This document shows, piece by piece, positions 1 to 41,678 of a stretch of DNA of 41,678 nucleotides. The notes below the pieces were generated by a model. The model was not told the DNA's origin. It saw only the letters and a list, made by a program, of their open reading frames with translations, and searched no databases. The stretch comes from Candidatus Zixiibacteriota bacterium (lineage in GTDB: Bacteria > Zixibacteria > MSB-5A5 > SM23-73-2), in contig JAUWYR010000020.1 in assembly GCA_030615745.1 (NCBI GenBank), positions 1 through 41,678 of the forward strand, read 5' to 3'. Numbering within the stretch: the stretch's first letter is position 1; every line of letters begins with the position of its first letter. The translations under genes and the position numbers were made by a program.

Positions 1-3000
1 TCAAAAGTGGTAACTGAGGGAGACACTTTAGAGTTCAGAATCCATGCTACTGATCCTGATGGAACAATTCCGACTTTGGACACTGCCAATGTTCCTTTGA
101 ATGCGACATTTGTTGACTCAGGTAATGGAGCTGGTTCGTTCCTCTTCACCCCGAATTATAATCAATCTGGAATATATAATGTTACCTTCATAGCTTCAGA
201 TGGGAGTTTAGCTGATTCAGAGATTGTGGAGATCACAGTAAATGAGGTTGGTAATCATGCACCAGTATTGGATTCGATTGGGGATAAGAGTGTGGTGGAG
301 GAGCAAAGTCTGGTGTTTAGAGTGCACGCAGAAGATATAGATTTAGACTCAATCATCTTAAGCGCTGAGAATATACCTACAAATGGGACTTTCACCGATT
401 CCGGGAATGGAGCAGGATCTTTCGAATTCTATCCGGATTATAACCAGGCAGGCATATATAGTGTAACATTTATCGCTTCGGATGGGGCTTTAGCGGACTC
501 TGAGGTGGTTCAAATAACGGTTGACGAAGTGGGGAATCAAGCGCCGGTTCTGGATTCCATTGGTCCACAGTTTCTCTATGAGGGGGACAGCTTAACTCTG
601 TTGATAAGCGCTACTGATCCGGATGGACCTCCACCTATTTTAGGTATAAATAATCAGCCTACAAACTCAAGCTTCATTGACAGCGGAAACGGAAAGGGAG
701 TCTTTAACTTCAAGCCGGACTTTTACCAGGCTGGTATAGAATCGGTTACCTTTATCGCAACCGAGGATACCACCAATCCCTTATCCGATTTCGAGATAGT
801 AGCCATCACCATCTGGGATGTTAATCAGCCACCTTATATAGACTCCATAGGTCCAAAAAATGTGGTGGCTGGAGATACATTGGAAATAAGAGTTGCTGGT
901 CATGATCCAACTGACCCAGATGGTGGACCTTTATATTTGACTGCTATTGGACTACCTCAAAACTCAACTTTCCATGATAGTGGAGGAGGTGTGGGTGGAT
1001 TCATATTCACACCGGATGAGAGTCAGGTTGGAATGGATACAGTGAACTTTTATTGCACAGATGCAGAAGATCCGCCTCTAACTGGCTCAGAGACTATGAT
1101 TATCACCATCAATGAGGGACCCAATAGAGCACCGGTATTAGAGCCTATTGGTTTCAAGACCGTAACCGAGGCGGAGACTTTAAGCTTTGTTGTTTCTGCA
1201 TCAGATCCTGATGGGACCATACCTATTCTTTATACCAGTCAGCCTTTACCACGGAATGCAGTTTTTGTTGACAGTGGAAATGGAAGAGGCTCTTTCGTTT
1301 TTACACCCGATTATGCTCAGCAGGGATTAAAAGAGGTAACTTTCTATGCCAGTGATGGTGAGCTAATAGATTATGAGGATGTTATTATCCAGGTTATAGA
1401 TGCTGGAAATCAAAAGCCGATTTTGGATTCAATTGGACCAAAAAGCGTGACTGAAGCAGATACCCTTATCTTTTTAGTAAGCGCAGTTGACCCAGACAGC
1501 ACCATTCCATATTTGAGCGTAGATAGTTTGCCTATAAACGCAAGCTTTGAGGATAGTGGCAATGGTCGTGGAGTCTTCATCTTCACCCCAGTTTATGTGC
1601 AGTCCGGGGTTTATAATCTCAATTTCATAGCCTCGGACGGTGAGCTGGCGGATTCTGAGTTTGTGGCGATAACTGTGGTCGAGGCAGGTAATCAGATGCC
1701 GGTTTTGTCACCTGTAGACTCTCAAGTAGTAGCAGAAGATGGAAATTTAACTTTTGTAATAACTGCGGTAGACCCTGATAGCACAATACCAACACTGAAA
1801 GCGAATAATCTGCCAGATAACGCAACATTTACGGATAATCTGGACGGAACTGGAAGTTTTGAGTTCAACCCGGATTATTTCCAGGCAGGTGTTTACACTG
1901 TGATTTTCGAAGCAGTGGATGCAGAAGATACACTTTTTATTGATAGTCTGAGTGTTCAGATCACAGTTACCAATGTTAATCGCTTACCCCAGATCCAACA
2001 CATTCCGGCTCAAACTGTCTATGAGGGAGATACTTTGGTCTTTAACGTTTACGCGACCGACCCAGATTTAACTATACCTATTCTGGATTACGGTCCGAAG
2101 TGGCCAAATACAGCCTTTGTTGATAGCGGAAATGGAGTGGGGACTTTTACCTTCTATCCTGATTTTTCCCAAGCTGGATACTATTATGTGATCTTTGTCG
2201 CTGTTGATGCTGAGTATCCGGAAACGACTTATAAACAGGTGCAGATATCGGTCTATGATGTACCTCAACCGCCATCTTTGTTGCCCATTCCCGATACCTT
2301 GGTAACGGAGGGAGATACCCTTATTCTGACAATCTGGTCCACAGATCCGGATAGTGTGCCTCCTACATTAACTGCTCTTGAAATACCTTTAAATTCTCAG
2401 TTTGTTGATAACGAAGATTGGAGTGGAACTTTCACCTTTATGCCAAACTACGTTCAGGCAGACACTTACTGGATAACTTTTGTTGCCACAGATCCTACTT
2501 CCTTAACCGATTCGCAAGAGATTCAGATAATGGTCTTGGATGCTGGGAATCAACCACCTGAAATAATTCCAATAGATAGTCAATATATTGCAGGAGTTGA
2601 AAGATTGCTTTCTTTCACTATCCCGGCAACTGATCCAGATAGCACCATCCCAAGCTTTACCTCAGGTCCTTTACCAGCCAATGCAGATTTATACGATAGC
2701 GGAAATGGAACTGCTTTGTTCACCTTTGTTCCAGATAGTACTCAGGCAGATTCTGTCTACGAGATAATGTTTATAGCTTCGGATGGAGAATTGGCTGACA
2801 GCTTTGCTGTAAGCGTCCAAGTAATCGCTTACATCCGAGGAGACGCCAACTTCGATGGAGTTCTGAATCTTGGTGATGTAATTTATTTGGCTAATTATCT
2901 TTTGAAAGGAGGTCCTGAACCCTATCCTATGGAAGCTGGCGATGTAAACGCTGATGGAAATATTAATCTTGGTGATGTTGTATATCTGGCAAACTATTTG

Positions 3001-3087
3001 CTCAAAGGTGGACCCGCCCCTCCTTTGGCTCGTTTTTCTATCTCAAAAAGGCTTTTGAGGATAGGCTCTATTATCGAGAAAAATTGA
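1..3087 (+). CDS. Secreted Ig/cadherin-like repeat protein with C-terminal dockerin (5' partial)
   Basis: The reading frame is open from the first base, and the residues before the first GTG (S-K-V-V-T-E-G-D) match the start of a repeat, so the gene begins upstream of the window. About ten repeats of roughly 95 residues follow one another. Each has an E-G-D-T-L-x-F strand, a DPDGTIP turn, a DSGNGxGxFxFxPDY segment, a VTFIASDG strand and a GNxAPVLDSIG linker; this resembles bacterial cadherin/Ig-like (Big) folds. The last ~75 residues are a dockerin-like pair (about 2836-3030) with two D-x-N-x-D-G-x-x-N-L-G-D calcium loops and GGPEP/GGPAP ends, then a basic tail. Likely an exported or surface-attached adhesive protein; ligand unknown. 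There is no T9SS tail, so the dockerin is the only visible attachment module. Confidence is high for repeats and dockerin, low for function. Confidence 0.85.
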   Translation, partial: SKVVTEGDTLEFRIHATDPDGTIPTLDTANVPLNATFVDSGNGAGSFLFTPNYNQSGIYNVTFIASDGSLADSEIVEITVNEVGNHAPVLDSIGDKSVVEEQSLVFRVHAEDIDLDSIILSAENIPTNGTFTDSGNGAGSFEFYPDYNQAGIYSVTFIASDGALADSEVVQITVDEVGNQAPVLDSIGPQFLYEGDSLTLLISATDPDGPPPILGINNQPTNSSFIDSGNGKGVFNFKPDFYQAGIESVTFIATEDTTNPLSDFEIVAITIWDVNQPPYIDSIGPKNVVAGDTLEIRVAGHDPTDPDGGPLYLTAIGLPQNSTFHDSGGGVGGFIFTPDESQVGMDTVNFYCTDAEDPPLTGSETMIITINEGPNRAPVLEPIGFKTVTEAETLSFVVSASDPDGTIPILYTSQPLPRNAVFVDSGNGRGSFVFTPDYAQQGLKEVTFYASDGELIDYEDVIIQVIDAGNQKPILDSIGPKSVTEADTLIFLVSAVDPDSTIPYLSVDSLPINASFEDSGNGRGVFIFTPVYVQSGVYNLNFIASDGELADSEFVAITVVEAGNQMPVLSPVDSQVVAEDGNLTFVITAVDPDSTIPTLKANNLPDNATFTDNLDGTGSFEFNPDYFQAGVYTVIFEAVDAEDTLFIDSLSVQITVTNVNRLPQIQHIPAQTVYEGDTLVFNVYATDPDLTIPILDYGPKWPNTAFVDSGNGVGTFTFYPDFSQAGYYYVIFVAVDAEYPETTYKQVQISVYDVPQPPSLLPIPDTLVTEGDTLILTIWSTDPDSVPPTLTALEIPLNSQFVDNEDWSGTFTFMPNYVQADTYWITFVATDPTSLTDSQEIQIMVLDAGNQPPEIIPIDSQYIAGVERLLSFTIPATDPDSTIPSFTSGPLPANADLYDSGNGTALFTFVPDSTQADSVYEIMFIASDGELADSFAVSVQVIAYIRGDANFDGVLNLGDVIYLANYLLKGGPEPYPMEAGDVNADGNINLGDVVYLANYLLKGGPAPPLARFSISKRLLRIGSIIEKN

Positions 3088-3569
3088 GATGATCGGCTTA
3101 AACCTTTCTCTTTTGGTTAAAAACTCCGTTTATTTGACGATATAGTTATTCAGAAACTTTTTATAAGTCTTTATCACACAAAAGAAAAGAAAGAAGCAAA
3201 AATTACTCTTAAAAATATAAAAAAACACTTGACAAAAATAGGTTTTGTCTTTATTTTATCTATGGTTAAAATAGTTTTAATGAAAGATTTTTCTGGAGAC
3301 TTAGCGAAAGAAAACACAAAATTTTTCTCTCGGTTTGATTTTAAGAGATTGATTGACTTGCAGTCAATTTTTTTCAGAGAAAAAAGAATCTTTAACTTTA
3401 ATTAACCAGTGAAAGGTGGTGAGGCCTGAGGTTTGAAAAGGTTTTAGTTTAAAATTCTAAAAAAATTTTAATGAGAGGAGGTGAGTTCAAAACAGGAGGG
3501 AAAATTAAATCTGGGATAGGGGTCGAGTAAACCTTAGTTTTGTAGTAACCTAACAGAAAGGAGTAAAAG
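3088..3569 (+). other. Long intergenic leader with Shine-Dalgarno-like motifs
   Basis: No gene is seen here. A promoter lies at 3229-3257, so the next mRNA would carry a leader of about 300 nt. The leader contains two strong ribosome-binding-like strings, AAAGGTGGTGAGG near 3412 and GAGGAGGTGAG near 3475. The second is followed only by a 12-codon GTG frame (3481-3519). The real start of the next gene has its own AAAGGAG. The extra sites may be standby sites, a leader peptide, or mRNA stability elements. Confidence 0.45.
3229..3257 (+). promoter_or_regulatory. Sigma-70-type promoter for the 3570 gene
   Basis: TTGACA at 3229-3234, a 17-bp spacer and TATTTT at 3252-3257. The -35 is perfect and the spacing optimal. 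Three other + strand genes in this window have the same TTGACAAAA start. Confidence 0.65.
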
Positions 3570-6500
3570 ATGGCAAAAAAATTTTTGTTAGTCTTCGCTT
3601 TGTTGGCGGCTTTTTCGATTTTGGTTTTCGGTTTTGCCTTTGCGGATAAATCTGCTGTTCCGAAATCTGAACTTTTGAAGCCGATTGATTTAGCACCGGA
3701 GGATTATGTTTCGCAGTATTTGCTCAAGCCGGTAAGGGGTTATGTTCCAAGTTTAGCTCCTACTGCAAATGACGCTGTTGTGGGCACCAGCTGGTATGAC
3801 CAGCAGCACAATGCGGCTATGCCAAAGATGATAGCCAACGATTATCAGGGCGGAGACAAGGGACAGCACTTCACCTGGATGCGCTGGCCTACAGCTCCTG
3901 AAGCCAATCGGTATGTAGATTACAGGTATAACGATACAGGTGGTAATTGGAAGAACAAGGTTGTAGTTGATGGTGGTGTTTTTAATGCAGGATATTGTGG
4001 TCTGGATGTTTTCTTGAACAGTTATGCGGCTGTGATTTATCATACTTCTGGGAGGCAAACTCCTGACCCAACAGGACACATAAGGAGAGCTAAGATTGCC
4101 ATAGATAAGGGTTTGACTCCAGGTGCAGGGACTTTTTGGCGATATGATATACCTGATTCTACAGAGACGATGGGGGAGGCGGGGATGTGGCCTCATGGAG
4201 ACGTAGATGCCTGTGGTAATATTCATGTTATATCAATGGAGGGTGCAACTGCAGCCGGAAGATCTCCTTTAGGCTATATTCGTTGTACTCCGCAAGGGGA
4301 TCTTTTAAAATGTGAGGGTCCTGGAGTTGGACCTTACTATGTTACCGCAGGTGAGATGTATCACCCTGATTCAAACATGATATCTTATCTCGACCATACT
4401 GGATCTATAGCCTATATTGTGGTAGCAGACCCGAATTCTCAGAAGGTGGCTTTGGCCTGGACCAAGTGGACTGAGAACTATCCTGATCCTGATGACAGCA
4501 CTCTTTACCAAACTGCCCAGGATGTCTGGTATCTTGAGTCGACCAATTGTGGAAATGACTGGATTTTAGCAGATAGCTTTCCAGTAGATTTTACCTATAC
4601 CAATATCACCGAATGGGAGCCTGGTGAGCCTTACAGGACTTATGCTGATATAGCGGGTGTTTATGATTTAGTGGGCGATCTTCACCTTTTCTGGAATGCT
4701 CATTATCTGAAGGAGGCGACTGATGAATATGACGCTTATGATGTTTCTCTGATGCACTGGAGTCCGAATGTGGAGCAGGTATGTCCTGGTGGTTATGAAG
4801 TGAAGTATAGTGTGGTCTCAGCTGTTAAGAACGAGCCAACTGAGATAGGTCTTTGGGCTTGGAACAGGACTTTGGGCAAGATGAGCGCAGGTGTTGGGAT
4901 TTCTGGGTCAGCAAAAGCGGGCTGGCTATTCTTGGTGTGGCAACAGCTTGCCGAGGAGCCCGATATGTCTCTTACTGAGAATAGCAATGGAGAGATTTAT
5001 TTCGGCTTTTCCACCAACCGTGGTGTTTCCTGGTCTGCGCCCAGAAACCTGACCAACACATCTTCTCCTGATTGCGATGCTGGTGATTGTGAGTCTGATG
5101 GCTGGCCATCCTTAGCAACCCGGGTGGATAGCTTTGCGCATATCCAGTATGTAGTGGATAGGGATGCTGGTATATGTGTTCAGAGTGAGGGAACTTATAC
5201 AGAGAATTACGTTATGTATAAGCGTTATAGAGTGGATACTTTGGTTGCGGTTGCTGCACCACGGGCAGATTGGTCTCCAAAGGGAGATTTGGTTAAGCCC
5301 TGGCTTCAGGTTCCTAATGGTGGTGCAAAGACTTGTACCTTGTCGATAACAAATGTTGGAACTGCTACCTTAACTGGTAATTTGAGCGAAGATGCTGATT
5401 GGTTTAGTCTAAGTCCTACAAGCTTTTCTAAGCCAGAGGGTCCTTGTCCGTCATTCATTGAGGTAGATATCAATGCTTCTGCTTATTCTGATACTTTCTT
5501 GTGTGATACGATCACTGTGACCACTAATGACATTAATTTCGATGTGAGAGTGAATGTTGTGGTCGCGGATGAGTATTGGAGTCCAGAGTGGGTGACGATT
5601 GACAATGGAGCCTTCGTGTTAGATCACTCCAACGTTGGTAATTTCGGTCATCAGAAAGAGAAGAAAGGGTTCTATGTTAAAGCGGATTCGTTCGCTGCTA
5701 TTTACGATGGTTCTATGATTTGTGGCATTGACCATACGACCTATGGAAAAAAAGTTGCAAGATGGATATTTGATTCGAGATATATGCTGGGTGAAAGTGC
5801 TCCGGTTGTAGATACTTTTCCTGGGGTGAAGACTATAAGGTTTTCAAGTCAGTATGCTCCGCTTAATCCTCTTCCTCCTGATGATTGGTATTGGTGGTTC
5901 CCCACCTTCTGGTATGAATGGTGGTTGTCGTTCATTGTTAGTACCCCGCGTTCAATAGGATTCATTGAGATAATTCATTTTGATATTTTCTGGAATGACT
6001 TCCCTATTTGGTGGTCTGGGACGCAGTCGGAGACAACAAATCCTGATATGTATGTTGGAATGGCGATAGATTTTGACCTTCCTTCAGATACTGGTAATGT
6101 GTTGAATACTCCGGGCTATGATGAGGTTTTGAACTTGATCTATGTGCAAGGTTTAGGAGATAGTGTTACTGCTGCCGGTAACAGGCTTGACTCTTTGTAT
6201 ACTGGTATAGCTTTCGTCCCTAATTTGGAGAACACGTATGATGATATTCATGGTGGTCATATTCTTCCTAATGATATCTATGTATATCCAGATGGAGGTT
6301 ATCGGGATGATTCGCTTTACAATGTGATGTCAACACCTGGGTTTTCTGTTCGTGACCCAGAAGGACCACGTACAGTTGACCAGAACTGTGTGATGACTTT
6401 CGCCCATGTTCCTGCGGGTTATCTTGACCTAAATGAGGTGGAAGTAACCATAGTCATTGCTGTATCTACTGGGGGATTAGATGACCTGAAAGATATGGTC

Positions 6501-6728
6501 AGAATGATCAAGTGTGGTAATGCTGATGAGGATATAAATGGTGCAGTCAACTTAGCGGATGTTATCACAATAGCTAACTATCTTATCAAAGGTGGAGATG
6601 AACCGTGGCTTTATATGTCCGATGTGAATGGCGACTGTGCAGTTAACTTAGGAGATGTGGTCTATCTGGCAAATTATTTGATTAAAGGTGGACCTGCCCC
6701 TCATTGTGATTGCGCAGAGCTGGATTGA
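3570..6728 (+). CDS. Secreted propeller-like protein with BACON-like domain and C-terminal dockerin
   Basis: 1052 residues. The N-terminus is a clear signal peptide (MAKK, then a hydrophobic stretch, cleavage near FAFA-DKS at about residue 25). Residues ~60-560 have the look of a beta-propeller of the BNR/sialidase type, including F-G-F-S-T-N-R-G-V-S-W-S near residue 478, an Asp-box-like string. Residues ~566-665 resemble a BACON/Ig-like domain (ITNVGTATLTGNLSEDADW, then LSP). A 300-residue aromatic-rich segment of unknown type follows. Residues ~980-1047 are a dockerin pair with N-L-A-D-V and N-L-G-D-V loops, nearly the same as the dockerin of the preceding gene. AAAGGAG sits upstream of the ATG. 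Own promoter and a strong terminator make it monocistronic. Probably an exported surface protein; enzymatic activity cannot be claimed. Confidence 0.88.
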   Translation: MAKKFLLVFALLAAFSILVFGFAFADKSAVPKSELLKPIDLAPEDYVSQYLLKPVRGYVPSLAPTANDAVVGTSWYDQQHNAAMPKMIANDYQGGDKGQHFTWMRWPTAPEANRYVDYRYNDTGGNWKNKVVVDGGVFNAGYCGLDVFLNSYAAVIYHTSGRQTPDPTGHIRRAKIAIDKGLTPGAGTFWRYDIPDSTETMGEAGMWPHGDVDACGNIHVISMEGATAAGRSPLGYIRCTPQGDLLKCEGPGVGPYYVTAGEMYHPDSNMISYLDHTGSIAYIVVADPNSQKVALAWTKWTENYPDPDDSTLYQTAQDVWYLESTNCGNDWILADSFPVDFTYTNITEWEPGEPYRTYADIAGVYDLVGDLHLFWNAHYLKEATDEYDAYDVSLMHWSPNVEQVCPGGYEVKYSVVSAVKNEPTEIGLWAWNRTLGKMSAGVGISGSAKAGWLFLVWQQLAEEPDMSLTENSNGEIYFGFSTNRGVSWSAPRNLTNTSSPDCDAGDCESDGWPSLATRVDSFAHIQYVVDRDAGICVQSEGTYTENYVMYKRYRVDTLVAVAAPRADWSPKGDLVKPWLQVPNGGAKTCTLSITNVGTATLTGNLSEDADWFSLSPTSFSKPEGPCPSFIEVDINASAYSDTFLCDTITVTTNDINFDVRVNVVVADEYWSPEWVTIDNGAFVLDHSNVGNFGHQKEKKGFYVKADSFAAIYDGSMICGIDHTTYGKKVARWIFDSRYMLGESAPVVDTFPGVKTIRFSSQYAPLNPLPPDDWYWWFPTFWYEWWLSFIVSTPRSIGFIEIIHFDIFWNDFPIWWSGTQSETTNPDMYVGMAIDFDLPSDTGNVLNTPGYDEVLNLIYVQGLGDSVTAAGNRLDSLYTGIAFVPNLENTYDDIHGGHILPNDIYVYPDGGYRDDSLYNVMSTPGFSVRDPEGPRTVDQNCVMTFAHVPAGYLDLNEVEVTIVIAVSTGGLDDLKDMVRMIKCGNADEDINGAVNLADVITIANYLIKGGDEPWLYMSDVNGDCAVNLGDVVYLANYLIKGGPAPHCDCAELD

Positions 6729-6751
6729 GCTTGATACTCTGAGTGGCTTAG

Positions 6752-6790
6752 TTATGGGATAGGGGGTTTTCCCCTATCCCATAATTTTTT
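6752..6790 (+). terminator. Rho-independent terminator
   Basis: A 14-bp perfect stem (6752-6765 with 6771-6784, core GGGATAGGGG) with a 5-nt loop, followed by TTTTTT. It lies 23 nt after the stop of the dockerin gene. Confidence 0.93.
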
Positions 6791-7123
6791 AGAAAAGGTG
6801 CTGGGGAAAAGTGAGGGGAGGGGGTTTTTTTAAATCTTTTTTATTTCTAAGAAATATTTTAATGGTGAAAAATTGCGACCTCCAGGCAGGAGGTCTTCTT
6901 AACTCCTTTGAACAATTATTAATTAAATTCAAGCCAGGGATAGGCCAGAATCTATTTTAACTGATATTTTTGCTTGGCTAAGACCAATATCTTCTCTTTT
7001 GATAAGCCTGACCTAAGATATTATCAGATAAAAAGATATATCCTTTTTTCTCAGGTGAACTTCCACTCTCGCAAGGTTTTCTTGGATTCTTCGATATAAG
7101 CAAATTGATTTTTAAACCGGTCG
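6791..7123. other. Gene-free spacer with one small hairpin
   Basis: No convincing reading frame in either direction. A 7-bp hairpin GACCTCC-N5-GGAGGTC lies at 6877-6895 without a good U-run. The spacer ends in an intact terminator (7124-7168) that has no visible gene in front of it. Confidence 0.4.
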
Positions 7124-7168
7124 AAATCAGGCGAATCTTTTAAAGATTTGCCTGATTTTTTATTTTTT
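7124..7168 (+). terminator. Orphan rho-independent terminator
   Basis: AAATCAGGC (7124-7132) pairs with GCCTGATTT (7150-7158), with a second inner pairing of AATCTTT with AAAGATT. TTTTTATTTTTT follows. It lies over 330 nt past the previous terminator and upstream of the next promoter, so it may end an unannotated small RNA or act as a transcriptional insulator. Confidence 0.7.
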
Positions 7169-7218
7169 GAGATTTTATTGTCTCATAAACTTTTTATTTC
7201 AAAAAATAAATTTTTTTA

Positions 7219-7247
7219 TTGACAAAAAAATTTCATTTTGTTATATA
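7219..7247 (+). promoter_or_regulatory. Sigma-70-type promoter for the 7426 gene
   Basis: TTGACA at 7219-7224, a 17-bp spacer and TATATA at 7242-7247 (TATATT at 7244 is an alternative). It predicts a leader of about 170 nt. Confidence 0.65.
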
Positions 7248-7425
7248 TTCTAAATCTGGAGTTGGAGATTATATGTCTTTGTTTGAAATTATTCTCAAGG
7301 AAGTGATATAGGAAAACTTTTGATGGAGATAATTTGTAAGTTTGAGAATCAAAAGAATAAGAAAAAACAATCTTGGCATTTATAAATAAAGGAGAACTAA
7401 TAATTTTAACTTAGAGGAGTAAGGG

Positions 7426-9462
7426 ATGAAAAAAGTATTTTTAGTATTCATTTTAAATTTAGCCATCTTTATAATGGGGCTTAATTTTGCATTAGCTCAA
7501 GATCCCAATGACCCTGGTTTCCCTGATACAGTATGGATATCACAAGTTCTTATGAGCGAGACAGTTGACCCCCTTGGATGGCCCAAGCAATTTGCGGTTA
7601 AGTGCAGTATTTTCACAGATGAAGGATTAGCAGGAATAGCTATTCCTATAAGTTTCTATCACTCTCAAAATCTCGATATTTTAGTGGATACAATGTTCTG
7701 GTCTGAGTGGGTAGACGATGCAAAACCTGATATAGAGGGACTTCAGGCGCAAAATGATTCTGTGGCAAGTCCGGATTTTATTGCCAAAGGGTTTCTTGGA
7801 AGTGCTGTTTGGTTTAGGGATAGTCTGCCATCAAGCAGGGACCTTTTATTCACTGTATATTTTAACGAAGACCTTTTCAGTGTCATTAATTGGGATACAA
7901 CCAGAGGAATAGTGCTCGACACTTTGACCTTTTACCCAGGTGGAATGCCTCTCCACTTTGTTACCCCCTCTGCTGAGATATTCGTTCCAATTTTTAAATA
8001 TGGTGCTATTGGAGGCGTGGTGACTATAACCGGCAGGATGTATAAACCAGATGGTGTAACTCCAGATAGCGGAGCAAAAGTATTTTTCAAGGGCAAAGAT
8101 ATATTGCGGATATCTGGAGAAGATACACTCTTTTCGGAGGGAAGAAAAGGTGTGGTCAAAACCGATGCTTCTGGAAATTACCAGATTTTGGTGGGGAAAG
8201 ATGCTTATTGGTGTGTGTTCAGGGATACCAGTACTCAAATGATAAAAGATACAAACGCTTATTGTTTTGACAGCTTGACAACTGATACTTCTTATATTGA
8301 TTTTTATGGAGAATATCTTCCTGGTCAGGGAACTGTGATAAGCGGGATATGTTACAAAACTCCTCCTACTCCTGATGAAAATAAAGAAGTATACTTAGAT
8401 GGTGACCTAAATGATTTTACCACTACAAATAGTTCAGGATATTACGAATTCAATGTTAAGAAGGGTGGCAACTATTGTGTTAGAGTAAAGTCCGATGCCG
8501 AAGCTTGTGATAGCACTTATGCTTATATCTTTAATTCATTGATGGATGATACTTTTTACAATGACTTCAAAGGAGATAAGCCTGGTGGATGGGTATTTAT
8601 ATCTGGGACTACCTGGAGAACCCCGCCAGAATCTTTGCCAGAACAAAAGGTTTATTTAACTGGCTTGGTTAGAAGTGGAGTGAGTGTTGCTGAGAGCACT
8701 ATCTCTGATACCTTAGGTAATTATAAATTCAGGATGGTAGAACGTGGTAGTAAATACTATGTATTTATGGATACCACCGGAGGTTTGGACACAGCTTATA
8801 ATGCTTACTTTTTTAAAAGGCCAAAGGTTGACGTATCGTATATTGACTTTGTTGATAGTATACCAGGTGCCCGGGCTAAAATAAGTGGTTTCGTTTATCA
8901 TTCTCATGATGGAGTGCCCTGGGAGAATGCGTCAGTTTATTTGTATGGATATGACTTAAATAATGTGGTATTTAGGAAAGATACTACTTTTACGAATTCA
9001 TTGGGAAATTATGAGTTTAATAATGTGTTGATGGGTTTAAAATACTGTGTCTTTATTGATATTAGCGGTGGAATGGACTCCACAAACTCTTACTGCTTCG
9101 ACTCTTTAGTAACTGACACCGCAAATAATAACTTTATTGCTCCAGGTGTTGATGTTGAAGAGGAATCAAAGGAAGCTGTTCCAGAGCATTTCGCTTTGTT
9201 CCAGAACTATCCTAATCCATTTAATCCTTATACTTTGATAAGATTTGCTCTTCCTGAGGATTGTGAGGTGAAGCTTGAAATTTACAATATCTTAGGGCAG
9301 AAAGTAAGAACTCTTGTGGATGGCTTTTTCACAAAAGGAATTCAGGAAGTGGTTTGGGATGGTAAAAACCAGAAAGGGAGAGAAGTGGCAAGCGGTATTT
9401 ATTTCTACAGGATTAAAACTAAAAAATACACTGAGATCAAAAAGATGGTTTTATTGAGATAA
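7426..9462 (+). CDS. T9SS-sorted secreted protein with cohesin-like module and four repeats
   Basis: 678 residues. Signal peptide 1-24 (ending ALA-QDPNDP). Residues ~35-190 form a beta-rich module with LAGIAIPISFYHSQNLDILVD and a later LLFTVYFN strand, similar in pattern to cohesin-type domains (inference only). Residues ~195-580 hold four repeats of about 85-105 residues that resemble carboxypeptidase-regulatory-like beta-sandwiches. Each starts I-S-G-x-x-Y and ends N-x-Y-x-F-x-S-L-x-x-D-T-x-x-x-D-F. Residues ~589-678 are a T9SS type A sorting domain with FQNYPNPFNP, YNILGQKVRTL, GKNQKGREVASGIYFYR and KKMVLLR. The protein is therefore predicted to cross the outer membrane by type IX secretion. 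An ATG with GAGGAGT upstream starts it. The next gene is a paralogue, and the two are probably co-transcribed. Ligand and function unknown. Confidence 0.88.
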   Translation: MKKVFLVFILNLAIFIMGLNFALAQDPNDPGFPDTVWISQVLMSETVDPLGWPKQFAVKCSIFTDEGLAGIAIPISFYHSQNLDILVDTMFWSEWVDDAKPDIEGLQAQNDSVASPDFIAKGFLGSAVWFRDSLPSSRDLLFTVYFNEDLFSVINWDTTRGIVLDTLTFYPGGMPLHFVTPSAEIFVPIFKYGAIGGVVTITGRMYKPDGVTPDSGAKVFFKGKDILRISGEDTLFSEGRKGVVKTDASGNYQILVGKDAYWCVFRDTSTQMIKDTNAYCFDSLTTDTSYIDFYGEYLPGQGTVISGICYKTPPTPDENKEVYLDGDLNDFTTTNSSGYYEFNVKKGGNYCVRVKSDAEACDSTYAYIFNSLMDDTFYNDFKGDKPGGWVFISGTTWRTPPESLPEQKVYLTGLVRSGVSVAESTISDTLGNYKFRMVERGSKYYVFMDTTGGLDTAYNAYFFKRPKVDVSYIDFVDSIPGARAKISGFVYHSHDGVPWENASVYLYGYDLNNVVFRKDTTFTNSLGNYEFNNVLMGLKYCVFIDISGGMDSTNSYCFDSLVTDTANNNFIAPGVDVEEESKEAVPEHFALFQNYPNPFNPYTLIRFALPEDCEVKLEIYNILGQKVRTLVDGFFTKGIQEVVWDGKNQKGREVASGIYFYRIKTKKYTEIKKMVLLR

Positions 9463-9483
9463 GAAATCTCAGTTTATTTTTTC
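9455..9483 (+). terminator. Weak hairpin at the end of the 7426 gene
   Basis: TGAGAT-N5-ATCTCA overlaps the stop codon and is followed by GTTTATTTTTTC. The stem is only 6 bp and AT-rich, so it would attenuate rather than fully end transcription into the paralogue downstream. Confidence 0.35.
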
Positions 9484-9492
9484 TAATTGGTT

Positions 9493-9565
9493 AAAGGAGG
9501 TGATGAGAACAGACAAATTTAAAATCAGTTTTTATAAAACAGAGGAGGAGGGTTTATCGAATTAA
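9493..9565 (+). promoter_or_regulatory. Leader with near-perfect anti-SD match and 20-codon frame
   Basis: AAAGGAGGTGAT at 9493-9504 complements the 3' end of 16S rRNA over about 11 nt. An ATG inside it (9503) opens a 20-residue frame ending at 9565, but the distance to the SD core is too short for ordinary initiation. A second GAGGAGGAGG lies at about 9544. The true gene starts 78 nt further on. It resembles the leader of the 3570 gene. Possible leader peptide or ribosome standby site. Confidence 0.35.
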
Positions 9566-9642
9566 ATAGTTTTAAAAACATAAGAACTAATCCCTCCTAA
9601 GCGGTTCATAAATCGTTTAACTTTTAAACTGAGGGGTGAAAA

Positions 9643-11709
9643 ATGAAAAGAAAAATTTTAATCCTGGGTTTAGTTTCATTTATCTTTGCAGTCACTTCTA
9701 ATTTTACTTTCGCTCAAGACCCTAATGATCCAGAAGATCCGGATACTGTATGGCTATCGATAGTTCCGATGAGCGAGACCTGGTTTGGTTTTTGGCCTAA
9801 ACCATTTGCAGTTGTATGCAGTGTTTCCATTGATCAAGAGCTTGCTGGAATCAGCATTCCCATAAGTTTTTATCACTCTCAGAATCGCGATATCATAGTT
9901 GATTCGATAAAATTCTCAACTTGGTTCACGGATAATTACCCTACAATTGCAGGATCCACGTGCCACAATGACTCAGTCGGTACACCGACTTATAGTCCAA
10001 AGTCTTTTTACACTGCGGGGTTATGGTATCCTGGGCACTTTCCTTCTGGCAGAGGACTTTTGTTTACTGTCTATTTCAATGGGAACACTTCTGAGTTAGC
10101 AGACTGGGATACAACAAAAAGCATAGTGCTTGATTCTATTCTTTTTCATCCACCTGGACCTCCTCCAGAGGGAGCGGGAATGAGGCTGGAATTTACTGAT
10201 ACTCTCGGCGGGAATTTCAATCCTGTTTTCCGCTATGGGGTTATCGGGGATACGGTGGTTATAAGCGGAACTGTGTATTCAAGTGGAAGCGCTCCTGATT
10301 CTGGAGTCTCTGTATACTGCCGGGGAAAAGATGTTCCCCTAAATCCTGATACTACTTTCCCGGGCAGGATATTAACAGACATAACCGATGGATCGGGTAA
10401 TTTCAGGTTTGCGGTTGGAAAGGGTGGTTATTGGTGTGTTTTCAGGGATACAGCCGATCAAATGATAGATGGTGTGAATGCATATTGTTTTGATTCTTTG
10501 GTTACTGACACCTCAGGAATTGATTTTAAAGGGTATTTCCTTCCAGAGTACGGAGTTTTTATAAGCGGGTGTGTTTACCACCCTCGTTATCCAAAACCTG
10601 ATTCAACCGGGACGCAATGGGTTTATCTATCCGGGGATATGGAGTCTTCTATCAGAATATTCTCAGGGGATTATGAGTTCAGCGTGTTGAAAGATAGCAA
10701 TTACTGTGTGTGGATGGATACGGGGACAGTGGGATTGAACGATACTAATTCCTGGTGTTTTACATCATTGTCCTCTGATGTTTCTGGAAAGGACTTTATT
10801 AAGGTAGAAGTAGCTCATGATGTTTGGATAAGAGAAGCAGCTCAGGGAGCTTTGATATCAGGGAAAACCTACTATGATTACCCTGATTCAATTTGGTCTC
10901 AATATGTTCGCTTGTCCGGCTGGGATAAGCATTCAGTAGAATCAGATTCTATGGGGTATTATGAAATTGGTGTTCCTAAAGGAAAGAATTGGCATAATTA
11001 CAATGTGTACCTGGATACTACCACCGCTACTGGAGGGTTGATGTGTGATACAAATGCATACTGTTTTTCACAGTTGAACTCGGACCAACCTGACAAAGAT
11101 TTTGAAGGAAAATTTATTCGGGGCAAAGGGCTTTGGGTATGGGGAAAAGTTTATAAGACAGACCAATCCAGTGAGGGTTCTCCATTCAAGATTGTTCATG
11201 TCTCTGGTGATTTAGATTATTACGACTCAGCAGATCCAGAGGGGAATTATGAATTAAGCGTTTATAAAAATGGCGAATTCTGGGTATGGGTAGATACCGG
11301 GACGGTAGGATACACTACAGAAAATTCATATCATTTCACCGATCTTTTGACTGATAAAGACTCGTGTAACTTCATTTATGGAGACTCAGATCCAACAGGT
11401 GTTACTGAGGGGTCAGAAGAAAAAATTCCACGTGACTTTTGTTTATTCCAGAACTATCCTAATCCATTTAACCCGAATACTGTCATAGAGTTTGCCCTTC
11501 CCAAAGATTGCTGGGTTAAAGTTGAGGTCTTTAACCTTTTGGGTCAAAAAGTCAGAACTTTAGCTGATAAGGCTATGAAAAAAGGAATAAAGAAGATTAT
11601 CTGGAATGGTAAAAATGAAAAAGGAGCGGAAGTCTCATCTGGAATCTATTTCTACAGGATTAAGACAGATGAATTTACCGGGGTGAAGAAGATGATTCTG
11701 ATTAAGTAG
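9643..11709 (+). CDS. T9SS-sorted secreted protein, paralogue of the preceding gene
   Basis: 688 residues with the same plan as its neighbour. Signal peptide 1-24 (TFA-QDPNDP). A cohesin-like module at ~35-200 (LAGISIPISFYHSQNRDIIVD, then GRGLLFTVYFNG). Four repeats ending in N-A-Y-C-F-D-S-L-V-T-D-T, N-S-W-C-F-T-S-L, N-A-Y-C-F-S-Q-L and N-S-Y-H-F-T-D-L. Residues 599-688 are a T9SS type A sorting domain (FQNYPNPFNPNTVIEF through KKMILIK). GAGGGGTGAAAA precedes the ATG. The stop is TAG, followed by a nonanucleotide repeat and a strong terminator. The tandem arrangement shows an old duplication; the two tails and N-terminal modules are more alike than the middle repeats. Function unknown; likely surface-exposed. 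Confidence 0.88.
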   Translation: MKRKILILGLVSFIFAVTSNFTFAQDPNDPEDPDTVWLSIVPMSETWFGFWPKPFAVVCSVSIDQELAGISIPISFYHSQNRDIIVDSIKFSTWFTDNYPTIAGSTCHNDSVGTPTYSPKSFYTAGLWYPGHFPSGRGLLFTVYFNGNTSELADWDTTKSIVLDSILFHPPGPPPEGAGMRLEFTDTLGGNFNPVFRYGVIGDTVVISGTVYSSGSAPDSGVSVYCRGKDVPLNPDTTFPGRILTDITDGSGNFRFAVGKGGYWCVFRDTADQMIDGVNAYCFDSLVTDTSGIDFKGYFLPEYGVFISGCVYHPRYPKPDSTGTQWVYLSGDMESSIRIFSGDYEFSVLKDSNYCVWMDTGTVGLNDTNSWCFTSLSSDVSGKDFIKVEVAHDVWIREAAQGALISGKTYYDYPDSIWSQYVRLSGWDKHSVESDSMGYYEIGVPKGKNWHNYNVYLDTTTATGGLMCDTNAYCFSQLNSDQPDKDFEGKFIRGKGLWVWGKVYKTDQSSEGSPFKIVHVSGDLDYYDSADPEGNYELSVYKNGEFWVWVDTGTVGYTTENSYHFTDLLTDKDSCNFIYGDSDPTGVTEGSEEKIPRDFCLFQNYPNPFNPNTVIEFALPKDCWVKVEVFNLLGQKVRTLADKAMKKGIKKIIWNGKNEKGAEVSSGIYFYRIKTDEFTGVKKMILIK

Positions 11710-11729
11710 TCAACTGATTAAAGGTCAAC

Positions 11730-11765
11730 GGATTAAATGGATTAAATGGATTAAACGGATTTATC
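11730..11765 (+). repeat. Four tandem copies of a 9-bp unit
   Basis: The unit GGATTAAAT occurs at 11730, 11739, then as GGATTAAAC at 11748 and GGATTTATC at 11757. It lies between the stop codon and the terminator, outside any gene. Confidence 0.8.
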
Positions 11766-11773
11766 GGATTTTG

Positions 11774-11809
11774 ACCCCATCCTTTCAAAAGAAAGGATGG
11801 GGTTTTTTT
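11774..11809 (+). terminator. Rho-independent terminator
   Basis: ACCCCATCCTTTC (11774-11786), loop AAAA, GAAAGGATGGGGT (11791-11803), then a T run. A 13-bp perfect stem closing the paralogue pair. Confidence 0.94.
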
Positions 11810-12002
11810 CTCACCCTTTTCCCTTTCCACACTTGAAGAGATGGGTTAATACTGTTTTTTTCCTTAAATTTGTTTAAAACCTGCCGATTTTTTTAATATC
11901 TGAGAGATTTTGAGTGAAAATTATCAGTTTTTGCTTCTAAGTTGTTGATTTTAGATAAATTATGCATTTCAAACAAAAAACCAAACTTCATGTTAAAAAT
12001 GT

Positions 12003-12071
12003 CGCTTTGACTGTAAGCTTTTGATAATCAAAAAGTTACTTTTTCGTTTTTAGAAGCTATCAGTCAAAGTG
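12003..12071. repeat. Interrupted inverted repeat upstream of the GH35-like gene
   Basis: CGCTTTGACTG (12003-12013) faces CAGTCAAAGTG (12061-12071), with an inner AGCTT/AAGCT pair. It ends 32 bp before the -35 box of the next promoter, so it could be an operator or a cruciform. The rest of the spacer (11810-12207) shows nothing else. Confidence 0.5.
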
Positions 12072-12103
12072 TATAAAAAATGTAAAAATGACTCATTTTT
12101 TTG

Positions 12104-12131
12104 TTGACAAAATTCAATTTAGATGTAAAAT
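12104..12131 (+). promoter_or_regulatory. Sigma-70-type promoter for the GH35-like gene
   Basis: TTGACA at 12104-12109, a 16-bp spacer and TAAAAT at 12126-12131. It predicts a leader of about 70 nt. Confidence 0.6.
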
Positions 12132-12207
12132 TTAAAGAGAAATTAAATCAAAGGGTTTTTTGTTTTAAGTTTAATATTTTCAATAACTTAGCTTGCCAAC
12201 TCCTTAA

Positions 12208-14355
12208 ATGGCTAAAATAGAGAATAACAAATTCATAATTGGAAAAGAGGAATATTATCCTTTTTCAGCTGAAATCCACTACTTCAGGGTTAATAAAAGG
12301 TACTGGTCAATCTGCTTTGAAAGAATAAAAAAAGCTGGTTTTAAGATAATATCTACCTGCGTTCCCTGGAACCTCCATGAGATCTCACCCGGTGATTTCG
12401 ACTTCTTAGGAGAAACAGATCCAAGAACAGACCTGGTGGTATTTTTAGAACTATCAAGAGAATTTGGATTCAAGGTGATACTAAAGGTTGGTCCTTATAT
12501 CGGAGCTGAATGGGAAAATGGGGGTTATCCTGAATTTATTTTTTCCAGCCCGGACATTTTAGCCCGAGATTCTGAAAATCAGCCGATTAAGACTTCTGAT
12601 AGGGTAAAAGTAAAGCAAGGGTATGTTCCATCTTATCATCATCCATTTTTTAAAACTTACTTAAAAAGATATTTTAATGCATTAGCCTCAATATTGAAAA
12701 ACTACATCTATCCTAAAGGTCCGGTTTTTTTGATCCAGCTCGACAATCAACTATCTTTTGGACACAACTTTGGTCCCTTTTCTGCTGATTATTCAGAAAA
12801 TACAATAAAAAACCTATATCCAGCATACTTAAAAGATAACTATAAAGATGTAAAAAAATTGAATCGTTTTTATGGAAAAAAATATAAAGATTTCTCCGAA
12901 ATTGAACCGCCAAAAAGATTGAAGGTAAAAACCCCTTTTGATTTAGTGAGATATTTTGACTGGCTTCGTTTTAAGGAGAAATACCTCGAAGATTTTTTAA
13001 CCGAATTAAGGGAGCTTTTTCTGTCATTCGAAGTTCCCGCTTTGTTTTATACAAATGTTTTTTTCACTTTTGATTTTTCTCTGCCATTTAACTGGCAAAA
13101 TCTTGATAAGGATAAGATATTTTTAGGGGCAGATATAAACTGGGATGGAAATTATCTTCTTCTTTCAAGGCATCTCAAGCATTTTGTTGGCTCTGTTAAA
13201 TTTCCGTGGGCTTCAGCTATAAGCTGTGGTCGGTGGTCTGATTCTCCTGAGGAAGGGAAAAAGTATTTTCCGGTAACTCCTAAACAAACAAAATTTCTCC
13301 TTTTGACCACTTTACGCTCAGGAATTAAAGGTTTCAATCATTATATGTTTGTTGATGGGGATTTCTGGTATGATTCGCCTCTGGCTTATGATGGAGCAAT
13401 TCAGCCTAACTACGATATAATAAAGAAGTTTAATTTTCTTACTGAGAAAATTCCATTAGAAGAGCTTAGAAACTCTTTTGAGATAAGCTTAGCAAATTAC
13501 AGACCTTATCTCTGGTTTTCCCATCTTGAGGCTGAAAAACCTTTTGAATATATAAATATCCTTCTGAAAAAAACCCATTTGGGCCTTAGTCAGGATTTTT
13601 CAGACCTTAAATTCGATTATAATATATCTGATCTGTGGGTAAAAGAGAGCACAGATGTTTCTAAGGTTTTATTTGTCCCCAGTGCTGAGTTTATGGATGA
13701 AAAAACTCAGAGTTTTTTAGTTGAACTCGCTAAAGAGGGTAGAACTATAATCCTTTTTGGGCTTTTGCCCAAATTAGACGATAGGATGAGACAATGTGAG
13801 GTTCTCTCTTTGGCTTTGAAAGCTAAAACCAGAAAAAAGTTAGTGGTTGAAAAAATTGAAAATTTCGGGCAGAGGTTCAATGCTTTGGTTTTTGGGTATA
13901 TAAAAGCTTCCTCTCGTGCTCAAGTTGTGGCAAAAGCTGGAGGAAAAAAGGTTGGAGTGCGGATTAAACTCGGAGAGGGGGAAGTCTGGCTTTTCACTTT
14001 TGACATCTCTGCTTTTCGAAATCATCGAAAGCTCACCTTTTTAGAAGAGGTTTTAAAAAAGACTAAAGCTGAGAGATTTGCTTGGTGTTCAAACCCGGAA
14101 ATCGATTTATCAGTACATAAAAATGAGAAATGTGTTATCCTTTATCTTTTAAATCCTAAAGATTCATCTAAGGGAAAAAGCTCATTTATTCTTCAACTTT
14201 TCTGCAGAAAATTGGGAATTAAAGGTAAAAAGATAAAACTTATTGATCTTTTAGGGGATGAGGTTATAAAGACCACCTCACAAGAGCTTAAAAATGGGAT
14301 TTTGTTAACTGTGGATAATATGGATAGCAGGATGTATCTTGTGCAGGGGGAATAG
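12208..14355 (+). CDS. GH35-like (beta-galactosidase fold) protein, probably altered active site
   Basis: 715 residues, no signal peptide, so cytoplasmic. The N-terminal ~350 residues follow the GH35 TIM-barrel: FSAEIHYFRVNKRYW, then STCVPWNLHE, then KVGPYIGAEWENGGYPEF. In GH35 the acid/base glutamate lies in the segment usually read Q-V-E-N-E-Y-G; here it is Q-L-D-N-Q-L-S, with Gln181 in place of the glutamate. The nucleophile region, usually N-T/S-E-F-W-x-G-W, appears as A-S-A-I-S-C-G-R-W (about 335-343) with no glutamate. If the alignment is right, hydrolysis by the standard mechanism is not expected. The C-terminal ~300 residues look like the Rossmann-like and beta domains that follow in GH35/GH42-type enzymes. 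No clear SD precedes the ATG, but the start fits the family. It stands alone between its own promoter and terminator. Fold assignment fairly sure, activity doubtful. Confidence 0.75.
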   Translation: MAKIENNKFIIGKEEYYPFSAEIHYFRVNKRYWSICFERIKKAGFKIISTCVPWNLHEISPGDFDFLGETDPRTDLVVFLELSREFGFKVILKVGPYIGAEWENGGYPEFIFSSPDILARDSENQPIKTSDRVKVKQGYVPSYHHPFFKTYLKRYFNALASILKNYIYPKGPVFLIQLDNQLSFGHNFGPFSADYSENTIKNLYPAYLKDNYKDVKKLNRFYGKKYKDFSEIEPPKRLKVKTPFDLVRYFDWLRFKEKYLEDFLTELRELFLSFEVPALFYTNVFFTFDFSLPFNWQNLDKDKIFLGADINWDGNYLLLSRHLKHFVGSVKFPWASAISCGRWSDSPEEGKKYFPVTPKQTKFLLLTTLRSGIKGFNHYMFVDGDFWYDSPLAYDGAIQPNYDIIKKFNFLTEKIPLEELRNSFEISLANYRPYLWFSHLEAEKPFEYINILLKKTHLGLSQDFSDLKFDYNISDLWVKESTDVSKVLFVPSAEFMDEKTQSFLVELAKEGRTIILFGLLPKLDDRMRQCEVLSLALKAKTRKKLVVEKIENFGQRFNALVFGYIKASSRAQVVAKAGGKKVGVRIKLGEGEVWLFTFDISAFRNHRKLTFLEEVLKKTKAERFAWCSNPEIDLSVHKNEKCVILYLLNPKDSSKGKSSFILQLFCRKLGIKGKKIKLIDLLGDEVIKTTSQELKNGILLTVDNMDSRMYLVQGE

Positions 14356-14384
14356 AGAGCTTTTTTTTTAAAATTTTCGTAGCT

Positions 14385-14427
14385 GTAACCTTCCCTGGCC
14401 GGGCAGGCAGGTTGCGGTATTTTTTTA
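14385..14427 (+). terminator. Terminator-like hairpin with a repeated loop
   Basis: GTAACCT (14385-14391) pairs with AGGTTGC (14408-14414 region) around the string TCCCTGGCCGGGCAGGCA, followed by a run of T. The 18-nt loop string recurs exactly at 23756-23773. Confidence 0.6.
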
Positions 14428-14434
14428 TCAAAGA

Positions 14435-14525
14435 AGCGGGGACAAATTCCCCGCTCTATGATAATTTAAGTTTATAGATATAAATCTTTGAAATTCCTCA
14501 ATAGAGGCGGGAATTCATCCCGCCT
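14435..14525. repeat. Two short intergenic palindromes
   Basis: AGCGGGGA-CAAAT-TCCCCGCT (14435-14455) and AGGCGGGA-ATTCA-TCCCGCCT (14505-14525). Both have 8-bp GC-rich stems with 5-nt AT-rich loops and unrelated arms. No gene is seen between 14356 and 14715. Confidence 0.7.
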
Positions 14526-14642
14526 TAAAATTTCGGTTTTATAAAATCCTCGCAAAAAAAAGTCTTGCAAAAGTTTTTTTGAGGATGTAAATTAGTGTTT
14601 GAAAAATTCAGATGTTTAGCAAAAGGATGGGCATTCTTCTTT

Positions 14643-14672
14643 TTGACAAAAAATAAACCCTTTTGATATAAA
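14643..14672 (+). promoter_or_regulatory. Sigma-70-type promoter for the VOC gene
   Basis: TTGACA at 14643-14648, an 18-bp spacer and TATAAA at 14667-14672; about 35 nt to the start codon, with GGAG upstream of the ATG. Confidence 0.65.
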
Positions 14673-14715
14673 GTAGTAAGCCGAAACAGTAAAATACCTT
14701 AAAATGGAGTAAGCT

Positions 14716-15105
14716 ATGTATCAAAAAGTTGCACCGATGTTTTTGGTGGACGATGTGGATGAAGTGGTTTTCTATTATAAAAAGACTTTTGGAGCTAAGC
14801 TTTTTGCTTCTTTACCTAAAGAGCCTCCATTTGAATGGGCTTCGGTGAATTTGAATGAGGTTGAATTTATGTTCTGGCAAAAAAAGAAAGCACAAAAGGA
14901 GTATCCAAAAGGTCTTTTTATCTCAGAAAAGCCTGCGAATCTGATTTTGTACTTATATGTTGAAGACGTGGATAAATTGTATGAGCGTATTAAAAATAAT
15001 GTAGAAGTTCTTATGGAACCTAAAGACCAGTTTTATGGAATTCGTGAGCTCACTATCTCTGACCCTTTTGGCATCATTTTGACATTTGCTCAGATTAAAA
15101 AGTGA
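14716..15105 (+). CDS. VOC superfamily (glyoxalase/bleomycin-resistance fold) protein
   Basis: 129 residues, cytoplasmic. Two beta-alpha-beta-beta-beta halves are visible: residues 1-62 (VAPMFLVDDVDEVVFYYKKT, then F-E-W-A-S-V-N-L-N-E-V-E-F-M-F) and 74-127 (ANLILYLYVEDVDKLYERIK, then GIRELTISDPFGIILTFAQ). The DPFG-I-x-L-x-F ending is typical of the family. Members bind a metal or small ligand (glyoxalase I, extradiol dioxygenase, fosfomycin/bleomycin resistance). The usual metal-binding histidine at the first strand is not evident, while the E in GIREL could be one ligand. The specific role cannot be told. It has its own promoter and no operon partner; the next gene is convergent. Confidence 0.8.
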   Translation: MYQKVAPMFLVDDVDEVVFYYKKTFGAKLFASLPKEPPFEWASVNLNEVEFMFWQKKKAQKEYPKGLFISEKPANLILYLYVEDVDKLYERIKNNVEVLMEPKDQFYGIRELTISDPFGIILTFAQIKK

Positions 15106-15182
15106 TTTAAAAATGACTTTTTTATTTAATATCCTCTAATAACCTCATAAAATATATGTTGGTAAACCCACTAATAGTTAAA

Positions 15183-15259
15183 TGGTCAAGGTGAGGGCAC
15201 CCTTGACCAACAATTAGAGATCGAGTTGGGGCAGGGGTTGAACCCCTGCCCCAGCTCGA
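15183..15259. repeat. Two hairpins between convergent genes
   Basis: TGGTCAAGG (15183-15191) with CCTTGACCA (15201-15209), then a longer one between 15221 and 15259 (arms carry TGGGGCAGGGGTT and AACCCCTGCCCCA). They may stop transcription from both sides, although neither has a clean U-run. They belong to the same kind of palindromes seen at 14435 and 23690. Confidence 0.6.
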
Positions 15260-15269
15260 GTTTGGTGTT

Positions 15270-16616
15270 TTAATCTTTCTTCTCTTTTTCTTCTGATATA
15301 ATCAAAACAAACCTTTTGCTTTTTCCCCTTTTAACCGTTAATAACAAATGCTTTTTATCCTTCAGTTCTTCTAAAACATCTTTAAAGTCATCCAATGTTG
15401 TGACTTCTAAATCCTCTATTTTTTTGATGACATCTGATTCAGAGAGCTCTCCTTTGCCGGCTGGGCTCCCAACTTCAACATATGAAACTATAACCCCAAA
15501 TTTGTCCTCCAGCCTGTACCTTCTATACATAGCATCAGTTATCTCCTTAACGGTGAAGCCTAAATCTGTCTCATATTCATCCGCTTTTACCTTCGGTTTT
15601 TGCCCTATCTTTATTTCCAAATCGAGATGTTTTTCTTCTCTTTTTATCTTTAGCATTGCTCTTTGGTCTGGTTTGGTCCGGGATATAAGTAAACTGAATT
15701 TATTCAGATCTTCATCTTTTTCCGCTTTTACTTTTTCTCCTTGATACTCTAAAATTATGTCACCTGACAGAAGCCCAGAGGACTCTGCAGGAGAGTTTGG
15801 CTCAACATCTGATATAATTATTCCTTCTAAATCCGGGTCACCAAAATATTTTGCAAAGTCTCGATTTAGAGGTTGAATCTCAACTCCTATCCAACCCCTT
15901 TCTATTGTTCCGGATAAAAGGAGCTTTTCTTTAACCTCAATTGCGGTGTTTATAGGAATAGTAAATCCCTGCCCCCTCCCCACCCACACAGAGTTTATAC
16001 CTATTACCTCACCTTTTAAGTTGACCAAAGGACCCCCGGATGAGCCGGGGTCAATAGCTGCATCGGTCTGAATAAATTCATTTATCGGCTGAATCTCAAC
16101 TGGAAGATTAGGCAACACCCTTCCTATTCCACTTATTATTCCAAAGGAGACAGTTCTATCAAAGCCATAAGGATTTCCAACAGCTATTACCCATTCCCCG
16201 ACTTTTACCTTATCCGAATCACCTAATTTGGCCGCAGTTAACTTCTCATCTGTTTTAATCTTGATCAAAGCTAAATCTGTGAGCTTATCTGTTCCTATAA
16301 GTTCAGCCGGATATTCAAGTTTGCTTTCCAGTGTAACTATAATCGATTGAGCCTTATCTATCACATGGTCATTGGTGAGAATCAAGCCATCTTTATCCAC
16401 AATCAGACCAGAAGCTAAGGTTTTATATTTGAAACTGTCAGATTTTTTAACTACCTCGATATGGACAACCGATGATTTAATCGAATTTGAGACAGAAATT
16501 ATAACTTCCTCTAAATCATCAAAAAGTTTTAAAATCCTTTTGGTTTTTTGTGAAGCGAATAAATCACTTGAAAAGATCAAAAAAATGATTGTGAAAAAAA
16601 TTAATAACCTTCTCAT
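15270..16616 (-). CDS. HtrA/DegP-family serine protease with PDZ domains
   Basis: 448 residues. Signal peptide 1-21 (ending LFA-SQ). The trypsin-like domain at ~40-235 keeps the whole triad: His84 in L-T-N-D-H-V-I, Asp114 in L-T-D-L-A-L-I and Ser193 in G-S-S-G-G-P-L. A PDZ domain follows at ~240-335 (RGWIGVEIQPL, then AESSGLLSGDIIL), and a second at ~350-440 (GVIVSYVEVGSPAGKGELSESDVI). The family degrades or refolds misfolded periplasmic proteins. AGGAGGAG lies just before the ATG. It is divergent from another degP across a spacer with a MITE-like element, so the two copies have separate promoters. A short acidic/basic tail EKEKKD ends it. The active site looks complete. Confidence 0.92.
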   Translation of the reverse strand: MRRLLIFFTIIFLIFSSDLFASQKTKRILKLFDDLEEVIISVSNSIKSSVVHIEVVKKSDSFKYKTLASGLIVDKDGLILTNDHVIDKAQSIIVTLESKLEYPAELIGTDKLTDLALIKIKTDEKLTAAKLGDSDKVKVGEWVIAVGNPYGFDRTVSFGIISGIGRVLPNLPVEIQPINEFIQTDAAIDPGSSGGPLVNLKGEVIGINSVWVGRGQGFTIPINTAIEVKEKLLLSGTIERGWIGVEIQPLNRDFAKYFGDPDLEGIIISDVEPNSPAESSGLLSGDIILEYQGEKVKAEKDEDLNKFSLLISRTKPDQRAMLKIKREEKHLDLEIKIGQKPKVKADEYETDLGFTVKEITDAMYRRYRLEDKFGVIVSYVEVGSPAGKGELSESDVIKKIEDLEVTTLDDFKDVLEELKDKKHLLLTVKRGKSKRFVLIISEEKEKKD

Positions 16617-16642
16617 TTTCTCCTCCTAAGATTAGGTTTAAT

Positions 16643-16671
16643 CAAATAAATGTAAAAATTTCTCCAGTCAA
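16643..16671 (-). promoter_or_regulatory. Possible promoter for the minus-strand protease gene
   Basis: Read on the minus strand: TTGACT (16671-16666), a 17-bp spacer and TATTTG (16648-16643), 27 nt from the start codon. The -10 is a poor match. Confidence 0.35.
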
Positions 16672-16836
16672 GGAAAAAAATCGTAAAGATATGCAACAGA
16701 AAAAAATTTGTTTCGTATTAGTTTTTGAATTATGTTACTTACCTTGATTCCAAAGCTGGGTTTTTATCTAAAAGAACTCCCCTTTTTCTGATTTTTACCG
16801 AGATATATAAAGAAATGCCAAAAAAAGTTTTTAAAT

Positions 16837-16976
16837 GAAGTCTCTAAAAAACTCATATTATCAACGCTCTGTCATTGCGAGGAGTCCCGTCTTTAGCGGG
16901 ACGACAAAGCAATCTCAAGGGATTGCCACGCCCTTCGGGCTCGCAATGACAAAAAACATACTTTTTCAGAGCTCTC
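16837..16976 (+). mobile_element. MITE-like palindromic element, copy A
   Basis: Nested inverted ends: an outer pair, GTCTCTAAAAAACTCATA against the complement of TATG-type CATACTTTTTCAGAGCT, and an inner pair TGTCATTGCGAG (16870-16881) and CTCGCAATGACA (16940-16951). The core between them differs from copy B (29197-29343), which lies in the opposite orientation. No coding capacity. The GTCATTGCGAG core is a dispersed repeat type known from many bacterial genomes. The rest of the 16617-17035 spacer shows only promoter-like AT-rich DNA. Confidence 0.75.
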
Positions 16977-17035
16977 TAAATAAAAACTTGTCTAAAAAAT
17001 TTTAAAGTCACGTATCAAAAAGTGGGTATAAAACT

Positions 17036-18526
17036 ATGTTTAAGCTAAGAAATTCAGGTTTTTTTGTATTCTTCGCTTTGATTTTCATATTTTTGGGAAT
17101 AATAATCTCCTCCAATTTCAATCTTTCTTTTTGTTCAAAAGAAGCCTATCCGGAAAAATCTTTTATTTTTAAATCTGAGGAGAGTCCTTTTGTTAAAGTG
17201 GCTGAGATGGTTAGCCCTTCAGTGGTCAACATCTCTGCTGAGAAAGTTTTGGAAAGGCGCTACCATGAATATTTTCCCTTCGATGAATTTTTTCGAAGGT
17301 TTTTTGGAGAAAGGCCTCCTGAAAGAGTTATCCCTCCTGAGAAATACAAAAGTTCCAGCTTGGGCTCAGGCTTTATCATCAAAGAGGATGGACATATTTT
17401 GACCAACAACCATGTGGTAGCAGGTGCTGATAAGATATGGGTGAGACTTCCGGATGGGTCTGAATATAAGGCGAAACTTATGGGCGCAGATAAGGAGACA
17501 GATTTAGCTGTTTTGAAAATAGACCCGGATAAAAAATTAGCGGTGGTCACCTTAGGTGATTCTGACTCGATTAAGGTCGGGGAGTGGGCTATTGCTATAG
17601 GTAATCCCTTCCCTCAATTAGGCTTAGATAGGACTGTCACTGTAGGGGTGATAAGTGCAGTTGGGAGAAATTTGTATTTAGGAGAAGATATCACACCTTA
17701 CTATCAGAATTACATTCAGACCGATGCCTCTATTAATCCAGGAAATTCAGGAGGACCCTTAGTTAACATTCGGGGAGAGGTTATAGGGATCAATTCCGCT
17801 ATTACCAATCCTACCGGGATGAAGTTCAACATCGGGATAGGGTTCGCATTACCCATCAATTTAGCCAAATCTGTTCTGCCTGATCTTATGGCTGGAAGAA
17901 AAGTCAAAAGGGGGTATTTAGGGGTTTATATAGGGAATGTGACTTTTGATTTAGCTGAGGCTCTGGATCTGGGTTCAACTGATGGAGTTATCATAAATCA
18001 GGTTCAGGAGAATACCCCAGCTGAGAAGGCAGGACTCAAAAGGGGAGATGTAGTGATTGAGTTCAATGGGAAAAAGGTCAAGGATGTTCAGCAATTTATG
18101 CTTATGGTGGCTGAGACTCCACCAGAAAATGAAGTTAAACTCAAGGTTATAAGAGATGGTAAAAAAATCAATTTAGAGGCGAAATTGACTAACAAAGCTG
18201 ATTTTATAGGAGAGGCTGAGCCTGAAAAAGAGAAAGAGACTGAGAAGTGGATTGGGCTGGAGGTGGTTACCTCAACTAAAAAATTGGCAGCACAATATAA
18301 AGTTAAGTGGGTGTCCGGTGTTCTGGTGATATCGGTGGAGCCTGGTAGCCCTGCGGAGAAGAAAGGAATAAAACCAGGGGACATAATTATGGAAATTGAC
18401 CAGGGGGAAGTTAAGAATCTATTTGATTATGAGGAGATTGTCTTATCTTTGAAGGATAGAAAAAAGGCTATACCATTTTTGATCTTAAGAAACAGTAATA
18501 CCATCTTTTTGGCCATAAAACCTTAA
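17036..18526 (+). CDS. DegP/HtrA serine endoprotease with two PDZ domains
   Basis: 496 residues, the standard length for DegP. An N-terminal membrane or signal segment at 7-30, possibly uncleaved. The region with FPFDEFFRRFFGE (about 81-93) is the LA-loop-like insertion typical of DegP/DegQ. Protease domain ~50-290 with His126 (T-N-N-H-V-V), Asp156 (E-T-D-L-A-V-L) and Ser238 (G-N-S-G-G-P-L) all intact. PDZ1 ~293-385 (RGYLGVYIGNV, then AEKAGLKRGDVV), PDZ2 ~400-494 (VSGVLVISVEPGSPAEKKGIKPGDII). It acts in the periplasm on misfolded envelope proteins, likely including the large secreted proteins nearby. The sigma factor gene follows after 36 bp and may be co-transcribed. No good SD is visible before the ATG. 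Confidence 0.93.
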   Translation: MFKLRNSGFFVFFALIFIFLGIIISSNFNLSFCSKEAYPEKSFIFKSEESPFVKVAEMVSPSVVNISAEKVLERRYHEYFPFDEFFRRFFGERPPERVIPPEKYKSSSLGSGFIIKEDGHILTNNHVVAGADKIWVRLPDGSEYKAKLMGADKETDLAVLKIDPDKKLAVVTLGDSDSIKVGEWAIAIGNPFPQLGLDRTVTVGVISAVGRNLYLGEDITPYYQNYIQTDASINPGNSGGPLVNIRGEVIGINSAITNPTGMKFNIGIGFALPINLAKSVLPDLMAGRKVKRGYLGVYIGNVTFDLAEALDLGSTDGVIINQVQENTPAEKAGLKRGDVVIEFNGKKVKDVQQFMLMVAETPPENEVKLKVIRDGKKINLEAKLTNKADFIGEAEPEKEKETEKWIGLEVVTSTKKLAAQYKVKWVSGVLVISVEPGSPAEKKGIKPGDIIMEIDQGEVKNLFDYEEIVLSLKDRKKAIPFLILRNSNTIFLAIKP

Positions 18527-18562
18527 AAGATTTGTGTTTTAAGAAAGGAGGAACCATAGAAA

Positions 18563-19417
18563 TTGGCAAAGCAGTTGAGAAGGTATAAGGATGAGGACCG
18601 ATGTTTAGATTTGTATTTAAGGGAGATCGGCGAGACCCCGCTTATTTCGCCCAAGGAGGAGGTTGAGTTAGCCAAAAGGATTCGGCAGGGAGATGACCAA
18701 GCTCTGGAAAAGTTAACCAAGGCCAACTTACGCTTTGTTGTAAGCGTGGCAAAACAATATCAGAACCAGGGGCTCTCTCTGTCTGATCTGATAAATGAAG
18801 GGAACATCGGTCTTATCAAAGCGGCTAAAAGATTTGATGAGACCAGAGGATTTAAGTTCATCTCTTATGCGGTCTGGTGGATAAGGCAGGCGATTTTGCA
18901 ATCTTTAGCGGAGCAGTCGAGGATTGTCAGACTCCCCTTAAACCGAGTCGGGACCTTACACAAAATAGGGAAGATCTCCAACTCCTTAGAGCAGGAGTAT
19001 GGAAGAGCGCCTTCTCCTGATGAGATTGCCAGGGAGCTGGAACTTTCAGAGGCTGAGGTCTCGGATACACTTAAAATCTCCAACTCACACCTCTCCCTAG
19101 ATGCCCCCTTTTCAGTCTCTGAGGACAACTCTCTGATCGATGTTTTAGAGGATGAGTTTCAGCCAGCACCTGACAGAGATCTTTTAGAGGAATCTTTGCG
19201 AATAGAGATCGAGAGGGCATTGGATAGCCTCGCACCCCGTGAAGCTGAGGTGGTTAACCTTTATTTCGGGTTGCATCAAGATAAGGCTTTAACCTTAGAG
19301 GAGATCGGCGCAAGGTTTAACCTCACCCGGGAAAGGGTGAGACAGATAAAGGAGAAGGCGATAAGGAGGTTGCGTCACGCCTCCCGTAGCAAATCCTTGC
19401 GAGCGTATATAAATTAA
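18563..19417 (+). CDS. rpoD: Group-1 RNA polymerase sigma factor, short FCB type
   Basis: 284 residues without region 1.1, the size of the primary sigma of Bacteroidetes/Chlorobi. Region 1.2 at ~10-40 ([19 protein letters not shown]). Region 2 at ~50-120, with [39 protein letters not shown], and [20 protein letters not shown] as the -10 element. Region 3 at ~125-200. Region 4 at ~215-280, with [20 protein letters not shown], the -35-recognising helix. The start is TTG, 11 nt after AAAGGAGG. The sequence directs RNA polymerase to housekeeping promoters, and the promoters seen in this window have classical TTGACA boxes. It may be the main sigma or a close second copy. A strong terminator follows. 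Confidence 0.9.
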
Positions 19418-19450
19418 AAATTAAAAATTAAAAAAGCAAAATGAAGAATT

Positions 19451-19484
19451 AAAAGCCCCGGGTAGGTATGCCTGGGGCTTTTTT
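19451..19484 (+). terminator. Rho-independent terminator
   Basis: AAAAGCCCC (19451-19459) pairs with GGGGCTTTT (19474-19482), followed by TT. It ends the protease/sigma unit. The stem sequence is shared with the terminator at 23591. Confidence 0.92.
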
Positions 19485-19497
19485 GTTTGAATTTTAC

Positions 19498-19526
19498 TTG
19501 ACTTTTTAGATTTTAAGCATTATATA
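19498..19526 (+). promoter_or_regulatory. Sigma-70-type promoter for the transglutaminase/dockerin gene
   Basis: TTGACT at 19498-19503, a 17-bp spacer and TATATA at 19521-19526, just after the preceding terminator; the leader is about 100 nt. Confidence 0.6.
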
Positions 19527-19632
19527 AATAACTGTAAATAAGTTAATCATTCGAGAAGTCAGAATTTTTATTGTCAAAAGAATTTCTCTCAGGAGAAATA
19601 AACAATAAAATCCACATTCATAGGAGGATCAA

Positions 19633-21684
19633 ATGTTAAAAAAATGTATGTGTTTAATTTTTATTGTCATAGCGATCTTCGTTATCAATTATGGTCAGGT
19701 TACGGCAGTAATAGTAACTCAATTAACCACTGATGCAAACAGCGATTTCTCTCCAGATTGGAGTCCTCTTGGAGACAAAATTGTATTCACTTCAGACCGG
19801 ACAGGTCCATTCAGAATCTGGGTGGTTCCCAGCACAGGGGGAACACCGACAAAATTGTCCGAACTCAGTGATTACGGGGATGAGGAGCCAAAATGGTCGC
19901 CTGATGCTAACTATATTCTCTTTCAGTCGCGAGAAGGCCCATGGTATCTTTACACAATGACCAGCACGGGTGACAGCGTAACCCAAAGGACCGATTTTAA
20001 TTCTAACAACCCAGATTGGTCTCCTGATGGTTTGAGGATAGTGTGGGGATATCTTTATATAAAGGTGAGAGATTTAGAGGGCGGTACTCCTATGACGCTG
20101 ACCTATGGTGAGTTTCCGTCTTGGTCTCCGGACACTGGATGGATAGCATATATGTATCAGGATGATATTTACATAATTTCGGCATCTGGCGATAGTATCG
20201 TTTATCAATTAACCACCGATCCAGCACACGATATGATACCTGATTGGTCGCCGGATGGAGCTTGGATTGCGTTTACCTCTAATCGAAGCGGAAACAGGGA
20301 TATTTGGGTAATGGACTCCAGAGGTGAAAGTTACGGTCTCTGGCAGATAACAACAAGCTCTGCAGATGATTATTGGCCTTCATGGTCACCGGATGGAACT
20401 AAGATTGTCTTTTCATCTGACAACACTGGAAATCGTGATATCTGGATTGCATCTGATTTAGGAATACCGGGAACCGGGCCTGGATGGATTTCAGGGGTTA
20501 TAAAAGACGCCCAGACAGCCAACCCACTTCAAAAAGCAACGGTTCGAACTACTTCAATGCCATATGGAGGGGATCAAACAGATGAGAGCGGCGACTACTC
20601 TGCTAAACTACCCGCAGGAACTTATCAGATTGAGGTCTCAGCCCCGGGGTATCAGACACAGAACACGCAAGTGGTGGTAGAGCCAGAGGAGATTTATTTT
20701 GCAGATTTTGATTTGACGCCAAATCTTCCTAAGATGAGGTATCGAGGCGCGAATCCAATATCTGGTAAGAGTGCAGCTGTGGTTAACGAATTGGATAATC
20801 GAATTACGTGTGGAGATCACGTGCATCTTGAGCTTCCTTTTGAGAATGTAGGAGGACCGGCAACTTCATTTATATTACTATTTGATAATGCAGTACCCGA
20901 GTTTGGAATGCCCGACGTATGGTTCTCACTCGACGGCGAAACAGGGAATTGGCATCCCTATCTTATGGTTGACTTAGGTGATATCAACGCTGGAGAGGCT
21001 TTCACGACTTCGTTTTGGGCCTATATTGAGAATTTAGATTATGAAGAGCGTGATGTTCCAGAAGGTAGGGATCAGACTATTTATGTTTTCTATGATGAGG
21101 CACACTGGCCTCCAGATGTGATTATAGAGATTGACCTTGAACCGGTGGATTTCAGCAACTTGGCTCGTCCAGGTGAGCAAAAGTTTCTGTACAGTGACTG
21201 CCTCTGCAATCCCAAGGGCACAAAAATTAGTCAGTATGCCCAATATGCGGCAGGAGAGTCAAGAGTAGAGTCATTTGATCCTGAGCCACCAATTATCGAT
21301 CCGGACATCCCCGGCCAAGCTGCTTTCAATGTAAAAACGAAGATCAACTCGGAATTTACTTTTGATTTTTTGGCGGGTATGAGCCAAGGCAGATTATGGG
21401 ATGAGGTCCTTGTGGCTCGTCGGAACAAAGATGGTTCAACAGGACTCAAATTGGGAGTTTGTCGTGATTTCGCGGACCTGCAAAATAGTATTTTGAGGTC
21501 TTTAGGACTTCCTTCGCGTCGGGTTACGGGTTTCTTTCCACCAGTTTGTGAGGATTGCTTACCTTACATAATGTGCTTTCCACCACCACCCTTGCCACCG
21601 CTGGTCAATGGGTATGGTCCTGTAGGACACTCGTGGAACGAGGTGTTTATGCACGGAGGCTGGTATTACATTGATGCCACTTAG
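19633..21684 (+). CDS. Secreted PD40-propeller/transglutaminase protein, ends at in-frame TAG
   Basis: 683 residues to the stop. Signal peptide 1-26. Residues ~28-285 are six or so TolB-like PD40 propeller blades (repeated PDWSPDG, IAFTSNRSGNRDIWV). Residues ~290-365 are a carboxypeptidase-regulatory-like domain (ISGVIKDAQTANPLQKATV, then GTYQIEVSAPGYQ). Residues ~570-683 are a transglutaminase-like domain with Cys610 (G-V-C-R-D-F-A-D), His666 (G-H-S-W-N-E-V) and Asp681 (Y-I-D-A-T). TAG follows two residues after the Asp, although the frame continues uninterrupted to 23520. GGAGG precedes the ATG. It is probably one gene with the next entry: a nonsense mutation, sequencing error or readthrough. 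The truncated product would keep the triad but lose the CARDB and dockerin parts. Confidence 0.82.
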   Translation: MLKKCMCLIFIVIAIFVINYGQVTAVIVTQLTTDANSDFSPDWSPLGDKIVFTSDRTGPFRIWVVPSTGGTPTKLSELSDYGDEEPKWSPDANYILFQSREGPWYLYTMTSTGDSVTQRTDFNSNNPDWSPDGLRIVWGYLYIKVRDLEGGTPMTLTYGEFPSWSPDTGWIAYMYQDDIYIISASGDSIVYQLTTDPAHDMIPDWSPDGAWIAFTSNRSGNRDIWVMDSRGESYGLWQITTSSADDYWPSWSPDGTKIVFSSDNTGNRDIWIASDLGIPGTGPGWISGVIKDAQTANPLQKATVRTTSMPYGGDQTDESGDYSAKLPAGTYQIEVSAPGYQTQNTQVVVEPEEIYFADFDLTPNLPKMRYRGANPISGKSAAVVNELDNRITCGDHVHLELPFENVGGPATSFILLFDNAVPEFGMPDVWFSLDGETGNWHPYLMVDLGDINAGEAFTTSFWAYIENLDYEERDVPEGRDQTIYVFYDEAHWPPDVIIEIDLEPVDFSNLARPGEQKFLYSDCLCNPKGTKISQYAQYAAGESRVESFDPEPPIIDPDIPGQAAFNVKTKINSEFTFDFLAGMSQGRLWDEVLVARRNKDGSTGLKLGVCRDFADLQNSILRSLGLPSRRVTGFFPPVCEDCLPYIMCFPPPPLPPLVNGYGPVGHSWNEVFMHGGWYYIDAT

Positions 21685-23520
21685 GGACTGCTAGAACTCG
21701 CAAGCATTCCTGACAAATGTAAAGTTAGACCTTCAGAGGGCTATCCCGAGTGTCAGGGGCCAGCACCTGTTTGGGCTGAAAATGTCCCGCTGGCACACAC
21801 TAGCACCCTATCGTTACCAACTTGTTACCCTGCTTGTTATGAGCAAGTGTCCTGCCCTGAGTGTATACATCCCGAACCAGGTTGCGACTTTGGGGTACCT
21901 TGGACTGACTGTTTAGAAGATAGATACGACGAGTATGGACCGAACTGCGCTCAGTCGCCTAAAAATCCATCAAACACTTCAACGTATTTCGTTGATTCAC
22001 TCACCTTAGATATTTTCGCGCCTAGTTTTGCTCAGCAAAACACTCCATTTGATCTGACCGCAATAGTAACAAACATCAGTAGTGTCACTCTCGAAAGCCT
22101 TTTTGTATTGGTATCCACTCGAATCTATGCGCAGGACACGGCAAACTTCTACCAAGTAACCGATTCAGTCGCTTTTATTGACTCAATTCCACCTCAGTCT
22201 GCAGATACGCTTATGTGGGAAGTAGTGCCGTTAAGTTTTGGAAAGTCGATTCCGTTATCAGTCTATCTTTTTGCTGAAGGTGTTTTGCTTACCGATGTGG
22301 CGTTGCAAAACGTAAACAAAGCCGGAACGGATCCTGACCTCATGATAAAATACGGACTTGACACGACGCTTGTGCCTCCCGGGAGCTATACAACAATATT
22401 TGTGTCCTTGAGGGACACGTTATTTTCTGTAGTTGCTGATGCAGTAGTGCGCTCAAACATAATTTCCGTTGATGAAGAAGGATACAGCGACACTGTTGTG
22501 ATGTATTTCAACGATACTGACTCTCTATACTATGGGACTGCTGTTCTTCCCTCGGATGCTCCGTTAGGTGCTTATCTCTGCCAGGTCATAGCGACAAAAC
22601 CAGGGTTTGAAATCGATACAGCGCTTGCTTATTTCTCTGTGATACCAACTATATCCCTATCTGTAAGCTCCGATACAAATTCCTACACTATTTTGGACAC
22701 CCTCAGTTTGGTCGCTACAGTGACGGCACGGGACTCATTAGTTTCGGATGCAAACCTCTCAGTTACGTTCGGCCTGCCTGAGGACACGATTGTTGCGCCC
22801 ATGGCATTTGACACAACGCAGGGTTATTATGAGATGGGTGTGATCTGGAGTGATTTCCTTGACAATTCGACTGAGAGAACCCTCCCCAACGGAACTTGGG
22901 AGGTTACTGTGATTGCCTGGTGGAACGGTCGGGAGGTTACGGATACTGTCTTTTTCGCTTTAAAAGTCCCTGATCTCTCGATCTCTCCATCCGACCTCTC
23001 ATACAATCCTTCTAATCCATCATCAGGAGATTTGATTGCTGTTTCAGCAAAGGTTTATAACGTGGGTGATTATACATCAGATTCCTCTCAAATATGTTTC
23101 TATTTCGATCTAATGGATGATAGCCATATGGCGGGACCTCCTTGCCCGATTCCTCCTGTTCCTCCTGGTGAGAATATTATGCTCAGTGTGATCTTAGATA
23201 CTGAAGGTTATGGGGGAAATCGAACACTCTATGCGGCTATAGACCCTGACAGCAGTATAGTGCAGTGCTCTCGAGATAACGATACTGCTTCTTTGTCAAT
23301 TGAAATTGAAGGTTACACAACAGGAGACGTCAACGGGGATGCGACAATGAACTTATCCGACGTGATATATCTTGCCAATTACCTTTTGAAAGGAGGACCT
23401 GAACCGATTCCAGATAAGTGGATGGGCGATGTGAACTGCGATGACCTAATCAATTTATCTGATGTAATCTACTTAGCTAATTATCTCTTGAAAGGCGGTC
23501 CACCGCCTTGTGTAAGGTGA
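21685..23520 (+). pseudogene. C-terminal part of the same protein: CARDB-like domains and dockerin
   Basis: This is the in-frame continuation of the preceding gene (19633 and 21847 are in the same phase and no stop lies between 21685 and 23517). The first candidate start, GTG at 21847, has no SD, so independent expression is unlikely. After a cysteine-rich stretch (CYPACYEQVSCPEC, then PGCDFGVPWTDC) come several Ig/CARDB-like beta domains (FDLTAIVTNISSVTLESLFV; IAVSAKVYNVGDYTSDSSQI). The last ~65 residues are a dockerin pair (TTGDVNGDATMNLSDVIYLA, then DVNCDDLINLSDVIYLANYL), closely related to the two other dockerins in the window. If the TAG is read through, the full protein has 1295 residues. 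Confidence 0.78.
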
Positions 23521-23590
23521 TAATTACAAGATTTGAAAAAGAATAAGTGTCAAGATAGAAGGTTTTGACACAACAATCAAAAGCAAAATT

Positions 23591-23626
23591 AAAAGCCCCA
23601 GCATTTTCTCTGGGGCTTTTTTATTT
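23591..23626 (+). terminator. Rho-independent terminator
   Basis: AAAAGCCCCA (23591-23600), 10-nt loop, TGGGGCTTTT (23611-23620), then TTATTTTC. It ends the transglutaminase/dockerin unit. Confidence 0.92.
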
Positions 23627-23638
23627 TCTATTTTAGAG

Positions 23639-23840
23639 TGCAATCCATATGGATTGCATGCAAAAACGAGTTTTCGCATTCCGGTTTATCGTCGGGCATA
23701 AAGCCCGACGCTACATTCTTTTTTTGTTTAAATTTTCAGCTCATCGCGGATGTTATCCCTGGCCGGGCAGGCATCCACGATAAATGAAGGCTGGGGATTT
23801 TAACATCCCCAGCGAGCAAAAGAGAGGGGCTGGGAGCCCC
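23639..23840. repeat. Cluster of five palindromes
   Basis: TGCAATCCATATGGATTGCA (23639-23658) is a perfect palindrome. CGTCGGGC-ATAAA-GCCCGACG lies at 23690-23710. The string TCCCTGGCCGGGCAGGCA (23756-23773) sits between GCGGATG and CATCC arms. GCTGGGGA and TCCCCAGC lie at 23790-23813. GGGGCT-GGG-AGCCCC lies at 23826-23840. No gene is seen between 23521 and 23880. The density of hairpins is unusual; some could end minus-strand transcripts. Confidence 0.75.
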
Positions 23841-23880
23841 TTTCTATCAACTAACATAACTTTTAACAAGCCAGTTTGAG

Positions 23881-25023
23881 TTATTCAAAGGAAGTTGGTC
23901 TTCTGTTAGATGGTGTTTTTGTTAGTTCAATCTCTTTGGGTTTGGTCCCGAAGCGGGTTAAAATCACTGACCCTAACCCTGTGGTCAATATTATAAAAAT
24001 TGTTACCCAATAGATAAATGTGAAAATCCCATACAAAGGCAAAAGACCCTCTCCAAAAATCCCGGTTAATCGCCCAATAATTGAGATTAACTCAACTGCA
24101 ATTATTCCCAAAAATACAGTTAAAAGTGGGGTCTGCGGTTTTATGTTGGTGTTTTGCTTTATCTTTTCCCCAACATATAAAGAGACTGAGGTATAACCTA
24201 ATAACAAAGCTACAATAACTACTAATGGCAAAAGTATAGCCAGAGGTATTCCGATTATTGTTATCAAAAGCAGGACAAAGACTGGCAGGAATAAAACCCA
24301 GGCTAAAAGTCCGACCAAAATCGATTTCAGAAACTCTTTTTCGACTTTATCCTTTATTTTACCCACATTTCGAGGCACCACTGAGAAAATAATCATTCCT
24401 AAGAAAAGAAGCAATAATATCTTCACGATCTTGGTTACAATTCCAAAACCTCTTAAGACCACTTTTGGCTGTAAGAGATAAGGGAAAAAACTAATTCCTG
24501 GGATTTTCCCCTTAAGCGATACCCTTTCTCCTTTTATTATCCCCCCGGGTTCTATTTTAACTTCCCCTCCTACACTTGTTGCGTCCTCCTCGATAATCCC
24601 AGTTGATGTTACAAGTATATCCCCTCCTAATGCCACTACACTGCCATCAACCACACCTTTTACAACTACATCCCCACCCAAAGCGGTTACATCACCCTCT
24701 ATCTCCTGATCCTCGTCTATTATTATGTCAACTCTTACCTTAACAATATCTTTTTGGATTAAAGAAAGTCTTTTTTCTTTTTTTTCCTTGGCTGGAAGAA
24801 TTTCTTCTTTTAATATGACCTTTTCAGTTACTTCAGCTTTATATTTATACTTTTTTCCCTCTGGAGTAACTAAAATTATCCCATCATCTCCGATCTCTAT
24901 TTCTATAGCTTTCAAAGTATCATTTGGCGTCATCTTTTTTTCCTCACAAAAGATTTTGCCTGGTGAGAATAATGAAAAAATTAAAAAAAGATTAAAGATT
25001 AATACTTTTTTTGTCCAGTTCAT
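23881..25023 (-). CDS. Membrane protein with bactofilin-like beta-helix segment
   Basis: 380 residues. Signal peptide 1-26. Residues ~95-175 form short parallel beta-helix-type repeats (IEGDVTALGGDVVVKG, VDGSVVALGGDILV, EEDATSVGGEVKI), a pattern seen in polymer-forming (bactofilin-like) and related envelope proteins. Residues ~190-365 hold about four to five hydrophobic segments (IVKILLLLFLGMIIFSVV; LFLPVFVLLLITIIGIPL), so the second half is embedded in the membrane. It is the last gene of a three-gene minus-strand operon, 13 nt after the DUF4097 gene, which also consists of short repeating strands. Probably an envelope-stress or surface-organising protein controlled by the sigma factor upstream; no exact family name can be given with certainty. 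Confidence 0.75.
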   Translation of the reverse strand: MNWTKKVLIFNLFLIFSLFSPGKIFCEEKKMTPNDTLKAIEIEIGDDGIILVTPEGKKYKYKAEVTEKVILKEEILPAKEKKEKRLSLIQKDIVKVRVDIIIDEDQEIEGDVTALGGDVVVKGVVDGSVVALGGDILVTSTGIIEEDATSVGGEVKIEPGGIIKGERVSLKGKIPGISFFPYLLQPKVVLRGFGIVTKIVKILLLLFLGMIIFSVVPRNVGKIKDKVEKEFLKSILVGLLAWVLFLPVFVLLLITIIGIPLAILLPLVVIVALLLGYTSVSLYVGEKIKQNTNIKPQTPLLTVFLGIIAVELISIIGRLTGIFGEGLLPLYGIFTFIYWVTIFIILTTGLGSVILTRFGTKPKEIELTKTPSNRRPTSFE

Positions 25024-25036
25024 AACAGTAATTTTT

Positions 25037-26086
25037 TTAATACTCTTTAAGTTTTATATCTCCGCTGGTGGTGAAGATATGGATTTTAGATTCTCCGCTC
25101 CCTAACTTTCCTGAGAGATGTTTTCGAGAAAAATCCTCCAAGACTAAAGGGAGATTTGTATGAATTTTTCCACTGACTGTTTCCAGTTTAACTTTTGCAT
25201 CTGTATCTTTTGTAATATAAAAATAGACATCACCACTAACTGTTCCCACCATGTATTGGTAGCCTTTTGAAATATTTGTTTTAACTTTTCTCTTGATCGC
25301 TACCGAAATATTTCCACTTATAGACTCAAGATTTAGAAAACCTCTTTTTTGAAAGATCTCCATGTCACCTGAACTTGAGGTAGCGTCGATATCACCATCG
25401 ATTCTTTGTAGCGTAAGGTCTCCAGAAGTCAGGCTAACTTCTACATCTCCTTTTAAATTTTTAATTTCCACATCACCACTGGTGCAGTCGAGCTTCAAAT
25501 CCCCCTCTATATCATTTAACTCAATATCGGAGCTTGTTCCTCTGATTTTAATACCCCCAAAAATATCCCAGAGAGAAATATCTCCGGAGGTGCTTTTTAT
25601 AAAAATATCTCCAGAGGTATCTTCAACCCGGATATTCCCTGAAGTTGTGGATAGGTCAATATTATTTTTTATCCTCTCAATATCAATATCAGCTGATGTC
25701 GTTTTCAAATCTATTTCGGTTTTTTCCGGCACTAAGATATGATAGTTCACCCTTACCCTCTCATGCCGAAAGAGTCGATATTTGGGATATTTAGTATGGA
25801 TTATTACATCTGAGCCCCTTTTTTTAGTTTTTATTTTCGTCTTCTCAGATGCTTTCTTTGCTTTTTCGAAGTTTTTGGCTTTGACCACCTTTATGGCATC
25901 AACTATAATTTTGTCTATCAGATGAGAGTTGATTATAATCTTTCCAGATAAATTATCCAGATAAAGTGAGGGATTTTCGCCCACATCGAATTCCTGGTGA
26001 AAATGAAAAGTATATTCTTTAGCTTCTGAAAAGATGGGGGTCAAAAGAAAAAAGAGTAAGATTAAAATCAATCTATATTTTTTCAT
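25037..26086 (-). CDS. DUF4097-type beta-strand repeat protein
   Basis: 349 residues. Signal peptide 1-22 (ending SEA-KEYTF). From about residue 115 to 300 the protein is a row of ~18-residue strands centred on T-S-G-D/N-I (for example DLSTTSGNIRVEDTSGD, DIFIKSTSGDISLW, LDCTSGDVEI, SLTSGDLTL), ending in KIHIFTTSGDIKLKEY. This is the signature of the DUF4097/YvlB family, which folds as a beta-helix-like sheet and is usually exported. The gene lies 12 nt behind an ECF sigma gene and 13 nt before a bactofilin-like membrane protein, so the three form an operon. No anti-sigma gene is present; this protein or the next may help sense envelope state (inference). Confidence 0.85.
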   Translation of the reverse strand: MKKYRLILILLFFLLTPIFSEAKEYTFHFHQEFDVGENPSLYLDNLSGKIIINSHLIDKIIVDAIKVVKAKNFEKAKKASEKTKIKTKKRGSDVIIHTKYPKYRLFRHERVRVNYHILVPEKTEIDLKTTSADIDIERIKNNIDLSTTSGNIRVEDTSGDIFIKSTSGDISLWDIFGGIKIRGTSSDIELNDIEGDLKLDCTSGDVEIKNLKGDVEVSLTSGDLTLQRIDGDIDATSSSGDMEIFQKRGFLNLESISGNISVAIKRKVKTNISKGYQYMVGTVSGDVYFYITKDTDAKVKLETVSGKIHTNLPLVLEDFSRKHLSGKLGSGESKIHIFTTSGDIKLKEY

Positions 26087-26098
26087 CTTAAAATCCTC

Positions 26099-26698
26099 CT
26101 ATCTCAAGAATCTCAATTTCTTTTTTAAAAGCTCTCTTCCCCTAAAAATCCTTGCTTTAACAGTTCCGACTGGAATTCCCAAAATCTCAGAAATCTCTTG
26201 GTAAGATTTTTCTTTTTTGTGTCTGTAGGAAATCACCTCCCGGTATTTTTTGGGTAAAGCTTCGATGGCTTCCTCTATTGAGAACCTTTTCTTTTTAGCC
26301 AAAAGCTCAATCTCCGGATTATAAGTCCAGTCTTTAGGTTCAAAGCTTAACTTTCCATATTTGGTCTCTATTTTTTGGTCTAAAGACAAAGTGGCGATCT
26401 TTTTTTTCCTCAGATAGTCGATGGCGTTATTAACTGCGATTCGGTAAAGCCAGGTGGTGAAACGATATTGCGATTTATAAGTTGAAATAGAACTATAAGC
26501 TTTTAAAAAAGTCTCCTGCATAAGGTCTTTAGCCTCCTCTTTTTCTTTCACAATCTTAAATATAACATGGTAGACCGTCCTTTGATATCTATTAACTAAA
26601 CTCTCGAAAGCTTTTCTGTTACCCTTTAAAACCTGTTGAATGAGAAACTCTTCGTTTTTTTTATTTTCTTTCTTTTTTTTGGATACGGTGTTGTTCAT
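26099..26698 (-). CDS. ECF-family RNA polymerase sigma factor
   Basis: 199 residues. Region 2 at ~20-95 (FLIQQVLKGNRKAFESLVNR, then AKDLMQETFLKAYSSISTYK, then FTTWLYRIAVNNAIDYLRKK) and region 4 at ~130-195 (IEEAIEALPKKYREVISYRH, then SYQEISEILGIPVGTVKARI) are complete, as in RpoE/SigW-like factors. The basic N-terminal tail (KKKKENKKNEE) is extra. It heads the operon with the DUF4097 and bactofilin-like genes, 12 nt apart. The usual zinc-finger anti-sigma gene is missing. Expected role: transcription of an envelope regulon, possibly including its own operon. The upstream spacer to the next gene is divergent with the sigma-54 unit. Confidence 0.9.
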   Translation of the reverse strand: MNNTVSKKKKENKKNEEFLIQQVLKGNRKAFESLVNRYQRTVYHVIFKIVKEKEEAKDLMQETFLKAYSSISTYKSQYRFTTWLYRIAVNNAIDYLRKKKIATLSLDQKIETKYGKLSFEPKDWTYNPEIELLAKKKRFSIEEAIEALPKKYREVISYRHKKEKSYQEISEILGIPVGTVKARIFRGRELLKKKLRFLR

Positions 26699-26906
26699 CT
26701 CTAAGTTTCAAAAAAATACCAAAAATTCTTTTAAAAAACAATCAAAAAATGAATATGGTTAAAACTCAACATTTTATGGTTTTTCACCCACATATAAGAC
26801 AGTGTTTGAGAAAGATTAAGATTTTGTGAATTTTTTGGTTTCTTCTAAGTTTAAATCCCTAAACCCACTACAAAGAATTTGCAAATCCGTGGCTTATTTT
26901 TTGGTC

Positions 26907-26922
26907 TGGCACAGCTGTTGCA
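26907..26922 (+). promoter_or_regulatory. Sigma-54 promoter (-24/-12)
   Basis: TGGCAC (26907-26912), N5, TTGCA (26918-26922) matches the RpoN consensus TGGCAC-N5-TTGCW completely, including the invariant GG and GC. Transcription would start near 26934, 20 nt before the ATG of a 48-codon gene with its own SD. Confidence 0.82.
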
Positions 26923-26953
26923 TAATATAAAAATTAAAAAAGGTAGGGAGAAG

Positions 26954-27100
26954 ATGCCAAAAAAAAGAAAAAAGTCAAATCCAGAAAAAAATCTGGAGAA
27001 GACCTGCTGGCATATCTACAGCTTGCAGAATTTGAATTCTGAGAAGTTCATCAAAGTGGTAAATAAAATTTTAGAAAGAAAATATATCTTGATAAAATGA
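26954..27100 (+). CDS. Small basic protein of unknown function under a sigma-54 promoter
   Basis: 48 residues (MPKKRKKSNPEKNLEKTCWH, then IYSLQNLNSEKFIKVVNKIL). I do not recognise it. A longer frame begins at 26879, but that start lies upstream of the sigma-54 promoter and cannot be in the transcript. The ATG at 26954 has AGGGAG 6 nt upstream. The first ~18 residues are lysine-rich and the rest looks helical (SEKFIKVVNKILERKYIL); there is one cysteine and no signal peptide. A terminator follows 70 nt after the stop, so the unit is a compact monocistronic transcript of about 275 nt. A small regulatory or DNA/RNA-binding protein is conceivable, as is a small RNA that merely contains the frame. 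No activator gene is seen nearby. Confidence 0.6.
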   Translation: MPKKRKKSNPEKNLEKTCWHIYSLQNLNSEKFIKVVNKILERKYILIK

Positions 27101-27170
27101 GAAGTTGATTACTCAAAAAACGCCTCGGGGCAGATATTCACCCCTACCATTACCCAGTTAATTGTTTATT

Positions 27171-27207
27171 AGTCAACGACTTATGAAGTCGCTGGCTTTT
27201 ATTTTTT
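27171..27207 (+). terminator. Rho-independent terminator of the sigma-54 unit
   Basis: AGTCAACGACTT (27171-27182), loop ATG, AAGTCGCTGGCT (27186-27197), one A-C mismatch and one U-G pair, then TTTATTTTTTG. Confidence 0.8.
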
Positions 27208-27279
27208 GAGATGAGATGAAGAAATTTGCCACCTGATTATTTCAAGTTCTTAGTCGAACATGTCGACAAAAGATAATGT

Positions 27280-27567
27280 ATGTTCAAAGAACTAAAAGGA
27301 CAGTTCTCTTACAATAGCAAAGTAAAAAGTCTCTCATCGAATAGCCTTCGAGGATTTAAAGAAAGGTTAACCAACTTTTATAGGTTTCTCAAAGGGGAGA
27401 GTATTCCCTACGAAAGAGTCGACAAATCCACCATGCAGTTTTTTAAAAACTTTTTTTATCCTACCCAGAAAAAAGACTTGACATCCATAATCCATGATTT
27501 TAATTTAGGCGAAATTATTTTTGAAAATCACTTCTTTTTATGGAAGAAAAAAAAATCACTTTTTTAG
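27280..27567 (+). CDS. Hypothetical protein, possibly a tyrosine-recombinase N-terminal remnant
   Basis: 95 residues with weak support. The segment S-S-N-S-L-R-G-F-K-E-R-L-T-N-F-Y-R-F-L (~18-36), followed by I-P-Y-E-R-V-D-K-S-T-M-Q-F-F-K-N-F-F, resembles the SAM-like core-binding domain of XerC/XerD-type recombinases, but no catalytic domain follows. There is no SD upstream of the ATG, and the frame overlaps the start of the next gene by 28 nt. It could be a relic or not a gene at all. Confidence 0.3.
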   Translation: MFKELKGQFSYNSKVKSLSSNSLRGFKERLTNFYRFLKGESIPYERVDKSTMQFFKNFFYPTQKKDLTSIIHDFNLGEIIFENHFFLWKKKKSLF

Positions 27568-28451
27568 TAGTTCCGGAAAAGGGTAAGATATACAGTAAAA
27601 AAATTTCTGTTTATTTAATCTACTCCACCCTGTTAGTTTTGGTTTTTTTTCTTACTGTAGGTATCTTTTCTGGTATCAACTATCTTAAGCTCGATTTTGA
27701 TCGAAAAAAACTATCCTCTTTAAAGGAGGAGAACAGGTATTTGGAGAATGAAATCACCGAGCTTTTTTCAGTTATTTCGCAACTTAAAGACCAGATGGGC
27801 ACTTTGATTCAAAGGGAAAAAAATATCAGGATGGTTTTTGATTTACCGGAGGTTGATGATGCGATAAGGGAGGTGGGGATTGGTGGTCCTGATTTGGATT
27901 TTTATCCTTTTAAATCAGAGGCGTCTGAGGAAGTGAGGGTGGTTGAGAAGGAGTTGGATAAGCTTTTAAGACAGGCTAAATTTGAAAAAGAAAGCTTTGA
28001 CCAGATTTATTCACAGCTGGTTTCAAAAAAAGAGGTTTTAGACCATACACCCTCGATCTGGCCTGCAAAGGGCTATTTAAGTCGAGGCTTTGGTGTCAAA
28101 CCATCACCATTCACCGGTCTTAAACAACCTCATCTTGGCATAGATATCGCCGCCTCAAAAGGGACTCCTGTTTGGTCAACTGCCTGTGGAATTGTTGAGT
28201 ATACTGGCTGGCATAAAGGATTAGGAAAATTGGTGATCATAGACCATGGCTACGGATATAAAACTCACTATGGACATTTAAATGAGATAAAGGTGAAAAG
28301 AGGTCAAAGAATAAAAAGGGGGAAACTTTTAGGGACTATTGGAAACACGGGTTATTCAACCGGACCCCACCTGCATTATGAGGTTCATTATAAAGGAAAG
28401 GCTGTAAATCCTCAAAAATATATTTTATCCGAAAACTTCATCGTTGATTAA
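27540..28451 (+). CDS. M23-family (LytM) peptidoglycan peptidase
   Basis: 303 residues. Residues 1-20 are cytoplasmic, 23-46 a single membrane span (VYLIYSTLLVLVFFLTVGIF), and 55-105 a coiled coil (KLSSLKEENRYLENEITELF). The C-terminal ~120 residues are a LytM domain with H198-x3-D202 (HLGIDIA), H243-Y-G-H246 and H277-L-H279, the zinc-binding and catalytic set, all intact. The architecture (inner-membrane anchor, coiled coil, LytM) matches cell-wall hydrolases that act in the periplasm on peptide cross-links. No SD precedes the ATG, and the preceding frame overlaps by 28 nt. A terminator at 28476 closes the gene. Activity looks likely, and the role is probably in growth or cell separation. 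Confidence 0.9.
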   Translation: MEEKKITFLVVPEKGKIYSKKISVYLIYSTLLVLVFFLTVGIFSGINYLKLDFDRKKLSSLKEENRYLENEITELFSVISQLKDQMGTLIQREKNIRMVFDLPEVDDAIREVGIGGPDLDFYPFKSEASEEVRVVEKELDKLLRQAKFEKESFDQIYSQLVSKKEVLDHTPSIWPAKGYLSRGFGVKPSPFTGLKQPHLGIDIAASKGTPVWSTACGIVEYTGWHKGLGKLVIIDHGYGYKTHYGHLNEIKVKRGQRIKRGKLLGTIGNTGYSTGPHLHYEVHYKGKAVNPQKYILSENFIVD

Positions 28452-28475
28452 TTTTTTCATGAATTAAAAACTAAG

Positions 28476-28506
28476 ACCTCGATTTTAAATCGAGGTGTTT
28501 TTTATT
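28476..28506 (+). terminator. Rho-independent terminator
   Basis: ACCTCGATTT (28476-28485) with AAATCGAGGT (28487-28496) and a T-rich tail GTTTTTTATTTATA. It separates the M23 gene from the DUF523 gene and rules out the upstream start (28495) of the latter. Confidence 0.88.
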
Positions 28507-28521
28507 TATATTTTTTCGAAG

Positions 28522-28962
28522 ATGAAAGTTAAGCCGAAATACTTAGTCTCCGCTTGTCTTGCTGGGGAAAAGTGCAGATATGATGGGAAAAGTTCAGAAG
28601 ATAAAAAGATAGTGCAATTGGTGAAAAAGGGGCTGGCTATACCTGTATGTCCTGAAAAGCTCGGTGGACTCCCTGTCCCGAGGCCTAAAGCTGAGATAGA
28701 TAAAGGGGATGGTAAAGATGTGGTATCGAAGAAAAGTAAGGTTATAACTGAGGGGGGGACTGATATTACCTCTCAGATGATAAAAGGTGCTAAGAAAACG
28801 TTAAGGATAGCACAAAGATATAAAATAGAAAATTTTTTTATGAAAGATAAAAGCCCATCTTGTGGGTGTGGAAAAATTTATAGAAAAGGAAGGCTGATAA
28901 AAGGTGATGGGGTTACCGTAGCACTTTTAAGAGAGAAAAATATAAAAATAATACCTAAATAA
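28522..28962 (+). CDS. DUF523 family protein (TudS/YbbK-like)
   Basis: 146 residues from the ATG at 28522; an earlier ATG at 28495 lies inside the terminator tail and would add nine hydrophobic residues unlike the family. Family motifs are clear: SACLAGEKCRYDGKSS at residues ~7-22, CPEKLGGLPVPRPKAEI at ~45-61, ITEGGTDITSQM, and the S-P-S-C-G-C-G loop at ~111-117. Known members include the thiouracil desulfidase TudS, which holds a [4Fe-4S] cluster on three conserved cysteines; the cysteines in the three loops here fit that. The physiological substrate is unknown. A 46-codon frame begins directly after the stop. Confidence 0.88.
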   Translation: MKVKPKYLVSACLAGEKCRYDGKSSEDKKIVQLVKKGLAIPVCPEKLGGLPVPRPKAEIDKGDGKDVVSKKSKVITEGGTDITSQMIKGAKKTLRIAQRYKIENFFMKDKSPSCGCGKIYRKGRLIKGDGVTVALLREKNIKIIPK

Positions 28963-28963
28963 G

Positions 28964-29104
28964 ATGGAAAAGCTTCTCAAAAAAACTTTTGGTCGTAGAA
29001 TGTTCATGACCTTCATATTTGGACTATTTCCTCATTCTCAGTTAGCCTTAACAGCCCATCTGGTGGTGGAAAAGCAGAGCACCCATTCGACTAAAAAACC
29101 TTAG
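28964..29104 (+). CDS. Doubtful 46-residue frame after the DUF523 gene
   Basis: The ATG lies one base after the previous stop codon, and the frame runs to TAG at 29102. The product starts MEKLLKKTFGRRMFMTFIFG and contains one short hydrophobic patch. No SD is seen. Parts of this stretch (from 28971) share AGCTTCTCAAAAAAACT with 34023, which points to repeat debris rather than a gene. Confidence 0.15.
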   Translation: MEKLLKKTFGRRMFMTFIFGLFPHSQLALTAHLVVEKQSTHSTKKP

Positions 29105-29196
29105 ATGAGGAAAAAAAATCTGTCTAAAAGTTATAATATCTCCCAGGTGACTATTCAGTTCGAATGTGGTTGCTCTCAAGATTCTGATCCTGAAAG

Positions 29197-29343
29197 CTCT
29201 GAAAAAGTATGATTTTTTGTCATTGCGAGCCCGAAGGGCGTGGTCCCGCCATTGGCGGGGCTTCGTCGTCCATATGGACTCCTCGCAATGACAGTGCGTT
29301 GATAATCGGAACGATCAAGAGATATGAGTTTTTCAGAGACCTC
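29197..29343 (-). mobile_element. MITE-like palindromic element, copy B, with direct repeats
   Basis: Outer inverted ends CTCTGAAAAA and TTTTTCAGAG, and inner ends TGTCATTGCGAG (29218-29229) and CTCGCAATGACA (29282-29293). It is the reverse-orientation relative of copy A (16837-16976), with a 17-bp extra stretch near one end. An 11-bp direct repeat GATCCTGAAAG lies at 29186-29196 and 29344-29354, on both sides, as a target-site duplication would. The flanking spacer 29105-29594 holds no gene that I can support. Confidence 0.78.
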
Positions 29344-29594
29344 GATCCTGAAAGTGTGATATTGGGTTAACAAAATCTTTAAAAAAAATCCTTTGGATAT
29401 TTTTAAAAATTTTGTATCTTAATTACAGGTTTTTTAATAAAAGAGTTGTTACTAATCGAAAAGATTTTTTTTTAAGGGTCTTTTTAGACTGAAAAATTTT
29501 TATTTCTTTTAAGACCCAAGATTATGAAAAGATTATAAGATATAAGTAAACAAACATCATAAAAACCTTAAACGTAGAAATTTAGAGCCATCTG

Positions 29595-30236
29595 ATGGAT
29601 TTTAAAAGGCTCAGAGAGAAATCTGAACTGAAAAAAAGTAAGTCCTTTGATGATGAAAAGGATTTAAAAGAGATAATTAAAAAAGCGAAGAAAGGAGACC
29701 AAAAGGCATTTCAGGAGTTAGTAGAGAAATTCAAGGCACAGGTGGCAAGCATCGCTTATAAGATGATAGGCAATTATGAGGATGCAAAAGATATCTCTCA
29801 GATAGTATTTGTCAAGACCTATCAAAATTTAAATCGCTTCGACACCTCCAAAAAACTTTCCACCTGGCTATATCGCATAACCATTAATGCCAGTATCGAT
29901 TTCATAAGGAAGCACAAAAAACATCGGCATGAGGCTTTGGAGAGCGTGGGTGGAGAGCTTAGGGAGAAAAAATCTAATGTGGAAAGGGCTTATCAGAGAA
30001 ATTTGATCAAATGGGCTATAAAAAAAGCTATGGCTGTTTTGAATGAGAAACAGAAATCGGTATTTGTGCTCAGGGATTTGGAGGGATTGGATATAAAAGA
30101 GGTAGCTGAGATAACCAGTATGCCTCAGGCAACAGTGAGATGGTATTTACACAGAGCGCGCTCTAAATTAAGAGATGAGCTTTTAAGGCACTATTCTGGA
30201 ATTTTAGAGGGATCCGGGATAAAATATGGGATGTAA
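29595..30236 (+). CDS. ECF-family RNA polymerase sigma factor
   Basis: 213 residues. Region 2 spans ~25-105 (EIIKKAKKGDQKAFQELVEK, then EDAKDISQIVFVKTYQNLNR, then KLSTWLYRITINASIDFIRK) and region 4 ~135-200 (KKAMAVLNEKQKSVFVLRDL, then IKEVAEITSMPQATVRWYLH). The lysine-rich first 25 residues are extra. The stop codon overlaps the anti-sigma gene by 11 nt, the usual coupling for ECF pairs. In this operon the third gene is an HtrA-like lipoprotein that lacks the triad, so the pair probably answers to an envelope signal. No SD is obvious before the ATG. Confidence 0.92.
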   Translation: MDFKRLREKSELKKSKSFDDEKDLKEIIKKAKKGDQKAFQELVEKFKAQVASIAYKMIGNYEDAKDISQIVFVKTYQNLNRFDTSKKLSTWLYRITINASIDFIRKHKKHRHEALESVGGELREKKSNVERAYQRNLIKWAIKKAMAVLNEKQKSVFVLRDLEGLDIKEVAEITSMPQATVRWYLHRARSKLRDELLRHYSGILEGSGIKYGM

Positions 30237-30702
30237 AAAGATAAAGAAGTTGATCTTAAACTATTGGGATCTGACTGATCAAGAAAAAGAATGTTTTGAA
30301 GAACACCTGAAAGATTGTCCATCCTGTGCTAAGGAGTTCGATTTCTACCATAACTCCATGGAGATGATAAAGCAAAGCTTTGAATTCGAAGTGGGGGAGA
30401 ATTTCTGGGAGCGCTATGAGTCTGCTTTATCTAAGAAGTTATCTAAGGTAGCTACAAAAAGTTTGATCTTAAGTTGGGTAGAGGACTTTTTTCAATTTCT
30501 AAAAACTCCTATAATAGGTCCTCTGCCTACATATTTATTTTCCATCCTTATAGTTTTGCTTTTCTTGATCGGGTTATATCCTGCTTTTAACTCAAAGAGT
30601 TTTTCAAAAAGATTCGAAAACAACCTGGTGATCCATGAAGGAGAAATTTTCTCGACAATAGATGATGGTGAGGTAACCATCTATTTGCTGGAGAAAAAAT
30701 AA
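30226..30702 (+). CDS. Zinc-finger transmembrane anti-sigma factor
   Basis: 158 residues. His27-x3-Cys31-x2-Cys34 (H-L-K-D-C-P-S-C) is the zf-HC2/ZAS motif that holds zinc and binds an ECF sigma on the cytoplasmic side. A single membrane helix lies at ~100-118 (LPTYLFSILIVLLFLIGLY). The short periplasmic tail (~119-158) ends in DDGEVTIYLLEKK and could sense a periplasmic partner. It overlaps the sigma gene by 11 nt and stops 12 nt before the HtrA-like lipoprotein gene. It should restrain the sigma factor encoded before it until a signal triggers release. Confidence 0.9.
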   Translation: MGCKKIKKLILNYWDLTDQEKECFEEHLKDCPSCAKEFDFYHNSMEMIKQSFEFEVGENFWERYESALSKKLSKVATKSLILSWVEDFFQFLKTPIIGPLPTYLFSILIVLLFLIGLYPAFNSKSFSKRFENNLVIHEGEIFSTIDDGEVTIYLLEKK

Positions 30703-30714
30703 GAATCTTAACCT

Positions 30715-31725
30715 ATGAAGGGCTTTACTGCAAAATCGCTTTTCCCCAAATTTTTGATTTTATCTCTTTTTTTTCTTGGTTGTTCTTCTGATAAAACCAC
30801 CTTAGAGGATATTGAAAAAAACCTAAAAGAGATTATAGAGAAAGCAGGACCCTCAATTGTTTTCATCTCCGCAAAAAACAACGATTTGAATCTAACCAAA
30901 TATGGTGTGGGTGTGGTATTGGAAGAGGGGCATATTTTAACACTGGAAAACATCTTACAGAATGTGGACGAGATCAACATAACCCTGCAGAATGGGGAGG
31001 TGATAGGTGACTCAGAGATAACAGAGATTTTATGTGATTTCGAGACCAATGTGAGTATACTTAAAGTTGAGAAAAAAGATTTAAAGCCGGTTAAGCTGGC
31101 TAAAAAAGTTGAGGGTGGGAGCTTGGGCATTGTTTTAGGAAATACCAGATATTCAAAGGGATTGCAGGCGAGTTTGGGAACAGTTGGAAATTCCTGGATA
31201 GGGGGGGTGGATGGTTATGACAAAAATTTATTACTTCTAAACATCCCTTGTTCTATTTATTACAGCGGTACTCCTGTTTTCAATGCCAGAGGTGAGCTTT
31301 TGGGTTTGATCGAAGGTCAGGTGATGGGTGAAAAAGATCTTGTTTTGCTTCTCCCGGCAACCACCTGTCAAGAGGTTAGTGACATTCTTAAAGAAAATGG
31401 CGAGGTTAAAAGGGGGTGGATTGGGATTCGCTCTGAGATAGGAGGAAAAGATTTTGCTGGGAAAAAAGGGGTCGTTATAACTGAGGTGTTTGGAGGAAGC
31501 CCGGCATTTTACGCAGGATTGAAAAAAGGTGATCTGGTTATAAGTTGTCAGGGAAATCCGATTGAAACTAAACTTGAGCTTAAAAAAATGATCTCCCGAT
31601 TAAAAAAAGGATCGGAGGTGACTTTCACCTTAATCCGAGATGGAAAAAGATTACAAAAAAAGGTAGTTGTTCAGGAGGCAAAGGAAATCCTCAGACAAAG
31701 AAGATGCCCGGATAAGTCGATTTAG
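30715..31725 (+). CDS. HtrA-like lipoprotein lacking the catalytic His and Asp
   Basis: 336 residues. Lipobox L-F-F-L-G-C at about 18-23 after a hydrophobic stretch marks it as a lipoprotein. The trypsin-like fold aligns with DegP of the same window, but the His position is Asn79 (I-L-T-L-E-N-I against I-L-T-N-N-H-V), the Asp position is Asn112 (E-T-N-V-S-I-L) and only Ser184 is kept (Y-Y-S-G-T-P-V). It cannot work as a usual serine protease. A PDZ domain at ~235-325 is intact (RGWIGIRSEIGG, then SPAFYAGLKKGDLVI). The position right behind a sigma/anti-sigma pair suggests a sensor that binds misfolded proteins, comparable in logic to DegS/RseA circuits but without cleavage by itself (inference). 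Confidence 0.85.
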   Translation: MKGFTAKSLFPKFLILSLFFLGCSSDKTTLEDIEKNLKEIIEKAGPSIVFISAKNNDLNLTKYGVGVVLEEGHILTLENILQNVDEINITLQNGEVIGDSEITEILCDFETNVSILKVEKKDLKPVKLAKKVEGGSLGIVLGNTRYSKGLQASLGTVGNSWIGGVDGYDKNLLLLNIPCSIYYSGTPVFNARGELLGLIEGQVMGEKDLVLLLPATTCQEVSDILKENGEVKRGWIGIRSEIGGKDFAGKKGVVITEVFGGSPAFYAGLKKGDLVISCQGNPIETKLELKKMISRLKKGSEVTFTLIRDGKRLQKKVVVQEAKEILRQRRCPDKSI

Positions 31726-31761
31726 AAACTTTAAATTATTTTAGATGTATTTAAGTAAAAG

Positions 31762-31789
31762 AGTATGTTTTTTTATGCATACTTTTTTT
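31762..31789 (+). terminator. Weak terminator-like hairpin
   Basis: AGTATG (31762-31767), 10-nt loop, CATACT (31778-31783), then a T run. It follows the lipoprotein gene by 36 nt. The stem is short and AT-rich. Confidence 0.45.
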
Positions 31790-32283
31790 ATGTATTTTAT
31801 AAAGTAAAAAAAGGAAAAAATTTAGATGAAAAGATTTCCAAATATTTTGTTGGTGTTTTTTTAGGTGTCTTAACAGTTGGGATCGGAGTTTTTATTTTAT
31901 CAAAGAAAAGAAACACAACTTCTGGTAAAAACAATTTTGTCTTTTTGCACAAGCCTTTGAAAAAAGCCTATGCAGATCCGGGCTCTTTTGATGTAGAAAG
32001 GTTACGTGAGAATGCAATAGTTAGAGCTGCAAAGATGGTGGGTCCTTCTGTGGTTTCGGTGAGTGTTGTTCAGACAAGGGTGGTAAAAGAATCGCCATTT
32101 TTTTCTCCTTTTGAGGATGAGTTCTTTAATCAGTTCTGGGGAAGGTTTTTCGGACCTCGGGAATATAAAGAGAAAATCCATGGACTTGGTTCAGGGGTGA
32201 TAATAAGCAAAGACGGTTATATTCTTACTAACGAGCACGTGATAAGGATTGGTGACAAGAAAAGCAATTCATCTTTTTGTTGA
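31765..32283 (+). pseudogene. Truncated degP/htrA gene
   Basis: 172 residues. A membrane segment at ~28-46 (VGVFLGVLTVGIGVFIL) and the start of a DegP protease domain (AKMVGPSVVSVSV, an FFNQFWGRFFG insertion and GSGVIISKDGYILTNEHVI with His158) are normal. Immediately after H-V-I the sequence departs from the family into R-I-G-D-K-K-S-N-S-S-F-C and stops. The DNA there already codes, on the other strand, for the end of a multihaem cytochrome (32228-34003). Asp, Ser and PDZ domains are absent. The listed start lies inside a terminator hairpin; a better SD/ATG (AAAGGAAA, ATG 31826) is in another frame and would need a -1 shift in a T run, so the 5' end may be damaged too. A broken gene at a rearrangement border. 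Confidence 0.8.
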
Positions 32284-34003
32284 TAAAAAACGTTCCCTCT
32301 TTTAGCTCATGGCAAAGAAGACAATCCATGCCTTGCTCTACAGAATGATGAGAGTGCAGGAAATCTACGTTTTTATAGGTAATCGCTTGTGCAGGACCTC
32401 TTTCATGACAGCTGGTGCAGTTAATGCTTTTGTCGGGGTGATGACAAGTTCGACAATCGTTAATAGTCAAAATAGTCTCCCCGTGTTTCCTCTGATCTGA
32501 GTGGCACCGTTCGCATGGGAGTTGCTCTCTTAGCAGGTGCGGATGGTGGTCGAATAGCTTTCCCGAAAAGGCAGTCTTTTTGTTTTCAATTCCCATATGA
32601 CAACTGTAGCATTCAGACTTTATCACCGCCTGGGAAATGGGTAGATTTTTTGGCCTGTAACTTGAGCCGATCAGCTTCATCACCTCCGTTAACTTTTCAT
32701 TGGCTGTAGAGAGCAAGCTTACAGAGTATTTGATATTGTGAACTCCTTTTCCGTACCTCACCAGATCAACATTTTCTTGGGCTTCCTCTATTAGTCTCTT
32801 CGCCTTTTCTCTTCTCGAAAGATTTATGGTGTGCTTTTTTAGTTCCGCTTTGGATTTTTCCAGAGAGGGGAGAATCACCGACAGCATACCTTTCATCTGC
32901 TTTTTCCACTGATCCAATATGGCACCATATTGGATTCCATGGCAAGACATACAGGACGCTGCACTGGAATAGGCACTGGTTCCTCGAAAATGGTCTCCTT
33001 CATGAGATATGTGGCAGCTTGTGCAACTCACTCGAGTCAAGAACATTGGGTCAGGCATATACTCCACATCATGTCCCCCTATTCCCAAGAAAAGCTCCTT
33101 CTGCGCAGCATGTTGGTTAGGATGGCAGGAGATACACTCCATCTCCACAGATTGAGCCATCTCCAATATCTCATGTCTTATCTCATCATGGCATCTCAGA
33201 CAATCTACCTTGTGCTCGGTCACATGATTATCATGCATGAGCAATGCGTCAGTATACTTTTCTAACTTTTCCGATTCGGTATGGCAGGAGAAACACCGAT
33301 CTTTGGAAACTTCTCCGTTGCCCTGAATCACGTGCATATGACATTTTCTGCATTCCACTCCTCGTCTTAAAGCCTCCGAGTGATCAAATGCCACGCCCAA
33401 AAATTGCACTGGAGAAAGCGGGGCTCCATGACACAGGTCACAATCATCCAAAGTCTTTTCCCCGGCGACTCGTTTAAAATGACACAGAAAGCAGGTTGTG
33501 TTGGTTACGGTCATGTGTTCTCTTTGAACGATCTGGGAGTGACAGGAAGTGCACCGAAGCCTCTTCCCGCGCCTCATCTCAGTCAAATGTGGAGTGTGAT
33601 CGAACAAGATATTCCCAAAGATCGCTCTGCCAGATAAAAGGCGCCGATTGTGGCATCCTTTCCGTAGACAGCTGTTGTCCGAAATTTCTACCCAAGGTCG
33701 ACCCTTGCCATAGGTTCCGGCGAAATATTCGACCACTGAGGTCAGCGCTTTCACCTTACCTTTTAATTCCTTTTCAACACTGGGAGGATAGTGGCACTCA
33801 ACGCAAGGAACCATATTGTGGGAGGAGGTTTTCCAGCCGTTGTAATATGGCTCCATATAATGGCAGATTTTGCAAAACTCTGATTTGGCTGAGTATTGGA
33901 GTCCAATATATGTAAGTATGCCGGCGGCTACCAGCCCTACAATGCTGATCTTACCTAATCTTGTAGCTATTCGGACAAATCTCTCACTCTGATAGAACTT
34001 CAC
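32228..34003 (-). CDS. NapC/NirT-like multihaem cytochrome c (17 CxxCH and one CX4CH)
   Basis: 591 residues, GTG start with AAGGA upstream. Membrane anchor at ~17-36. I count 17 C-x-x-C-H motifs, the first C-K-I-C-H close to the membrane as in NapC/NrfH, and an additional C-L-R-K-G-C-H at about residue 110, a CX4CH spacing that some haem lyase systems accept. So 17 or 18 haems are predicted. Between about residues 365 and 440 a haem-free helical stretch (KAELKKHTINLSRREKAKRL; YGKGVHNIKYSVSLLSTANE) recalls the C-terminal helices of NrfA-like cytochromes. It faces the periplasm and can wire quinol-derived electrons along its chain. It is the last gene of the respiratory block; its 3' end overlaps the broken degP gene by 56 nt. 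Confidence 0.88.
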   Translation of the reverse strand: MKFYQSERFVRIATRLGKISIVGLVAAGILTYIGLQYSAKSEFCKICHYMEPYYNGWKTSSHNMVPCVECHYPPSVEKELKGKVKALTSVVEYFAGTYGKGRPWVEISDNSCLRKGCHNRRLLSGRAIFGNILFDHTPHLTEMRRGKRLRCTSCHSQIVQREHMTVTNTTCFLCHFKRVAGEKTLDDCDLCHGAPLSPVQFLGVAFDHSEALRRGVECRKCHMHVIQGNGEVSKDRCFSCHTESEKLEKYTDALLMHDNHVTEHKVDCLRCHDEIRHEILEMAQSVEMECISCHPNQHAAQKELFLGIGGHDVEYMPDPMFLTRVSCTSCHISHEGDHFRGTSAYSSAASCMSCHGIQYGAILDQWKKQMKGMLSVILPSLEKSKAELKKHTINLSRREKAKRLIEEAQENVDLVRYGKGVHNIKYSVSLLSTANEKLTEVMKLIGSSYRPKNLPISQAVIKSECYSCHMGIENKKTAFSGKLFDHHPHLLREQLPCERCHSDQRKHGETILTINDCRTCHHPDKSINCTSCHERGPAQAITYKNVDFLHSHHSVEQGMDCLLCHELKEGTFFINKKMNCFSCHQSLSRAR

Positions 34004-34458
34004 TTCTTGTCCTTCTCTCTAATAGCTTCTCAAAAAAACTCTTTTCCACGACTGTCATTTGATAAGTATCTACTCTATCACTAAACAAGATACGTAGACT
34101 CCTTTTTAAAGTTAACCAAAAATAAAAAAGACTGAATGAAAAAACAACTTCAATTTTACCTTCAGCTTTACTCTGTAAGTCCATCTAACATTGAGGCGAG
34201 CTCAGATCAGTGAGAATAAACCCTCAGGAGGCCCCGTGGGCTTTCATCCTGATGGACAAAAAATCCTGACTGTACATCAAGGCACCCGGCTCCTTGTTAT
34301 TTGACAGCAGGCTTGAAAATTATCAAAACCGCCGTGGGTTTGACCTAATGCTGCCTTAAATCAGGGCCTGCACAGAACACAGGCTGCTTAAGGTCAACCT
34401 TAAACGCTCTAATGGCTGTAGTCGTTAGAGGAGTTAGATAAAACCAAAATAAAAAGCT
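34004..34458. other. Spacer between the NrfD-like and 18-haem genes
   Basis: No convincing gene. TTAAGGT-CA-ACCTTAA forms a palindrome at 34388-34403. AGCTTCTCAAAAAAACT at 34023-34039 repeats a string at 28971 and, together with the CTGTCATT that follows, looks like a decayed end of the MITE-like element. TTGAAAATTATCAA (34313-34326) is one mismatch from an FNR box but no promoter sits at the right distance. Confidence 0.5.
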
Positions 34459-35679
34459 TCATCTTAAACCATGATCTCCAGCTTGAGAATATTGTACCTT
34501 TGCTTCGGAATCTGGCCAAGGCGGCAACAATTTGGAGAGGAGATACAGGATGATAAGCGGAAGTATCAACAAAAAGCCTGTCATTAAGAGACCTTCAAGC
34601 CCAAACAATTGCATTTTATAAACCGTTAAGCCTCTAAGACTTTTTGAGAATAACTGCCCGCCGATAACAACATTCCATCGGGTGCTGAAGATACCTACCT
34701 GCACCAGGATTGCCGCGATAAAATAAGCCATCCTCCGCATCTCATCCGGGAGCCTGCCAAATCTTGCCCAAACTAACGAAACCATTGGCACAATGCTACC
34801 GAGAATAACCTGCGAGACTATTAGGCTCAAAAACAACCTGCTGGATATCATCTCCGATAAAATCTTAATCGATTCCTCCGATTCATAAAGCCTTTGAATG
34901 AAATCCAATGATTCAAGTGAAAGATCAACAATTATCGCATAAAGCAAAAACTCGGCCAGCTTGTTCAGGCAAGGCATACTCATGGTTTTCAAGCGAAACA
35001 TCGTGGTCACCATATAGATTATTAGTATCAGTGCAATACCGGAGACGATGGCCGAAAATAGAAAAACTATCGGCATCAAGACACTGCTCCACCACGGATT
35101 GGCCTTGACGGATCCGAAAATAAAACCGACATATCCGTGCAAAAGGAATGCGGATGGGATCCCTATGATTGTGATTATCCTGCCAATCTTGTTATCGAAA
35201 AGTATAGATTTTTCTGAGACGTCCGTCACGCCCAGAGGAAGTATCCGGTAGACAAACCTCATAAGTCCCCTTTTTTCCTTGGACCAGATTACCATATCCT
35301 TTCGGTAATCGAACCAGATCTCCAGCAACAATACTACCATCAGGTACCAGGCGTAAACGAACCCGAACATTGCCATGGCCGAGCTGGTATAAGGCGTCAA
35401 GAACATTTCAAAGGAGCGTTCCGGGTGACCGAGATGAACAAGAAGCGGCAGGGGCGCCACAAAGAGAAAAGCCAATGCGGACAGGAGGGATAACCGATAG
35501 ACTGGTTGCAGAACCTTAACGTTAAATACTCTTTCGAGTGAAGCAAGAATAAAAGCGCCGGCAACCAGGCCGGTTAGATATGGATAGACTACAATTAAGA
35601 TTCCCCAGTGAAGTTCGAATTCATTGGGGTATATATAGCCGCTGATATTCTGAAGTCCGGTCATGATATTGGTCACCAT
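34459..35679 (-). CDS. NrfD/PsrC-like membrane quinone-interacting subunit
   Basis: 406 residues, with about nine or ten membrane helices (for example YLTGLVAGAFILASLERV, SALAFLFVAPLPLLVHLG, IFLFSAIVSGIALILII-type stretches). The start WGILIVVYPYLTGLVAGAF and the H-L-G-H-P segment (about 80-85) are typical of NrfD/PsrC family proteins, which exchange electrons with quinones in complexes such as Psr, Qrc, Hmc and DsrMKJOP. It lies 12 nt behind the four-cluster ferredoxin gene and should form a membrane complex with it and the eight-haem cytochrome. AAAGGA precedes the ATG. No molybdopterin catalytic subunit is encoded nearby. Confidence 0.9.
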   Translation of the reverse strand: MVTNIMTGLQNISGYIYPNEFELHWGILIVVYPYLTGLVAGAFILASLERVFNVKVLQPVYRLSLLSALAFLFVAPLPLLVHLGHPERSFEMFLTPYTSSAMAMFGFVYAWYLMVVLLLEIWFDYRKDMVIWSKEKRGLMRFVYRILPLGVTDVSEKSILFDNKIGRIITIIGIPSAFLLHGYVGFIFGSVKANPWWSSVLMPIVFLFSAIVSGIALILIIYMVTTMFRLKTMSMPCLNKLAEFLLYAIIVDLSLESLDFIQRLYESEESIKILSEMISSRLFLSLIVSQVILGSIVPMVSLVWARFGRLPDEMRRMAYFIAAILVQVGIFSTRWNVVIGGQLFSKSLRGLTVYKMQLFGLEGLLMTGFLLILPLIILYLLSKLLPPWPDSEAKVQYSQAGDHGLR

Positions 35680-35691
35680 TGACTGTATCCT

Positions 35692-36468
35692 TTATCTCAC
35701 CTCCCCATCCGCACCAGCATAATAAACCTTGGGCTTGGTGTTTAGCGCCGGCTTGAGGACGACAACATCATTGAATCGGAGAAATCGCCTTAAGGGGCTG
35801 CTTCGTAATCCGACCTCCCCAAAAATCCTGGCCTGAGTTGGACAGACCTCTACGCAGGCGGGGAGCAACCCCCTCACCAGGCGGTGATAACAAAAGGTGC
35901 ATTTATCTGCTACTTTCTTAACCGGATGCAGAAAGCGAGCACCGTAAGGGCAGGCCTGAATGCAATACCGACAGCCGACACAATATTTCTCGTCGACCAG
36001 CACCACTCCATCGCGGCTCGCAAAAGTGGCACCCACCGGACATACCTGAACACATGGCGGATTTGCACACTGGTTGCATAATTTGGGGACGAAAAAAGTT
36101 CTTAAGATGTCGATATCACCTTTTAAATCTGGAAAACCATCTATGCCGCCGTTGGGACTATCCACATAGGATTCGCCTTCCGTTGAAATGATATATCTCT
36201 CCACCCAGGTGCGAAAATAATATGGCTCCTTGGGAACATTGTTCTCCTTCTTGCAAGCATCCGCGCATCTCCCGCAACCTATGCATTTGTGAATGTCTAT
36301 CCCCATTGCGTAATCGTGCTGGGTAGGATCATACTCGTCGATTTCCTGACCAAATAGAAGTCGATTAGCCGTAAAGGGGAAGAAAAGGAGTCCGGTGAAC
36401 GGAAGAGCTTTGGAGCAGATTATTAAGAAGTCTCTTCGACTTAGCGGAGCTGACTTTTTCTTCTTCAT
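35692..36468 (-). CDS. Periplasmic four-cluster ferredoxin subunit (NrfC/HmcB/DsrO-like)
   Basis: 258 residues from the ATG at 36468. That ATG overlaps the TGA of the upstream gene (ATGA), with GGAGG 7 nt before it; the longer frame from 36507 would add 13 residues inside the upstream gene. A twin-arginine signal (S-R-R-D-F-L-I-I-C) indicates folded export. Four cysteine groups are visible: CIGCGRCADAC, CNQCANPPCVQVC, CVGCRYCIQAC and CTFC with CVEVC, giving four [4Fe-4S] clusters. The usual partner is an NrfD-type membrane subunit, which follows after 12 nt. It should pass electrons between cytochromes and NrfD. Confidence 0.92.
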   Translation of the reverse strand: MKKKKSAPLSRRDFLIICSKALPFTGLLFFPFTANRLLFGQEIDEYDPTQHDYAMGIDIHKCIGCGRCADACKKENNVPKEPYYFRTWVERYIISTEGESYVDSPNGGIDGFPDLKGDIDILRTFFVPKLCNQCANPPCVQVCPVGATFASRDGVVLVDEKYCVGCRYCIQACPYGARFLHPVKKVADKCTFCYHRLVRGLLPACVEVCPTQARIFGEVGLRSSPLRRFLRFNDVVVLKPALNTKPKVYYAGADGEVR

Positions 36469-37214
36469 CTGGCCTCCGGGTGATGCGGGTAGTGACAGTC
36501 CCAGCACAGATATCGCTCTCCGTGAGTATCCAGGTCAATCCGCGGAACGTCTCGACCAGTGTCTGCATCCTTAGCATGACACTCCCCACAAAACTCCCTT
36601 TCTACAGGTGCTTGGGCAAGTGCGAATTTAGGATGAACCAAATGTTCATCAGGAACAGTATGGCATCTTACGCAGGCAAGTGATGCATGATGCGAGACTC
36701 TCTTTGTGTTGGCAATCTCCCGATGGCAGGCGCTGCATTCCTCGGGTGTATGTGGCAGAAGCGGATTATGCGGATCGTGGCATGTCATGCATGCTTTGCC
36801 GGGATTATGAAGCTCTGTGATAATTTGTGGGAACCCGGTAGGTCGTGACGGATTGTAGTCATGACAAAGGGGGCAGTATCCACGTTTCCTCGGGGCGCCG
36901 GGGACGAATTCATCAGGCGCTTGGACGTGCTTCGCTGCAGGACCGTGGCACACTTCGCACGAAACGCCCTTATGATGAGATTTTTCTTTGGGTTCATAGA
37001 TTTCATCGTGGCATTCAATACATGCTTCATAACCGGCATAATTTATCTCCTGGGCAATTACTTCGTCAACCGCATCGGCTCTGTAGTGTCCATATCTTCC
37101 GAATGAGGGAGGAATAAACAGCATGCGGGCCACCACCAGAGCAGCAATTATTATAGTGAAGATAAAAGCTAAGGCTAAGATTTGCTTCGGGATTCCCAGT
37201 ACATTCAATTTCAC
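36465..37214 (-). CDS. Membrane-anchored eight-haem cytochrome c
   Basis: 249 residues. A membrane helix at ~11-30 (ILALAFIFTIIIAALVVARM) then eight C-x-x-C-H motifs: CIECH, CEVCH, CPLCH, CMTCH, CSACH, CVRCH, CGECH, CWDCH. Extra histidines close to them (for example S-H-H-K, V-S-H-H-A) can be distal ligands. The start is GTG; the distance from GGAG is short, so a TTG two codons on is an alternative. It is the first gene of a unit with the ferredoxin and NrfD genes, its TGA overlapping the ferredoxin ATG. Similar cytochrome-ferredoxin-NrfD sets (Hmc, Nhc, Ohc, Qrc) link the quinone pool to periplasmic cytochromes. A promoter and a CRP-like palindrome precede it. Confidence 0.9.
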   Translation of the reverse strand: MKLNVLGIPKQILALAFIFTIIIAALVVARMLFIPPSFGRYGHYRADAVDEVIAQEINYAGYEACIECHDEIYEPKEKSHHKGVSCEVCHGPAAKHVQAPDEFVPGAPRKRGYCPLCHDYNPSRPTGFPQIITELHNPGKACMTCHDPHNPLLPHTPEECSACHREIANTKRVSHHASLACVRCHTVPDEHLVHPKFALAQAPVEREFCGECHAKDADTGRDVPRIDLDTHGERYLCWDCHYPHHPEAR

Positions 37215-37233
37215 GTCTCCGTCTGGGTCATAA

Positions 37234-37255
37234 AATAGTGAAAAAAGTCACTATT
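37234..37255. promoter_or_regulatory. CRP/FNR-family-type palindromic operator
   Basis: AATAGTGA-N6-TCACTATT is a perfect 8+8 palindrome with the 22-bp layout of CRP-family sites (GTGA-N6-TCAC core). It starts directly behind the -10 box (37256-37261) of the promoter for the eight-haem gene and covers the predicted start, a position that suits repression. No CRP/FNR gene is in the window. Confidence 0.65.
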
Positions 37256-37284
37256 AGTTTATCAATTTTTGTTCAGAAAGTCAA
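37256..37284 (-). promoter_or_regulatory. Promoter for the eight-haem/ferredoxin/NrfD unit
   Basis: Minus strand: TTGACT (37284-37279), a 17-bp spacer and TAAACT (37261-37256), leader about 35 nt. Confidence 0.5.
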
Positions 37285-37440
37285 CATTTTCATTTTGGGT
37301 GCGCTTAGTAAATCACATTAAATTGCTTGTGTAATAGTGAGTAGCTTTTTTCTTCTTGCCGGTATCCACTTGCAAGGTCTTTTGGAAACATAATCTGCTG
37401 AACTATAGACGATTCCATCTTTACTCCTTGACAAGAATCG

Positions 37441-38736
37441 TCAAATTTGCATGGGTTTTGACCTACGCTTTATCTCTTCTTTTTGTAAATCAAACGCCCT
37501 GTCTGCTCTTTTCTTTTTTATGTAGAGTGCAGTGACGGTAAAGAATAAGAAAAGCCAGACTATGCCTAAGGCTACTTTTCTGAGCCTGAAGGATTCCAAA
37601 ATCTCGTGGATGCGGAGCTTTATGTCGGAGGCAATAGATTTCGCCCGCACGGTGCTCTCCTCCACCAAGGCGAGGTTCAAAGCATGGATTTTGGGAATGG
37701 CCTGAAGCAAATTGCTTTTGGCTCTCTCCAGACCTACCTCATCTTCTGTAACATCAACCCCCTTGAGTTTCGCCTCCGCAACAATTTTTTTGGCCTCTTC
37801 TATCTCTTCTTGAGCTTCCACAATGAGAGTTTTTATCTGCTGTCCTCGTTTGTATGCTCCGGAGCTCTCCTCGTGACACTTGGTGCAGACCGGACCCAAC
37901 ATAGAGACATCTGCTTTTCTGGTAAGATGATCTTGGTGACAGGAGATACACTGAGCCATCTCTCTTCTCTTCATGGCATTTAGATGAGGGCTCTGATCGA
38001 AATAATCGATCGCGGTGAGGTGACACTGGCCGCACACATGCTCCACCTCAGTCACCCTTGGTGGTAAAGCACCATGATTTCCATGACAGCGAGCACAGGT
38101 GGGCGCACTCCGGTCATTTTTCTCCAATAGAAACTCGCCATGGATTCCTTGAGAATATTCCTCAAAGGTATTGGAGGGAAGATTGTATCTGTCCATCAAC
38201 TCTTTATCGGAATGACACTCGGCACAAGTATAGGGCAGATTGGTGGGAAAGACCTTGCTTTCCGGATTATCAGCCAAAAAGATGCGGTGAGTTCCATGGC
38301 AATCCGTGCAGGTGGCAGAATTGGAGTCGTTTCTTTCCAAAAGCGCTATTCCGTGCTGGCTGGTCTTATAGTCCTCCAATTGGTGAGTAGGAATCCCGAA
38401 TGGCTTCATCCTTTTCCTGTCCGCATGACAGTTTCCACAGAGAAAAGTCAATCTCTTTTTGGTAGGCTTGCCCACAAAACCCGCCCGCCTGGACATAGAT
38501 ATCTCTGCATCTAAGGAGGTGGGGTCCCCACCGTGACAATCATGGCACAAAATTCTCCTCTTATCATGTATGCTCCCTTTATATTCTACCTTCTGTTCCC
38601 CGTGGCAGACCATGCAGGAATAAGACTTTTCATCCACCGCTTCGGCCTGCCGGAAACTTGAAAATGAAAAAAGAAGGACAGCTATCCAAAGAAGAATTAT
38701 TTTAAAAATGGTTCTCATAAGGCACTCATTTTTCAT
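37441..38736 (-). CDS. Nine-haem cytochrome c with C-terminal membrane anchor
   Basis: 431 residues; a start at Met7 (38718) gives the neater signal peptide MRTIFKIILLWIAVLLFSFS, with cleavage near AEA-VDEKS. Nine C-x-x-C-H motifs occur between residues ~40 and 290: CMVCH, CHDCH, CGNCH, CTDCH, CAECH, CARCH, CGQCH, CISCH, CTKCH. A long helical stretch follows (~300-385, EAQEEIEEAKKIVAEAKLKG and ALNLALVEESTVRAKSIAS), then a membrane helix at ~390-410 (VALGIVWLFLFFTVTALYI) and a basic tail. It overlaps subunit IV of the cytochrome b complex by 11 nt, so it is co-translated with it. In this position it can replace cytochrome c1/f as the electron acceptor of the Rieske protein (inference). Confidence 0.9.
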   Translation of the reverse strand: MKNECLMRTIFKIILLWIAVLLFSFSSFRQAEAVDEKSYSCMVCHGEQKVEYKGSIHDKRRILCHDCHGGDPTSLDAEISMSRRAGFVGKPTKKRLTFLCGNCHADRKRMKPFGIPTHQLEDYKTSQHGIALLERNDSNSATCTDCHGTHRIFLADNPESKVFPTNLPYTCAECHSDKELMDRYNLPSNTFEEYSQGIHGEFLLEKNDRSAPTCARCHGNHGALPPRVTEVEHVCGQCHLTAIDYFDQSPHLNAMKRREMAQCISCHQDHLTRKADVSMLGPVCTKCHEESSGAYKRGQQIKTLIVEAQEEIEEAKKIVAEAKLKGVDVTEDEVGLERAKSNLLQAIPKIHALNLALVEESTVRAKSIASDIKLRIHEILESFRLRKVALGIVWLFLFFTVTALYIKKKRADRAFDLQKEEIKRRSKPMQI

Positions 38737-39229
38737 AAGATTCTTCAGTCACCTGATGGGGGATTCCTTTTATGTCGAAATGATATTTTTTACCCAATAC
38801 GGTTCGGGTGCTCTCCGAGAAGAATCCTAAGATTCCTAAGACCAAAGCCAAAAAAAGCACAAAAAGCCCTAAAGAAATGGCAAGCCTTCTTTTTTTTGGG
38901 TGGCGGTGCGGACTTTTATCCAGAAATGGAACCAGAAAAAGCAATATCACAAAAAATCCCATAGACAAAAGTCCCACAACTTTGGGCACATATTTAAGAA
39001 GCTGATAAGAATACAAAAGATACCATTCCGGTTTAATCCCCTCAGGGGTCTTAAAAGGATCGGCTTTTTCATGCAGAGGAAATGGATGTAGTATAGCTAA
39101 AGTGATGAGAACACCAATTACCAGATAAGCCACAATAACTTCCATTAAGAAGTGATTGGGGAAAAATGGTCTTCCCTCTTCTGCCTTCTTTTGGCTAGAC
39201 ATGCTCTTTTCTACATCTTCTCTATTCAA
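38726..39229 (-). CDS. Cytochrome b subunit IV (PetD-like)
   Basis: 167 residues from a TTG start with AAAAGG upstream. Three membrane helices (~27-47 FLMEVIVAYLVIGVLITLAI, ~80-105 VPKVVGLLSMGFFVILLFLV, ~115-135 LAISLGLFVLFLALVLGILG). The P-E-W-Y motif of the quinol-oxidising site is present (GIKPEWYLLYSYQLL, ~67-81). This is the C-terminal half of cytochrome b, split from the N-terminal half as in b6f complexes. The genes lie in the order Rieske, b6, IV, nine-haem cytochrome. The stop overlaps the start of the cytochrome gene. Confidence 0.92.
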   Translation of the reverse strand: MNREDVEKSMSSQKKAEEGRPFFPNHFLMEVIVAYLVIGVLITLAILHPFPLHEKADPFKTPEGIKPEWYLLYSYQLLKYVPKVVGLLSMGFFVILLFLVPFLDKSPHRHPKKRRLAISLGLFVLFLALVLGILGFFSESTRTVLGKKYHFDIKGIPHQVTEESYEK

Positions 39230-39280
39230 ACTTTGAATCCTTTTAACTTTTTAACCTTCAAATTTCTTAACCTTTAGACC

Positions 39281-40021
39281 TCAAAGCGGATCTGCTATTC
39301 CTTGCCTTTTGACCATGCTGAAATGAAGAGCTAAGAATATCGCCGTGAACCAGGGCAAAATCATGACATGGATAGTGTAGAACCGGGTTAAGGTATCTCC
39401 GGTCACGTTCTCGGACCCTCTTAACAAGGTCAACAGCAATCTTCCAACAAAAGGCACACCCCCAGCCACCTCAGTGCCCACTGTGGTTCCCCAAAAGGAG
39501 AGCTGATCCCAGGGAAGAAGATAGCCGGTGAACCCAAAAGCGATGCTCAAAAGCAAAAGAACCACGCCCACCATCCAGTTTAATTCCCGGGGATTTTTAT
39601 AGGCTCCATGAAAAAACACTCTGAGCATATGTATGAACAAACATAGGATCATCAGGTTGGCTCCCCAGGCGTGTATCTGACGGATCAACCAGCCCAAAGG
39701 CACCTCGTTCACGATGAATTTTATGCTATTGTATGCATCAGCAGCGGAAGGCTTATAATATGTGGCTAACATTATTCCGGTGATGACCTCAATCACGAAC
39801 AAAAGAAAGGTTATTCCTCCGAAGCAGTGCCAAAAGTTTACATGTTTGGGAACCGGTTTTTTCAAGAGTTTCTGAAGTCCCTCTTTTATGTCCAGGCGCT
39901 GATCCAATTCGCCGTAAATGACCGGAAAGATATTGAGAAGCAGCCCCACTACCTGCTTTAAGTTAAATCTCTCCTCTGTCCATTTTCTGACCTTACTCCC
40001 AATGCCTTTTTTCCCAGCCAT
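39281..40021 (-). CDS. Cytochrome b6-type subunit (PetB-like)
   Basis: 246 residues. Haem-b ligands occur as two pairs: H-x13-H in IRQIHAWGANLMILCLFIH and H-x14-H in FYTIHVMILPWFTAIFLALH. The 14-residue spacing of the second pair is the b6 form, against 13 in mitochondrial cytochrome b. Cys66 in F-W-H-C-F-G-G-I-T matches the cysteine that binds the extra haem c-n in b6f and in Gram-positive bc complexes, so this haem is expected here. AAGGAGC precedes the ATG, which lies 2 nt from the Rieske stop. About 30 extra residues at the N-terminus are family-untypical. It transfers electrons across the membrane in the Q cycle. Confidence 0.94.
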   Translation of the reverse strand: MAGKKGIGSKVRKWTEERFNLKQVVGLLLNIFPVIYGELDQRLDIKEGLQKLLKKPVPKHVNFWHCFGGITFLLFVIEVITGIMLATYYKPSAADAYNSIKFIVNEVPLGWLIRQIHAWGANLMILCLFIHMLRVFFHGAYKNPRELNWMVGVVLLLLSIAFGFTGYLLPWDQLSFWGTTVGTEVAGGVPFVGRLLLTLLRGSENVTGDTLTRFYTIHVMILPWFTAIFLALHFSMVKRQGIADPL

Positions 40022-40023
40022 CT

Positions 40024-40485
40024 TTAAGCTCCTTTTGTCACATAGATTTTGTCCTGTGCTATTTCGACCTTATACAAAGGGAGAGGTGAAGGTGCCGGAC
40101 CAGAGATAACCTTTCCCTTGTAATCAAAATAGGCTGCGTGACAGGGACAGAACAAAACCCCTTTTTCAACATCCCATTCCACCATACACCCTAAGTGGGT
40201 ACATTTCATATCCACTGCGAAAAACCCCTCTTTAACATGGATGACGATCACATTTTTATTCTGGAACACAACTGGTTTGGCTTTACCTTGTGGAATTTCG
40301 GAAATGTCCCCCACCTCCAGCCGCTGTACTGTTTCTGCTCCTCCCTCCTTCTTAGGAGGGTAAATATATGTAAGTATCACACCCACAGCAGAACCTAAGG
40401 AAACCACAATGGAACCACCCAAAAGATAGTCCAAAAATCTCCGACGAGTAATTTTTCTTGCATCTTGCTTCACTTCTTCTGGCAT
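40024..40485 (-). CDS. Rieske iron-sulfur protein
   Basis: 153 residues. A twin-arginine-type anchor (K-I-T-R-R-R-F-L-D-Y-L-L, then a membrane helix ~22-42). The [2Fe-2S] ligands Cys95/His97 in C-T-H-L-G-C and Cys113/His116 in C-P-C-H-A-A-Y-F are complete, and Cys100/Cys115 can make the stabilising disulfide. It takes the first electron from quinol and hands it to a cytochrome c, here presumably the nine-haem protein encoded three genes on. First gene of the unit, 38 nt behind a consensus promoter, and 2 nt before the b6 gene. Confidence 0.95.
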   Translation of the reverse strand: MPEEVKQDARKITRRRFLDYLLGGSIVVSLGSAVGVILTYIYPPKKEGGAETVQRLEVGDISEIPQGKAKPVVFQNKNVIVIHVKEGFFAVDMKCTHLGCMVEWDVEKGVLFCPCHAAYFDYKGKVISGPAPSPLPLYKVEIAQDKIYVTKGA

Positions 40486-40508
40486 ACTCGTTTTTTAGTC
40501 AAATCAGA

Positions 40509-40551
40509 CCAACTTGGGTTGGATTATACTAAATTTCTTTCGGAATGTCAA
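40509..40551 (-). promoter_or_regulatory. Consensus promoter with a small palindrome for the Rieske/cytochrome b operon
   Basis: Minus strand: TTGACA (40551-40546), a 17-bp spacer and TATAAT (40528-40523), a full match to the sigma-70 consensus. CCAAC-TTGG-GTTGG (40509-40522) follows directly and covers the likely start site, a possible operator. High basal expression is expected. Confidence 0.85.
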
Positions 40552-40576
40552 GGGGAATAAGCGGCTTTTTTTATCA

Positions 40577-41137
40577 TTATTTTTTCTGTTCCACTTTTGA
40601 CGGGGAAAGCTCAATACTTACACTCTGTCCATTCATCTTCACTATTCTACCAGGCGTGCCAACCACTGTAGTATTATCAGGAACATCCTGCATCAAGATA
40701 AAAGTATTTGCTCCAATTCTCACATTATTTCCCACCTTTATGGGTCCCAAAAGGATTGCCCCGGTTCCAATCATGACATTGTTCCCCATGGTGGGATGCC
40801 TTTTCCCCTTATGTTTTCCGGTTCCGCCTAAAGTAACATTATGGAACAATACGCAGTTGTTACCAATCTCGGTGGTCTCGCCAATGACCACTCCCATACC
40901 GTGATCGATGAAAAATCCTTTCCCGATCTTGGCGCCCGGATGTATCTCTATCCCGGTCAAAAATCTTGTGATCTGAGACAAAAGCCTGGGGATGAAGGGT
41001 ATTCTCAATTTCCAGAGGAGATGAGTGAAACGATGAATGAGGATGGCATGAAATCCGGAGTAGAGCAGAAACTCTATGTTTCTGGCGGCAGGATCGTTTC
41101 TATATATTGCCTTAATATCTTCAATAATGGAGATCAC
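40577..41137 (-). CDS. cysE: Serine O-acetyltransferase
   Basis: 186 residues, GTG start with GAGGGG 5 nt upstream. The N-terminal helical part (~1-60) is short, as in the small bacterial forms. The left-handed beta-helix follows (~62-165) with hexapeptides [40 protein letters not shown] and [20 protein letters not shown]. The catalytic [11 protein letters not shown] and the [11 protein letters not shown] segment are both typical. The enzyme makes O-acetylserine from serine and acetyl-CoA. The gene lies 16 nt behind cysK, so both steps of cysteine synthesis are coupled. The Rieske operon follows on the same strand with its own promoter. Confidence 0.95.
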
Positions 41138-41153
41138 ATTTTCCCCTCAAAAA

Positions 41154-41678
41154 TTAAATATGGTAAAGATCGCCTTCCTCTCTGACTTCTTTGAAAAGAT
41201 CGGTGCTCAAATATCTTTCACCCAAATCCGGGATTATCACCACCACCACTTTCCCTTTACCTGCTCTTTTTGCAATTTCAATTCCTGCGAAAACATTTGC
41301 TCCAGCAGAGATCCCCACCAACATCCCCTCCTCTTTGGCTAATCTCTGCGAGGTGTAAATCGCATCCTCATTAGAGACCTGGATTATCTCATCCACATTT
41401 TCTGACCTGTATACCCCAGGCACAAATCCTGCTCCAATTCCCTGAATTTTGTGAGGACCTGGCTTCCCTCCAGAAAGAACCGGGGAATCTTTGGGCTCCA
41501 CCGCAATGTTTTTGTTATTATATTTCTTCTTGAGAATCTCCCCTGCTCCGGTAATGGTTCCTCCTGTTCCTACCCCCACTACAAAGAAATCTAATTTTAG
41601 ATCACCCAGATCTTCTATTATCTCCTCTGCGGTGGTCCTTCTGTGAATTTCAGGATTTGCGGGATTCTCAAACTGTTG
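41154..41678 (-). CDS. cysK: Cysteine synthase (5' partial, C-terminal 174 residues)
   Basis: The frame is open to the window edge; only the C-terminal part is present (start [12 protein letters not shown]). The PLP phosphate loop [12 protein letters not shown], the segment [12 protein letters not shown] and the G-I-S-A-G-A-N motif match O-acetylserine sulfhydrylase; the PLP lysine is in the missing part. The C-terminus [12 protein letters not shown] is family-like. It converts O-acetylserine and sulfide to cysteine in the cytoplasm, forming the cysteine synthase pair with the following cysE (16 nt apart). Confidence 0.94.

Follow-up and report, generated by a model that had tools for sequence, protein, structure and literature searches.

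A 48-codon gene of Zixibacteria as a predicted member of a sigma-54 regulon that serves surface appendages and secreted proteins throughout the phylum

Introduction

The closest described counterparts of the locus reported here are the PilS-PilR and sigma-54 regulons of Pseudomonas, Geobacter and Dichelobacter, in which an NtrC-type activator and -24/-12 promoters are found at type IV pilin genes (PMC6058289). These regulons also reach flagellar genes: PilSR of Pseudomonas controls pili and swimming, and the PilR sites predicted in Geobacter include flagellar and cell-wall genes. A NifA-like element is the reported PilR hallmark in Pseudomonas (PMC6058289). Two further groups bear comparison, namely FlgM (PF04316) together with other small late-flagellar regulators, and the stand-alone receiver or adaptor proteins of two-component systems. 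Some flgM genes have tandem sigma-54 and FliA-like promoters. A search of the literature on Zixibacteria with sigma-54 or type IV pili found nothing specific.

We analysed a 41,678-nt stretch of a Zixibacteria genome (the window; contig C51 of a 2.28-Mb genome, G000, that is 98.6% complete), in which an earlier, sequence-only reading had marked a sigma-54 promoter, a 48-codon gene and a terminator as a minimal unit. The arrangement of activator gene, upstream dyad and prepilin genes in this genome, together with the other regulon genes, is the layout of a PilR regulon, with a putative PilR as the activator. The dyad (TATGGG-N6-CCCATA), however, is not the NifA-like element. Unlike PilS-PilR regulons, this one also includes C25 and M6 proteases and lipoproteins, and no counterpart of the small gene is known from them. 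With FlgM and its like the locus shares the small size of the gene and the sigma-54 and (in relatives) FliA-like promoters, but not homology. Its likeness to stand-alone receiver proteins lies in relatives where the same module stands N-terminal to a receiver domain, whereas the window protein is the module alone.

The analysis provides an unstudied phylum with a marker protein that is nearly universal, together with a defined enhancer motif and the regulon predicted from it, and so brings the signal and the activator within reach of tests. It also indicates that a sigma-54 regulon can include very small genes as fixed members throughout a phylum.

Results

The small gene lies on the forward strand at 26954..27100 (48 codons at 26954-27097, plus the stop codon) and encodes MPKKRKKSNPEKNLEKTCWHIYSLQNLNSEKFIKVVNKILERKYILIK. 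It was found by tblastn in 56 of 59 relatives and by profile search in 127 of 132 genomes of the phylum, including 77 of the 78 good ones. When 84,980 species genomes were scanned with short peptide patterns, the loci listed were only those of the Zixibacteria group. Named relatives are almost all Zixibacteria MAGs, the same-genus sequence being SM23_73_2; among loci labelled Calditrichota, Ignavibacterium or FCB, those with matchable contig coordinates belong to the same GTDB class.

Substitution patterns are those of a gene under coding constraint. Values of pN/pS are mostly below 0.2 (of 13 pairs, 11 gave 0-0.16 and two close ones 0.32-0.43), and synonymous substitutions predominate between the window and its same-genus counterpart (pS 0.70, pN 0.08). 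Among 80 sequences there is no variation at K16, W19, H20, Y22, L24, Q25, K31, K38, L40 or K48, with which the protein ends. Judged by this codon-level conservation, the unit is a protein-coding gene. The protein, which had not been recognised by eye, matched no family in Pfam, NCBIfam or PHROG, and searches of the PDB by sequence and by fold gave no credible match and no recognisable DNA-binding fold. AlphaFold2 predicts, with moderate confidence (pLDDT 76, pTM 0.46), a compact beta-alpha-alpha-beta module after a low-confidence basic tail. The module (hereafter WHxYSLQ) has the consensus KTxWHxYSLQxL..EKF..VVxKIL..EYxLIK.

Upstream of the gene is a perfect -24/-12 element, TGGCACAGCTGTTGCA (TGGCAC-N5-TTGCA; 26907..26922, forward strand), whose -12 GC at 26920-26921 places the expected start at about 26933, 21 nt before the ATG at 26954; a Shine-Dalgarno sequence, AGGGAG, lies at 26945..26950. 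The sequence-only reading had likewise described a full RpoN match just before an ATG with its own Shine-Dalgarno sequence, and the presence of rpoN, on which that reading depended, is now confirmed (PF04552, E=3.8e-59). The rpoN gene of this genome neighbours hpf-like, hprK-like and ABC transporter genes (named by eye), and all 78 good genomes of the phylum have rpoN. The 2.28-Mb genome contains 8 exact matches to TGGCAC-N5-TTGCW, compared to 0 for the backwards pattern.

Both frame and promoter, for which a conservation check had been proposed, are retained across the phylum. The core GGCA-N7-TGC occurs within 250 nt upstream of 68 of the 80 named orthologues, compared to 1.2 in shuffles, and altering its spacing by -1, +1 or +2 leaves only 2, 0 or 4 of the 80; this enrichment at the exact spacing indicates that the promoter is under selection. 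The position of the site falls into two classes among 116 fetched orthologues: about -104 to -135 for the majority of families, and -45 to -75 for five, one of which is the window's. From these data the 48-codon gene is predicted to be transcribed by sigma-54 RNA polymerase.

Words enriched upstream of the orthologues yielded the dyad TATGGG-N6-CCCATA. The window copy, TATGGTTTTTCACCCACA (26775..26792, forward strand), agrees at 10 of 12 positions, and its same-genus counterpart is TATGGTTTTTTGCCCATA. Position is conserved in most of the 116 orthologues: distances from the dyad to the -24 box (range 123-156 nt) cluster at about -124, -134, -143 and -154, in steps of one helical turn. The best copy scores at least 10 of 12 in 62 of the 116 loci, compared to 0.9% of shuffles. 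A possible second dyad 21 bp further upstream, TATGGTTAAAACTCAACA (8/12; 26754..26771, forward strand), is weak and by itself within the null range. The genome has seven further exact sigma-54 sites, none of them with a dyad scoring at least 10, so the motif marks a subset of sigma-54 promoters. It looks like a putative site for an enhancer-binding protein, which bears out the earlier expectation that sigma-54 control implies an activator; the dyad itself had been missed, as had the separate sigma-70 promoter of the next gene.

The genome encodes 11 full or near-full NtrC-family AAA+ proteins. One of its loci (G000:C2:20716) has an NtrC-family, PilR-like gene followed by a dyad (11/12), a sigma-54 site (9/11) and prepilin genes, and a PilR-like response regulator is the most likely activator of the dyad. 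No activator gene was found within 900 bp of the other sampled dyad sites; since the pairing with pilin genes was seen in this one genome only, the activator could be another NtrC-family protein, not PilR.

To delineate the regulon, we searched the 132 genomes for a composite pattern of dyad, 95-125 bp and sigma-54 core. It occurs in 82 of them, one to six times each, while the backwards control gave four matches in total. Eighteen of the matches listed are the 48-aa gene itself. In a sample of 53 matches (about 50 distinct loci, with the 48-aa gene largely left out), 17 have prepilin-like genes downstream; others precede PilM operons, GspH-like genes, M6 and C25 proteases or a lipoprotein-like family. 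Three composite matches lie 43-48 bp before a flagellin match (G131:C49, G039:C25, G049:C139). A reading of the regulon as flagellin-only was replaced, after this sampling, by one of pili and secretion. We predict that the small gene belongs to a sigma-54 regulon which spans the phylum and serves its surface appendages and secreted proteins; because the same control elements precede pilus, secreted-protein and some flagellin genes, its product is likely an uncharacterised part of surface-appendage operation in uncultured Zixibacteria.

In the window's genome, a dyad and sigma-54 pair also precedes two small conserved genes (G000:C62:38333). One encodes a 75-aa KFxLTM protein, the other a 109-aa membrane protein (L406:1333-2075), and both are conserved in relatives (L378, L396, L405, L407); the same-genus counterpart of the membrane protein gave no family match.

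Discussion

We propose that an NtrC-family activator, most likely PilR-like, binds the dyad about 115 bp upstream and would open the -24/-12 promoter for sigma-54 RNA polymerase. The product, a basic tail joined to the beta-alpha-alpha-beta module and probably cytoplasmic, would be expressed alongside the type IV pilin and secreted-protein regulon; flagellated lineages would use a FliA-like promoter as well. Acting as a protein-binding regulator or adaptor, it may adjust an appendage or envelope process when these structures are made, with the adjacent M23 murein hydrolase as a candidate target. We regard this explanation as fairly probable when taken as a whole; its coding status, promoter, dyad, regulon membership and neighbourhood come from sequence and comparison, while the adaptor function and the target are conjectural.

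The downstream region bears on the hydrolase. The window unit ends in an intrinsic terminator at 27171..27208 (hairpin 27171-27197 with T-tail TTTTATTTTTT, forward strand; folding energy of -11.9 kcal/mol for 27151-27212), and a same-genus genome (G001) has a hairpin at the same place with altered stem bases. A minimal unit closed by a terminator, as first described, is accordingly what the window's genus has, but the description does not extend to most relatives, where the -35 box of the next gene begins 2-60 nt past the stop codon. With so little room for a terminator, sigma-54 transcripts probably continue into the M23 gene there. That gene (27540..28451, forward strand; PF01551, with an N-terminal membrane helix and a coiled coil) stands directly after the small one at 75 of 80 loci from throughout the phylum, and a short conserved N-terminal segment lies ahead of its membrane helix. 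The small protein might then regulate or accompany the hydrolase, with sigma-54 read-through raising hydrolase levels so that appendages can pass the cell wall. The neighbourhood, the scarce terminator space and the conserved segment all favour such a role, but the M23 gene comes with a sigma-70 promoter of its own, TTGACA-N17-TAATTT at 27478..27506 (forward strand), which weakens an operon-based link and is itself conserved: 61 of 80 relatives have TTGAC-N17-TAnnnT in the space that separates the genes, compared to 0.7 in shuffles. The terminator in the window's genus, the few loci without an M23 neighbour and the module paralogues at other sites also count against a hydrolase partner, and we hold this role to be a tentative one.

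Further along the window (29595-31725) are, in a row, genes for an ECF sigma factor, a zinc-finger anti-sigma-like protein and a DegP-like protease. Many relatives also have an ECF sigma gene downstream of M23.

Most genomes contain one to four further module matches or paralogues. One class lies near rhodanese, DoxX-like and secretin-like genes (named by eye); in another, the module is fused N-terminal to a receiver domain (hhalign 97.4%, E=1e-11), and one paralogue in the window's genome adjoins a kinase-NtrC pair. The fusions and this pairing favour a protein-binding signalling role for the small protein, which we put forward with modest confidence. They would also fit a protein that feeds back on transcription, binding sigma-54 polymerase, the activator or a histidine kinase to tune the appendage regulon: the fused modules stand next to sensor proteins. 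No DNA-binding fold was recognised, however, and the binding is conjectural; we think feedback of this kind somewhat unlikely. Equally speculative is a more general idea, that WHxYSLQ is a Zixibacteria-specific signalling output domain, either receiver-fused or free as the 48-aa effector, through which a PilR-like/sigma-54 programme that serves pili, flagella and protein secretion might be coupled either to cell-wall remodelling or back to sigma-54 transcription. Because this module, which neither Pfam nor NCBIfam contains, recurs fused to receiver domains, identifying what it binds would account for several orphan signalling proteins in one step.

Three loci illustrate the fused form, with a WHxYxLQ module N-terminal to a receiver domain and then a large sensor-like gene (G054:C104, G050:C55, G035:C67; L190-L192). 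Two contig ends of the window's genome (G000:C1 and G000:C33; L069, L070) are the same over the 3' part of a WHxYxLQ paralogue but differ beyond it, which suggests a repeated segment.

Returning to the proposed appendage adaptor, its suggested second promoter raises the question of flagella. In many relatives TAAA-N14-16-CCGATA lies past the sigma-54 site but before the ATG; at its two best spacings it is present in 39 of 80 loci, compared to fewer than one in shuffles. Zixibacterial flagellin genes carry a similar TAAAG-N-GCCGAT, although the sites of the relatives often differ in spacing, and FliA-type sigma factors occur throughout the phylum. From these motifs we infer that a FliA-like promoter is used in relatives. 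The form TAAA-N15-GCCGATAA is absent in the window, and the segment is missing in the window's genus and in other flagellin-less families (f2, f5, f14), but also in the flagellated f6, while some flagellin-less genomes retain it; with such imperfect tracking the link to flagella is suggestive only. A scan of the window's genome for TAAA-N-CCGATA gave 29 matches, compared to 26 in the control, a chance level from which its FliA targets are not readable.

These tandem sigma-54 and FliA-like promoters in flagellated lineages, and a FliA-type sigma encoded in the window's genome, would suit an anti-sigma-28 factor, that is, a FlgM analogue in the flagellar checkpoint. Several of these genomes, however, encode divergent FlgM proteins at other loci, the small protein is retained in flagellin-less lineages (the window's own order included), and neither its sequence (PF04316, Pfam search) nor its fold matches FlgM. 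We rejected replacement of FlgM on the first two grounds, and consider the analogue improbable.

Least probable is a sigma-54-dependent small regulatory RNA with an incidental reading frame, which the sequence-only reading had named as an equal possibility. The short unit with promoter and terminator would suit it, but codon-level conservation (the excess of synonymous changes and the frame kept in 127 genomes) refutes it as the main reading, although an RNA with a dual function is conceivable; the 5' leader varies in sequence and in length (~20 to ~110 nt), and the unit has no Rfam match.

Other exact sigma-54 sites of the window's genome precede units of different kinds. At G000:C25:33214 (L003) the site is upstream of two tandem Hsp20-family-like chaperone genes (by eye). 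At G000:C40:31810 (L007:1501-1650) the site TGGCACAGGAGTTGCA is followed by a GC-rich hairpin region with no clear ORF, a candidate sigma-54-dependent small RNA. On the minus strand at G000:C40:17546 (L006), the site TGGCACAAAAGTTGCA lies 48 bp before a gene for a 49-aa, single-helix membrane peptide that starts MKNQISKNLIFVLIIIIVTLFVLL.
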